A DNA stretch of 49,974 nt. Origin: Dehalococcoidia bacterium. Lineage in GTDB: Bacteria; Chloroflexota; Dehalococcoidia; GIF9; AB-539-J10. Both the position numbers and the translations under genes were made by a program. The notes beneath the pieces are model-generated. The model was not told where the DNA came from. It was given only the letters and a program-made list of their open reading frames with translations, and searched no databases. This document shows, one piece after another, positions 1 through 49,974 of this stretch (positions within the stretch are counted from its first letter, which is position 1; every line of letters starts with the position of its first letter). The DNA lies in contig JAUVZB010000010.1 in NCBI GenBank assembly GCA_030602785.1, positions 1 to 49,974 on the forward strand, written 5' to 3'.

Positions 1-264
1 TTGCTCTCATCCGTGCTCTCCGGTTGATACTGAGCGTCTTCGACGCCGGACCAACGGCCCATCACCGTCCAAGAAACCGCCTCAGCGTGGCGGCAAAGCC
101 CACATATACCCACCCTTTCCATCAATCCACGGATTACGGACCCTGCCCCTCCTATTGTCCCCCCACGGCATTGCTGCTACCATTCCTGACGGTTCGCGCC
201 CGCTTCCGTGGCCAGTTCCCCTGCTGCATACGAAATCCCGTGGGTGCCTGCAGGTCTTCGTTCC
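1..264. other. Region before acpS with no recognised gene
   Basis: I see no convincing coding sequence here. A long + strand frame from 24 to 662 crosses it, but its composition is arginine- and proline-rich and it overlaps acpS out of frame, so I treat it as a shadow. The upstream part of whatever precedes acpS is outside the window. Confidence 0.5.
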
Positions 265-624
265 ATGACAGAGATCGGCGTCGACATCATAGAGATTCCC
301 CGCATCGCCGAGGCAATCGAGAGGTTCGGCGACCGCTTTCTGCGCAGGGTCTACACCGAGCGCGAGATAGCCGCCTACCGCAACCGCACACCGTCCCTGG
401 CCACACGGTTCGCTGCCAAGGAAGCGGTCATGAAGGCCCTTGGAACGGGGATGCGCGGCGTCAGCTGGAAGGACATCGAGATCCTCTCCGCCGAAAGCGG
501 CAAGCCCATCGTCCATCTCCATGGCCGGGCGCTCGAAAGGTTCGAATCGCTGGGTCTCAAATCCATGACTGTCAGCCTGTCAGACTGTCGCGAATACGCG
601 GTGGTGGTGGCTCTTGGCGAATAG
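265..624 (+). CDS. acpS: Holo-[acyl-carrier-protein] synthase
   Basis: AcpS transfers 4'-phosphopantetheine from coenzyme A to a serine of apo-acyl carrier protein, switching on fatty acid synthesis in the cytoplasm. The 119-residue product is the usual size. It begins with the family signature MTEIGVDIIEIPRI, which carries the metal-binding Asp, and has the second signature FAAKEAVMKALGTG. A longer frame opens at 208, but the family starts at the signature, so I chose the ATG at 265. No strong ribosome binding site is visible. comM begins 22 bp downstream on the same strand, so the two may be cotranscribed. The gene appears intact. Confidence 0.93.
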   Translation: MTEIGVDIIEIPRIAEAIERFGDRFLRRVYTEREIAAYRNRTPSLATRFAAKEAVMKALGTGMRGVSWKDIEILSAESGKPIVHLHGRALERFESLGLKSMTVSLSDCREYAVVVALGE

Positions 625-646
625 GGAAGGCAGGTACTAGAACCAC

Positions 647-1765
647 ATGCTGGCCAAGGTGATGAGCTGCGCTGTCGTCGGACTTGATGGCGCACTCGTC
701 GAGGTCGAGGTGGATATCTCCGCCGGCCTCCCCACATTCGCCATCGTTGGTCTCCCCGACAAGGCTGTCCAGGAGGCGCGCGAGCGCGTCCGGTCCGCCA
801 TACGCAACTCGGGCTTCAAGTTCCCCACCAGGCGCATCACGGTGAACTTGGCGCCGGCAGACCTCAAGAAAGAGGGCCCGTCATACGACCTTGCCATCGC
901 CGTCGGGCTGCTCGTGAGCTCGGGGCAGCTGCATGCCGACGTGCGCGACACGGTGTTCCTCGGCGAGCTGTCGCTGGACGGACGACTGCGCCACACCCAC
1001 GGAATGCTACCGATGGTATCAATCGTGCGCGGCGCAGGCATGGCGAAGGTGTGTGTTCCGCTCGACGACCGGCAGGAGGCCTCGCTGGTACGGGGTGTCG
1101 AGGTGCTCGCACCCGAGTCCCTCGCGCAGCTCGTCGGCTTCCTCAAGGGAGATGTTGCCCTGCCCGAGCCGGCTCCGCAGGAAATCGCTGCGCCGCCGCC
1201 GGCCGAGGACTCATTTGACTTGCGTTATGTCAAGGGGCAGGAGCACGCCAAACGCGCTCTCGAGGTGGCCGCGGCAGGTCGGCACAACGTGCTCATGGTC
1301 GGCCCTCCGGGAAGCGGCAAGACCATGCTCGCCCGGTGCCTGCCAACCGTCCTCCCTCCGCTCTCGTTCGATGAAGCCCTCGAGGTCACGAAGATATTCA
1401 GCGTGACAGGGTTGCTCTCCAGCGGGCAACCGCTCGTGCGCGAGAGGCCATTCCGCAGCCCACACTACACCATCTCCCACGCAGGCCTCGTCGGAGGAGG
1501 TCAGTCCCCCCGTCCCGGAGAGATCACTCTCAGCCACCGGGGCGTGCTCTTCCTGGATGAGTTCCCGGAGTTCGGCCACTCGACGCTCGAGTCCCTGCGG
1601 CAGCCGATGGAGGACCGCGTGGTGACCGTGAGCCGGGCACAGGGCAGCGTGACCTTTCCCGCCAGCTTCATGCTGGTCGGGGCCATGAACCCCTGTTCGT
1701 GTAGCCACTACATAGCGCGTTCTGGTCGAACGCAAAGGTCACCTCGGCGTCTATGTGCCTGCTAG
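647..1765 (+). pseudogene. comM: comM 5' part, cut by the integrated element
   Basis: This encodes the N-terminal two thirds of a YifB/ComM Mg-chelatase-like AAA+ protein, a helicase for branch migration during natural transformation. It shows the ComM N-terminal domain (starting [15 protein letters not shown]), a Walker A GPPGSGKT at about 1306-1329, LFLDEFPEF as Walker B, and the family motif reading MNPC at about 1684-1695. Host sequence ends at the TG at 1694-1695. The last 23 codons, to the stop at 1765, are element DNA read through by chance. The missing third lies at 35899-36369. Joining both parts gives about 505 residues, a normal ComM. As it stands the ORF makes a truncated protein lacking the C-terminal domain, so ComM should be inactive unless the element excises. 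Confidence 0.92.
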
Positions 1766-3341
1766 TACCCTCACCGACTGTCGTGACCTTCACCTGCGTA
1801 ACCAGGAGTTCCACAATCTGCCGCTTCACCTGGTAGGTCAGGCCACCATCGAGTATCGACCGTATCTCACCAAGACGGTCCTCGATGGTCGTGAACTGCA
1901 CCTTGCGCAACTCGGTGTTGGTGAGTTCCTGCTCGATGTGGGTGAGCCTCGCCTGTGCAGCTTTCGTCTCGGCTTTGACCGTCGCCAACTGGCCTTCAAG
2001 GTCATCAACCGTGATTATCCCCTTCCGGTACAGGCCCACTACACGAGCTCGCTCGTTGTCCTTGTCGGCGATAGTTCTCGTAAGCGTGAGCTTCTCAGCT
2101 TCCAGAACAGCATGTCGGCGGCCACTGTCGGCGTCCAGTTCGTCGAGCTTCAGCAATACCTCATTCGGCGTCAGCAGCAGGTGTTCAATCTCAGCCCAGA
2201 CAGCGTCTTCAATGGGCTCAGCTTTGACAATCTTCCCGGGACACTTGCCGCGCGTTGGCCCGCGATATGCTGTCTTGCCGTTGCAGCGGTAGTACCGGTC
2301 CTTGCCGTGATAGATGCACCCCGTGTACGTCAACCCGCAGTGGCCGCACTTGATAAGCCCGTGCAGCAGGTATTGCCTGTGGCAGTTCCTGGGCGAGTTG
2401 ATGAGGTTCTGATGAAGCGTGCGCTGAGCTTCATCCCACAGGTCCTCAGTGACAATCGCGGGTACTGAGCGCTCAATTGTCTGCCTGCTCTTGCGTGACC
2501 GTCGACCGTACACGTGGGTCCCCTTGTACACCGGATTGATGACCAGGTTCCTGATACGTGATGGTCGCCAGATGCCAGCGGTATTCGTCTTGCGCTTGCC
2601 ACGCTTGATTTGACGGTTGTCTTTCACATAGGCCGGTGGCACCCCCAGCGAGTTGAGCTCGTCGGCGATCTGCACGCAACTGTGTTTGTCCTCGGCCAAT
2701 CTCCGATAGATGAGCCTGACCACATCAGCTTCCGTCATGGCCACGCTCGGCAGCTGGTGCTCACTCACCAAGAGTCTCGCATCCCTCTTGGCTCCGAGGA
2801 CCTCGTATCCATATGGGACGATGCCCCCGAGCCACTGTCCAGCTCGTGCTCGCTCGTTCGTGCCCGCGATGGACCGCTCGATAATAGTGTCGTGCTCGAA
2901 GTCGGCAAAGCTGGCAAGGATATTCACCATGAGCCTGCCTGCAGAGTTCGACGTGTCGAAGGGCTCGGTGATGCTCGTAATGGTGATGCCTAGGCGCTCG
3001 AACTCATCGGCAAGATTCAGGATGATGCTGACGTGCCTGCCGAGACGGTCGAGCTTCCAGACTAGAAGCCTGGTGAACTGGCCCTTCTGGGCATCCTCAA
3101 GTAGCCTGTGGCCTTGCTCACGCTCAGCTATCTGGATGGTGCCCGAGATGCCGTCATCAAGATACCAGCCAGAGATGGCCACTTCTCTGCCGCCAGATTG
3201 CTGCATGCCGACGTAGTGCTCAGCTGCGCTGACCTGCATCTGGATAGATTGCTTCTCACGCTGCTCCTCGCTCGACACCCGGCAATAGACAGCAATCCTG
3301 TCGATAGCAGGCTCAGCCTTCACGTTTGATTTGGTTGCCAT
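1668..3341 (-). CDS. Large serine recombinase (integrase) of the element
   Basis: This site-specific recombinase would integrate and excise the element. The 557-residue product has an N-terminal resolvase domain with [13 protein letters not shown] (catalytic Ser in VSS) and [11 protein letters not shown], then a recombinase domain, then a zinc ribbon ([13 protein letters not shown], later YYRC and KCPG), then a leucine-rich coiled coil and a short C-terminus, the usual order for large serine integrases. The ATG at 3341 sits 10 nt behind GGAGG; an upstream GTG at 3350 is too close to it. The last 8 codons and the stop are host comM DNA. In the circular form the frame continues into the other end of the element (codons 35816-35899, minus strand), giving a 27-residue tail from IRVKVSSSK to AIDGLKA. 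The protein is therefore 557 residues when integrated and 576 when free. Confidence 0.93.
1680..1715. other. attL junction
   Basis: Host comM runs up to the TG at 1694-1695, after which the reading departs from the family sequence (TTCGTGTAG instead of the expected CCCCTGCGG). TTCGTGT at 1696-1702 is the right arm of the reconstructed attP palindrome. The octamer GCCACTAC at 1704-1711 also occurs at 35909-35916 in attR. The recombinase stop codon lies in host DNA left of this junction. Confidence 0.85.
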
Positions 3342-3439
3342 GGTAGTCACGCCTCCGTGTTATAAACCCCCGATGGGGTAGATGTCCAGCGCACTTCCGG
3401 GCTCCTGACATAGCTAATGACATAGTCGGGATTTTTCCC

Positions 3440-3712
3440 TCAATCTCTCGGGCCAAGCTCATGCCTGTTGTAGAACTCGGGGAACACACATGCCGTCACA
3501 AACAGCATCAGTCCTAATGCTTTCGGGCCATACTCAACCTTGTCATAGAGGAACTGGACATCAGGTGCCAGTCTGCCAACCCAGCGCATCACAAGCTGGA
3601 TGTCCCCGTCTGTCATCTGCCTGTTGGGGACATAGATATCGCAGGCCCTCTTGCCCATGTCGACGAGGTCTTCAGGGCTGAATGTCTTGTCAGTCTTCTT
3701 CACGGACCCCAT
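3440..3712 (-). CDS. Hypothetical protein, last gene of the paralog operon
   Basis: I do not recognise this 90-residue protein. From the ATG at 3712 it begins MGSVKKTDKTFSPEDLVDM and contains RACDIYVPNRQMTDGDIQLVM and a hydrophobic stretch ALGLMLFVTACVF near the C-terminus. It overlaps the end of the preceding gene by 23 nt, the same overlap seen between 5624-6235 and 5194-5646, which suggests translational coupling. A longer frame opening at 3847 is embedded in the upstream gene and is not preferred. The recombinase gene begins about 100 bp downstream on the same strand, so this operon may feed transcription into it. Confidence 0.6.
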   Translation of the reverse strand: MGSVKKTDKTFSPEDLVDMGKRACDIYVPNRQMTDGDIQLVMRWVGRLAPDVQFLYDKVEYGPKALGLMLFVTACVFPEFYNRHELGPRD

Positions 3713-4061
3713 CCCAGAAGAGGTCGACCGACTGGTACAAGACACGCTCCAGTGGAATAGGATGACCAAGTTCATTGCCAACAATGGGTATGAGCATCCA
3801 CTCCTGCTGGTCATCTCGCGTCTTGCCTGCAACCGTGAGGTAATCACCGCTCCTGGTCACCAGGACCACGCACTCGGGATGGAGGTACGCGACCTGAACG
3901 CCGGTCTTATGCATCATCGGGTATGTAAGCCTCGGTGTCTCGAACTCGAACTGGATGACATCACCGTCGATGTCGGACACAATCAGCATCTGCTTCCTGT
4001 CGCCCCTGATGACCGGTTGCGCCCGCTCAAGGGAGTCATCGATTGCCTGTTGGATATCCAT
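3690..4061 (-). CDS. Hypothetical protein, FWDGV-family paralog 4
   Basis: A 123-residue protein of unknown function starting MDIQQAIDDSLERAQP, with an ATG 7 nt behind GGAGG. It shares a layout with its neighbours at 4348, 4797 and 5194: an N-terminal helix (xxxQAxxxALERAR-like), a beta segment (QMLIVSDIDGDVIQFEFETP), the line VAYLHPECVVLVTRSGDYL, and a C-terminus ending DLFWDGVREED. The similarity to 4797-5177 is the clearest (AFLRPECVVLMV, DLFWDGVFKEE). No signal peptide or membrane segment is visible. The role is unknown; cytoplasmic location is inferred. Confidence 0.72.
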   Translation of the reverse strand: MDIQQAIDDSLERAQPVIRGDRKQMLIVSDIDGDVIQFEFETPRLTYPMMHKTGVQVAYLHPECVVLVTRSGDYLTVAGKTRDDQQEWMLIPIVGNELGHPIPLERVLYQSVDLFWDGVREED

Positions 4062-4072
4062 CGCTGAACCTC

Positions 4073-4351
4073 CTAGTACTCATCCGGGAACAGAACCGTT
4101 GTGACTGACCTGTCTGCCTCGGTGATGACCCAGACGCGAGTGTTGTCAACGTGGGAGTAGGCCGACAAAAGACGGTTGCCGACCTTCAGGGCATCCTCAT
4201 TGGTCTGCCTGTCCTCGCGGTCGACCTCGCCCCAGTCGCCATCCATGTGCCTGCCGAGACACCTGCCGATGAACTCCATGAACGTTCTGTCGTCGACCAT
4301 CCGGGCATGGACCCCACGGGTGACCACTACCCTCCCTATCAGGAACTTCAC
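4073..4351 (-). CDS. Conserved mobile-element protein (plasmid-related family)
   Basis: This 92-residue protein has the pattern GDWGEVDREDRQTNEDAL, then NRLLSAYSH, then VWVITEADRSVTTVLFPDEY. From memory, this pattern is shared by a family of small proteins common on plasmids and integrative elements and annotated only as plasmid-related or hypothetical. It begins with a GTG whose last bases overlap the stop of the preceding gene (GTGA), so it is translationally coupled. It is unrelated to its FWDGV-type neighbours in sequence. The biochemical role is unknown. Confidence 0.78.
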   Translation of the reverse strand: MKFLIGRVVVTRGVHARMVDDRTFMEFIGRCLGRHMDGDWGEVDREDRQTNEDALKVGNRLLSAYSHVDNTRVWVITEADRSVTTVLFPDEY

Positions 4352-4794
4352 TCGTCTTGTCCTTCTTCACTGACCCCAGACCAGAAGGACTCGAACAGGA
4401 AGGAGTCAAACTCACTGGTCGGCACGGGCTCGGCCATCCCCCTGAAGTTGACTGCGTAGGTATGCTGGTCATATGTCTGCGCAGATACCCTGATGGTGCC
4501 CTCTCCACTCCGTTCCACAACGGCAAGGCACTGCGGTCTCAGGAATGCGAGCTTGCTCCCGAGGGAGAGCACCAGCACGCCCACCGATTCAGGATTGAAG
4601 ACGTCCATGTGCACGATGACGTCATCACGGTCGACGAACACGAGCAGCGTCATCTTCGGGGGCCTGTCTTCCCGTGCTCTCTCCAAGGCCAGGGTGACTG
4701 CCTGCCGTGCAGCACCATCCGAGTCGTCTTGCTCCGGGCACAGCAATCGGCTGAAGCCCCCCATCTGTGGTCTAACTTCCGACAGTCTTGTCAT
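4348..4794 (-). CDS. Hypothetical protein, FWDGV-family paralog 3
   Basis: A 148-residue member of the tandem family. Visible shared features are an N-terminal helix with QAVTLALERARED, a hydrophobic strand MTLLVFVDRDDVIVHMDVF, the line LAFLRPQCLAVVERSG, and the C-terminal SFLFESFWSGVSEEG. It carries a longer N-terminal extension (MTRLSEVRPQMGGFSRLL) than the other members. Two ATGs lie near the start; the one at 4794 is better spaced (7 nt) from AGGAGG than the one at 4800. The stop overlaps the GTG of the next gene. The function is not known. Confidence 0.72.
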   Translation of the reverse strand: MTRLSEVRPQMGGFSRLLCPEQDDSDGAARQAVTLALERAREDRPPKMTLLVFVDRDDVIVHMDVFNPESVGVLVLSLGSKLAFLRPQCLAVVERSGEGTIRVSAQTYDQHTYAVNFRGMAEPVPTSEFDSFLFESFWSGVSEEGQDE

Positions 4795-4796
4795 TG

Positions 4797-5177
4797 TCAT
4801 ACCTCCTCTTTGAATACTCCATCCCAGAACAGGTCCAGCGGGAACAAAGCCAGCTGGTTATCCCCCACTGGCTCATCGAACAGCACCACCCCATCGTCAA
4901 AGCTAAATGGCACCCGTCTGGATATCCGTTGCCTATCACGGGTACCAGCCCAGACCCAGTAGTCGCTCTCCTTGACCACCATCAGCACGACACACTCAGG
5001 CCTAAGAAACGCAAGGCCCTCGCCGAGCATGGCAATCAGGCCGTAGGCGATGCTCTTGGTGGCGAACTCCACCTGATACGGCTCGCCATGTGTTCCGAAG
5101 ATGAACATCATCGCCTCACGTTCCGGGGTTGTCCTCGCCCGGTCAAGGGCGATACCAATCGCTTGCTCTACATCCAT
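4797..5177 (-). CDS. Hypothetical protein, FWDGV-family paralog 2
   Basis: A 126-residue protein starting MDVEQAIGIALDRAR, with an ATG 7 nt behind GGAGG. It has the family strand AMMFIFGTHGEPYQVEFAT, the signature LAFLRPECVVLMVVKESDYW, and the C-terminus LFPLDLFWDGVFKEEV. It is closest by eye to 3690-4061. A longer frame to 5252 would overlap the upstream gene and lacks a good ribosome site. It lies 16 nt from the stop of the preceding gene and abuts the following one. The role is unknown. Confidence 0.74.
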   Translation of the reverse strand: MDVEQAIGIALDRARTTPEREAMMFIFGTHGEPYQVEFATKSIAYGLIAMLGEGLAFLRPECVVLMVVKESDYWVWAGTRDRQRISRRVPFSFDDGVVLFDEPVGDNQLALFPLDLFWDGVFKEEV

Positions 5178-5193
5178 CGTCGAACCTCCGAAA

Positions 5194-5646
5194 TCAACGT
5201 TCCCCGTCGAGCACTCCCTTCCAGAAATACTCGAGCAGGTAGGTATCCACATCTGAACCCTGGATGGCCTCGCCGAATACGAACTCCTGCCCGATGTGCA
5301 CGAATGGCACGACGACCGACCAGGTCCTCAGTCGTCTCGTCTGGGCAGTCACACCCAACGCTTCCTGTCTGTCAGGCATGTCGACAACCATCTGGCCATC
5401 AGCGGGCATCTGGGTGCTCATCCAGGCTTCCGAGACGAAGGCCACACATACAGGCCTTATCTGGGCGAGACGTCTCCCGATGACATACATCGCCCCATAC
5501 TTCTCATCAGGTGTGTTGAACTCAAGCAGGACGATTGTGTTCTCACGCTTGCCGTTGACGAACAGCATCGGCGCGTGGTGACCGTCCCGCTTGAGTGTCT
5601 CTTTGGCCTGGGTGAGCAATCCCTCAGCCAGCGACTGCGGGTCCAC
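5194..5646 (-). CDS. Hypothetical protein, FWDGV-family paralog 1
   Basis: The most divergent member of the tandem family. It carries APMLFVNGKRENTIVLLEFNT, then GRRLAQIRPVCVAFVSEAW (matching the xxLxPECVV line of the others), then TYLLEYFWKGVLDGER at the C-terminus. By comparison with its paralogs I place the start at the GTG at 5646 (protein begins VDPQSLAEGLLTQAKETL, 150 residues), which overlaps the upstream gene by 23 nt. A frame to 5748 exists but its N-terminal extension is Arg/Ser-rich and lies wholly within the other gene. The function is unknown. Confidence 0.7.
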   Translation of the reverse strand: MDPQSLAEGLLTQAKETLKRDGHHAPMLFVNGKRENTIVLLEFNTPDEKYGAMYVIGRRLAQIRPVCVAFVSEAWMSTQMPADGQMVVDMPDRQEALGVTAQTRRLRTWSVVVPFVHIGQEFVFGEAIQGSDVDTYLLEYFWKGVLDGER

Positions 5647-6235
5647 TCTGCCCTTCAGACGTGCTGACTGCCTGCTCCTCGAACCGGTCGGGCCAGGCTC
5701 GTTTGAGCGCGTACCAGCCGAAGCTGTTCTTCTCGGGCTCGGTGCCAAAGATGCCCTTGTCGACGAGTTCCTTCAGGGCTCCCCGCTTGAGCAGCGTCTT
5801 GTAGGTGCCGTTCTTGGAGAGGAAGACCTCTCCCGTCTGCTTGTCGACGACCTGGACCTTGCCACCGTTCGGGAGCATAGGAGCTCGACGCTTGGCAGAC
5901 TGAAAGGTAAGCAAGAGCTCGTGCTGGTCCTGGAGCAGCTGCCGGACATCGTTGATGGCATTCAGGATGTCCGAGAGGGACACCGGCATAGGCTCAGGCT
6001 GTGGCTGCTCAGAGGGTTGAGGCGGTGCAGGTTCACCTGCAGATGGAGGAGCTTCGGGTTCACCTTCAGGTTGAGGACTCTCAGCAGGCTGTTCGACTGG
6101 CTCCTGAGGGCTCTCTGTGGTGGGTGTCTCGACCTGGACTTCAGGTGAAGACTCTTCTGGCTCAGGTTCGGGGTTCGCAGGTTGCCCGGGTTTCATGGGC
6201 ACCTGCTCTGGTCTGGTCTGGCGTTTCCGGCTCAT
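5624..6235 (-). CDS. Pro/Glu-rich hypothetical protein, first gene of the operon
   Basis: A 203-residue protein. Residues about 10-85 are a low-complexity linker dominated by Pro, Glu, Gln and Ser (repeats like PEPEPEESSPE and PQPSEQPQPEP). They are followed by a helix (LSDILNAINDVRQLLQDQHEL) and a C-terminal domain containing GKVQVVDKQTGEVFLSKNGTYKTLLK. The ATG at 6235 is 7 nt behind AGGAGG. This is the promoter-proximal gene of the seven-gene array, preceded by a palindromic operator-like site at 6331-6348. The long flexible arm suggests a scaffold or tethering protein, but that is only a guess. Confidence 0.68.
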   Translation of the reverse strand: MSRKRQTRPEQVPMKPGQPANPEPEPEESSPEVQVETPTTESPQEPVEQPAESPQPEGEPEAPPSAGEPAPPQPSEQPQPEPMPVSLSDILNAINDVRQLLQDQHELLLTFQSAKRRAPMLPNGGKVQVVDKQTGEVFLSKNGTYKTLLKRGALKELVDKGIFGTEPEKNSFGWYALKRAWPDRFEEQAVSTSEGQSGPAVAG

Positions 6236-6330
6236 CTGACGACCTCCTGTTCTTGATTGCCAACTGCTGTTGACTCAAGAACACAGTAGTTCGTTGATGA
6301 ACAGACGCAAATGTATTGTTCAATATGCTT

Positions 6331-6348
6331 ATAAAGTACGTACTTTAT
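6331..6348. promoter_or_regulatory. 18-bp perfect palindrome upstream of the paralog operon
   Basis: ATAAAGTACGTACTTTAT is a perfect palindrome in the AT-rich gap between the operon starting at 6235 (minus) and the gene at 6482 (plus). On the minus strand it sits between a TTGAAT and a TTATAA that could serve as -35 and -10 boxes (19-nt spacing), the usual place for a repressor operator. The rest of the gap (6236-6481) shows no gene. Confidence 0.5.
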
Positions 6349-6481
6349 TCGTGATTCAACATTTCAACATTCATCACCACACGATTCACACCAGTTGGCC
6401 GTTATACTGCCAACAAGCCATACGATGGGGGGAATACCCATCACACTCTAGCGTCTGAGCTAGTGGTAGAATGCCTACACA

Positions 6482-7108
6482 ATGGTCAATCCCGTCGAAG
6501 AGAACACAGGAACGCTCGGTCTTCTCCACAGCGCTGTGAGACGAGTCTTCCTTCGTCCGAAAGTGCAGTGTCTCTGGACCGTCGACTACGATGGCCTCAC
6601 GTGTCTTCTTCTGTGCAGAATCCGCAATCAGGCTGTTCGTTGCCGTCTGTTCCAGAGAGACCCAGTCCACCACCTTATCGGCTGGCTTCGAGTTCTTCAC
6701 CTGGTGGGTGATGACCCCGAGATACACGGACTCCGGTTGGTTGACTTCTTCCTTGGAGATGAGGTTCCACACACGCAGGTATCATTGCCCGCCTCTGGTT
6801 TGCCCGCAGTCATCAATGTAATGGCCATCGGGCACCGGGGCATTGTTGCAGACGTTCTCTGGCATGAGCATCAGGAATGTCTTGTTGATGGGATGGTCTA
6901 CTGGCTACACCTGATGCTTGAGGTTGAAGGCCATGAGAGGTCAACTGCAGCCAAGGTGATGATACATCCACCCGACGAACATCCGCGGATTGAGATTCTC
7001 GAACAATACGATGAAGTAGGCTCAGACTTCTTTCCCAGACCAGTATCGCAGGTTGGACCAACTGGCAAGGTTATCAAGAAGGCCAAACACAGACCTTCAC
7101 GCAAGTGA
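6482..7108 (+). CDS. Hypothetical protein (208 aa)
   Basis: I do not recognise this protein. The frame is open over 627 bp with balanced amino acid use. It includes QCLWTVDYDGLTCLLLCRI, HEHQECLVDGMVYWLHLMLE and HPPDEHPRIEILEQYDEVGSD, and ends in a basic tail KKAKHRPSRK. The minus-strand frames over the same stretch are broken into shorter pieces, which favours the plus strand. The ATG at 6482 has no clear ribosome binding site, so the start is uncertain. No membrane segment is seen. Confidence 0.55.
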   Translation: MVNPVEENTGTLGLLHSAVRRVFLRPKVQCLWTVDYDGLTCLLLCRIRNQAVRCRLFQRDPVHHLIGWLRVLHLVGDDPEIHGLRLVDFFLGDEVPHTQVSLPASGLPAVINVMAIGHRGIVADVLWHEHQECLVDGMVYWLHLMLEVEGHERSTAAKVMIHPPDEHPRIEILEQYDEVGSDFFPRPVSQVGPTGKVIKKAKHRPSRK

Positions 7109-7183
7109 CCGGTTCACGAAACGCATCTGAGACACATCAGCGTTCACTCGACTTGAAACCTTCCTCTGATACCCGAGTCAGGT

Positions 7184-7795
7184 TTACAATTGACTCCAAC
7201 CAGTTGGTTGAATCTCGATCAACAAGTCTCGCGCGCCGTAACTCCAGTGCTGGACCTGGAGTGTGTACTCGCCATCGTATGGTGCTGTGAATGAAAACTC
7301 GCGGTAGGCGCCCCCCTCTCCGAAGGTTCCAGACCACGTGTATGCGAGACCAGCCTTGGGGTCGAACACCTTCAAGCTGACTGCATAACTCCAGTCGTTA
7401 GATATGTAGGCACCGGTCAGCCTCATCGTACCGGTCACGATCTGTCCTGCGGCGAGACGTGCTCCATATTTCGCTGGGTTGCTCGGTACCTGCATGTATG
7501 CGCCCGCATACATCGTCGCCCGGATTGTCTGTGTTTGTGCCGGTGCTGGTTCACTCGGAGCAGGTTGCATCGGTGTCGGCACATAGACTGTTCGTGGCTG
7601 AAGCTGAGTCCAGACCACGATGATGACTGCGATGACACCGATTGCGATAAGGACTCCTCCCCACCACGGCAATGACCTTCGCGTCGACAATGCTCGATCG
7701 TCGGTCTTTTGGCTGTTGACGACTGGGGTGCCACAGACACCACAGTAGCTGGCATTCTTCGGGAGTTCTTCGCCACAGTTAACACATCGCTTCAT
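7184..7795 (-). CDS. Zinc-ribbon membrane protein with extracytoplasmic domain
   Basis: A 203-residue protein. An N-terminal zinc ribbon (MKRCVNCGEELPKNASYCGVCG, two CxxC pairs) is followed by one membrane segment (WWGGVLIAIGVIAVIIVVW, about residues 43-61), a Pro-rich spacer, and a C-terminal domain (about 90-203) that looks all-beta. The C-terminal stretch GEYTLQVQHWSYGARDLLIEI resembles beta-sandwich domains of secreted proteins. The ATG at 7795 is 7 nt from GGGAGG. It is transcribed divergently from the XRE regulator, with an inverted repeat between them, so the regulator may control it. The function is not known. Confidence 0.75.
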   Translation of the reverse strand: MKRCVNCGEELPKNASYCGVCGTPVVNSQKTDDRALSTRRSLPWWGGVLIAIGVIAVIIVVWTQLQPRTVYVPTPMQPAPSEPAPAQTQTIRATMYAGAYMQVPSNPAKYGARLAAGQIVTGTMRLTGAYISNDWSYAVSLKVFDPKAGLAYTWSGTFGEGGAYREFSFTAPYDGEYTLQVQHWSYGARDLLIEIQPTGWSQL

Positions 7796-7852
7796 GACAC
7801 ACCTCCCATCCTCTTGGCCTGACACGTCACCAAGCTAATACGCATATTCTGT

Positions 7853-7884
7853 CACGAAATATGTATCACGTACATATGTTCGTG
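7853..7884. promoter_or_regulatory. Operator-like inverted repeat between divergent genes
   Basis: CACGAAATATGTA (7853-7865) faces TACATATGTTCGTG (7871-7884) across a 5-nt spacer. The arms match except for one extra base. It lies between the divergent starts at 7795 and 7910, 26 bp before the XRE gene, a normal position for autoregulation. The outer hexamers CACGAA/TTCGTG are the same as those of the reconstructed attP palindrome. Confidence 0.6.
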
Positions 7885-7909
7885 GGACATAGCCAATAGA
7901 ATCGCTCGC

Positions 7910-8140
7910 GTGAGTGATGACAGGAATGTGATCGGTCCTCGCCTACGCGAACTCAGAAAGCGGGCGCACGTCACCCAGAAAGACCTGGCCGCACGGCTTG
8001 ACGTTCAGGGTTTGAACATCGACCAGGCCATGGTCTCCCGGATTGAGAAGGGTGAAAGGCCTGTGATGGACTACGAGATGGTGGCTATCGCCAAGGCGTT
8101 GAAGATTCACACCGCTGAACTTCTAGCCGATGACGCCTGA
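7910..8140 (+). CDS. XRE-family helix-turn-helix regulator
   Basis: A 76-residue DNA-binding protein that is almost entirely one HTH_3 domain: GPRLRELRKRAHVTQKDLAA (helices 1-2), then DQAMVSRIEKGERPVMDYEM (recognition helix and wing), then AIAKALKIHTAELL. The start is a GTG at 7910 with no ribosome binding site, so it may be leaderless. The probable operator lies directly upstream. It may repress itself and the divergent membrane protein gene, and it could be the master regulator of the element; the latter is inference. Confidence 0.85.
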   Translation: MSDDRNVIGPRLRELRKRAHVTQKDLAARLDVQGLNIDQAMVSRIEKGERPVMDYEMVAIAKALKIHTAELLADDA

Positions 8141-8372
8141 GCCATTGCGTGCGAAAACCGCAGTCGTTGCCTGTTGGCATCATGCTGACGAAGAGCGACT
8201 GCACCTTCATCTCCGACATCGCCGTATCGACTTGTACAGCCGCGCTGCCAGAACCACTACCGGCAAATCGACGCTCGACTGGTGGTGCGACAAGATGGGC
8301 CTCCAGATGGGGGAGAGAATCCGCATAGTGGTCCACGGCCACGTTGTGGCCTTTTGCGACGATTGCCAGTGA
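8130..8372 (+). CDS. Small hypothetical protein overlapping the XRE gene end
   Basis: An 80-residue frame whose ATG (8130) lies inside the last codons of the XRE gene, an arrangement typical of coupled genes. It contains STLDWWCDKMGLQMGERIRIVVHGHVVAF, which is plausible protein sequence with an MGxxxGERIRI pattern, after a His/Arg-rich start. I do not recognise it. The alternative minus-strand frame looks less protein-like. Confidence 0.42.
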   Translation: MTPEPLRAKTAVVACWHHADEERLHLHLRHRRIDLYSRAARTTTGKSTLDWWCDKMGLQMGERIRIVVHGHVVAFCDDCQ

Positions 8373-8592
8373 GCCTTATGACCTACCGGAGAGAGAGCAG
8401 TATGATGTCTGGGGAAGTGCCGTCGACCTCACCAACATCATCGAGCTAGCACCTGCCTACCCTGAGGCTTCATGCCTCGCATTGCAGGTACAGCAGAGCC
8501 ACAGATTTCATGGTCTCAAAACAGCCAAACTGGATCGGCAAGACTACTTGGACCCGTACAGGAACATGCATCCCTCTGAGCGTCGCCTCTAG
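8344..8592 (+). CDS. Small hypothetical protein ending in a repeat
   Basis: An 82-residue frame following the previous one with a 29-nt overlap, starting from a TTG. It reads SEPYDLPEREQYDVWGSAVDLTNII and then EASCLALQVQQSHRF. Its stop codon TAG lies in the CTAGTATT start of a dispersed repeat (8589-8630), as if the repeat had joined at the gene end. Start and reality are uncertain. It may form a unit with the XRE gene and 8130-8372. Confidence 0.38.
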   Translation: MWPFATIASEPYDLPEREQYDVWGSAVDLTNIIELAPAYPEASCLALQVQQSHRFHGLKTAKLDRQDYLDPYRNMHPSERRL

Positions 8593-8630
8593 TATTCTGA
8601 TTCATAAGCACTGCTTTCGTGCTTTCAACG
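8589..8630. repeat. Dispersed short hairpin repeat, family C copy 1
   Basis: CTAGTATT followed by GATTCATAAGCACTGCTTTC and then GTGCTTTCAAC. AAGCAC and GTGCTT can pair as a small hairpin. Near-identical copies occur at 10391-10430 and 15726-15763, with a diverged one at 26813-26855. On the minus strand all copies share one reading frame encoding VESTKAVLMNQ or close variants. Confidence 0.8.
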
Positions 8631-8819
8631 AATGGTGACTGGGTATCACTGCAGAGTGAGGCGATGCGTGCATTGACGTGTCGCGCAGAACACCGCCATA
8701 CTGACTCAATGGAATCTTGAGGGTGATGCATAGGAAAACGAGAGGCATGAATGGCAATCCTTACGAAATAAGGTGTTGTCCGTGCGTCCCAGTCCTATCC
8801 AGGATTGAGGTGATCTGGT

Positions 8820-10070
8820 ATGCGAGTATCGAAAGACGGCAGTTCTGAAGAGGGGCATAAGGCAAGGGTGTTTCTCTTCGAAAGGAATCCCGACAATGAC
8901 CTTTGGAAAGTGGTGCGAGCACAGTCCAAGGGTACTGACGATGATCGACTCAAGGCAATGGAGACCGTCATCTCGCAGAATCGGGAACTGCCTGAGGAAG
9001 CTGATCAGATTGCAGTCACCATGTCCAAGACTGGATCCCTCCACGCGAAGCGGAGAATGGCAAGTATGTTGGCGTCCAAGCCTTCCATATCGTGGGGTCT
9101 GAGCTTGAGTCTATTGGAGAACTTGGGACGCGAAGATGACATACAGATTGTGGAAACCATCGCCCCCCTCTTAGAGCCCTACCGGCGTCTCACAGAAAGC
9201 CTCAAGGAGTGGCAGGGGCGGGTGTTCGGTTCAATTCCGAAAGAACTCTTTTCCGGCATCGTAGACCAACAGGCAGCACTTGAGAGGGCACTAGTGCCCG
9301 TGACGGAGGCGATTCAATGTTCGATGCAGGTGTTCTCACAACTGAACTTCCCTCTCGAACAATTGGGCAAGACCTTCGAGTCTCTGGGCCGATTCGAAAT
9401 CCCAAGTGTGCAGATTCCCAGACATGTCCTAGATTCAATCAATACCTTTTCTCGATACGACAGCCTTACCTACGGCAATCTCGCCAGAGTGTCCACTTCC
9501 TACTACCCTCCTGAGGAACAGAAGCCCTACACTGCGAAAGCTTCTGACGATCCGCTGATTGTACAACTCAGGAGATTGCCGCCTGGGCAGGAGACTTGGC
9601 CTGAGTACCAGAAACTCTGTCAGGCCATATTGTCCTTCTGCTTCGTTCCTCCTTTACTTGAACCCTTGTACGAAGCATCAACCGAAAGTGGTATTCATCG
9701 GCGCGATATGATCTACCATATTCCCCACGAGGCCTCTGGTTTTTGGGCCCATGTCAGAACTGCATACTTCGCACTGGCCGTCATCATGGACGCCAAGAAC
9801 TACTCAGACACATTGCCAAAGGACCAAATAGTCATAACCAGCAAGTACTTCGGGCCTAAGAAACTGGGGAATTTTGGAATCATCGTCTGTCGAGCAGGAC
9901 TTAATGACTCCGGCAAGAAGGAGCTAGCTGATAGATGGGTTCATCACGATGAAATGATTGTCTGCCTGACAGATGATGACCTAGAGGAAATGGTAGGACT
10001 CAAACTTGCCGGTCAAGATGCAGAACGTGTCATTGATCACAAGATAAGGGAACTCCGATCCGCTTTGTGA
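8820..10070 (+). CDS. Protein with a C-terminal restriction-endonuclease-like domain
   Basis: A 416-residue protein with a helical N-terminal and central part (residues about 1-260) of no recognised family and a C-terminal domain (about 265-416). The latter resembles PD-(D/E)XK nuclease-like domains: GIHRRDMIYHIP gives a candidate acidic residue, and AVIMDAKNYSDTL gives the D-A-K in place of the usual ExK, followed by a strand GIIVCRAGLNDSGKK. This type of C-terminal domain occurs on stand-alone defence proteins. The ATG at 8820 follows GAGGTGATC. The gene stands alone between repeats. Assignment to the nuclease fold is by motif reading only; the function is inferred. Confidence 0.62.
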   Translation: MRVSKDGSSEEGHKARVFLFERNPDNDLWKVVRAQSKGTDDDRLKAMETVISQNRELPEEADQIAVTMSKTGSLHAKRRMASMLASKPSISWGLSLSLLENLGREDDIQIVETIAPLLEPYRRLTESLKEWQGRVFGSIPKELFSGIVDQQAALERALVPVTEAIQCSMQVFSQLNFPLEQLGKTFESLGRFEIPSVQIPRHVLDSINTFSRYDSLTYGNLARVSTSYYPPEEQKPYTAKASDDPLIVQLRRLPPGQETWPEYQKLCQAILSFCFVPPLLEPLYEASTESGIHRRDMIYHIPHEASGFWAHVRTAYFALAVIMDAKNYSDTLPKDQIVITSKYFGPKKLGNFGIIVCRAGLNDSGKKELADRWVHHDEMIVCLTDDDLEEMVGLKLAGQDAERVIDHKIRELRSAL

Positions 10071-10195
10071 AAGTTCACCAACAATCACTTCTTGATTATC
10101 CCACTTACTCCTCCTCATGAGTGGCTTAACCCTTCAAACCCTCCGCCAATGAACGCTCACGGCGAACGTGCTGATGAACGTACCCGCCTCACATG

Positions 10196-10431
10196 CCGTC
10201 GCAGAGTACCTCAGGGTTGATGGCAACCATCAGCTAAGTACATTAAGTACTTTGCAGTCATTATTAAGGGTTTTGGACTGGATGCTAGCTAACAGACAGA
10301 AATGATGGCTACAAAGTGCTTAATGTGCTTAGTTCAGCGGATGCATGTTCATGATGGCCATTGCCCGGGTGATTGCACGGTAGCCGGCTACTAGTATTGA
10401 TTCATAAGCACTGCTTTCGTGCTTTCAACTT
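10196..10431. repeat. 235-bp intergenic repeat with hairpin A copy 1 and C copy 2
   Basis: The segment from CCGTCGCAGAGT to the family C unit is repeated at 15362-15765 (where a 164-bp element has inserted). Inside it, 10234-10332 is a 99-nt imperfect inverted repeat. The left arm starts CTAAGTACATTAAGTAC; the right arm ends GTGCTTAATGTGCTTAG, and many differences are compatible with G:U pairing. A smaller hairpin (TGATGG-CAA-CCATCA) precedes it. The rest of 10071-10819 holds no recognisable gene; it is the leader of the TRAP operon. Confidence 0.85.
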
Positions 10432-10819
10432 GTTCCACCTCCATCACACTTAACAGCGTAGAGCCGAGGCAATTCCGGTGTTGCTTTCCAAAGCACGTGC
10501 GAGTACAATGGCGCCCGCATACCGCACATGAGCAACCAGAAGCAACTTTGGTGTTCAAATGAGGCAGAGTCATCAAACCTTGACTGAACAGCCCTTCGGT
10601 GGAGTCAGGGTGGTGAGAACTAGCAAGAAGTGATCGAATCGGGGGTGGCCAGAGAGGAGTAATACCCGGCTAGCTTTCTTTCAGTCAGGCTCCCCGTCCT
10701 GTGTACTGTGCCGTCGTTATCGGCACCATAACTGCGCACCAGAGGAGGGATACTACATGAAGCAGAGGCACTCAGGAAAGACTGAGCAGAAGGAATGCAT
10801 GAAGGAGGATAGAGGATAG

Positions 10820-11941
10820 ATGAAGAGCAAGTTAGTTGTCCTGGTTCTGTCAGTAGTGCTTGTTGCAGGTTTGGTTGTTACCGGCTGCGCTCCTGAGGCA
10901 GCAGTACCTGATGCCGAAGAGGAGGCGCAGGCTCCTGAGGAAGAGGAAGAACAGGTAGTCCCAGCGGCACCAGCGGCAGAGGCTATCAACTGGGCTGGGC
11001 AATCTCACAACCAACCGGGAGAGCCATACTACGAGAACTTCGCGCGAGTGTGTGAAGATATCTCCCTCGCCAGCGGCGGCAGACTTAACATAGAGCCTTT
11101 TGCTGGTGGCTCCATCGTGCCTAAGACGAAAGAGTTTGATGGTCTGGACACTGGCGTTCTCGACTGTGCTCAGAATTGTCCCATGTACTGGATGGAGCAT
11201 ATCCCGACAGGTGGAATCTTCACATATGTAGTGGGAGGTCTCTCTCCAGTTGAGTTTCTTGGCTGGCTCTACGATGGTGGTGGTGCAGGCTTTTTGAACG
11301 AAGCCATAGCGGACTACAATGTCTATGCGATACCTGCGAGCGGCCTTATATCGACGCCAGAAGTATTTCTCCATTCGGCGACTCCGATTGAAAAATCTTC
11401 TGACTTCAAGGGATTGAAGATTCGTGGTGCAGGTGACGGCGCCGAGGTGCTCAATCGGATGGGCGCTTCCATGGTGTTCTTTTCTCACCTGGAAATCTAC
11501 GAATCCATGCAGCGCGGCGTTATCGATGCCTTCGAGTGTTCCAATCCAACAAATGAATGGGCAGTTGGTCTAAATGAAGTAGGCGAGCATGTATACCTGT
11601 CGGGCGTGCGTCAGCCTATGGAGTATCTGCCGTTTACAGTCTGTCGCGAATCATGGGAAGCATTGCCTGACGACCTGAAATGTCTGGTTGAGCGAATATC
11701 CCAGCAGGCGGCTATCCGGCTCTATTCTCAGATGCTTGTATCCGATGCTGAGAATCTCGCGAAGTTCGTTGACTATGGTTGCGATGTGCAGTTCCTGTCA
11801 ACCGAAATTGAAAATGACTTCGCGGTAGCGGCGGAGGAGTTCTATGCTGAGAAGTGCAGCGACGACCTCTTCTACGCCGGAGTCTACGAATCGCAGCAGG
11901 CTTACAAAAAGGCGGTCAGGATGACTTTCCCTCGTCTTTAA
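10820..11941 (+). CDS. TRAP transporter substrate-binding lipoprotein (DctP family)
   Basis: The extracytoplasmic solute receptor of a tripartite ATP-independent periplasmic transporter, which delivers organic acids to the membrane subunits. A lipoprotein signal (MKSKLVVLVLSVVLVAGLVV, then TGC with Cys23 as lipid anchor) is followed by an acidic linker (about residues 24-55) and the DctP fold. SSDFKGLKIRGAGDGAEVLNRMGAS and QRGVIDAFECSNP match the family, where an Arg in the KIR region normally binds the substrate carboxylate. The product is 373 residues. The anchor suits a cell without a periplasm of the Gram-negative kind, as in Chloroflexota. dctQ and dctM follow. Confidence 0.92.
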   Translation: MKSKLVVLVLSVVLVAGLVVTGCAPEAAVPDAEEEAQAPEEEEEQVVPAAPAAEAINWAGQSHNQPGEPYYENFARVCEDISLASGGRLNIEPFAGGSIVPKTKEFDGLDTGVLDCAQNCPMYWMEHIPTGGIFTYVVGGLSPVEFLGWLYDGGGAGFLNEAIADYNVYAIPASGLISTPEVFLHSATPIEKSSDFKGLKIRGAGDGAEVLNRMGASMVFFSHLEIYESMQRGVIDAFECSNPTNEWAVGLNEVGEHVYLSGVRQPMEYLPFTVCRESWEALPDDLKCLVERISQQAAIRLYSQMLVSDAENLAKFVDYGCDVQFLSTEIENDFAVAAEEFYAEKCSDDLFYAGVYESQQAYKKAVRMTFPRL

Positions 11942-11985
11942 CCAAAACCTCTAGGTCAGACCGCATGTCCACCTAGTCTTACTCC

Positions 11986-12019
11986 GGAGCCTGGGCCCTT
12001 GGGGAGCCTGGGCCCCTGA
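11986..12019. repeat. Tandem 17-bp duplication before dctQ
   Basis: GGAGCCTGGGCCCTTGG is followed directly by GGAGCCTGGGCCCCTGA. The two units differ by three bases at most. They lie in the 100-bp gap between dctP and dctQ just before GAGGAGG, so they could affect translation of dctQ or act as a weak processing stem (GGGCCC is self-complementary). Confidence 0.7.
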
Positions 12020-12041
12020 GGAGGAAAAGGTTCGTGTCAAC

Positions 12042-12554
12042 ATGATTAGACAGCTACTAAGAATCATAGACAGTATTAGTGAGAAGACCGGACTGGTTAC
12101 GAGATGGCTTTCTGTGGCGCTGGTAGCAACTCTCACCTTCGAGGTTGTGATGAGATACGCCTTCAATGCGCCAACCTCATGGGCTCATTTGAGTTCCATG
12201 ATGGTGAGCGGGTCTATAATCATGCTAGGACTGGCGTATACGCAGAAACATCACGGACAAGTACGGATTGACATCTTCTATTCCAAGATGTCAGCTCGTC
12301 GCCAAGCACTTGTGGACACACTCTGCACAGTCTTTCTGCTTGCACCACTCTTGGCTGCGTTCATCCGCGTCTCAGGTACTTGGATGTGGAAGGCCTGGGT
12401 CGAAGGTGAAATCCGCACCGAGAGTTACTGGTATCCTCCTGCGGCTCCTTTCAGGACAGTCTTCTTTATCGGCTTCTGCCTGCTCGCATTGCAGGTCCTT
12501 GCCCAGTTCGTGCGGGACACCCATGTTCTCCTGAAAGGGAAAGCTTATGATTGA
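12042..12554 (+). CDS. TRAP transporter small membrane subunit (DctQ)
   Basis: A 170-residue membrane protein with four predicted hydrophobic segments (around LVTRWLSVALVATLTFEVVM, MMVSGSIIMLGLAY, LCTVFLLAPLLAAFI and FRTVFFIGFCLLALQVLAQF). It has the family pattern ending RYAFNAPTSWAHL early in the sequence. DctQ pairs with DctM to form the sodium-driven translocation unit. The gene overlaps dctM by 8 bp, so the two are translationally coupled. The gap from dctP is about 100 bp. Confidence 0.9.
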   Translation: MIRQLLRIIDSISEKTGLVTRWLSVALVATLTFEVVMRYAFNAPTSWAHLSSMMVSGSIIMLGLAYTQKHHGQVRIDIFYSKMSARRQALVDTLCTVFLLAPLLAAFIRVSGTWMWKAWVEGEIRTESYWYPPAAPFRTVFFIGFCLLALQVLAQFVRDTHVLLKGKAYD

Positions 12555-13884
12555 GTTGAGCCCGGAGATCATTACCTTTGTTCTGTTTGGGGCCGTACTC
12601 ACTGGCATCCTTGTCGGCTTTCCGCTGGCCTATGTAATTGGTGGCATGGCTCTGCTTGTAGGTATTGCCACCCTAGGAACAGAGACAACCGCTCAGATTC
12701 TCTATCAGCGTGCCTATGACTTGGTACAAAACTACAGCCTGGTCGCAGTCCCTCTATTCGTGTTCATGGGACTCATGTTGGAAAGGTCAGGCATCGCGGG
12801 AACTCTCTATGACGCACTCTACTTGTGGCTTGGTGGCTTCCGTGGTGGTCTTGCAGTGACTACCGTGCTGATAGGCACCATAATGGCTGCTTGCGTAGGC
12901 GTCATTGCTGCTTCGGTCACCATGCTCACGCTGGTTGCCTTGCCATCGATGATTGGGAAAGGCTATGACAAGGGGCTGGCGGCTGGCACGTGCTGTGTCG
13001 GCGGAACCCTTGGAATACTGATCCCGCCGAGCATTATGCTTGTCGTGTACGGCCCGATGGCTCAGTTGTCCGTAGGCAAGCTATTCATGGCTGCGGTATT
13101 CCCGGGACTGACGCTTGCTGGACTGTACTCTGTCTACATTGTGGTGCGTTGCATTCTGCGGCCTTCTGACGGACCTCCCGTGCCTATTGAGGAACGGAAC
13201 GTACCTTTCATAGCGAAGACTGCCATACTTGCCAAGTCGCTGCTTCCTCCTGCGCTGTTGATCTCCGCAGTGTTGGGCAGCATCTTTTTTGGCATTGCAC
13301 CACCGACTGAGGCTGCGGCAGTCGGGGCCACTGCTGCAACGCTACTTGCAGTTGTCTATCACAAATTCACTTTCCAAGTGTTGAAAGAAGTGTCCCTTGA
13401 GACAATGCGCATCTCGAGTTTTGTGCTGTTCATTGGAGCAATGTCATTTGCTCTCGTTGGTGTGTTCTTGATGCTGGGATGTGGTCATGTTGTGGAGGAC
13501 TTGATTCTCTCGGCGCCCGGGGGGAATTGGGGTGCCTTCGCCGTAATCATGCTGATGGTATTCCTGCTCGGCATGTTCATTGACTGGATAGGTATCCTCT
13601 TCATCATTGTCCCCATCATCGCTCCCTTGTCGGTCAAGCTTGGGATGGACCCGTTGTGGTTCGGGATGATGATTATCATCAACCTTCAGATGTCCTTTAA
13701 CACCCCACCTTTTGCTCCCGCAATATTCTTCGTCAAAGGTTCAGCGCCTCAGGTACTTGGTCTTACTACAGCCGACATCATTCGAGGAATCGTGCCTTTT
13801 GTTGCCTTGATTGTAGTCGGGTTGCTTCTGTGTGTAGTGTTTCCCCAACTAATCCTTTGGCTGCCAAACATGATGATCAAGTAG
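12547..13884 (+). CDS. TRAP transporter large membrane subunit (DctM)
   Basis: A 445-residue integral membrane protein with about 12 hydrophobic segments. It has family landmarks: VAVPLFVFMGLMLERSG, then AAGTCCVGGTLGILIPPSIMLVVYG, then GIAPPTEAAAVGA, then MFIDWIGILFIIVPI and LQMSFNTPPFAPAIFF. It catalyses sodium-coupled import of the ligand presented by DctP. The length is typical. The complete three-gene set is unusual cargo for an element otherwise rich in defence-type genes. The ligand cannot be deduced from sequence alone. Confidence 0.93.
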   Translation: MIELSPEIITFVLFGAVLTGILVGFPLAYVIGGMALLVGIATLGTETTAQILYQRAYDLVQNYSLVAVPLFVFMGLMLERSGIAGTLYDALYLWLGGFRGGLAVTTVLIGTIMAACVGVIAASVTMLTLVALPSMIGKGYDKGLAAGTCCVGGTLGILIPPSIMLVVYGPMAQLSVGKLFMAAVFPGLTLAGLYSVYIVVRCILRPSDGPPVPIEERNVPFIAKTAILAKSLLPPALLISAVLGSIFFGIAPPTEAAAVGATAATLLAVVYHKFTFQVLKEVSLETMRISSFVLFIGAMSFALVGVFLMLGCGHVVEDLILSAPGGNWGAFAVIMLMVFLLGMFIDWIGILFIIVPIIAPLSVKLGMDPLWFGMMIIINLQMSFNTPPFAPAIFFVKGSAPQVLGLTTADIIRGIVPFVALIVVGLLLCVVFPQLILWLPNMMIK

Positions 13885-14108
13885 GGGCTATCAGTGGTAG
13901 ACACGCGGCGCAACTGACTTTGGATGAGGTGAACCCCATCTTTAGGACAGGGGCTAGACTAAGGTGGGACTCACTGCCACCGTTGTCTACGCGCTGGTGG
14001 CACTTCTGGCGTGCGCTGTAGCAGACTGGTATAGGTTTGTCCCGACGGAACTTGACTGGTCCTCCCGTGGTTCTGCAAATATCGGTGAGCATCAACCAGA
14101 CGAGCGCA

Positions 14109-15287
14109 ATGATTGAGCCTATCGAATGGAACAACCGCAATCCTCATGAACTGCCAAGCCCTTTTGTGCGTGGACCCGGCGAACGTGATCTCTGGCTCAC
14201 CCTTGACTCAGGTGGTCTGAGCCTACTTCCTTGTGAAGAAGCAGAAGCTCTATCCGTTATTCATGAGCTTGGGTGCCTTCCGACAATTCAGCTATCTGAG
14301 ACCCGATTGCCTGTCGACTACCCACACCCACTTGAGAGCGACATTCTGGTTACTTACTCAACGAAGATTCTTCAGCACAGGCATGAACCAGGAATCCGCC
14401 AACTGAACCCTCGCACTCCTTGTGAGGCGCTGAAGGTGCTGGGTCTGTTCTTGCGCTCGCGAGATGACTACACGTGGCGAGCAAACATCCGAATCAAGGG
14501 TAGGTGGGTGTTCTACTGGGCGTTGGCACGTCACCACCTTCCAGAAATGTGGCCGTACTTCAGTGCCTGCCTCTTCGCAAGCAAGAATCGCAAAGATGAC
14601 ACGGCGGGCGTTGCACAAGCAGTTCTTGAGAGAGCTTCACGAGCACTGCAGGCACGCGACGCCATTGGGTTCCAGTTCTATGCCCCGCAGGACGACGACA
14701 CGAGAAGCCACATGATGTATCACTTCGATTACTTGACGCTTCTGTTGTCTGGCGCAATTGATGCTCAGGCTCGCATCGCTCATCGTACGTACAACATAGC
14801 AAAGCCCCCGGAGAAGTACACATCGTTTCACAACAATCAGTTCAGGAATGAACTACGCGAAAAAGGAAGAGACCTTCATGAGTTAATTATCACGAAGTAC
14901 GATGGTTTGCTCACACTTCTGGCTGGACTCCGGAACACGATTCATGGAGCTTCACTCGTCGGCATGGGCTCCGAGACACGAGGAAGACCCCAAACCAGTT
15001 GCATCGAAATCCGAGACAACCTATTCCGAGAAGGGTCAAGCCGGAGGCCAGATTTGGATGACCCCGAAGGTTGGGGTCTTGTGCACGACGGACCTATGAG
15101 AATGTATGAACCCTATTCCTTCAGTGTCACACTTGTTCAGAAGTGCCTTGTGGCTATCAATGACATCGCGGGTGCGACTGAGATTGAGAAGCTATTCCAT
15201 GACGGGCAGTCAATCCCACCGCCAACGCCAGGAGCCCCGCGTGACGTAATCTTTCGGGACGGCGATCGGCTCGCATTGTTGGCTTGA
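14109..15287 (+). CDS. Hypothetical protein with a possible HEPN-like motif
   Basis: A protein of 392 residues (416 if a GTG upstream is used) that I cannot place in a family. I chose the ATG at 14109 (MIEPIEWNNRNPHEL); no clear ribosome site separates it from the longer option at 14037. The C-terminal half contains GLLTLLAGLRNTIHGASLVG, whose RNTIH resembles the R-xn-H signature of HEPN ribonucleases but with a shorter spacing. It sits between the TRAP operon and a repeat cluster. If the HEPN reading holds it would be an RNase effector; this is weak inference. Confidence 0.6.
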   Translation: MIEPIEWNNRNPHELPSPFVRGPGERDLWLTLDSGGLSLLPCEEAEALSVIHELGCLPTIQLSETRLPVDYPHPLESDILVTYSTKILQHRHEPGIRQLNPRTPCEALKVLGLFLRSRDDYTWRANIRIKGRWVFYWALARHHLPEMWPYFSACLFASKNRKDDTAGVAQAVLERASRALQARDAIGFQFYAPQDDDTRSHMMYHFDYLTLLLSGAIDAQARIAHRTYNIAKPPEKYTSFHNNQFRNELREKGRDLHELIITKYDGLLTLLAGLRNTIHGASLVGMGSETRGRPQTSCIEIRDNLFREGSSRRPDLDDPEGWGLVHDGPMRMYEPYSFSVTLVQKCLVAINDIAGATEIEKLFHDGQSIPPPTPGAPRDVIFRDGDRLALLA

Positions 15288-15361
15288 GGGAACGCTTGTG
15301 GCGCGACAATGGAGCTGCCTGCCCTGATGAAGCCTCCGACGAGGCTCAGTCCATCGCGAAT

Positions 15362-15765
15362 GCCGTCGCAGAGTGCCTGACGGTTGATGACAACCATCAA
15401 CTAAGTAGATTAAGTACTTTGCAGTCATTATTAAGGGTGTTGAACAGAATGCTAGGAGCCTGTCGGAGAAACAGCCCCCTCGGCATTGATAGGAAGGGAG
15501 CAGCTCTGCGACGGGGCGCACTTGAGTTCATTGCGCATCACCGTCCTTCGTGAACTGACACACCAACCCCACCCTGCGCTGCATGGCCTCATCGTCAGCA
15601 CGGTTATTCCGACAGGCTCCTAGCTAACAGGCGAAAATGGTGGCTACAAAGTGCTTAGTGCGCTTAGTTCAGCGGGTGCATCTCCATGATGGCCATTGCC
15701 CGGGTGATTGCACAGTAGCCGGCTACTAGTATTGATTCATAAGCACTGCTTTCATGCTTTCGACG
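15362..15765. repeat. Second copy of the 235-bp repeat, split by a short element
   Basis: Matches 10196-10431 from CCGTCGCAGAGT through hairpin A (15401-15667) to the family C unit (15726-15763). A 164-bp element plus a 4-bp target duplication interrupts the hairpin loop. Removing those 168 bp leaves 99 nt, exactly the length of hairpin A in copy 1. The region 15288-15955 contains no gene. Confidence 0.88.
15456..15619. mobile_element. 164-bp non-autonomous element (MITE) of the IS1182-like copy
   Basis: It begins GAGCCTGTCGGAGAAACA and ends TTATTCCGACAGGCTC, ends that match those of the complete IS at 17574-19179. It is flanked by CTAG on both sides (15452-15455 and 15620-15623). The empty site is visible at 10285-10300, where ATGCTAGCTAAC is uninterrupted, which proves insertion at CTAG with 4-bp duplication. 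It has no coding capacity and was presumably mobilised in trans by the transposase nearby. Confidence 0.9.
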
Positions 15766-15795
15766 CTGACGGTTCCCTTCTCCACGTGGATAGTA

Positions 15796-15879
15796 GGGTT
15801 AGAAGGGTTAGACTTGCAGCTTGTACGCATGGGTATGCTCGCCGTCATATACACATGTGAAGCCAAACCTTCCTAGCCC
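15796..15879. repeat. 84-nt hairpin, family B copy 1
   Basis: The left arm is GGGTTAGAAGGGTTAGACTT; the right arm ends AAACCTTCCTAGCCC. Copies of exactly the same length occur at 22104-22187 and 24087-24170. The similarity to 24087 continues past the hairpin for about 125 bp (through GCTATTGACTGCCAAC and ATCGGGGTGATGATG), into the start of the next small ORF. Confidence 0.85.
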
Positions 15880-15955
15880 GCTAGTCAGTCACTGCATCCT
15901 GAGCTTCGTCAACACCCACAAGGCCACCGGCTATTGACTGCCAACGGTCATCGGG

Positions 15956-16171
15956 GTGATGATGGAAGTAGAGGTATTTGCTCCCTGGTACGGTGTCTGC
16001 CATACGCAGGAAGGAATCACGCCATTCAATAGATGGTCAGAAGAGGTGCAGGCATTCGCGAGTGTGCTGGCCCTGTCAGTTGACTGGTTACTAACCGGAG
16101 GCAAGTCTTGTCCGGATATGGCGACTAGGAACGAACGGGCGCGCCTAGTAGGGTGGTCAAAGGAGAAGTAG
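15956..16171 (+). pseudogene. Probable remnant of an XRE-type regulator
   Basis: A 71-residue frame. Its middle, AFASVLALSVDWLLTGGKS, resembles the last helix and exit of XRE/HTH_3 repressors (the ALGVSVDWLLTG pattern), but the helix-turn-helix itself is missing. The N-terminal part (MMMEVEVFAPWYG) comes from a repeat also present at about 24250 and 23560, so the frame looks like a repeat joined to a gene tail. It ends 2 bp before the SIR2 gene start and may have been the regulator of that gene. Confidence 0.4.
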
Positions 16172-16173
16172 AG

Positions 16174-17573
16174 ATGGGTGTCACGTCAAGTACCAATGAA
16201 GGCACAAACTCCAAGGCCCTTTTTCTTTTCGGGGCTGGTGCATCGGTTGCTGCGGGTGTACCAACAACAGTCAAGTTCGTCGACGCTTACATCGAGTCGT
16301 TGCAGGACTCCAGGCAAGGTGAAACTGTGCAACGAATCGTGAAGATTCTCCGCAAGCGTCTCGGGGAAGAGTTAACAGACGTCGAAGTCCTGCTCGAGAC
16401 TCTTGATTTGCTAGACAAACACGACAATGTCGTATCCGACACTTGGTTCTATGAGGGTGGGAAGTATCGGCTCGAAGACTGCGCTCCCAAGGGTCCTCTG
16501 GCCAAATGCTTGAGATCCTTCATCAGGTCGAGGGCCTCTGTCGCTCCCGACAAGGTGCAATATTTGAAGGATCTCCTTGGTTTCGTCGAAGAGTCATCTC
16601 CTCTGGACATCATCTCACTGAACTATGACTCTTGCGTGGAGCAGTTCTGCGCAATGCATAAGCTCCGATACGAAGACGGTTTTGAGCTTTGGTGGGACAA
16701 ATCCGTCTTGAAACGTGACGGTACTCATGTGCGTCTGTTCAAACTGCACGGATCGGTGTTTTGGTACCAGAGCAATCATGGAGGCTACCTCAAACTGCCA
16801 ATACAACCCAGTGACAACCCCGTCAAGCTGTTCACTGGCGAGATCGCTGAGAACCTCATACTGTACCCAGTGCAGAAGCCAGACTACCCAGAGCCTCTGC
16901 TAGAACTGCTGATTGAAGCTGGCAGGCTGCTTTCATTGTCTGTGTATCGCTTCCTGGTCGTCGTTGGTTACTCATTTCGTGACCCACACATCACACGCAT
17001 GGTTCTCGATGCAGCAAGGAAGAACCCAAGTCTGTACATCATTCTTATTGACATTCGAGCCAACAAAATCTACGAAGACCGTCTGAGATACTACGACCAG
17101 GCAAGCCAGGTGCTTTCACCGGTACACGATCGTGTCATACGTCTGCCATACAAGTTCGAGGAGGTATTGCCACAGCTGCGCGATGTCTACCTGAAGAACC
17201 TAAGTGACGGCCTGACCAAGTATGACGAGAAGAGACGGCAAGAGCGCCTTGGACAGTCTCCGGACTGGCAATCATGCGTCATGCCCTTTGCGTTCGGGGG
17301 GTTCAGTGATGGGCTTGAACTCACGCTAGCCAGACTCGAGGAGCGTGGACAGGCTCCTGAGTGGCCTACTCATATCGAGCCTCTTCTGCTTCACGCGGCA
17401 AGTCTCTTGGCTAATGGATATACCGAACTAGGTTTGTCCCGTTTAGCTGAAGTTGTGACCACGTTAGGCAGAACTCTCCAAGATGGGATTTGGGTAGAAC
17501 TCCCCCAGAAAGACAAGGCCCCAGGCATCGAACTCTCTTTTGGCGTGCCTCATCACGATGGCAGCACCACTAG
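16174..17573 (+). CDS. SIR2-domain protein, fused to a transposase by an IS insertion
   Basis: An N-terminal SIR2-like NAD-binding domain is clear: LFLFGAGASVAAGVPT (nucleotide loop, residues about 17-32), SLNYDS (Asn150), KLHGS (candidate catalytic His192) and VVGYSFRDPHI (about 263-273). The C-terminal part (about 300-466) is unrecognised and could be a sensor. Such proteins degrade NAD in several phage-defence systems; that role is inferred here. The ATG at 16174 is 9 nt after AAGGAG. An IS inserted at the CTAG at 17570-17573. Rejoining the flanks gives only R-V-I and a TGA stop, a native protein of 469 residues. With the IS present the frame runs on without a stop into the transposase (to 19038). 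Confidence 0.85.
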
Positions 17574-19179
17574 GAGCCTGTCGGAGAAACAACTCTCATT
17601 GCCAGGTAGGATAGGGCATCGAGACGGAACACTCGTACGGTATAGTAGTAGTGTGAAAACATTCAAGCCGTACGCGCCGAATCAACTGCTGCTGCTACCG
17701 CCGGTGTTGCAGGAATGGCTGCCCGAAGGCCATCTGGCGCTGTTCATCAGCGATGTGGTGGACGCACTGGACTTGACTCCGATTGTGGCGAGATATGAGA
17801 GAGGCGACGGGCGAGGCCAGCCCCCGTATCACCCGGCGCTGATGGTGAAGCTCCTTCTGTACGCTTACTGCACGGGAAAACCGTCGTCCCGGCAGATTGA
17901 GAAGGCGACCTACGAGGAAGTGCCATACCGCGTACTGGCAGCCAACCAGCACCCGGACCACGACAGCATCGCTGCCTTCCGGCAGCGGCACCTGGCGGTA
18001 CTCGCGGGGTTGTTCGGAGAGGTCCTGCAGCTCTGCCGGCGCGCCGGTCTGGTGAAGCTGGGTCACGTGGCACTGGATGGGACGAAGATTCTGGCCAATG
18101 CCTCAAAGCACAAGGCTATGAGCTACGGTCGGATGGGCGAGGTTGAGATGAGACTCGATCAGGAGATTGCGGCCCTCCTCGCGCAGGCACAGCAAGTCGA
18201 CGCTGCGGAGGACGCGCTGTATGGCAAGGGTCGATGTGGGGATGAGCTCCCGGCTGAGCTCGCTCGGCGGGAGAGCCGCCTGCGGAAAATCCGTGAGGCC
18301 AAAGCAGAACTGGAGGCAGAGGCGGAAGCCAGGGTGGCGACTGTGGCCCAGACCAGGCGCGAGGAGCGTGATACCCGAGAGACGGGACGGAAGCCTGGGA
18401 GCCGCCCACCCCGGATGCCGGACTCGGCCAAGGCGCAACCGAAAGCCAGTGCTCAGCGGAACTTCACCGATCCCGACTCCCGGATCATGAAAGACGGAGC
18501 GACCAAGAGCTTCGTGCAGGCCTACAATGCCCAGGTGGTGGTGGACGAGAAGGCACAGGTTATCGTGGCGGCGGACGTGACCCAGGAGGCGAACGACAAG
18601 CAGCAGCTGTCCCCGATGCTCACACAGGTGGTGTCAAATTGCGGAACAGCCCCTGCTGTAGCGAGCGCCGACAGCGGCTATTTCAGCGAGGCGAATGTGA
18701 CCGAACCCTCCCTGGCGGCAATCGACCTGTACGTGCCCCCCGACCGGCAGAAGCATGGGGGGACCACTCCTCCCACCGGCATGCCGGCACCCATCCCGCT
18801 GGACGCACCGGCGAGCGTCGCGATGCGAGGCAGGCTACAAAGCGAGGAGGGGCACGCGATCTATGCCCGGCGCAAGACAATCGTGGAGCCGGTATTCGGG
18901 CAGGTCAAGGAGACTCGTGGCTTCCGGCGCTTCTCGTTCCGTGGCGTGGACAAGGTCCGCGACGAGTGGCTACTGATCTGCCTGACACACAACCTGCTGA
19001 AGCTGTTCCGGGCGGGATGGACGCCACAGGCGGCCTGAGGCCCCCCTGGAGGAGCAATCCGGCCACGGCGCAGTACGCTGGGGCTCTCCATGCACACTCG
19101 CGCCCATAGGAAACCCGAGGACTACCTCCTCCCTATGCTGTGACATGAGTGTCAGCACCGTCGTTTCTCCGACAGGCTC
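17574..19179. mobile_element. IS1182-family insertion sequence, complete (1,606 bp)
   Basis: Terminal inverted repeats GAGCCTGTCGGAGAAACA (left) and GTTTCTCCGACAGGCTC (right) bound a single transposase gene. The flanks are CTAG on both sides (17570-17573 and 19180-19183), consistent with a 4-bp target duplication. The insertion is 8 bp before the stop codon of the SIR2 gene. A 164-bp relative with the same ends is at 15456-15619. Confidence 0.93.
17653..19038 (+). CDS. IS1182-family transposase
   Basis: A 461-residue DDE-type transposase. The N-terminal DUF772-type domain shows YHPALMVKLLLYAYCTG and HPDHDSIAAFRQRH. The first catalytic Asp is in HVALDGTKILANAS, the second in VASADSGYFSE, and the Glu in KTIVEPVFGQVKETRGFRRF. 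I take the GTG at 17653 (VKTFKPYAP) as the start because the family begins with this segment. The frame is open upstream through the terminal repeat into the SIR2 gene, so a SIR2-transposase fusion is the default translation product unless the transposase start is used independently. The gene looks intact. Confidence 0.92.
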   Translation: MKTFKPYAPNQLLLLPPVLQEWLPEGHLALFISDVVDALDLTPIVARYERGDGRGQPPYHPALMVKLLLYAYCTGKPSSRQIEKATYEEVPYRVLAANQHPDHDSIAAFRQRHLAVLAGLFGEVLQLCRRAGLVKLGHVALDGTKILANASKHKAMSYGRMGEVEMRLDQEIAALLAQAQQVDAAEDALYGKGRCGDELPAELARRESRLRKIREAKAELEAEAEARVATVAQTRREERDTRETGRKPGSRPPRMPDSAKAQPKASAQRNFTDPDSRIMKDGATKSFVQAYNAQVVVDEKAQVIVAADVTQEANDKQQLSPMLTQVVSNCGTAPAVASADSGYFSEANVTEPSLAAIDLYVPPDRQKHGGTTPPTGMPAPIPLDAPASVAMRGRLQSEEGHAIYARRKTIVEPVFGQVKETRGFRRFSFRGVDKVRDEWLLICLTHNLLKLFRAGWTPQAA

Positions 19180-19362
19180 CTAGGGTGATTTGAACGTCCG
19201 ACAGGTGGTCTCGGAATACGTGGCTCGCCATTGTCCCCCCGAATTCAGGCTAGAACGCCAGAGTTTGCATCTTTGCGACCCGCAGCTCTTTCACCATCAA
19301 GGAGCCAAATCGAGAATATTGCGAGGAGTTCGGGAAAGATTCAACGCAGTGGATCAAGCTTT

Positions 19363-21201
19363 CTATCGAGACGACCAGTCTGGGTTCAGGTCATTGGCAT
19401 TGTTGCTGGTAAGTCTGGCAACAATCTCCTTTGTGCCAGTATCAAGAACACAGAGTTCCCAGTTTTCATCCCTGTAACAACCAAAGATCAACTGACTACT
19501 GTCTGGAGAGAAGGACCCATGGTAAGCCTTCTCTGCCACTTCGGAAGTATATCCACTTTGTATTTCAAGAAGGCTTATTGCCGGATTGCAGAGAGCGGCC
19601 CTTTTCGAGACTGCAAGATACTTTCCATCGGGAGACCAGTCTGCTAGAAACATTGTCTGGTCAATGGAAATATCTTGGGCGCGGGTCACTTGAGTACCAT
19701 TAGAATTCATTATGTAGACGAGCCGAGATGTGCTGTAAGGATAATCCCCTCGTTTTGAGACAAAGGCTATCTTGCTGCCATCCGGTGACCAGATTGGGTA
19801 TTTGTCCTCACCAGGATGACCAGTAAGGTTGACCTGGTTGCTTCCATCAGCACTCATGATGTAGATCTCGTCATTTCCGTCGCGATCTGACACAAAGGCT
19901 ATCTTGCTGCCATCCGGTGACCACGCAGGACAATCATCTGAAGATGGACTACTTGTCAAGGCAATTGCGTTCTCTCCGTTAGCATCCATCACATAGATTT
20001 CAGCATCATCATCGCGATTAGAGGCAAAGGCGATTCTTGTTGCGTCAGGCGACCATCTAGGGTACCAGTCAGCCGCTGGATTCCTAGTGAGGTTCACTTG
20101 ATTCGTACCATCAGTATTCATAACATAGATCTCGTGATTGCCATCGCGTTCAGAGACGAAAGCAATCTTCCCTGCTATTGAGAAGTTGGCCCATACGCTC
20201 TTATCAGAATTCATGATGGTTGTGATTGATGGACTTGAGCCTGCAGCGTCTCCAGACCAGTAATCGAACTTGTAGCCTGCTGATGGAATAGCCGTAAGGG
20301 TAACTACGGCCCCACTGTCAAAGGTGCCGCTGCTAGGACTTATGGTACCGCCTCCTGGTGGGACAACTCCTCTTGTCAAGGCGTAGTGACCCGGGGCAGG
20401 TGCTGACGGCAAGTCTGTTGTGGGAACAGGGGAGTCGGTCATGCTTGAAGGCCAAAGATTGCTAACGAGGACTGTCACCAATACAAAGGCCACAATCCCA
20501 ATAAACCACTTTGCCCAAGTCGGCACTGTGTCTTTGTGAGTGACCGGTGGAGGTGGCGCGTGCGTGGTTTTCGTAGCTCGTGGTATGCCTCCAGCTCTCG
20601 CTTTGACTGGCTCTGGCTTCGTACGAAGCTCTACTCTCACCTCAGCTACCTCTTCGTCCAGAAAGAGCGAGACACCACCAACGTACGTCTTGCCCCAGTC
20701 CTCACCTACAGCTTCAATCTCCACTCTACAAGGCAGATCAGCTCCCTCGGACAGCGGCACGTTCGCAGCGATTCTGAGCCATGTGTTCGACGGGTCTGAT
20801 AGGTCGACAAACCCCTGACCAAAGGGCCCCCCAGCGTTGCTTGCAACGAATGAACCACTCTGCAGCACACCGGGCTCCACATCTACGAAGGAAATGCCGT
20901 CAGGGTCCATCACAGGGACAGGCTTGTCTGTAGCGGACGCAGCTTGCTGTCCACCGGCGGTCGCGTTTCTCTTAACCCACTCCTCATGGTAGCGCCGTCT
21001 CTTCTCAGCATCAGCCAAATACAAGTAGGCAATGTTGAGCTTCGTCATACGTTCGCCGGCAGACGGGTCCTTGTTGCGGTCTGGATGGTACTTCTGAGCT
21101 AGCTTCGCGTACGCCACCTTGATGATTTCAGGTTCAGCCGATGGGTGAACCTGCAGTATTGCGTAGTAGTCTTCCCAATGGTCTTCCCAATGCTCTGGCA
21201 T
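19363..21201 (-). CDS. Membrane J-domain protein with TolB-type beta-propeller
   Basis: A 612-residue protein of unusual layout. A J domain occupies residues about 9-75 with HPD at 39-41, followed by an unknown beta domain (about 100-200), one membrane segment ([18 protein letters not shown], near 240), and an InlB-like repeat ([20 protein letters not shown]). The C-terminus is a set of TolB/WD40-like repeats of the form [18 protein letters not shown] and [24 protein letters not shown] domains stimulate Hsp70 in the cytoplasm; the propeller would be outside. The VWA gene lies immediately upstream with a 3-bp gap, so the two probably form one system. The function is unknown. Confidence 0.88.
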
Positions 21202-21204
21202 GGC

Positions 21205-21858
21205 CTATCGATCTCTCCCTGGGCCTGAGCCTAGCTGTGGAAGCTTGGCCGCCGTTGAGCTGATTCCCTGTCCAAAATGCTCTTGCGCAACCTTAACTCC
21301 CAAGCTGGTGCGCGAGGCCAACTGTTTGAGGAATCTTTCATCCGCATCATCCGTGCCAATCGTCATTATGTCAATTCCTGCCCTCTTTGCCCGCTGTGCT
21401 GCGTGCAGAGTCACACTCGGCAAGTTGGGCATACCATCAGTGACGATGACCATAATACGAGGCCCAACTTTCTTGGCCAATCTGTCCACGGCCATGCCAA
21501 TCGCATCAGCCATGTTTGTGCCCCCACCTGTCTGGATCTTCTGTACTTCTCGCTGAAAGGTGGAGACATCTATTGTGGGGTCACACAAGTGGCGTGCCTT
21601 GTCGTCAAAGCAAATCAAGCCAGTGAGATAGCGCTTGGCACGTGCATCTCGCGAGAACTCAATCGCACCTCGCTTGGCTTGGACAAGCTTGTGGCCGTCC
21701 ATGCTGCCAGAGGAGTCAACCACGAGATACACATACCCAACACCTCCCTGCACGGTTTGAACAGGTTGCCCTTCAGCACGTACTACGAAACCACGTGGCG
21801 AAACCTGCCGCTCTCTGTCGACGCTCCTCCGGTTTGTCTCTATCTCTCTCTCGGACAT
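21205..21858 (-). CDS. von Willebrand factor A domain protein
   Basis: A 217-residue cytoplasmic VWA protein. The metal-ion-dependent adhesion site is complete: DSSGS (Asp48-Ser50-Ser52), a Thr in GGGTNMADA and an Asp in IVTDGMPN. The C-terminal helix-strand pattern (GIDIMTIGTDDADERFLKQLAS) is typical of the fold. The ATG at 21858 is 8 nt behind GGAGG. It is the first gene of a two-gene operon with the J-domain/propeller protein. VWA proteins usually mediate metal-dependent protein binding, so it may recruit a client to the J-domain partner; this is inference. Confidence 0.9.
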   Translation of the reverse strand: MSEREIETNRRSVDRERQVSPRGFVVRAEGQPVQTVQGGVGYVYLVVDSSGSMDGHKLVQAKRGAIEFSRDARAKRYLTGLICFDDKARHLCDPTIDVSTFQREVQKIQTGGGTNMADAIGMAVDRLAKKVGPRIMVIVTDGMPNLPSVTLHAAQRAKRAGIDIMTIGTDDADERFLKQLASRTSLGVKVAQEHFGQGISSTAAKLPQLGSGPGRDR

Positions 21859-22103
21859 CCCAATTCCTCCGTTCACCACACCTTGACCTGTCTACCACAT
21901 CAAAGTGTTGGCAAGACTCTCTCGTGAATGCAAATTGAGCGCTGGCAAGGCAAGATTCAAGACCAACGGAAGCGAGATGACGTGTATAAGCATCTTCATC
22001 CACCACCCTGGGAGCAGGAGTCTGTGTACCACAGGGGAACTACACGCAAATCTGCCACATCACGGTTTGAACGTCAATGTCTATACAGAAATGCCGCGAT
22101 GCG

Positions 22104-22187
22104 GGGTTAGTAGGGTTAGACTTGCAGCTTGTATGTGTTGAGGTTCTCGTCATCACACATACATTCAAAGCCTAACCCTTCTAACCC
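22104..22187. repeat. 84-nt hairpin, family B copy 2
   Basis: GGGTTAGTAGGGTTAGACTT pairs with AAGCCTAACCCTTCTAACCC. The arms extend through TTGTATGTGTTG and CACACATACA, so nearly the whole unit can fold. It lies in the gap upstream of the VWA gene. Confidence 0.85.
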
Positions 22188-22254
22188 TGAACACTCCTGA
22201 TGAACGTGCCAGCCTGAGATACTGTCGCAGACAACCTGAGAGCAACTAACTGAA

Positions 22255-22343
22255 CTAAGTGGTTCGGGGTCACTACTAGCTGTTTGGAGTCAAATGCTAG
22301 TAGGCTTGGGTAATGGTGATCAGAAAGTGCTTAGTGCGCTTAG
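22255..22343. repeat. Hairpin A, copy 3 (89 nt)
   Basis: It starts CTAAGTGGTTCGGGGTCAC and ends AAAGTGCTTAGTGCGCTTAG. The right arm matches copies 1 and 2; the loop has diverged and includes its own inverted pair CTACTAGCTG / AATGCTAGTAG. The gap 21859-22551 holds only these repeats. Confidence 0.75.
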
Positions 22344-22551
22344 TCTTTTGACGACAGACAGATGGGATGTCGTAGGACTGTGATGCAAGTTGGCACTGAT
22401 TTCGGAGGGGGAGGTCAGGTGCCCCATAGCTGCTCGGTAGCATTCTGAGCGTGTGAGCGCGAATCGTTGACAACGGTCAGATGCAGCAGTAGAGTGGATA
22501 AGGAAACGGAATAGACTGCAGAACGTCAACGCATGGCGGCAAAGGAGAAAG

Positions 22552-22731
22552 ATGAGCAAGGAAGCTAAGTCAAGAACAGAGAAGGAGAGTTTCTTCCCCG
22601 AAAGATTGTTCGGGGGCGAGCATTACAAGACTACCATTTCGGATGGCAAGGACAAGGTCGAGGGGAGAGGGCGAACCTCTGAAGAGGCCGAAAAACTTGC
22701 AGGGAAGAAGTGGGACAGTAAGAAGAGCTAA
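22552..22731 (+). CDS. Small hydrophilic protein lying between two hairpin repeats
   Basis: A 59-residue protein, MSKEAKSRTEKESFFPERLF then GGEHYKTTISDGKDKVEGRG and a tail ending KKWDSKKS. The ATG follows AAAGGAG. It is strongly charged with no Cys and no membrane segment. The stop codon TAA lies within the first bases of the hairpin at 22728, and another hairpin of the same family lies about 200 bp upstream, so the gene looks like a cassette. A similar pattern (GGEHYKTTISDG) reminds me of small stress-type proteins, but I cannot name a family. Confidence 0.6.
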   Translation: MSKEAKSRTEKESFFPERLFGGEHYKTTISDGKDKVEGRGRTSEEAEKLAGKKWDSKKS

Positions 22732-22829
22732 GTGGACTAAGTGCTTCTGGGGGACTGCTAACAGCCTGAAGTTGATAGTCAGCTATCAGACTTGGATAAC
22801 AGTGGCCTGAAAGTGCTTGGTGTGCTTAG
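22728..22829. repeat. Hairpin A, copy 4 (102 nt)
   Basis: The left arm CTAAGTGGACTAAGTGCTT pairs imperfectly with AAAGTGCTTGGTGTGCTTAG. The loop contains a second inverted pair (TGATAGTCAGCTATCA). It ends 12 bp before the stop of the converging nuclease-like gene. Confidence 0.78.
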
Positions 22830-22840
22830 TCGTCACTGGC

Positions 22841-23251
22841 CTAGTCCAAGCTCCATTGCTCCTCGTAACGTTTCCACTCCTCATCCAACAGCTCAGGACT
22901 GAGAGTTATGTCGCCACCTTCGCTCACATGTGGTCGAACTTTGTCGACTGGGATAACCCACGCCTCACGCCCTTCTCTCCCATCCAAAGTGAGCACGATG
23001 ACCAGATAGTCGAACGCCAGGCTCTTCTCAGTCTCAGACCACCACAGTTTCTTGATCTGGTTGCCATAGCCGTCCGGGAGAGCTTCCCCTCTGGATTTCA
23101 CCTGCAATCGCACATATCGGCCATCTGGAATCCTGACCAAGACATCGAAACCCTGACAATCAATCAGTGGTACACAGGGAATCAACCCGTGCTGAAGCAA
23201 CCGCATGCAAGTGTATGCTTCAGCGACTTTGCCTACCAGAATTGGACCCAT
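22841..23251 (-). CDS. PD-(D/E)XK nuclease-like protein
   Basis: A 136-residue single-domain protein with the layout of small restriction-endonuclease-like proteins. An early Glu sits in GKVAEAYTCMRLL, the metal-binding Asp in CQGFDVLV, and the core in YVRLQVKSRG (Q-V-K replacing ExK, as in several families of this fold). A later strand reads AWVIPVDKV. The third possible start (23251) is 5 nt from AGGAGG; the first two are too close. Proteins of this type occur in mobile elements and defence islands. The substrate is unknown, and the fold is assigned by motif only. Confidence 0.75.
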   Translation of the reverse strand: MGPILVGKVAEAYTCMRLLQHGLIPCVPLIDCQGFDVLVRIPDGRYVRLQVKSRGEALPDGYGNQIKKLWWSETEKSLAFDYLVIVLTLDGREGREAWVIPVDKVRPHVSEGGDITLSPELLDEEWKRYEEQWSLD

Positions 23252-23257
23252 CATCAC

Positions 23258-23756
23258 CTCCTCGACTAGCCAGCAATGCTTCGGCTAGCTGAACCTCTAT
23301 AGTTGATCATAGCCCCTTCTATCACCACATGCATCCTATTAGAAATGGGTGCACACCACTTCATGATAGGGAAGGCCAGTGATCGAGTCATCAGGCGATC
23401 AGAGGACTGCAACTCACATCGGCACTGATTTCGGGGGGAAGGCCAGTCCCTCTTGTGCCAATAGCTCGTTGCACATCAGCACAAAAGGGCTAGGACCATT
23501 AGCCTTTGCGTCATCAACGACCACTAGGTATTCAGATATAGAATTGTAATTGTCACCGGGATGATGATTGCAGTGAAGGCACTGACTCCCCAGTATGGTG
23601 CCTTCGGTGGACAGAGGGGAAGATGCTGTGCGGAGGACGATTCAGCCCCTCGAGGACTCCTGAGGCTGCGTTTGTGGCAATCATTGATGCTGAAGTGAGT
23701 TAGATAGGCCAGTCGATGACCTCTCGGTGGGGCAGTATGACGAAGGAGGTGGCGGT
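23258..23756. other. Gap with repeat fragments
   Basis: No gene is convincing. The stretch at about 23556-23605 (ACCGGGATGATGATTGCAGT and onward) resembles segments at about 15950 and 24240 that follow the family B hairpins, so it is a degraded copy of that repeat. Confidence 0.5.
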
Positions 23757-23996
23757 ATGGCATTCTCGGAGACTGTGAAGGACGAGGCCTACAAGAGGTC
23801 TGGTGGAAGATGTGAATGCACCAGACAGCATGTCGGTAAAGATGCTCCCCATCATGGTGGTAGATGCAGCAAGACCTTCACGAGGCACGGTGCATGGGAA
23901 GCCCACCACCTCGCAGCTGGTGGCTCAGATACACTGTCCAACTGCGAAGCCTTGTGCATCGCGTGTCATGAATTGACTCCCACGTACGGGCGCTAG
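23757..23996 (+). CDS. Small HNH-type protein
   Basis: A 79-residue protein with an HNH (beta-beta-alpha-metal) core: an early C-x-C (RCECTR), a later Cys (GRCSKTF), then WEAHHLAAGGSDTLSNCEAL with the catalytic-type HH and the Asn, then CIACHE closing the zinc site. The ATG is 7 nt behind AAGGAGG. HNH proteins cut DNA in restriction, homing and phage packaging. This minimal version carries no other domain. It is alone between repeats, so a partner is not evident. Confidence 0.8.
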   Translation: MAFSETVKDEAYKRSGGRCECTRQHVGKDAPHHGGRCSKTFTRHGAWEAHHLAAGGSDTLSNCEALCIACHELTPTYGR

Positions 23997-24086
23997 GTGC
24001 ACCAAGAGACACTCACGTTCTTCCTCAGAAGGTTCCCCACGTGACCTCCGCACAGCATGTGGGCAGTCGGCAGTATGTGGGTAACA

Positions 24087-24170
24087 GGGTTAAACGGGTT
24101 AGGCTTGCAGACTATGGGCTTCGACGTATTCACACTCACCCGTACTTTCAAGGCCTAACCCTACTGACCC
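24087..24170. repeat. 84-nt hairpin, family B copy 3
   Basis: GGGTTAAACGGGTTAGGCTT pairs with AAGGCCTAACCCTACTGACCC apart from a few mismatches. The following 125 bp (to about 24295) resemble the sequence after copy 1. The gap 23997-24476 holds no gene that I can support. Confidence 0.83.
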
Positions 24171-24476
24171 GCTCGTTAGTCGCTGCAGCGTGAGCTTCAC
24201 CAACAACCACAAGACCACAAGCTATTGACTGCCAACAGTCATCGGGGTGATGATACAGATGAAGGCAATGGCTCCCCGGGTGGTGCCATCCGTCAATAGG
24301 AGCGACTGCGTTGAGATCTAGCCCTAGGCTGTTGGCCCCCCAGCTCTCACCAACCAGGCCTTCTGTCCGCTTGTTGATCACAGAATGACCACCACTAGGA
24401 CAGGTCAGCTAGCTCACTAGGTCAACACAAGCTAGAATAGAGATAGAACAACCTCAACTCTGGCTGACAGGAGAGA

Positions 24477-25943
24477 ATGGCTAATCGAGAGCATCTCGCG
24501 ATTCTCAAAGAGGGTGAACACGCCTGGTGGACATGGAGACAGGCACATCCCGGATTGTCGCCAGACCTGACAAACGCGGATCTTGCTGAAATGGACCTCG
24601 ACCACTATGACCTCACAGATTCCGACTTGACACGTGCAGATCTCTGGTGTGCGAACCTCTTGGGTGCCAACTTGGAACGTGCGAGACTCAATGGTGCATC
24701 TCTCGAGGGAGCAGGTGTTTCATCCGCTACGTTCCGCAACACTCAATTACGGGGTGCATCCCTCAAAGATGCCTTCGGCACGCGTGCAAACTTCGACTCC
24801 GCCGACATGACGAAGGCCATCCTAGCAGACTGCAATCTGTCGACATGCTCCTTTGTTCGCACGACACTGTGTGGAGCCATTCTCGACGGAGCGAAGTGTG
24901 AGGGTGCTGATTTTTCATGCGCAGATCTGACTGGAGCCAAGCTACGCGGAGCCATCCTCGACAGGGCAAAGTTGGACCATTCGATTCTTCGTGGCGCATT
25001 GGTCACCGAGTTGTCTGCACGAGAGGCGGAGTTCGCACAAGTCGAGGCTGAAGGGCTAGACTGGACTGGCTCCATTCTGACGCGTGCTTTCTTCCGTGAT
25101 GCGCATATGCAGGGCTCATGTTTCCGAGACGCAAAGCTGCCGCGTGCCACACTTGTTGGGTGTGACCTCCGCTTCTCAGACTTCTCCAAGACAGAGTTTG
25201 TGGCAACGGCAGTTATTCGCTGTGACATGCGGCACTCATCATTTGACGGTGCCCTTCTTGAGTGCGCCAACATCGTAGAGACTGACCTAGCCAATGCAAC
25301 GCTTCGTGACTGCCGTGTCTACGGCGCGTCTGCCTGGAATGTGACCCTAGATGGGTGTGACCAGACCGGACTAATAATCACACGGGCGTCAGAGGCACCA
25401 GTGACTGTTGATAGTCTCGAAATGGCACAGTTCATACATCTGCTTCTCAACAACCAGAAACTCCGAGCCGCTATTGAGACTATCACCTCCAAGGTTGTGC
25501 TGGTATTGGGCCGTTTCTCTGATACTCAGAAACCCTGCATAGAGGTTATCCGATGCGTCCTGCGGTCACATGGCTATGTGCCAGTCGTTTTTGACTTCGA
25601 GGGCCCGAGGAGCAGAGACGTATTGGAGACTGTTGCCCTCCTCGCAGGACTTGCGCGATTCGTCGTTGTGGATTTGAGCGACCCCCGCAGTGTGCCAGCC
25701 GAACTCGAATGTATTGCATCACAACTTCCTTCGGTACCCGTAGCCCCAGTACTGCGAATTGGGCAACAACCCTATCGAGTCTTCGAGCATGTCTCACGCA
25801 GAAGTCAAGTTCTGGAGGTCTTGACCTATGCTGACACTCGGGAGCTGGAATCCATTGTGAGAGACAGCGTCATACCACTTGCCGAGCAACGAAGCAGCAA
25901 GACACAACTCAGACCGGGCCGCACAGATGCAATGTCAAGCTAG
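24477..25943 (+). CDS. Pentapeptide-repeat protein with a Rossmann-like C-terminal domain
   Basis: A 488-residue protein. Residues about 30-300 are pentapeptide repeats (A/C-D/N-L-x-x units such as ANLLGANLERARLNGASL), forming a right-handed quadrilateral beta-helix. Residues about 335-455 form a separate alpha/beta domain: VVLVLGRFSDTQKPCIEVIR, then YVPVVFDFEGPRSRDVLET and ARFVVVDLSDPRSVPAELEC. I know the latter as a recurrent C-terminal partner of pentapeptide repeats; it looks TIR-like in strand order, but its activity is not established to my knowledge. The ATG follows GAGAGA. This is probably a stand-alone sensor-effector; inferred. Confidence 0.85.
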   Translation: MANREHLAILKEGEHAWWTWRQAHPGLSPDLTNADLAEMDLDHYDLTDSDLTRADLWCANLLGANLERARLNGASLEGAGVSSATFRNTQLRGASLKDAFGTRANFDSADMTKAILADCNLSTCSFVRTTLCGAILDGAKCEGADFSCADLTGAKLRGAILDRAKLDHSILRGALVTELSAREAEFAQVEAEGLDWTGSILTRAFFRDAHMQGSCFRDAKLPRATLVGCDLRFSDFSKTEFVATAVIRCDMRHSSFDGALLECANIVETDLANATLRDCRVYGASAWNVTLDGCDQTGLIITRASEAPVTVDSLEMAQFIHLLLNNQKLRAAIETITSKVVLVLGRFSDTQKPCIEVIRCVLRSHGYVPVVFDFEGPRSRDVLETVALLAGLARFVVVDLSDPRSVPAELECIASQLPSVPVAPVLRIGQQPYRVFEHVSRRSQVLEVLTYADTRELESIVRDSVIPLAEQRSSKTQLRPGRTDAMSS

Positions 25944-26063
25944 GCAATGGAATCCTCCGTTTGTTTGGCTGGTTTGACTCTCTCGATGTAGCTGGTAATG
26001 AACGCGCCGGCCTGCGATGCTGTCACAGATGACATGAGGATTGATGGTCACGAATGGCTGTGA

Positions 26064-26411
26064 CTAACCATAGTGAATGGCTTCGGTGATTGCTACTGTC
26101 AGTTGCCGCAGGAACTCTCGGCTGAAGAACTCTTGCTTGATCGCTTCTCGCAAGAGCTCGAGCAGCTCCTTTTCACCAATCATCGGGGCATACTGGCCAT
26201 ACCTCTCCTTCCCAATTGTCCCAATATAGTAGGGGAACCAGAACTCCTTGTCCCCGTTCTCCCACTGTATTTCCGCGATGGTTGGACGGAATGAGGTATT
26301 GTCCCCCCACTTCTCAGTCTGAAAAACAACAGGCTCGGGAAGTTCCGCCACCTTGTTGATGTAGAACTTGCCCCAGTTTTCAGCTCTGTGCCACGTACCT
26401 GGTTTGATCAC
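26064..26411 (-). CDS. Hypothetical protein (115 aa)
   Basis: Unrecognised. From the GTG at 26411 (4 nt after GGAGG) it reads VIKPGTWHRAENWGKFYINK, then FQTEKWGDNTSFRPTIAEIQ, a strand KEFWFPYYIGTIG, and a C-terminal helix (ELLELLREAIKQEFFSREFL). It is rich in Trp and Tyr. The next gene on the same strand is about 85 bp upstream, so they may share a transcript. No membrane segment is visible. Confidence 0.6.
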   Translation of the reverse strand: MIKPGTWHRAENWGKFYINKVAELPEPVVFQTEKWGDNTSFRPTIAEIQWENGDKEFWFPYYIGTIGKERYGQYAPMIGEKELLELLREAIKQEFFSREFLRQLTVAITEAIHYG

Positions 26412-26496
26412 TGTTCCTCCCTCTTGTTGCACCTGCCGTGTAGCCCCAATTCAAACACCAATCCCTGGATAGACACGTTGAGAAGCCAGTTCATTC

Positions 26497-26793
26497 TCAG
26501 GACTGCAGTCTTCTCCACAGTGTGTCAATGATCCTTGTTGATGCACCATCCGGGTCTTGCTTGATGATTTCCAGCAGGTACGGATCAGTCACTTCCGGAT
26601 GGCATGATCGCAGCAGGTCATCATTCCCCTGCCAGAGACCAAATGTGTTGCGGATGTACTGGCCGAGACCGAAGTGGTGGAGGATCAGATCGCTGTGTGG
26701 AGTTGTCCGGAAGGTGTCCTTCTCGTCAGCACTCAGAGTTGAGACCAGCAGGTTCACTGCCTCATCAACGGTTGTCGGCCAGTTGGTGCTCAT
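26497..26793 (-). CDS. DUF6794-like small protein
   Basis: A 98-residue protein: WPTTVDEAVNLLVSTLSADE, HHFGLGQYIRNTFGLWQGN, then LLRSCHPEV and ASTRIIDTLWRRL. This pattern (W-x-TV-x-EA, HFGLG-x-x-IRN-x-FGLW-x-GN) is what I recall for the domain of unknown function DUF6794. Members are scattered across bacteria with no known role. The start ATG at 26793 has only a weak ribosome site. It lies next to a diverged family C repeat. Confidence 0.75.
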   Translation of the reverse strand: MSTNWPTTVDEAVNLLVSTLSADEKDTFRTTPHSDLILHHFGLGQYIRNTFGLWQGNDDLLRSCHPEVTDPYLLEIIKQDPDGASTRIIDTLWRRLQS

Positions 26794-26812
26794 ACGTCCA
26801 AGGGGTTGCCAC

Positions 26813-26855
26813 TCTATGTTCTATATTCAGTAGCAGTGCTTTTGTGCTTTCAAGC
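26813..26855. repeat. Family C repeat, diverged copy 4
   Basis: AGTAGCAGTGCTTTTGTGCTTTCAAG matches the core of the family. On the minus strand the shared frame reads LESTKALLLNIE and here is preceded by an ATG (MLESTKALLL). Confidence 0.6.
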
Positions 26856-26958
26856 ATGGCTGTATATGAGCGAACCGAAGGTTCTGTTGAGTAGTGTCTC
26901 AGTCTCCACACGACGGGTGGCTCAACTGCTGAGTGATGCATCCATCGCCGTGTCAGGT

Positions 26959-28863
26959 CTAAGTCTGCAGAGTCTCGTTGATTCGCAGGAACAGTTTCTC
27001 AAATCGGGCCAGGGTGCCTGCACTCAGTTGCGGTAGGAACTCATCTCTGTGCCGCAGCAAGAAATCGGCAGGGCACCCATGGTCAAATTGTTCAATGCCC
27101 CGGTGTCTCACAATCTGCCGTATGATGGAATCAGAGCCTGTGAGGTCTGAGGTCCGTATGGAAGTGCCAAACGCTCGATTGTACAGCTTTAGATAGTCAT
27201 CAGTAGTGAACAAATCTTCGACATCCGCATCCTTCTGACCTTCTAGTAGTTCTCCAATAGCTATGATCCGTTGGTCACTCAAGTATCCTCCAGAAGCCAT
27301 ACGTAGCAGGCGCTGATGACCAGTGCGCTGGGAGTCAACTACCACCGTCACATTCAAGTGATGCCCAAGCAACGCTACAAATGTTGGTATCATGTCTGCT
27401 CCCCCGACAGGTACCACAGACCAACGATCATTCAAGCAGGTTCGACCGGGCTCATTCTTCAGAAAATCAGAAATGACCGTCAGGTAGGTATAATCCGACG
27501 TACCCTCGACAACGAGGTTATGAGGAGCAATGAATAGATGCTGGGCCAGGTCATAGCCGAGAGCACCTTGCAGTGGAAACAATGTGTCTTTGTCTTTGGT
27601 CAATACGTCCTGCGTGACTTTGGCTCCATTCTCTGGGCCATGGTCTTCTATCAGTCTCACGCGCTCTAGCTTGTCAGGCTGGATCATGAAAGGCGAATGA
27701 GTTGTATAGAAGACTTGCCACTTCGCGGCTAGGCGCTCCTCAATGAAGCGCAAGAAGTCAGCCTGCGCACGTCCGTGAAGTCCAAGAGCAGGCTCATCCA
27801 AGAGGATTACTACAGGGGTTTCCTGGAACTCGTACTCGGAGAAGGCTGCTAGGAACGAGAAGAACCATTGAAACCCGGAGGAATGCCTGTCAAACGGGAG
27901 GGACAATGAGTGTCGCTCATCCCAAATGCGTATCTTCAATTCATCGACCGCCACTTGGTCATTCTTCTTGATTACCGTAATGTCGGGTTGTACACGCAAC
28001 TCAGGATTCTGCGTCCAGTATCTTCGAACGTCCTGGGTGATGGCGTTGGCAACATTCTCCAACTCACGCTTTCGCCGCTCGTAGTCTGGATTCAGTAGAT
28101 ATGCGTCCTCGACAGCAGCACTCTTGAGGAGCGAACGCGCTGTGAGCTGGCTATCACTCAGGCTCTTGGGGTCCTTTTGCAACACATCGCTGACCGCCAC
28201 CGAGTACGGAAGATTGCTGTACTCATGATAGTAGAAGAACTGCGGGATGCGCTCTTCAATGTGCTTCCATACAGCCGCGGTTAGATTGCCAGAAGACCAC
28301 TCCGTGGCAAGTTGCTCCTTCAGAGCAATGGCACTTTGTATCACCTCTTCGGGCTTCTCGTCAGTTTGCAATTCCTCAAGGCGCTGCAAGAGACCATCAA
28401 AATCTTCCACGGCCTCGAACTCCATAGCTATTGTCTCTGGCAAAGATGACCGGATGTGTCGAATTGCGGCTTGTTCGTCGACTTCAAAGTCGTACAGAAG
28501 TTTGTCACTGTAGTCTCTTCGGAGAGTTAGTCGAGTCCCGTTTGCCAAGACACCAGTCCCGAAATGCCTTTCGATGGTTTCAATGTCCAAAGGCTGCAAT
28601 TCAAACACAGCGGTTATCGGAGTTACCTCCTCCAGTCTTGTGCCCTGTAATCTGTCACGTTTCTCTAACCATGCAGGGTACTGGTCAGAAACCGACAAGC
28701 TGACATTAGGCCTAGCTGGGTTCAAAAGAGACAGCGCGCACAGGAATGCAGTTTTTCCGGACTCGTTCTTACCTACCAGACAGGTGATATCAGGTTGTAT
28801 GGATACTGGCGTTGAATCAACAAAGTTGCAGAACTTCTCGACCCTTACCTCCACAAGCTTCAT
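26959..28863 (-). CDS. OLD-family ATP-dependent endonuclease
   Basis: A 634-residue AAA/ABC-type ATPase fused to a TOPRIM nuclease. Walker A GKNESGKT is at 31-38 in an SMC-like N-terminus, and the ATPase signature and Walker B are in VVILLDEPALGLHGRAQADF with TTHSPFM as the His loop. The TOPRIM region begins LVVEGTSDYTYL and continues to KDADVEDLFTTDDY, the acidic pair expected for metal binding. The ATG at 28863 is 6 nt from AGGAG; another at 28869 touches it. OLD proteins work alone or with a helicase (Gabija) in phage defence. No GajB-type UvrD helicase is present here, so a stand-alone class 1 OLD is likelier. Confidence 0.9.
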   Translation of the reverse strand: MKLVEVRVEKFCNFVDSTPVSIQPDITCLVGKNESGKTAFLCALSLLNPARPNVSLSVSDQYPAWLEKRDRLQGTRLEEVTPITAVFELQPLDIETIERHFGTGVLANGTRLTLRRDYSDKLLYDFEVDEQAAIRHIRSSLPETIAMEFEAVEDFDGLLQRLEELQTDEKPEEVIQSAIALKEQLATEWSSGNLTAAVWKHIEERIPQFFYYHEYSNLPYSVAVSDVLQKDPKSLSDSQLTARSLLKSAAVEDAYLLNPDYERRKRELENVANAITQDVRRYWTQNPELRVQPDITVIKKNDQVAVDELKIRIWDERHSLSLPFDRHSSGFQWFFSFLAAFSEYEFQETPVVILLDEPALGLHGRAQADFLRFIEERLAAKWQVFYTTHSPFMIQPDKLERVRLIEDHGPENGAKVTQDVLTKDKDTLFPLQGALGYDLAQHLFIAPHNLVVEGTSDYTYLTVISDFLKNEPGRTCLNDRWSVVPVGGADMIPTFVALLGHHLNVTVVVDSQRTGHQRLLRMASGGYLSDQRIIAIGELLEGQKDADVEDLFTTDDYLKLYNRAFGTSIRTSDLTGSDSIIRQIVRHRGIEQFDHGCPADFLLRHRDEFLPQLSAGTLARFEKLFLRINETLQT

Positions 28864-29003
28864 GTTCATCTCCTATGACAGCTAGTCATTTGGTGCACGT
28901 GCCAACTCCACATTCGGTTCCTGTAGTCCATGATACTGGTCATCAGCCCCGATGCTCTCTGCATCCAGTCTAGTCAACCACTCATCAGGCGTCAACAACT
29001 GGG

Positions 29004-29099
29004 TTACTTGAAGAACTTGCCCAATCCTCTGCCTGTGACTTTCCCCGCCGCTCGTCTTGCAATGCGCTTCCCTACCGTGCCCTTCTTGACAGCATTCAC
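29004..29099 (-). CDS. Possible 31-residue basic peptide
   Basis: A GTG at 29099 stands 4-5 nt behind GGAGG and opens a short frame, VNAVKKGTVGKRIARRAA followed by GKVTGRGLGKFFK and a stop. It has about ten Lys/Arg and an amphipathic pattern. The ribosome site is the best in this 870-bp gap (28864-29738), otherwise empty apart from a half hairpin at 29248. Short length makes it doubtful. Confidence 0.3.
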   Translation of the reverse strand: MNAVKKGTVGKRIARRAAGKVTGRGLGKFFK

Positions 29100-29247
29100 G
29101 TCCCCTCCCCCATGATCCTAGCCGTCCTGTACAGAAGACTTCGGATATTCACGGCCTCCTCCTTGTGTTCATCGGAGTCACATGAAGCATGACAAATACC
29201 TGTGACAACTGTCTGTCACCACCCAGGAGGTTGCACAGGATGATGGG

Positions 29248-29306
29248 CTAAGCACACCAACCGCTTTGCTGACACTGTTGGGGGTTGAGAATAGCAATCA
29301 GTTATG
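29248..29306. repeat. Half copy of a hairpin A variant
   Basis: CTAAGCACACC, then CACTGTTGGGGGTTGAGAATAG, parallels the left half of the hairpin at 36905-37005 (CTAAGCACACC ... GTTGAGTGTTGAGAATAG). No right arm follows; the next 300 bp are GC-richer sequence unlike the surrounding element. Confidence 0.5.
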
Positions 29307-29738
29307 AAGCCAGATAGTCCACGCTCGTTCATCCAACTTGCCAGCACGACCTGCCGACCTAGGACTCATGGCCCGCCTACCAAAGTTCCAGCCGTTTCCA
29401 CCCCCAGCACGTCTCACGGTGCTAGACTGTCCAAGACCCCCTGGCCGGACCATCCAAAGCGGCGCGGTTGGCTCCCCTCGTACCGGTCGAGCCCCGCGCC
29501 GCACGTTCGTTTCTTACCCGCTCTGTTGCGTTCAACGTCACCATCTGCTGCATGCGGACATTTTCGCTGAACCCTTAGGGGAGGACAGAATCGTAGACCG
29601 TTAACAACCGTTTCCCATCAAGCTTGAGTCCCGCACCCATTTTGAGTACACTAATTGATACTATCTGCGCTCCCATGAGTTGGTCACACCCCATTGGAGG
29701 CAACTTGTGGCGCACCTGCGGTGCGCAATGGCTCTTCA

Positions 29739-30362
29739 ATGATTGAACAGTTGCTGAACAGGTTCACAATCGTCGTTCCTGGAACTTGGAACCCTGGGAT
29801 TTTCAGCCCAGACTGGCTCGGTGGCAGAGTCTTTGATACAGACCAAATATCAGTCGGGGTTTCCTTGCAGCCTGGACTTCCTCGCAGATTGACGGCTGAG
29901 CACGTTACGGTCATGCCTTCTGCGACCCAACTCCAGCTGGTCGTTGACGACCCAACTGAAGGAGCACTTGTCAGAATGGAAAGTGCGGCCGTGCGAATAC
30001 TGCGCGCACTTGAACACACGCCGGTTACCGCCGCCGGGGTGAACTTTGGCTACAAGCTCGAGTCTGTCTCTTCAGACGACCTTTCTTGGTTTCAGAAGCC
30101 GCTCACTCGAGAGTTTGCGGACCAAGGATGCCTTGCGAAGGCCAACGAGTATGTATGGACTCTCGACTACGAAGGCGTGATTCTGAATGTCGGGTGTAGA
30201 GTCGCTGCCGACAACGCCACATTCAAGTTCAACTTCCACAAGGACACGCCCACTGCGGTTCTCGCGGCAGAGCATATCGAAGGTAAGGTGCTGTCTTACC
30301 GCGACAAGTCCAGAAGCATCATGACCGAAGTCTTCGGTTTGAACATGGAGGAGGGTTCATGA
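29739..30362 (+). CDS. Hypothetical protein, first gene of a three-gene operon
   Basis: A 207-residue protein of a family I cannot name. Features: FTIVVPGTWNPGIFSPDWL near the N-terminus, then a strand-rich middle (AEHVTVMPSATQLQLVVDD), HTPVTAAGVNFGYKLE, and YVWTLDYEGVILNVGCRV. It looks like a compact alpha/beta protein without membrane segments. The start is uncertain: the ATG at 29739 gives MIEQLLNRF, and earlier in-frame TTG/GTG codons exist from 29694. Its stop overlaps the ATG of the next gene (ATGA), so the genes are translationally coupled. Confidence 0.7.
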   Translation: MIEQLLNRFTIVVPGTWNPGIFSPDWLGGRVFDTDQISVGVSLQPGLPRRLTAEHVTVMPSATQLQLVVDDPTEGALVRMESAAVRILRALEHTPVTAAGVNFGYKLESVSSDDLSWFQKPLTREFADQGCLAKANEYVWTLDYEGVILNVGCRVAADNATFKFNFHKDTPTAVLAAEHIEGKVLSYRDKSRSIMTEVFGLNMEEGS

Positions 30363-30625
30363 CAGACGGCAGTACGATTGCGACTGACGCCGAGGCTCCC
30401 CAGGGTTCCTATCAACCCGCGGAGGCAATTGAACCGGATATGGACACTAGCGACGCGGAGAGCTTCCACCGCCACATCTGGATTCGTCAACGAATGCACA
30501 TTGCTGCCAGTCGTACAACTCCGAAGAATCTGGAGCTGGAGTTTCCCATTGACCTCGGTCGGCTAAGTCGCCGCAGACACATGCAAAAGCTGAATCGCGG
30601 CGAGAAGGACTCGGAGGATTCTTAG
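30359..30625 (+). CDS. Hypothetical protein, second gene of the operon
   Basis: An 88-residue acidic protein overlapping its neighbour by 4 bp. The N-terminus (MTDGSTIATDAEAPQGSY) looks disordered; the C-terminus is basic (GRLSRRRHMQKLNRGEKD). The middle RHIWIRQRMHIAASRTTPKN may be a helix. It resembles a small linker or antitoxin-like subunit more than an enzyme. No known family is recognised. Confidence 0.6.
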   Translation: MTDGSTIATDAEAPQGSYQPAEAIEPDMDTSDAESFHRHIWIRQRMHIAASRTTPKNLELEFPIDLGRLSRRRHMQKLNRGEKDSEDS

Positions 30626-30643
30626 ACTACCGTTGGATGAGGT

Positions 30644-31642
30644 ATGCATTTCACCTACAAGCAGTGTGAAGGAGACCTTCGCCAAGGGGACCTCCTCCGA
30701 ATCACCGAACCACTCCGGACAATGCTAGCGGACGTCCACCCCTATTACGCGCGCCACCCGGACTACAAGGCCCTAATGGTGCTCACCCAGTCTTGTGACT
30801 TGGTACGGCGCGACAAGGCTCCATGCAAGTCACCATACATTAACCTGTGCGCGGTTCGTCCGCTCGAGACTGCAGTCAGGCGAGAGCTGACCAAGTTCCA
30901 GCGATCGCACTTCATGAAGACACACGCTGTTTGTGAGGCGAAGCACAAGATGTGGGGCGAGGACTTCTTGGTCAAGCTCTTCAATAACAACCTCCCTGAC
31001 TATTTCTACCTTCACGAGGACCAAGAAGCGGGAGTCAAAGAGGAGCTAGTCGCATTCCTACAGCTGGCTGTTGCCATCAAGTCCGACCACTACGATGTCT
31101 GTCTAGCTGCCAGGTACGCCCAGTTGAAAGAGGTGTTTCAGGCCAAACTAGGTTGGCTCGTGGGTCACGTCTACTCGCGAGTTGCCACCGCTGACTGGAC
31201 TCCCGACAACTGCGGTCAAGACGAGTTCGACCAACTGGTCAAGGACGAACTAGGAGCCTGTCCGAGTAATGTCCGGTCTAGCTTCAACATGTGGAAAAGA
31301 CCGAAAGAATCTAGCTTCAGGGGCTGGCCTATTTGGGATTACTCAGACACGCTCCTAGAGGAGCAGTCCTATTGGCTCCAGCCCCGAGAAATCCGCGCGC
31401 TGGAGAGGTTCTGGGAGCAGCGATGCAAGCAATTGGGCGATGACAAGTACCAACTCACTGAACAGGAAATCGATGACACCGTACAGAACTGTCGGCAGAC
31501 AGTCGCCAACCAGAAGCTGCTGACGGCGGTGGATATCGTGCTGCACCACGCCCGAAAGTGGCAGACGGCCGTAGAACGCGGCAGAGATGAGGACTGGGAG
31601 TCCGAACTACTCGCCGATAGAGAGTTCACGAGGCTCTTCTGA
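30644..31642 (+). CDS. Hypothetical protein with a QSCDL motif, third gene of the operon
   Basis: A 332-residue protein starting 18 bp after the previous stop. Near the N-terminus it has RQGDLLRITEPL and DYKALMVLTQSCDLVRRDK, a strand ending in a conserved-looking Ser-Cys-Asp. This arrangement (GDL ... TQSCD) occurs in a group of uncharacterised proteins often next to defence genes, from memory only. The C-terminal half is helical and includes NMWKRPKESSFRGWPIWDYS. I do not recognise a catalytic domain. Confidence 0.7.
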   Translation: MHFTYKQCEGDLRQGDLLRITEPLRTMLADVHPYYARHPDYKALMVLTQSCDLVRRDKAPCKSPYINLCAVRPLETAVRRELTKFQRSHFMKTHAVCEAKHKMWGEDFLVKLFNNNLPDYFYLHEDQEAGVKEELVAFLQLAVAIKSDHYDVCLAARYAQLKEVFQAKLGWLVGHVYSRVATADWTPDNCGQDEFDQLVKDELGACPSNVRSSFNMWKRPKESSFRGWPIWDYSDTLLEEQSYWLQPREIRALERFWEQRCKQLGDDKYQLTEQEIDDTVQNCRQTVANQKLLTAVDIVLHHARKWQTAVERGRDEDWESELLADREFTRLF

Positions 31643-32319
31643 GGTGAAATACCGCAGGCGATTCAGCTAGGCCGCAACCCACTCCGATGGCCCGTGTCAG
31701 TCCCGGCCAGAACGCCGAGCGGCTGCTGGCATCCTGATTCTTGCAGGAGGCAGCCATTGCTAACATTCTTGCTAACGAACTCTTCACCACCCTGCACAAC
31801 CATCCGTGACCCAATGGCACAATTCGTAGCTGAGCGCCCAGCAGAACATCACCACGGCCTACGTATCGCCACTCTCCGGGACGTGCCTCTTGAATCTTTT
31901 GATCAGGGTGTCGTGGGTCTGAACCCCACACGGTCTGTCTTCTCGCCCTCAGAACCATGCAGCATGTGACCCACCACCTCGTTCGTCACAACTTTGCAAA
32001 GCCAGCTACAACCCAATGCCCTTCTGCACACGTGCTGCAAGCATAGAGCAGCCCCTGCTTTACGTACACTTCAAAGCTGCGTTTATGCTTGTGCGGATCT
32101 GCGTAGCAGAAGGTCGCAGAGCAGAATACAACTGTTGCAAAGTGGAGGCCATGGACATGACCGTAGATTGTCAGGACTCATGGACATCGGCTAGTACTGT
32201 TATGTCCATTACGAAGACGCAGTGTTTGCCTGCAGACGATCCTGCACCCGAAACGAGACACATCCCCATCACGCCCATCACTCGGGACATTGACGCTCCA
32301 CATGTCGATTGATTCCTAG
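31643..32319. other. Gap with one weak small ORF
   Basis: No clear gene. The best candidate is a 53-residue frame at 32151-32312 (+), MDMTVDCQDSWTSASTVMSI onward, whose ATG pair follows GGAGG; it ends just before the convergent primase gene. I give it about 0.25 probability of being real. Confidence 0.4.
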
Positions 32320-33870
32320 TCATGCTGTCGCTGAAGTCATCTCCCTTCCCATCTCGGCATAGTACTCACTGAGTGGCCACTTCCCTTCCCAGATGTCGCG
32401 TACCCGCTCGGGTCGCTTTTTCATGGCGAGCATCACCTCGATTTCACGGACTCGCAACGCCGTGGTGAACTTCAGAGCCCACTCCTCGGGATCTTCATCC
32501 GCCGGGGAGGTCCACCGATCCTCGACGATGCCGGGTTTCGCACCCAACTGCTTGGCAACCTCTACCTGGTGTGGCAGCGGCAACAATGTGGTGGTGACGA
32601 GCTTCGCCTCAGGCTCAACCAAAGGCTTCTTCCAACCTCGGGATACGGACACCGGCCTATGCTCAGCCTTGTCAGGAATCACGGCCTTAAGCAGGTCGAC
32701 CAGCTTTTCAGCGGGTAGAGGCTTGCCCTCTGGGTGTGGCCCACTCACAATCACCGTGAAGCGCCCGCCATTTGCGATGCGAGCGTAGTCGAGGTCTAGA
32801 CGCTCCTTGGAGAAGCTCCGGCGCAGGCGCCCCCACTCCGATTCGTCAATCTCAATCAGGTGGATATCCTTGCCTTTCGTGACCTCGACGATGTGGCTAA
32901 TCCACTGCCGTTTGAAGTACGCCCCGCAGCGTGGGCAGGACCACCGGCCACAGAAGAACGCAACCGATTGGAAGCTATGCCCCACGTGCACGATCCGATA
33001 GCTCGGTGTGCATCCCTCGTCGAGGTTCCAATCCTCGGGCGCTGCTGCAGGCTTCGCGAGTGTTCGGGTCCCACTAACTACACTTACTCTTCTGGATAGT
33101 GTCTTTATTGAGACTGGCTTACCCAAGAAGGATGCCAGGCAGGAGATGGTGGTCGCGTCGAGTTCGCCCTGGGGCAGCGGGGGTAGGTTCTTTAGGTTCC
33201 AGGCGTTGACCTTGGCGAAGACATCGGCCACGGGAGTATTGAGGGCCACAAGCACCCCGAGGTACTGGACGAGCGTCTCGTGGCGACGGCCTTCCCGCAC
33301 GCCGTAGTCAAAGTCGTCGGAGTTGAAGCCGTCGTCGAGCTTCCACGGGTCTTCAGACTGCTGTACAGCTGAGTGACCGTTGCCAGGTAGTCTAACTTTC
33401 TCCCCTATCCCACTCAGGTCGAGCGTGTCGAGGTTGAGCGTGGGGATCGTCTCGCCAAGTGGCCGCTGCCAGATATACCGCCTACCGTTCGAGTGGATAG
33501 ACGGTGGGCACACGACGTAGCTATTCTCTGCCTTCAGGTCAACACCGTCATACGCATGGGATTTGAGCGGTCTCACCGGCTGGAACCAAAGGTGATATCC
33601 CCGCCCCGTGCGTACCACGGGGTAGTCGCCCGTAAGGATGTCGATATTCCGGCTGACAAAATCGACGTAGGCTTGCTCGCTGTCGAAGTCGAGCACGGCG
33701 AGGTTGCCGCCAGTGCGGACTGCCCAGTTCGCGTTGCCGCGGATGTACGGCTTGAGCGCGTCTGTGGTCTTCGGGCGCCAGTCCTTCCACTTCACCACGG
33801 CCTTCTTGCCGTTGAGCGGAATCGGCGTCAATCCAAGGTCAAGATACTGTTGTAGCTGCTGCTCAATCAT
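32320..33870 (-). CDS. Primase-polymerase with C-terminal zinc finger
   Basis: A 516-residue replication protein. The N-terminal Prim-Pol domain (about residues 1-165) shows LAVLDFDSEQA (catalytic D-x-D), VVRTGRGYHLWFQP (the GxGxH motif) and YDGVDLKAENSYVVCPPS (third motif). The C-terminal region holds FFCGRWSCPRCGAYFKRQWI, a zinc-finger pattern seen in replication initiators. No helicase domain is evident. The ATG at 33870 is 6 nt from AGGAGG. It overlaps the upstream AbrB-like gene. It probably primes replication of the excised element; inferred from family and position. Confidence 0.85.
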   Translation of the reverse strand: MIEQQLQQYLDLGLTPIPLNGKKAVVKWKDWRPKTTDALKPYIRGNANWAVRTGGNLAVLDFDSEQAYVDFVSRNIDILTGDYPVVRTGRGYHLWFQPVRPLKSHAYDGVDLKAENSYVVCPPSIHSNGRRYIWQRPLGETIPTLNLDTLDLSGIGEKVRLPGNGHSAVQQSEDPWKLDDGFNSDDFDYGVREGRRHETLVQYLGVLVALNTPVADVFAKVNAWNLKNLPPLPQGELDATTISCLASFLGKPVSIKTLSRRVSVVSGTRTLAKPAAAPEDWNLDEGCTPSYRIVHVGHSFQSVAFFCGRWSCPRCGAYFKRQWISHIVEVTKGKDIHLIEIDESEWGRLRRSFSKERLDLDYARIANGGRFTVIVSGPHPEGKPLPAEKLVDLLKAVIPDKAEHRPVSVSRGWKKPLVEPEAKLVTTTLLPLPHQVEVAKQLGAKPGIVEDRWTSPADEDPEEWALKFTTALRVREIEVMLAMKKRPERVRDIWEGKWPLSEYYAEMGREMTSATA

Positions 33871-34060
33871 CATGGTCCTCCTTGATCATCCTGAGCGCGC
33901 GCTCCTCAAGCCCCTGTGGCGCGACGATCAGCACGTTCTGGCCGACAACGGTCACCGTGTCAATCCGGTCGCCGAAGTAGTCACACCAGGCCTTGGGGAG
34001 CGCGAGTGAGCGCTTCCCAGCCGAGTCCCGGGTACCCTTGCGAGTCACTATGAATGCCAT
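33863..34060 (-). CDS. AbrB/SpoVT-like DNA-binding protein
   Basis: A 65-residue protein, MAFIVTRKGTRDSAGKRSLA, PKAWCDYFGDRIDTVTVVGQ, then VLIVAPQGLEERALRMIKED. The swapped-hairpin AbrB pattern (KRSLALPKAW, then a strand pair) is clear. Proteins of this shape are common on elements of Chloroflexota. The ATG at 34060 follows AGGAGG. It sits directly before and overlaps the primase gene and lies behind a strong promoter, so it may autoregulate replication. Confidence 0.8.
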   Translation of the reverse strand: MAFIVTRKGTRDSAGKRSLALPKAWCDYFGDRIDTVTVVGQNVLIVAPQGLEERALRMIKEDHDD

Positions 34061-34096
34061 TGTTTTGTGTCCTCCTCATGCAAGCTACTTATAGTT

Positions 34097-34126
34097 ATTA
34101 TATACTGTTGCTTAGCATTTGTACAA
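34097..34126 (-). promoter_or_regulatory. Strong sigma-70-type promoter for the AbrB-primase unit
   Basis: On the minus strand TTGTAC (34121-34126) and TATAAT (34097-34102) are separated by 18 nt, and the start codon of the AbrB-like gene is about 37 nt downstream of the -10 box, behind AGGAGG. The gap 34061-34278 is AT-rich around it and holds no gene. Confidence 0.75.
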
Positions 34127-34278
34127 TACTTTATTAGAGACTATGACAAACGGACCTAGCTTCGTCAGGGACCAAAAACAAACTGTTGCGCAAAGCTGGG
34201 AGAAGCCGTGATGTGGGCCGAGGCGAACGTCGTTGTGACATCCACCTCGGCGATAGCTCTGTACGACTGGCCTGTCTG

Positions 34279-34902
34279 TCATGCCGCAGATACATCGATG
34301 TCGGACAGCGTCGTCTCTAACGCATCAATGAAGCTTGCTGCCCAGAGCTGCATGGAGTCCGAGACCAGTCGAATCGAGAGAGCAAGTCCTGCTACAACTG
34401 TAAAGATCGCCAGAGTCGACATCGATATGTCGTAGGTGTGGGACATCTCGCTCAAACTGGTGAAGTCACAGAAGTCGAGGCAGAAGAGGTCGTTGTTCTC
34501 AGCTTGCTCTGGCACAAAAGCAGGACTTATTGTTGAGAACAATGAGTCGTACTTCGACGGGCCCACGAAGCGGAAGTCAGGCCTACCTGCGGCCTCACTT
34601 GCCACCCGAAGTCGAGCCAAAGATTGCTCGAACATATCGTGGATTATGGGCAGACCTGTGCGCAAGAGACATCCCCCAACGAACTCTTCCGGCATTCTTG
34701 CTCCCGTGAAGCCAATGACGTGAGAGAGCATTGCGAATACCGTCAGGGGCAGTGCTCTGACTTGTATCTTAAGGTCGTCGTTGGGGACGGCATATGCCCC
34801 CCACTCCATCCAGGGGTGATAGGCTTCGAGCAGTACAGATTCAAACACCCTGTACAGCTTGCCAGTCACAGGGAACTCTACCTCACCATTTTGTGTCAAC
34901 AT
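34279..34902 (-). CDS. Hypothetical protein (207 aa)
   Basis: Unrecognised. The N-terminus reads MLTQNGEVEFPVTGKLYRVF, the middle FVGGCLLRTGLPIIHDMFEQ, and the C-terminal 60 residues are hydrophobic (TYDISMSTLAIFTVVAGLAL), possibly one membrane helix or a buried helix. Its ATG lies 1 bp after the stop of the preceding gene, so the two are coupled. The gene lies between the promoter region of the primase unit and the right end. Confidence 0.6.
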   Translation of the reverse strand: MLTQNGEVEFPVTGKLYRVFESVLLEAYHPWMEWGAYAVPNDDLKIQVRALPLTVFAMLSHVIGFTGARMPEEFVGGCLLRTGLPIIHDMFEQSLARLRVASEAAGRPDFRFVGPSKYDSLFSTISPAFVPEQAENNDLFCLDFCDFTSLSEMSHTYDISMSTLAIFTVVAGLALSIRLVSDSMQLWAASFIDALETTLSDIDVSAA

Positions 34903-34903
34903 G

Positions 34904-35122
34904 CTATTCCTCCTTCGTTGTGTTGGAATTGCTGTCCGAAGTTGCCGGGTGGCGGTGCTCTCGCTCGTCTTCTCCTTCGCATTCCTTTACCTCCATGTTC
35001 TGCTTGATTTCTTGCTCAGCTTCAGCGAGCAGGAAGCCGTAAGCCGTCGCCACTCGTTTCGACCAGCTGCAGCCAGGGGAATACAAAACGCTGATGTCGA
35101 CCTTCATATTTCGTTTTCTCAT
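34904..35122 (-). CDS. Small hypothetical protein upstream of 34279-34902
   Basis: A 72-residue frame, MRKRNMKVDISVLYSPGCSW then SKRVATAYGFLLAEAEQEIK, ending in an acidic, Asn/Ser-rich tail. A longer frame to 35266 has a Pro/Ser-rich, unlikely N-terminus. The ATG at 35122 or the internal one (MKVDIS) may be the start; neither has a strong ribosome site. It ends directly before the next gene. No family is recognised. Confidence 0.45.
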   Translation of the reverse strand: MRKRNMKVDISVLYSPGCSWSKRVATAYGFLLAEAEQEIKQNMEVKECEGEDEREHRHPATSDSNSNTTKEE

Positions 35123-35223
35123 CGCGCCTTGTGCCTCATCCGTTGTTTTGTGGGTTATGCTTGACAGTGTGAGCCTTGCCCATACGTGAACATGGGTGTA
35201 ACGGGGTGTAACGGAGGCACTGG

Positions 35224-35805
35224 ATGGAAAAACCGATGAGAAAGGTGGGGAAGGGCGCTGAGCCAACCAAGGCTGAGCTCCGGTTCATCTACGAGCGGCT
35301 CGACAGACTCAATGACGGTGAGATTCTGAATGAGATGCAGGAGGACACGGAGTTCCCCGTTCGAGAGAAACCATTCATTGTTCGTCGGCGGAAGGAGTTC
35401 GATGTGGCGCGCAACGTCTTGATAGAACAATTGGCTCGCCAGGTTGACCCAGTGCTCGCTGACTTACGGCGCAAACACTGGGAAACGCTTCAGGGTGTGG
35501 CGCGGCAGGTAGTTGACTGCATCGACGAGATGCTCGGGAAGAGTCCAGAGGAAGCAAAGGCAATCCGGCAGGCGACAATCGAAGCCGTGAATGACCTGCA
35601 CTGTCGGCTCCTGTTTGACCACCTAAAGGCCGAGTTTCCTGACGATTTCAAGGGTGTCGACGACCTCTTGGATTTCTTCAAGTTAGGCTCACCGGGCACA
35701 GACAAGATCGCGCTAGTCTCAGAACGTGGGGCTTTCATGGGCGCATGCGACGTCTGTCGAGGGTGGTACGAAGGCGAAATACAAGAGTCTGGTGGGAAAG
35801 GGTGA
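35224..35805 (+). CDS. Hypothetical protein at the right end of the element
   Basis: A 193-residue, mostly helical protein, MEKPMRKVGKGAEPTKAELR, then LDRLNDGEILNEMQEDTEFP and FIVRRRKEFDVARNVLIEQL. It ends with GACDVCRGWYEGEIQESGGK (one CxxC). The ATG follows GGAGG. It is the last gene before attR and reads toward the junction. Charge and helix content would suit a DNA-binding or nucleoid-type protein, but I see no known domain. Confidence 0.65.
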   Translation: MEKPMRKVGKGAEPTKAELRFIYERLDRLNDGEILNEMQEDTEFPVREKPFIVRRRKEFDVARNVLIEQLARQVDPVLADLRRKHWETLQGVARQVVDCIDEMLGKSPEEAKAIRQATIEAVNDLHCRLLFDHLKAEFPDDFKGVDDLLDFFKLGSPGTDKIALVSERGAFMGACDVCRGWYEGEIQESGGKG

Positions 35806-35889
35806 GAGGCACAGGTCAAGCCTTCAAGCCGTCAATGGCCACCACCTTTAGCACAATCGGCGGCAGCTTCGATTTGCTGCTACTGACTT

Positions 35890-35917
35890 TCACACGAATG
35901 CCCCTGCGGCCACTACG
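35890..35917. other. attR junction
   Basis: Element sequence ends CACACGAA and host comM resumes at TG 35899-35900 with CCCCTGCGGCCACTACGGC, reading C-P-C-G-H-Y-G. GCCACTAC (35909-35916) recurs in attL. On the minus strand the codons leftward of here (to a stop at 35816) are the circular-form tail of the recombinase. Confidence 0.88.
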
Positions 35918-36369
35918 GCGACCCATTTCGCGAGTGCAAGTGCTCGCTACCCGAGATCCTGCGATACCGCAAGCGCGTGAGCGGGCCACTGCTGGACCGC
36001 ATAGACATCTTCGTCGACGTCCCACGGGTGGACTACGACAAGCTGACGGGTACGAGCGAAGGCGAGAGTTCGACTGAGGTGCGTCCTCGCGTGATGGCGG
36101 CAAGCGCCCTCCAGGATGCCCGCCTCGCCGGACGAAAGGCCACCTGCAATGCGGACATGCCCGCCCGCGACGTGACAGCCTTCTGCAAGGTCACACCGCG
36201 TGGCAAGGAAGTCCTCCACACAGCGATGCGTCAGCTCCACCTCTCTGCCCGCGGCTACCACCGTGTGCTGAAGGTCAGCCGCACCATCGCCGACCTCGAA
36301 GGCGCCGACCTCATCGACACGCCCCACATCGCCGAAGCTCTGCAGTACCGAAAGAGGGAAGGGGAGTAA
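35899..36369 (+). pseudogene. comM: comM 3' part, separated from its start by the element
   Basis: It encodes the C-terminal third of ComM from the CPCGHYGDP zinc-like motif through CKCSLPEILRYRKRVSGPLL (with the arginine-finger region), LLDRIDIFVDVPRV, to the C-terminal helical domain (HLSARGYHRVLKVSRTIADL) and the end YRKREGE. It has no start of its own, so it is silent unless transcription and translation begin inside the element. Its last 30 codons are copied, in diverged form, in the repeats at 37003, 39400, 44590, 48160 and 49196. Confidence 0.9.
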
Positions 36370-36469
36370 GCAGATGGGCCAGGAACTGCGCAGAGGCTCA
36401 ACACCTGCGAAGAGACAAGTATGGTGCCCCCGGAGTGCTAGTCTGCTTCGTGAATCAAGGCTCCAACTC

Positions 36470-36790
36470 TCATGGCAGTCTGCCCACCTGGCGGTTTGTT
36501 CGCTGCAACTCGCCGATGCTCTCACGAGTAATGTGGTACTTTCTCGGTGATGGAAGAGAGCCGGTGAATCTAACCTGCTCCAAAACCCATCCTTCGAGCT
36601 TGCCACTCTTAACCCACCTTCTGATAGTGCTGGGTGACACTACCAGTTCCGAAGCAGCTTCCTCCGTAGATGCGTAAGGGAAGTCGTGTCCGGAGCTGAA
36701 GTGGCGACAGCCCCAGCAACCCTTCCATTCGTACTGGCCTTCGTCTACCAGGGAGTTATGGAGATCACACCAGCCGAATCCCTCAACCAT
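36470..36790 (-). CDS. Helix-turn-helix protein with N-terminal Cys motif
   Basis: A 106-residue protein. An N-terminal segment contains Cys/His pairs (GWCDLHNS and WKGCWGCRHF), possibly a metal site. The C-terminal part is an excisionase/MerR-type winged HTH: YASTEEAASELVVSPSTIRR, then WVKSGKLEGWVLEQV, then YHITRESIGEL. The ATG at 36790 lies 8 nt from AGGAG. It is outside the element, just downstream of and convergent with the comM remnant. The role is unknown; DNA binding is likely. Confidence 0.75.
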   Translation of the reverse strand: MVEGFGWCDLHNSLVDEGQYEWKGCWGCRHFSSGHDFPYASTEEAASELVVSPSTIRRWVKSGKLEGWVLEQVRFTGSLPSPRKYHITRESIGELQRTNRQVGRLP

Positions 36791-36904
36791 TTCGCCTGCT
36801 CCTCTGGAGCAATCTGTAGCCCCAAACAGTCATGATGAACGTGCCAGCAAACGTATCGTCCGGCGATGTCGTAATCCCTCATTCTGAGGGTTGATAGCCA
36901 ATAG

Positions 36905-37005
36905 CTAAGCACACCGTGCATTCTACTGTCATTGTTGAGTGTTGAGAATAGCAGGGATTGCGGATAGCCTCTAATCAATAGCCAGAAAATGCCTGGGGTG
37001 CTTGG
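36905..37005. repeat. Hairpin A variant on the chromosome side
   Basis: CTAAGCACACCGTGCATT pairs imperfectly with AATGCCTGGGGTGCTTGG, giving a 101-nt unit like those inside the element. It abuts the left end of the comM-tail repeat (GGAATTCGGGG from 37004). Its left half also occurs at 29248 within the element. Confidence 0.65.
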
Positions 37006-37398
37006 GAATTCGGGGGGGGGCACCATCCTTGCCTCACGTCGTGAGTCCAAGTCTCTGTCGTCTTCGCCGCAACGTCCTGCAGGGTTCGTCCTCCCACATC
37101 TCCCCGACGGCAGGAGCGCCAAGGGCGGCAGGCGACAACCAATAGGCAAATTCCTCCACAGAGCTGTCGCCGGCCTCGTCGACACGCCCCACATCGCCGA
37201 GGCCCTGCAGTACCGCAAGCGCGAAGGGGACTAGGGCAGGTTCCTTTCGCCGCACAGCCTCAGTTAGGTCATAGAGACAGAGGACTCCGTCATCAGAGCC
37301 CTGAACTCACAGCTGAAATGAGTATGGTGTCCCCGCATTACACATACCGCGCAGCCTTCCTCTCCGCGAAGAGACAAGTGACGTGCCCCGGAATCAAG
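37003..37398. repeat. comM-tail repeat, copy 1
   Basis: The left end GGAATTCGGGGGG followed by GCACCAT is the inverse of the right end ATGGTGCCCCCGGAAT type. The interior (CTCACGTCGTGAGTCCAAG onward) matches copy 5. At 37170-37234 lies a comM-tail copy, TCGACACGCCCCACATCGCC through GTACCGCAAGCGCGAAGGGG to TAG. Two right-end-like segments follow (37318-37341 and 37368-37396, GCGAAGAGACAAGTGACGTG). It lies in a 700-bp gap (36791-37504) without genes. Confidence 0.75.
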
Positions 37399-37450
37399 CA
37401 CAGCACCGACCACATCGCGGCCGGTACTCTTGTGCTTGTTGTGCATACCG

Positions 37451-37480
37451 TTCCCTCTCAGCTTGCAAGCTGAGAGGGAA
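37451..37480. terminator. 30-bp perfect palindrome downstream of the DUF1330 gene
   Basis: TTCCCTCTCAGCTTG is followed directly by its exact reverse complement, CAAGCTGAGAGGGAA. It lies 25 bp beyond the stop of the minus-strand gene at 37505, so it may terminate its transcript, though no T-run follows on that strand. It could also block read-through in both directions. Confidence 0.5.
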
Positions 37481-37504
37481 TCCGGAGGGGGCTATTCCGG
37501 TGAA

Positions 37505-37822
37505 TCAGACCTTTGCCTCCAGGTTTGCAGTATTCGCCCGCCCGTCCTGAATGATGACTCGTCCGGTCGAGGACGCATACCGGAACTTCGCCACTGCAAC
37601 ATACTCAGGGTCGCTAAGCCATGCATCCACGTGCGCCCTGTCCGGGAATTCCATAATCACCATTCGCTCTTTGAATGGCTCGCCTTCCAGCGTAATCACC
37701 TCGTCGCCCCGCGTCAGGAAACGTCCGCCATGGCGTTCGACCGTCGGTGGAGTGGCGGCAGTGTATTTGCGGTAGGTTTCTGGGTCGTGGATGGTCATGG
37801 TTGAGATCAAGTAAGTGCTCAT
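37505..37822 (-). CDS. DUF1330 family protein
   Basis: A 105-residue dimeric alpha/beta-barrel (ferredoxin-like) protein of the DUF1330 type. It shows MSTYLISTMTIHDPETYRKY, then TVERHGGRFLTRGDEVITLE, then RMVIMEFPDRAHVDAWLSDP and EYVAVAKFRYASSTGRVIIQ, the standard four-strand pattern. The ATG at 37822 is 7 nt behind GGAGGAGAG. The function of the family is unknown. It stands alone; the 295 bp upstream (37823-38117) show no feature. Confidence 0.88.
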   Translation of the reverse strand: MSTYLISTMTIHDPETYRKYTAATPPTVERHGGRFLTRGDEVITLEGEPFKERMVIMEFPDRAHVDAWLSDPEYVAVAKFRYASSTGRVIIQDGRANTANLEAKV

Positions 37823-38117
37823 GTTTCTCTCCTCCAATTCTGACAAAGTAGGGCACGTCCTCCGCGAGGCGACCTTCCCTTCGAGGTCCGTGCCGGCGTG
37901 AGTTCCAGCCCTCTAAAGGCCTGGCCGTAATGGGTTGACAAGCTGGCCACACACATGCGTCTGTACTCCAACCCTCGTACCCTCATCATGCCGGATAGCT
38001 GCTGACAGCAGTGCGCATGAGGATGCCCACGTGACAGTCATCAGAGCTGCGTTGCCGAAGAATGGGGAAGGAAAAGAGGCCTCTCGCGCTATGGTGAGAG
38101 ACCTCTCAACTCTTGTG

Positions 38118-39203
38118 TCACGCTGACCTGCGGAACCTGTCCATGAAGTCGACAGTCTTCGCTATGTCCTCAAGAGACACCGCGTTGTAGATAGAAAAGC
38201 GGATGCCCCCGACAGAGCGGTGGCCTTTGAGGCCCACAAAGCCTTCCTTCTTCGCATCTGCGATGAACCTGGCCTCGAGGTCTTCGGTAGGCAGCCGCAT
38301 TGTGACGTTCATCCAACTCCTGCCGGACTTCTCGGCCGGGCCGACGTAGAAGTCCGGCGCGGCGTCAATCGCGCCGTAGAGAAGGTCCTTCTTGGCCTCG
38401 TTGAGCTTCTCAACTCCTGCAAGACCTCCCTTGCTCTTGATCCACTCCAATACCAGCTTCATCACGTAGACTGCGAATACCGGCGGCGTATTGTAGAGCG
38501 ACTTGCTGTCCGCGTGGGTCTTGTAGCTGAGCATGCTTGGAAGGTCTTTCCTCGCCGTCGCCAGGAAACCATCACGGATGACTACCAGTGTCACACCCGC
38601 AGGGCCGAGGTTCTTCTGCGCTCCGGCGTAGAAAAGGGAGAACTGCTTGTAGTCCAACCGTCGGGAGGCGATGTCCGAAGACATGTCGGCCACCAGCGGA
38701 ACACTGCCGGTATCCGGAAACTGCCAGAACTGGGTCCCTTCAATGGTGTTGTTCGAGCAGAGATGCAGATAGGCCGCATCGTCGGGGTACCTGATCTCGT
38801 TCATGTCGGGCACACGGCGGTATTTCTCCTCTTTGGAGGAGAACGCCACGTGTACTGTGGACACTGCCTCGCATTCCTTCATCGCCTTGTTGGCGAATGA
38901 GCCTGTGTCGACGTATGCGGCTGTCCGGCCGTCGCCGGCGAAGTTCATTGGTATCAGGGCAAATTGCGTGGATGCGCCGCCACCCAGGAACAGCACGTGG
39001 TAATCTTCATCGAGTCCGAGCACCTCACGTACCAACGCTATTGTCTGGTCGTTGATCGCTTCGAATTCTTTGGAGCGATGGGAACTCTCCAAGATTGACA
39101 GTCCGCTGCCCCGGTAGTCGAGGAGCTCTTCCTGCACGATCTTCAGAACGTCCAGTGGCAAAGCCGCCGGTCCTGGATTGAAATTGATGTTTCTACCTGA
39201 CAT
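38118..39203 (-). CDS. serC: Phosphoserine aminotransferase
   Basis: A PLP enzyme converting 3-phosphohydroxypyruvate and glutamate to phosphoserine and 2-oxoglutarate in serine synthesis. The 361-residue product starts MSGRNINFNPGPAALPLDVL. It has LFLGGGASTQFALIPMNF, the active-site Lys in LFYAGAQKNLGPAGVTLVV, YNTPPVFAVYVMKLVLEW, and the C-terminal GHRSVGGIRFSIYNAV, all family landmarks. The ATG at 39203 follows GGAGACAA; the frame extends to 39329 but without support. No serA is adjacent. Confidence 0.94.
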   Translation of the reverse strand: MSGRNINFNPGPAALPLDVLKIVQEELLDYRGSGLSILESSHRSKEFEAINDQTIALVREVLGLDEDYHVLFLGGGASTQFALIPMNFAGDGRTAAYVDTGSFANKAMKECEAVSTVHVAFSSKEEKYRRVPDMNEIRYPDDAAYLHLCSNNTIEGTQFWQFPDTGSVPLVADMSSDIASRRLDYKQFSLFYAGAQKNLGPAGVTLVVIRDGFLATARKDLPSMLSYKTHADSKSLYNTPPVFAVYVMKLVLEWIKSKGGLAGVEKLNEAKKDLLYGAIDAAPDFYVGPAEKSGRSWMNVTMRLPTEDLEARFIADAKKEGFVGLKGHRSVGGIRFSIYNAVSLEDIAKTVDFMDRFRRSA

Positions 39204-39399
39204 TTGTCTCCTCATATGCATACTTGGTTCGCCATTGAAGCGGTGTGATTCTGTTACAGGGGGCGCATTGTCGTCGAAAGCATCTCCGCAGCTTGCTATC
39301 CGAGAAGTGGAATCACGACGTGTCCACACACCTTACCATATTCCTCGCATAGTGAGTAGAGGCGCTCTGCCTTTGGACTATTGAGATGGGCGCCAACCA

Positions 39400-39535
39400 C
39401 CCGGGAAACAACCTCACGTCGCCGAATCCCTGCAGTACCTTAAGCGCCAAAGTGACTAGTCCAGACGGCCAGGGGCTACGCAGACGCTGGCACCTGCGAA
39501 GAGATACGCACGGTGTCCCCGAAATTCGATAGAAT
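39400..39535. repeat. comM-tail repeat, copy 2 (partial)
   Basis: A short comM-tail copy (39412-39459, CCTCACGTCGCCGAATCCCT to AAAGTGACTAG) is followed by GGCCAGGGGCTACGCAGACG and a right end GCGAAGAGATACGCACGGTG continuing TCCCCGAAATTC. The left half is missing. It fills the gap before the mutase gene. Confidence 0.65.
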
Positions 39536-39694
39536 ACGATGAAATGTTCCTCAAAGCCTGTCAGCATGGCCGGAAGGCGAAAGCCGTGCTTGCCGACTGC
39601 TTTCGTTTTGACAACGACCAGCGGTCCCACCAGGCCCGGGCTGCGGCACACCGGCAACGGAAACCGGATACATCCAAACAAGGAGGCGTTCCAG

Positions 39695-41404
39695 TTGGCA
39701 ACACAGGCTGATAACAGCAATAAGGACGTCGTCTATGACCGCTCTCTCGGAGAGATGGTTAGAGACGCGACCCAGGCCTTCATACCGCTCCAGAATCACT
39801 ACACTCCTGAAGACATCAAGAGCGTGGACTACGAGCGCGATCTGGCCGACCCCGGGTGCTACCCCTTCACCAGGGGTATATACCCGCGAATGTATCGTGA
39901 CAGGCTATGGATAAAGTCATTCATAGTCAGTTACAGCACACTCGAAGAAACGAACGAGGCGTTCAAGGAATATCTGGCCAACGGCCAGACAGGACTCCGG
40001 CTGCTTTGTGATCTGCCAATCCAGACAGGCATCGACCCCGACCACCCTGCCTCATGGAACAGCATGCTTTGCGGCGGCGTCTCGTCGTATGCCCTGGAAA
40101 CCTATGAGAAAATGCTCGATGGATTGCCGCTTGAGAACGTCGATTACGAGCTGGCGCACATGGGAATGTCCAGCTTCCTGTGCTTCTACTCATACCTCGT
40201 GGCGATGATGGAGAAGAGAGGCCTGGACATATCTTCCCTGCGGGGGGCCGCCATCAACGACCCGTTCAGGTCCAAGATAGTCTATGGATGTCCGGATTTC
40301 CCCACCGAGATAGACCGCCGCATCAACCTCGACCTGATCGAGTTCAGCGTCAGGAATACGCCCAAGTGGAAGGCATACGCACCCAACGGAGTCGACCCCC
40401 AGCAGTCCGGGATGACGGCCATACAAGAAACCGCCCATGTCCTGGGCGTCGCTACTGCTGTATACACCGACATGATAAACGACCGCAAAATCAGTCTCGA
40501 TGAGGTAGGGCCGACGGTGTTCTCAATGGACGCTGAGTCCGACTTCTTCGAGACAATCTGCATGTTCAGAGCGGCCCGGCGGATGTGGGCGAAGATAGCG
40601 AAGGAGAAGCTGGGAGCTACCACTGCGCGCGCCCAGAGCCTGCGAATCGGTATCAGGACCTCGGGACTCTCTCTGCAGACCCAGAAACCCCTGAACAACG
40701 CAGCACGCGTTACTCTGCAGATACTGAGTTGCGTATTGGGCGGGGTCAACTCACTGGATGCGTCCAGTATCGATGAGGCTATCGGCCTGCCATCCAAAGA
40801 AGCGCGACTCTTCAACCTTGATACGCAGCACATCATCACCCATGAGGCAAATGTGCCGTTGGTGGCCGACCCGCTGGGAGGCTCCTACTACGTTGAGTGG
40901 TTGACCAACAAGATAGAAGAAGGAGCAAACGAAATACTCCAGACAATCGAAGAGAAGGGCGGCATGTGGGCATGTCTTGAGTCAGGCTTCTTGAGACAGC
41001 AGATCGATTCAAGCAGGATGAGAGTGCAGGCAGAGATTAATGAAGGGAAGCGACTGATTGTAGGCGTCAATGCTTTCCAGGGAGAAGAGGGGCCAATCAA
41101 CAAGGAAATCGAGAACTGCGCGTACAGAGTGCCCTCAAAGCAACTCAGACTACGTACGATAGCTGCCTTGAAGAAGTTGAAGGCAACGCGTGACAAGGAG
41201 AAAGTGAACGCCACGATAACGGAGCTCTACAACGCAACCAGGGAAGGCAGAAACGTTGTACGTGCTTCTATCGAGGCCTCAAAGGCGGGAGTCACCGTGG
41301 GAGAGACGGTGGGAGTAATCCGCATGGCCTACGGATACGGCTATGACCCTCTTAGTCAAATAGAGGCGCCCGCTTTCATAACCAATTTGCTGGGAGGTAA
41401 CTAA
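39695..41404 (+). CDS. Divergent B12-dependent acyl-CoA mutase, large subunit
   Basis: The substrate-binding (alpha) subunit of a methylmalonyl-CoA-mutase-family enzyme, 569 residues. The TTG at 39695 is 8 nt from AAGGAGG. Family landmarks remain (YPFTRGIYPRMYRDRLW, RAARRMWAKIA, PLGGSYYVEWLT), but key positions differ by my alignment. The Tyr of MCM (RQYAGF, position 89) is Ile77 within WIKSFIVSYS. The near-universal His of GYHMQEAG is Asp234 in NGVDPQQSG. The HTN-type loop reads LDASSIDEA. Ile at the first site is known from 2-hydroxyisobutyryl-CoA mutase, but the His replacement is not familiar to me. It may act on an unusual acyl-CoA, or may have lost activity. TAATG joins it to the small subunit. 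Confidence 0.88.
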   Translation: MATQADNSNKDVVYDRSLGEMVRDATQAFIPLQNHYTPEDIKSVDYERDLADPGCYPFTRGIYPRMYRDRLWIKSFIVSYSTLEETNEAFKEYLANGQTGLRLLCDLPIQTGIDPDHPASWNSMLCGGVSSYALETYEKMLDGLPLENVDYELAHMGMSSFLCFYSYLVAMMEKRGLDISSLRGAAINDPFRSKIVYGCPDFPTEIDRRINLDLIEFSVRNTPKWKAYAPNGVDPQQSGMTAIQETAHVLGVATAVYTDMINDRKISLDEVGPTVFSMDAESDFFETICMFRAARRMWAKIAKEKLGATTARAQSLRIGIRTSGLSLQTQKPLNNAARVTLQILSCVLGGVNSLDASSIDEAIGLPSKEARLFNLDTQHIITHEANVPLVADPLGGSYYVEWLTNKIEEGANEILQTIEEKGGMWACLESGFLRQQIDSSRMRVQAEINEGKRLIVGVNAFQGEEGPINKEIENCAYRVPSKQLRLRTIAALKKLKATRDKEKVNATITELYNATREGRNVVRASIEASKAGVTVGETVGVIRMAYGYGYDPLSQIEAPAFITNLLGGN

Positions 41405-41829
41405 TGGCAGTCCAACAGAAGACAATCCGGGTGGTCATCGGCAAAGTGGGGTGTGACATTCATGAGAGGGGTGCGCTCGTCCTTGCACGCGCCTTCAGAG
41501 ATGCCGGCATGGAAGTCATCTACCTGGGCAGGTTTCAGACTGCCGATTCAGTCGCCAAGACGGCTGTGGACGAGGATGCAAGCGTCATTGCCCTGAGCGA
41601 TCACACGGGAAGCATGCGCTACATAGCTAAGGACATCGTAGATGCCCTCAAGAAACACGAAGGTACTGATATCCCGGTTGTTGCAGGGGGCTTGATTCCC
41701 AGGAGGGACCTGCCTTATCTTGAGAAACTGGGGGTTACCGGCAACTTTGGCCCTGGTACAGGGCTGCCGATAGTGATCGACCATATCGAGAAGACGGTTG
41801 CGAAGAACAATAATAGCCCGGAGGCATAG
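41404..41829 (+). CDS. B12-binding subunit of the divergent mutase
   Basis: A 141-residue cobalamin-binding domain protein. The DxHxxG motif reads GCDIHERG, carrying the lower axial His. GG is kept in VVAGGLIP. The intermediate SxL motif, normally in SLSSLxGAH, is replaced by IALSDHTGS, so the nucleotide-tail contact is altered. Start and upstream stop overlap (TAATG), indicating fixed stoichiometry with the large subunit. With its partner it forms an alpha-beta enzyme comparable to ICM or HCM. Confidence 0.9.
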   Translation: MAVQQKTIRVVIGKVGCDIHERGALVLARAFRDAGMEVIYLGRFQTADSVAKTAVDEDASVIALSDHTGSMRYIAKDIVDALKKHEGTDIPVVAGGLIPRRDLPYLEKLGVTGNFGPGTGLPIVIDHIEKTVAKNNNSPEA

Positions 41830-41834
41830 TCGAC

Positions 41835-42383
41835 ATGGCAAGTGACAAGTTAGTACATCTTGAGAAGGGCTACGCTCAGGTCTACACGGGAAACTGTAAG
41901 GGCAAAACTACTGCTGCACTGGGATTGGCTTTTAGAGCCATGGGTAGCGGTCTGAAGACGTACATAGGGCAGTTCATGAAGGGACAGCAATACGGCGAGC
42001 TCGAATCAGCCAGGATGGTGAAGCCCTACATCACGATTGAGCAATATGGTCGAAAGGACCTGGTGCATGTGAAGTACCCACCGTTGCAGCAAGATGTCGA
42101 CATGGCGGCGGATGGTTTATCACGAGCGCGAAAAGCCATGCTGACAGGCGACTATGACATCGTCGTCTTTGACGAAATCCTCACGGCGCATGGTTTTCAC
42201 CTTGTTTCTCTCGACAGCATCCTGGACCTGGTGAGAACCAGGCCTGACAATGTGGAGATAGTGCTCACGGGGCGACATGCACCGCAGGAAGTCATCGATG
42301 CCGTCGACCTGGTGACAGAAATGGTAGAAATAAAGCACTACTACGCGAGAGGGATTATCGCTCGTAAAGGAATTGAGCGCTGA
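41835..42383 (+). CDS. Corrinoid adenosyltransferase, CobA/BtuR type
   Basis: It transfers the adenosyl group of ATP to cob(I)alamin to make the coenzyme needed by the mutases. The 182-residue protein has a P-loop YTGNCKGKTTAALGLAF (Cys where Gly/Asn is usual), AYIGQF-like TYIGQFMKGQQYGE, YDIVVFDEI as Walker B, and TGRHAPQEVIDAVDLVTEMV, which match CobA/CobO/BtuR. It lies 5 bp after the B12-binding subunit, so cofactor supply and enzyme are cotranscribed, suggesting the cluster depends on de novo adenosylation. Confidence 0.92.
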   Translation: MASDKLVHLEKGYAQVYTGNCKGKTTAALGLAFRAMGSGLKTYIGQFMKGQQYGELESARMVKPYITIEQYGRKDLVHVKYPPLQQDVDMAADGLSRARKAMLTGDYDIVVFDEILTAHGFHLVSLDSILDLVRTRPDNVEIVLTGRHAPQEVIDAVDLVTEMVEIKHYYARGIIARKGIER

Positions 42384-42515
42384 TACAGACATAGGGCGTT
42401 CCAGGTCCCTGTTTCTAACCAGGAGGCCGTTGCGACCGCTGAAGTCCAAGGCCCGCAGGTAGCGGGGCTTGGCTTCAGCCACAGCAGACTCGAGTGTTGG
42501 AAGAGAGAGCTCACA

Positions 42516-43517
42516 GTGGCGACAGGAAGACAACTTAGCACGGAAACAGCAAAGCTGATTGACGACATGCTGCAAGGGAACGCACGGGCCCTGGCAAAGC
42601 TGATTACTATCGTTGAGGAAGACGATGAAGAGGGTTACCAGGTTCTCCGGCATATCAGCCCGTCCGGCAAAGCTCATCGCGTAGGCGTGACCGGGCCTCC
42701 AGGCGCGGGCAAGAGCACATTAGTCAACAGGCTGACTTCATTCGCCAGGCAGGACGGGCTGCGGGTTGGCATCATCTGTGCCGATCCAAGCAGTCCCTTC
42801 AGCCGCGGAGCAGTGCTGGGCGACCGGGTCAGGATGAAGCAGCACTATACGGACGAGGGTGTTCATATCAGAAGCATGTCCACCCGCGGAAGCCTCGGCG
42901 GCCTTCCGTCTACAGTCCATGGTGTTATCAAGCTGATGGACGCTTCAGGAAAGGACCTTATCCTGGTAGAAACTGTGGGTGTCGGGCAAATGGAGCTCGA
43001 TGTCATGGAGAACGTTGACACGGTGGTAGTAACCCTTGTTCCGGAGGCCGGAGATGACGTACAGGCAATGAAGGCCGGCCTGATGGAGATAGCAGACATC
43101 TTCGCAGTCAATAAGGCCGACCGGTCGGGAGCCGGCAGCCTTGTGGTTGAGATTCAGAGCATGCTCAATCTCGTCGACCGGGACAATTGCTGGACGATAC
43201 CTGTGCTGGCCACCCAGGCAGAAAACAACATCGGAGTTGGAGAGCTGTACGAACAGATCTGCCATCACCGGAAGACATGTGTCGACAGCGGCATCCTTGC
43301 TGAACGGAGAGCCAGACAAAGGCGCAGCGAGTTCACTGCGGTACTGGAGAAGATGGTCATTCAGGAATTTACGAAAGCAATCTCGTCGGACCCCCGTCTT
43401 TCACGATATGTTTCCCGGATGAGCGAAGGAAAGCTCAGTCCGTACGAAGCAGCGGAGAAGATATTCAGCACTCTTTCACAGAGAGAGAGCCGGAATCAGG
43501 AATTGACGCAACCCTGA
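42516..43517 (+). CDS. meaB: MeaB/ArgK-type GTPase (mutase chaperone)
   Basis: A G3E-type GTPase that loads and protects adenosylcobalamin in acyl-CoA mutases. The 333-residue protein has Walker A GPPGAGKST, switch and Mg motifs (ICADPSSPFSRGAVLGDRVR, MSTRGSLGGLP), ILVETVGVGQMELDV, and NKAD for guanine recognition. The C-terminal helical arm serves dimerisation. The start is a GTG at 42516. It lies 130 bp after the adenosyltransferase and completes the divergent mutase cluster. A second meaB is at 44905. Confidence 0.93.
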   Translation: MATGRQLSTETAKLIDDMLQGNARALAKLITIVEEDDEEGYQVLRHISPSGKAHRVGVTGPPGAGKSTLVNRLTSFARQDGLRVGIICADPSSPFSRGAVLGDRVRMKQHYTDEGVHIRSMSTRGSLGGLPSTVHGVIKLMDASGKDLILVETVGVGQMELDVMENVDTVVVTLVPEAGDDVQAMKAGLMEIADIFAVNKADRSGAGSLVVEIQSMLNLVDRDNCWTIPVLATQAENNIGVGELYEQICHHRKTCVDSGILAERRARQRRSEFTAVLEKMVIQEFTKAISSDPRLSRYVSRMSEGKLSPYEAAEKIFSTLSQRESRNQELTQP

Positions 43518-43522
43518 TCCAG

Positions 43523-44077
43523 TCAGATAAGCCCCTTCTCTCTCAGAAGCCAGAGTATGCCGGGAACCCTCAAGTCAAGTTCTACACCTTCCGGCAGGTT
43601 CAGCATGAACTCGTCAGCCTTGCCCAGGGGCACCTTCACCACCTCGATCTCTTCCATGTCCTTGTGCACGGGCTTGCCCACGAATTCCACGTCAGGAGCA
43701 AAGAAGTGCATAGCCCGGGTGCCGGTCATGGCCGCCGATAGAGGCGACAACAACACAGGGATCAGTTCTGTCGCAGCATAGCCGGTCTCTTCAAGCAGCT
43801 CTCTTCTTGCCGCTTCCTCTTCGCTCTCACCCTCGAGGTCCGTGAGGCCTGCCGGAAACTGGATAACCCATGATTCAATCGGGGCGCGCCAGTTCTTCTC
43901 GAAGAGCAAATCACCGTCTTTTGTCAGAGCAATGATAACCACTGCCCCACTTCCATGAACGTTTGTCCTTTCGACGGCCTCCCACTTGCCGTCTCGGCCG
44001 TCCCCGCCGCTCACGTCCTTCTCGACGATGCGAAGGAACTTCCCCTCCGCAATGATTCTCTTTCCGGTTACCTTCAT
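43523..44077 (-). CDS. Nudix hydrolase (ADP-ribose pyrophosphatase type)
   Basis: A 184-residue Nudix protein. The box is complete: G at the start of GLTDLEGESEEEAA, then RRELLEETGY, matching Gx5Ex7REUxEExGU. The upstream WVIQFPAG and downstream LLSPLSAAMTGTRAMHFF are typical of NUDT5/ADP-ribose pyrophosphatases. It cleaves nucleoside diphosphate derivatives, most likely ADP-ribose. It converges with meaB, the stops being 6 bp apart. Confidence 0.9.
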   Translation of the reverse strand: MKVTGKRIIAEGKFLRIVEKDVSGGDGRDGKWEAVERTNVHGSGAVVIIALTKDGDLLFEKNWRAPIESWVIQFPAGLTDLEGESEEEAARRELLEETGYAATELIPVLLSPLSAAMTGTRAMHFFAPDVEFVGKPVHKDMEEIEVVKVPLGKADEFMLNLPEGVELDLRVPGILWLLREKGLI

Positions 44078-44343
44078 CCTGTCAGTCTAGCAAAGAGGGG
44101 GACATGATTCTGCATCGTGCCCCCGGAACTCCCACGGCAGCATTAGTGGTAGCATTCTGGATGAGTGACCGGGAGCTATCGATTGCCCTGTAGAGGAAGG
44201 AATACAATAAGGTCAGACCGCACGGCGCAATCGACTATCGTCCGCCGGCTCCCAAGACCATCCTGGTGACAGCACCAGCTTGACAACGGGTGTTGCTAGT
44301 GGGGGGTCTGTTTGGCGTGCGAGATTGCTCGGAGAAGGATGAA

Positions 44344-44547
44344 ATGGCTGGACGCAATCGTACAAACATCAAAGCAGGGGAACGCGTTCTGATTGTGCTG
44401 AAGCAGGATCAGCAATCAGGAAAGACAACGGAAGGCATCGTCAGAGACATTCTGACAAAATCACCATTTCATCCACATGGCATAAAGGTGCGGCTTGTCA
44501 CTGGTGAGGTTGGGCGGGTGAAAACGACATCACCTCAAGATTCGTAG
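44344..44547 (+). CDS. ywbE: YwbE-family small protein
   Basis: A 67-residue protein, MAGRNRTNIKAGERVLIVLK, then QDQQSGKTTEGIVRDILTKS, then HPHGIKVRLVTGEVGRVK. This is the DUF2196/YwbE pattern (a small beta-barrel with conserved G-x-V-x-x-I-L-T and HPHGIKV). The function is unknown. A frame to 44290 exists, but the family starts at this ATG. The preceding 265 bp (44078-44343) include CGTGCCCCCGGAACTCC at 44113, a possible fragment of the comM-tail repeat end. Confidence 0.9.
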   Translation: MAGRNRTNIKAGERVLIVLKQDQQSGKTTEGIVRDILTKSPFHPHGIKVRLVTGEVGRVKTTSPQDS

Positions 44548-44589
44548 GGTGTCGGTGACTCTCAAGAGAGCATCGCGGTCATGCGTGTC

Positions 44590-44837
44590 CGGAAAAAGGG
44601 GACGTGATTCTCATCGTGTGCCCGTCTCAGCAAGCCCTCACATCAAGTCGAGTCTGCCACCGTCCTCCGCGTCGGCCATACCATCCCCGATCTCTAAGGC
44701 GGCGACCTCATCGGCATCCCCACATCGCCGAGGCGTTGCAGTACCGCAAGCGCGAAGGGGACTGGTCAAGAGGGCCAGGGGCTACGCAGACGCTCGTGCC
44801 TGCAAAGAGATAAGTATGGTGCCCCCCAGAATTCCAG
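44590..44837. repeat. comM-tail repeat, copy 3
   Basis: The comM-derived part is 44701-44762 (GCGACCTCATCGGCATCCCC through GTACCGCAAGCGCGAAGGGG). It has small deletions that break the frame. Then comes GGCCAGGGGCTACGCAGACG and the right end GCAAAGAGATAAGTATGGTG followed by CCCCCCAGAATTCC. The left part resembles copy 4 (GGCGACCTCATCGG). It occupies the gap between ywbE and the second meaB. Confidence 0.72.
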
Positions 44838-44904
44838 CCCTTGCCGGATGGCCAGCCGGAAGACTCTGACGACGCTGCCTCGTTGACCGTACGGTCACGC
44901 ACAA

Positions 44905-45852
44905 CTACGGCCTGATGAGTTGATTGACGAGTTCTGCAGCTGCTGCCCGGGGACTGATTCTTCTCTGCGCCAGGTCCTCCACGAGCTTGTCCTGAGAAGC
45001 CTTGTCAACGCCGGAACTGATGTAATCCCTGAGAGAGCCTTCAATGGCTTCAGCCAGTTCCAGCCGGGCTCTCTCACGGTCATGTTCCACCAGTCCACCG
45101 TGCGAAACGAGGAACTCCCTGTGCTTCAGTATCTCCCCCTCCAGTTCCTCAACGCCTCTGCCGTTCACGGCTTCGGTCAGAATCACGGGCGGCTGTCTCT
45201 CCTCAGGCAGGCTGTCCTTCATGTTCAGCATTGCCTGCAACTCCATCTTCACGTGGAGGGCGCCGCCCTGGTCTGCCTTGTTTATGACGAAGATGTCCGC
45301 CACCTCCAGGATGCCGGCCTTCATCATCTGAATCGCGTCTCCTGAGTCTGGAGTCAGCACAAAGACGGAGGTGCTGGCCAGATAGGTCACGTCTACCTCC
45401 TGTTGCCCGATACCCACTGTCTCCACAAGTACAATGTCTTTGCCCATGCCATCCATGACGCTGACAATACCTGCCGCCGCTCGGGCCAGCCCCCCCAGCC
45501 AACCCCGCGTGGCCACACTCCGCACAAACACCCCAGGGTCAGTGCAGTGCCGCTGCATACGTACCCGGTCCCCGAGTATCGCTCCGCCGGTCAACGGACT
45601 GGTGGGGTCAATGGCCACCACGCCAACCGTCATGTCACTCTGGCGGAAAGCGGCTATCAAGGCATCAACCAGGGTGCTCTTGCCGGCACCGGGAGCACCG
45701 GTAACCCCCACTATGTAGGCTCTGCCCGTATGAGGATAGAGCTTCTCCAGCGTTTCGAAGGCGCCGCGGTCACCGTTCTCAATACCTCTCATCAACCGCG
45801 CTGCCGACCGAACGTCACCCGCCACTATCCTGTTGACCTGCTCCACCGTCAC
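44905..45852 (-). CDS. meaB: MeaB/ArgK-type GTPase, second copy
   Basis: A 315-residue GTPase with Walker [56 protein letters not shown] and the guanine motif NKAD. The GTG at 45852 overlaps the stop of the upstream B12-binding subunit (GTGA), with GGAG at the right distance; a frame to 45903 starts inside that gene. It is the third gene of the near-canonical mutase operon and presumably serves that enzyme. Confidence 0.93.
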
Positions 45853-46277
45853 CGCATGGACTCCACACCCTTCCCTCCGGGAACAACGTTCTCTTCTGTC
45901 CACTTCACTATTGCATCAAGAGGTGTCCCGGGCAAGAACACCTGCTTGATTCCAGCTTCTTTGAGCTTCGGGATATCCTCTTCGGGGATAATGCCACCGC
46001 CAACCACAGTAATGTCACCGGCGCCTTTCTCCCTCAGTTGCCTGGCAACCTCGTTGAACAGAAACAGGTGAGCACCGGAAAGACAGCTCAGACTAACCAT
46101 GTCAACATCTTCCTGGATGGCAGTACTGACTATCTGCTCCGGCGTTTGATGAACACCGGTATAGATCACTTCGTAGCCGGCATCCCGGAAGGCCCGGGCA
46201 ATCACCCTCACCCCACGATCATGACCGTCCAACCCTGGCTTGGCCACCAATACTCTCAACTTTGTCTGTGGACTCAT
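45849..46277 (-). CDS. Methylmalonyl-CoA mutase-type B12-binding subunit
   Basis: A 142-residue cobalamin-binding protein with all canonical motifs: [10 protein letters not shown] (axial His), SLSCLSGAH (SxL), and VVGGGIIP (GG). The ATG at 46277 is 9 nt behind GGAGG. It lies 48 bp after the large subunit and overlaps meaB by 4 bp. With 46326-48002 it forms the mutase heterodimer. Confidence 0.93.
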
Positions 46278-46325
46278 TCTGCACCGCCTCCAGTTCAAGA
46301 AGCTCGTCTTTCCGTCGCCAGTCGC

Positions 46326-48002
46326 CTAGAAAAAGCCGGGGTCCTGGTACTCTCCGAAGACTTCCCGGTAGATATCACAGATTTCCTGCTCGGTAGCATA
46401 AGCCTTGACGGCCTCAATCACGTGGGGCATCACGTTCTCTCCGCTCTTGCACGCCCTACGTATATCGCCAAGTGTTTGGACCACCTTCCGATTATCCCTG
46501 GTCCGCTTCACCTCATTCAGGCGCTTGACCTGTTCTTCTTCCAGCTTTTCATCTATCTTGAGGGTCTCAATCTGGGCCTTTTCTTCAGACACATACTTGT
46601 TCACCCCCACCAGTGTCTTCGCCCCTGAGTCCAGTTGCCGTTGATAACGGTAGGCGGCATCGGCAAGCTCGATCTGGGGAAAGCCCTGCTCAATCGCGGC
46701 CAGCATGCCGCCCATCTCGTCTATCTTGTTGATGTACTCCCAGGCCTTCTCTTCCATCTCGTTGGTCAGCGCCTCGACGAAATAGGAGCCGGCCAGCGGG
46801 TCGATAGTGTTAATCACCCCGGTCTCCTCAGCAATAATCTGCTGGGTGCGGAGAGCCACCGTCACCGCCGCGTCGGAGGGCAGGGCCAGAGTCTCATCAT
46901 AGGAGTTGGTGTGGAGCGACTGCGTGCCGCCCAGCGCCGCTGCCAGCGCCTGGGTAGACACACGGACGATGTTATTCAGCGGTTGCTGAGCAGTGAGAGA
47001 GCAACCCGCCGTCTGGGTGTGGAAGCGCATCCACCAGGAGCGGGGGTTCTTCGCCTTGAAGCGCTCCCTCATGATCCCGGCCCATATCCGCCTGGCCGCC
47101 CGCAGCTTGGCTATCTCCTCGAAGAAGTCGATGTGCGAATCAAAGAAGAAAGAGAGCCGGGGGGCAAAGGTATCAACGTCCAGCTTGGTATGGTCGAGCA
47201 CATCCTGCACGTAAGCAATGCCGTCAGCCAGCGTGAAGGCCAGTTCCTGGACCGCCGTCGCGCCTGCCTCGCGCATGTGGTAACCACTGATGCTTATGGT
47301 ATTCCACCGGGGGACATGCAGTGAGCCAAACTCAATGATGTCACGGACAAGTCTGACCGATGGCTCCGGCGGACACATGAAGGTCTTCTGTGCGATGAAC
47401 TCCTTGAGCATGTCGTTCTGGAGGGTGCCGCCCAGCCTGTCCCAGCTCACGCCCTGCTTTTCGGCCACCGCCAGGTTCATCGCCCAGAGAATGGTGGCCG
47501 GGGGATTGATGGTATGGGACACGGTCACGTCACTAAGGGGGATTCCGTCCATAAGGACTTCGAAGTCGGCCAGGGAGTCAATAGCCACACCGCACTTGCC
47601 AATCTCGGCACGGGAGCGGGGTGAATCGCTGTCGTACCCCATCAGTGAGGGATAGTCGTAGGCAATGCTCAGGCCGGTCTCGCCATGCTTCAACAGGTGA
47701 TGATACCGGCGGTTAGTGTCCTCGGCACTGGCAAAGCCGGAGAACATCCGAAAGGTCCACACCCGGCCCCGGTACATATCCGGCTGGCAGCCGCGGGTGA
47801 AGGGATAACAGCCGGGATAGCCAATCTTCTCCTCGTAGTCCAGGTCTTTGACGTCATCAGGGGTGTATATGGGCTTGATTTCAAGGTCGGAAACAGTGGA
47901 GAAACGCTTCGTTTCCTGAGCGCCGGCGACGGCCCCCTTGACCTTGTCCCACCACTCCACCATCCCATCGTGCACCTGCTTCAGCGTCTTCTCATGAAAC
48001 AT
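46326..48002 (-). CDS. Methylmalonyl-CoA mutase-type large subunit
   Basis: A 558-residue alpha subunit of a B12-dependent acyl-CoA mutase, probably interconverting methylmalonyl-CoA and succinyl-CoA. Landmarks: YPFTRGCQPDMYRGRVWTFR, LSIAYDYPSLMGYDSDSP, SVRLVRDIIEF (Arg equivalent to MCM Arg207), ISISGYHMREAG (catalytic His present), QTAGCSLTAQQPLNN, and LHTNSYDETLALPSD. The MCM Tyr89 position is Phe (RMFSGF), which is the isobutyryl-CoA mutase residue, while Arg207 is the methylmalonyl residue, so specificity is mixed by these marks. The ATG at 48002 follows GGGAGGGA. It is the first gene of an operon with the small subunit and meaB. Confidence 0.92.
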   Translation of the reverse strand: MFHEKTLKQVHDGMVEWWDKVKGAVAGAQETKRFSTVSDLEIKPIYTPDDVKDLDYEEKIGYPGCYPFTRGCQPDMYRGRVWTFRMFSGFASAEDTNRRYHHLLKHGETGLSIAYDYPSLMGYDSDSPRSRAEIGKCGVAIDSLADFEVLMDGIPLSDVTVSHTINPPATILWAMNLAVAEKQGVSWDRLGGTLQNDMLKEFIAQKTFMCPPEPSVRLVRDIIEFGSLHVPRWNTISISGYHMREAGATAVQELAFTLADGIAYVQDVLDHTKLDVDTFAPRLSFFFDSHIDFFEEIAKLRAARRIWAGIMRERFKAKNPRSWWMRFHTQTAGCSLTAQQPLNNIVRVSTQALAAALGGTQSLHTNSYDETLALPSDAAVTVALRTQQIIAEETGVINTIDPLAGSYFVEALTNEMEEKAWEYINKIDEMGGMLAAIEQGFPQIELADAAYRYQRQLDSGAKTLVGVNKYVSEEKAQIETLKIDEKLEEEQVKRLNEVKRTRDNRKVVQTLGDIRRACKSGENVMPHVIEAVKAYATEQEICDIYREVFGEYQDPGFF

Positions 48003-48159
48003 ACTATCCCTCCCTGTCACAACTCTGGAGCTACACAAACAATCTGTGGCCCGATGAAGTGATGGTGGCGCCGTGACAGTGCCGTTTCCGGCAGAGCTGA
48101 TTGTACCCGAAGTGAGCCATGACCCGTCAACCCCTCATGGTGGCCGTAGCCGGCACAAC

Positions 48160-48358
48160 GATGGACGAAGACTGCGCTACAGGCGGCGACCTCATCGGGC
48201 CGGACCATCCCCGACCTGGAAGGAGCCGACACCATTGACACCCCCCGCCCTACCATGGCCCTCCAGTACCGCAAACGCGAAGGGCAGTAGTAACCCTTCG
48301 CAAGGGTTCCTCAGAGGCTCAGACTCTGCGAAGAGGTACATATGGTGTCCTCGGAATC
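48160..48358. repeat. comM-tail repeat, copy 4
   Basis: A longer comM-derived part (48184-48290) contains GGACCATCCCCGACCTGGAA, then GCCGACACCATTGACACCCC and TACCGCAAACGCGAAGGGCA, ending TAG as comM does. Then a small hairpin ACCCTTCGCAAGGGT and the right end GCGAAGAGGTACATATGGTG, TCCTCGGAATCC. The gap 48003-48371 has no gene. Confidence 0.7.
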
Positions 48359-48371
48359 CAGCAGCATCTGC

Positions 48372-49052
48372 CTATTGTGTCCAACTCTCCCAGTTGACCC
48401 ACCAATCGAACTCGGTCCGGCCAGCCGTGATTGCCTGGGTGATGTCATCGTAGGAATAGTCGCGGGCAAAGTAGTCGTCGAAGTGCTTGTCGTCCCACAG
48501 CACGACCTTGGGGATCGTGGCCTCAACAGGCATGTAGCGGTTTTCACCAGCCTCGACCAAGAGCCACGCATGTCTGCCGCCTCCCGTTGGGGAATCGCCA
48601 CATAGCAAGACCGTGTGGAAGCCGGCGTTCTCAAGTGCCCACTCCATGTACGCCGCGATTTCGCTGCAGTCGAAATAGCCTTCAGAGTAGAACTGCGGTA
48701 TCCAGTCGAACAGTTCCAAGTATCCCTTCAACTCGTCCAGGCCGACCCTGTGGACAACGGCTGGGCTGTAGTAGAACTCGAAGCGCGCTTCCTGCGAGGC
48801 TTTGACCTGTTCAGCGTACTGCGCCGCCAACTCGCTGTAGGCTTCCTCGCAACCGCTCAGTTGGGAGTCAGTAACCACGAATGATCGGGTGAGCTCGGCA
48901 ATCTCACTCAGCTGGGCCTCGTAAGCACCCTGGTGAATGCTGGCCCTACTCTCGGCAGTCGAAATCCTGGCTTCAGCATCGCTCCACTTCTGCGTGGTAT
49001 ACACGCAGCCGACCGCAAGTAGCACTGCGATTAGCACCAAGGCGACTTTCAC
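48372..49052 (-). CDS. Membrane-anchored transglutaminase-like protein
   Basis: A 226-residue exported protein. The N-terminus (MKVALVLIAVLLAVGCVYTT) is a signal anchor with a possible lipobox Cys16. A coiled-coil-like segment (about 25-90) follows, then a domain with the transglutaminase/cysteine-peptidase triad order: Cys in GYFDCSEIAAYMEWAL, His in GGGRHAWLLVEAG, and a later acidic residue in YMPVEATIP. The ending NWESWTQ is Trp-rich. The start is a GTG at 49052 behind GGGGGTGG. The substrate is unknown; location outside the membrane is likely. Confidence 0.78.
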   Translation of the reverse strand: MKVALVLIAVLLAVGCVYTTQKWSDAEARISTAESRASIHQGAYEAQLSEIAELTRSFVVTDSQLSGCEEAYSELAAQYAEQVKASQEARFEFYYSPAVVHRVGLDELKGYLELFDWIPQFYSEGYFDCSEIAAYMEWALENAGFHTVLLCGDSPTGGGRHAWLLVEAGENRYMPVEATIPKVVLWDDKHFDDYFARDYSYDDITQAITAGRTEFDWWVNWESWTQ

Positions 49053-49195
49053 AATCCACCCCCGTTTGTTTCACCCTCGGTGGGTCGTGGTGGCGGACGA
49101 ATGAACAGTCCGCAGATAATCCGCCAGCCCTCGCACCCATCCTACTTGTACGCCAGCCTCGGGCAGCTGTCAATACACTCACGGTTCAAGACGTG

Positions 49196-49515
49196 TAGTG
49201 CGGCACCTGCGGAAACTCGGGAGACACAGCACTTATCTCACGTCGTGAGTCCAGGCGCCTACCGTCTTCGCCACAACGGCCTGTCGGGTTTGTCCTCCAG
49301 CGTCTCCACGAAGGCAGGGCACCAAGCGGACGGCCCGAGGGCTCCTGCGTGGGCCGCACCATCGCCGACCTTGATGGCGCCGATCTCATCGACACGCCCA
49401 CATCGCCGAAGCCCTGCAGTACCGCAAGCGGGAGGGGGATTAGCTGGAAGGCACTGAAACTGGCCCGGACGCTCGTGCGTGTAAGAGGACAAGTGTGGTG
49501 CCTCCGGGATTCCTG
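49196..49515. repeat. comM-tail repeat, copy 5 (most complete)
   Basis: The left end GGAAACTCGGGAGACACAGC, ACTTATCTCACG (49211-49241) is an imperfect inverse of the right end AGAGGACAAGTGTGGTGCCT, CCGGGATTCC (49483-49513). Between them are the CTCACGTCGTGAGTCCAGG block shared with copy 1 and a comM-tail copy (49350-49443, GGGCCGCACCATCGCCGACC through CTGCAGTACCGCAAGCGGGA to TAG). One base is lost in CGCCCACATC relative to comM, breaking the frame. Confidence 0.78.
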
Positions 49516-49519
49516 ACGC

Positions 49520-49831
49520 TCAATCCCGCTCTATCTTGGCTTCCAATCTCTTTCCGCACCTGGGCGTCTTGCACACGTATTGCAGCGCCGCACCATTCCT
49601 CGTCAGACTCATGATGTTTCCGCAACCGCTGGCCGTACACACGGGATGGGCTTGGTATTTTCTCTTCGGATAGTAGGAGCCCGTGTCGAGTCTTCCTCGG
49701 AATTCGGAGAGGGCTTGGTCAATCGCTTTGACAACATCGGTGTCATCGGGCGGAGGCGAACCGACATGCGAGTACACTGCCTTGACGAATTCAGTGGCCT
49801 CGATTCTATCTAGGTTGTCAACAGCACCCAT
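49520..49831 (-). CDS. Hypothetical protein with C-terminal zinc ribbon
   Basis: A 103-residue protein with an N-terminal helical part (DNLDRIEATEFVKAVYSHVG, DTDVVKAIDQALSEFRGRLD) and a C-terminal zinc ribbon (HPVCTASGCGNIMSL and YVCKTPRCGKRLEAKI). I chose the ATG at 49831 because the longer frame (to 49939) starts with an unlikely Trp/His-rich segment. No family is recognised. The last 140 bases of the window contain nothing more I can support. Confidence 0.6.
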   Translation of the reverse strand: MGAVDNLDRIEATEFVKAVYSHVGSPPPDDTDVVKAIDQALSEFRGRLDTGSYYPKRKYQAHPVCTASGCGNIMSLTRNGAALQYVCKTPRCGKRLEAKIERD

Positions 49832-49974
49832 TGCCCCGTAATCCGTGGATTGGAGAGCATGTGCAGCTATGAACCACACGTGGTAAGTTGTCACCCAGGA
49901 GGTGACAATGAGAAAGCCATCGGATCGCCTGGGCTTCAAGATAGTCGGTGACCTGGAAGAGACCGCTACTCCCT

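Follow-up and report, generated by a model that had tools for sequence, protein, structure and literature searches.

The mutase genes at positions 39695-41829 of the window, i.e. the whole 49,974-nucleotide stretch of Dehalococcoidia DNA analyzed here, raise the question of whether an acyl-CoA mutase with an aspartate in place of its active-site histidine is likely to be a functional enzyme and, if so, what kind of substrate it might act on. To our knowledge few acyl-CoA mutase reactions have been recognized. Each new one has explained the degradation of some branched or quaternary carbon compound.

The large catalytic subunit of this divergent mutase (P0001, 569 aa; 39695..41404, forward strand) reads without an internal stop from a TTG codon at 39695 to 41404, and an AAGGAGG ribosome-binding site lies 8 nt upstream of this start (39680..39686, forward strand). 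The protein is recovered by the MM_CoA_mutase barrel profile PF01642 with 464 bits (curated cut-off 22.1) and by TIGR00641 with 396 bits (cut-off 303.8), and its AF2 model agrees with this assignment. The start of the small B12-binding subunit (P0002, 141 aa; 41404..41829, forward strand; PF02310 and, over its cut-off, TIGR00640) overlaps the stop of the large-subunit gene by 1 base. It retains the DxHxxG (DIHERG) and GG (AGG) motifs, with SDH at the SxL position. Downstream on the same strand lie genes for a CobA/CobO/BtuR-type cob(I)alamin adenosyltransferase (41835..42383; PF02572, 193 bits) and for MeaB, the GTPase chaperone of the mutase (42516..43517; TIGR00750, 311 bits, over the cut-off), followed by a Nudix hydrolase gene convergent to the cassette (43523..44077, reverse strand; PF00293).

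Adjoining the cassette on the opposite strand (44905-48038) is an ICM-type set, used here for comparison only and not part of the cassette, which comprises a second MeaB (44905..45903, family profile), a small subunit with a canonical SCL (P0004; 45849..46298, family profiles) and a large subunit with the Phe/Gln/His signature (P0003; 46326..48038). The latter is the only PF01642 gene in this genome besides P0001, and the adjacency of the two sets is absent from the flanks in four congeners. Elsewhere in the window, positions 1691-35901 constitute a probable integrated element of ~34 kb inside comM/YifB, which is split into an N-part (647-1765, ending MNPCSC) and a C-part starting at about 35900 (CPCGHYGDP); at its left junction the minus strand encodes a large serine recombinase (1668-3350). 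The mutase cassette is not part of this probable element.

Alignment of P0001 with human MCM (2xij) and HCM (4r3u), using both HMMER and MAFFT, places Ile77 (codon 39923..39925, forward strand) in the column of MCM Tyr89, with no gap nearby, and Asp234 (GAC, 40394..40396, forward strand; NGVDPQQSG), in gap-free surroundings, in that of the GYHM histidine, MCM His244. The HTN loop is changed to DAS (355-357), and the DE pair behind it is conserved (Asp360, Glu361). These results uphold four substitutions proposed in the initial annotation of this DNA, namely the replacements of Tyr89 and of the GYHM histidine, the latter being Asp in the congener orthologues as well, the altered HTN loop, and the absence of the Leu of SxL from the small subunit. 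That list was correct throughout and undercounted the changes, as eight further sites are substituted: Arg87 to Ser75, Ser114 to Arg102, Ser164 to Glu152, Thr195 to Ala185, Gln197 to Ile187, Arg207 to Tyr197, Asn236 to Lys226 and the Gln of HCQTSG to Arg321. For what individual MCM, ICM and HCM residues do in catalysis we follow general background on the family, and we take the CoA-channel residues of MCM to be Thr85, Arg87, Ser114, Asn236, Arg283, Ser285 and Gln330. Since these channel residues are likewise substituted, binding of a CoA thioester is uncertain. No histidine was found at the aligned catalytic site of P0001. His155, at the end of a neighboring strand, was considered as a possible relocated catalytic histidine and set aside: it occurs in most members with GVD at the histidine site, but is Asp in one relative (L174) and Asn or Cys in members with GYD or GYN.

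The AF2 model of P0001 (pLDDT 88.5) has HCM 4r3u as its best Foldseek match (E 6.7e-38), with a Z-score of 50.1 and an rmsd of 1.6 A over 518 residues. The corresponding Z-scores are ~48 for the MCM alpha subunit, ~37 for MCM beta and 23 for glutamate mutase, and at the sequence level MCM alpha is matched with 210 bits versus 67.6 bits for beta. A search of the PDB for a characterized close relative recovered none, the best match being again 4r3u at 33% identity.

Orthologs are present in five of six further species sampled from the genus (87-92% identity), and all five have Asp at site 234. In four of them, deposited as Dehalococcoidia MAGs (L033-L036), the order mutL-mutS-adenosyltransferase-MeaB (mutL and mutS being the large and small mutase subunit genes) is conserved together with the convergent Nudix gene; the outer flanks vary, and the adenosyltransferase, MeaB and Nudix genes are the only constant neighbors of the mutase within the genus. 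Pairwise comparisons among the window and these four congeners give dN/dS values of 0.03-0.08, i.e. strong purifying selection, with third codon positions just 48-65% identical, and the codon for Asp234 occurs as both GAC and GAT among congeners. The low dN/dS and the two alternative codons thus indicate that the aspartate is an old, maintained state, and neither a sequencing error nor a sign of decay. The initial view of intact genes packaged with an adenosyltransferase and MeaB is upheld.

Beyond the genus, relatives with 50-69% identity were recovered from Sporomusa sp. KB1 (L037; Bacillota), another Firmicutes MAG (L041), deltaproteobacterial and Desulfobacteraceae MAGs of the Desulfobacterota (L038-L040, L043, L044), further genomes of the same classes (L143, L173-L175), one further MAG of the Dehalococcoidia (L009/L042) and one of the Rokubacteria (L055). 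A profile of this clade scores its members at 823-1069 bits and other mutases of the compared genomes at no more than 509 bits. Lys74, Ile77, Arg102, Asp106, Glu152, Asp189, Pro230, Gly232, Arg321, Asp355, Asp360 and Glu361 are identical in all 23 members, and 22 of them have Asp at site 234, the exception being L042 with Asn. In the CoA-entry stretch Tyr63 (Phe in one member), Met66 and mostly Arg70 are retained. Occurrence is sparse: five genome surveys yielded 1/28, 4/85, 1/341, 2/63 and 2/291, and only 4 of 393 genomes of the window's own class contain a member when clade-level scores alone are counted. No clade member was found in a searched plasmid collection. One genome (G925, with L173 and L174) has 27 mutase candidates in 6.8 Mb, two of them belonging to the clade, and in the Rokubacteria MAG a clade member is adjoined by a further divergent mutase (L055:9697-11778) with TYYISDGG at the histidine site.

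In trees of 77 and 49 rows that included MCM (human), HCM and IcmF/ICM-type sequences as named classes, the clade has 100/100 support and a long stem, and a 100/100 branch parts it from human MCM, HCM, the ICM-type and other His-bearing rows. Constraining the clade together with HCM is 64.5 log units worse (p-AU 3e-5), and this test and the residues rule out HCM membership of P0001. The cassette mutase is therefore, on phylogenetic grounds, a subfamily apart from MCM, HCM and IcmF/ICM-type, the named classes tested; it might yet nest inside the ECM, RcmAB (Kyrpidia), IaaGH or alkylsuccinyl-CoA mutases, whose named sequences lay outside these trees. Retention of the histidine in the named classes, as initially stated, holds for the three tested here. 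The notion of the aspartate as a unique oddity was overstated: 36 of 120 sampled mutases are devoid of the histidine (84 His, 26 Asp, 7 Asn, 3 other), a fraction that is no census since the set is a convenience sample gathered via this clade. Among these, a second, larger Asp group, with LYD/MYD at this site (Val89, Gly207), forms a separate clade, and Asn types also occur. Loss of the histidine is thus a broader phenomenon in the mutase family. Likewise, too much had been read into the loss of SxL as a marker of function. The small subunits of sisters with the same Asp (L037, L038, L041) keep SDL, so the change does not accompany the aspartate; outside the clade 37 of 56 hits have SxL in the B12 domain, and SxH, SxI and others also occur there. 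Two further loci (L053:8615-15619 and L050:8541-14508) encode three different mutase large subunits in tandem, the first with Asp (MYD), and in L053 HMG-CoA-synthase-like genes and SCPx-type thiolase genes come next.

The gene neighborhoods of clade members vary by lineage. Neighbors were named from translations read by eye, with those of the window and some of those of Sporomusa KB1 and G151 backed by family or structure searches. In Sporomusa KB1 the run comprises HBDH, a CoA-transferase, an acyl-CoA dehydrogenase, EtfBA, mutL, mutS, MeaB and a thiolase, beyond which lie a LysR gene, an enoyl-CoA hydratase and an MFS transporter of the organic-anion type. The same-strand run of G151 contains mutL, mutS, HMG-CoA-synthase-like/DUF35 genes, a thiolase, an ABC transporter with an acyl-CoA synthetase and two MaoC proteins, and continues with a 4-hydroxybutyryl-CoA dehydratase, an enoyl-CoA hydratase, HBDH and another enoyl-CoA hydratase; the dehydratase is a genuine one (phmmer 6e-162 to 1u8v). 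G201 has an ABC transporter, an acyl-CoA synthetase, mutS, mutL, DUF35/thiolase pairs, a CaiB-type transferase and ACADs, and G1034 has GlcD/GlcF-like genes, mutL, mutS, MeaB, a FixC-like flavoprotein and EtfAB; in L035 the upstream genes include two ACADs and a subunit of an acyl-CoA carboxylase. Where informative, these gene clusters point to a catabolic acyl-CoA mutase that would feed β-oxidation. The 4-hydroxybutyryl-CoA dehydratase was also considered as a marker of function and proved uninformative, its homologs being abundant in a congener that is without the mutase (G006) and distant (31-35%) in Sporomusa and Rokubacteria. Given their presence in the mutase-less congener, they do not identify the substrate. 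In the literature covered, a search on the physiology of Sporomusa KB1, on a His-less mutase and on a 3-hydroxyisobutyryl-CoA mutase found nothing, and it yielded no biochemical data for the clade.

Taken together, the cassette probably encodes a two-subunit AdoCbl-dependent acyl-CoA mutase that belongs to a subfamily not yet described, is accompanied by dedicated enzymes for cofactor loading and channels a branched acyl-CoA into β-oxidation. Homolysis of the Co-C bond would yield an adenosyl radical that abstracts a hydrogen from the branched acyl-CoA, and a 1,2-shift of the CoA-carbonyl group would then produce an acyl-CoA, either linear or with another branching pattern, that could enter β-oxidation. 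Asp234, or Asn in one sister, might make the polar contact normally provided by His244, and Arg102, Glu152, Arg321, Lys74 and Tyr197 may form a pocket for another acyl group, presumably neither methylmalonyl (no Arg207) nor isobutyryl (no Phe/Gln). As to the substrate, our first guess, held with low confidence, is a short-chain acyl-CoA that is both branched and hydroxylated; it is prompted by the Ile that site 89 shares with HCM and by the dehydratase and GlcD/GlcF neighbors, and remains a guess because the dehydratase homologs do not track the mutase. Against a site of the hydroxyl type is the Leu in P0001 at the position of HCM Asp117, the residue that we take to bind the substrate hydroxyl. 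Thus, of the initial proposal of a mutase for an undescribed substrate, the separation from MCM, HCM and IcmF/ICM-type stands, and the undescribed substrate is not established. The more far-reaching form of this reading, to which we would give slightly under an even chance, is that the clade represents a new enzyme class. Its members would be B12 carbon-skeleton mutases that dispense with the conserved histidine, are sparsely distributed among distant anaerobes and act on a substrate for which no anaerobic route is known, probably a branched acyl compound made polar by a hydroxyl or another group. If so, the clade would be one part of a wider His-less half of this family.

Several other explanations have to be weighed against this. 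The sequence might be new and the chemistry old, with a differently built site catalyzing a known reaction of the isobutyryl-, 2-hydroxyisobutyryl-, ethylmalonyl- or aryl-/alkylsuccinyl-CoA type. There is a precedent in HcmAB and RcmAB, two distantly related 2-hydroxyisobutyryl-CoA mutases, the latter with a counterpart used by D. biacutus, so that one reaction may be found in distant family members (PMC7176365). HCM also shares the Ile at the site of Ile77 and is the closest solved structure, and the Sporomusa run would suit turnover of isobutyrate or 2-hydroxyisobutyrate. We nevertheless regard a known reaction as rather unlikely in view of the missing equivalents of Asp117, His244 and the Arg207 or Gln198 signature, the rejected grouping with HCM and the ICM-type set already present in the window's genome. 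A specific version of the preferred reading is a 3-hydroxyisobutyryl-CoA/4-hydroxybutyryl-CoA mutase, in which Asp234 would hold the hydroxyl and the product would pass via 4-hydroxybutyryl-CoA dehydratase to crotonyl-CoA and acetyl-CoA. It would fit the single same-strand run of G151, where the mutase accompanies a true 4-hydroxybutyryl-CoA dehydratase, enoyl-CoA hydratase, HBDH and thiolase. However, this run is found in one genome, the Sporomusa run contains an acyl-CoA dehydrogenase and ETF in its place, and the dehydratase homologs do not follow the mutase, making this version improbable.

The charged core, i.e. the invariant Lys74, Arg102, Glu152 and Arg321 and the near-invariant Asp234 in or near the barrel strands, could alternatively bind a polar acid or an amino acid in free form, as glutamate mutase does, prior to CoA activation, a scheme with which the loss of several CoA-channel residues and the CoA-activating enzymes in the same clusters are consistent. 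Nonetheless, Tyr63, Met66 and mostly Arg70 of the CoA-entry stretch are kept and the fold is nearest to acyl-CoA mutases (Z 50 versus 23 for glutamate mutase), and a non-CoA substrate seems quite improbable. It is highly improbable that the many substitutions at the catalytic site mark a dead or regulatory paralog comparable to the MCM beta subunit: the protein comes with a dedicated B12 subunit that carries DxHxxG and GG and with an adenosyltransferase and MeaB of its own, its dN/dS is low, there is no linked active mutase alongside it in four congeners, and its fold is alpha-like rather than beta-like. The reading as MCM beta or a dead subunit was rejected on grounds of fold and genetics.

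The acyl-CoA mutase family as such is known; what appears from these comparisons to be new is a subfamily with a rebuilt site, spread across several unrelated anaerobes and set apart from the tested classes MCM, HCM and ICM-type. A clade without the catalytic histidine provides a test of the necessity of this residue for the radical 1,2-shift and would offer a new scaffold for engineering. As the copy in Sporomusa sp. KB1 lies within a near-complete β-oxidation gene set, the substrate is directly testable.

Comparison with known systems places the cassette mutase closest to HcmAB (4r3u), with which it shares the two-subunit organization, the best fold match, 33% identity, the Ile at the Tyr89 site (Ile90 in HCM, here Ile77) and a MeaB-type chaperone in the operon. 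It differs from HcmAB in having Leu104 for Asp117, Asp for the histidine, Ile for Gln197 and Tyr for the Gln that HCM has at the Arg207 site, and a joint clade is rejected. With MCM (1req/4req alpha, 2xij) it has in common the fold, the B12 domain with DxHxxG and GG and the DE pair, whereas Tyr89, Gln197, Arg207 and His244 are all substituted (Ile, Ile, Tyr, Asp) and the clades are separate. The ICM-type/IcmF mutases (5cjt) share the fold and a MeaB-like GTPase partner, but their Phe80/Gln198/His signature is absent here (Ile, Tyr, Asp) and they lie across the 100/100 branch. Other, uncharacterized mutases that lack the histidine and have LYD/MYD (Asp) or GYN (Asn), for example L053, L075 and L011, are alike in the Asp or Asn at this site, and several belong to catabolic clusters, a number of which include HMGS/DUF35 and thiolase genes; they nevertheless form separate clades, those with LYD/MYD having Val89 and Gly207 and keeping Gln197. 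Among described systems are also the hexylmalonyl-CoA mutases (PMC5719088) and the benzylmalonyl-CoA mutase IaaGH (PMC8360864). To the iaa operon, with its CoA ligase IaaB, CoA transferase IaaL and dehydrogenase IaaF, the clade loci are alike only in their ACAD, CoA-activation and ETF genes.
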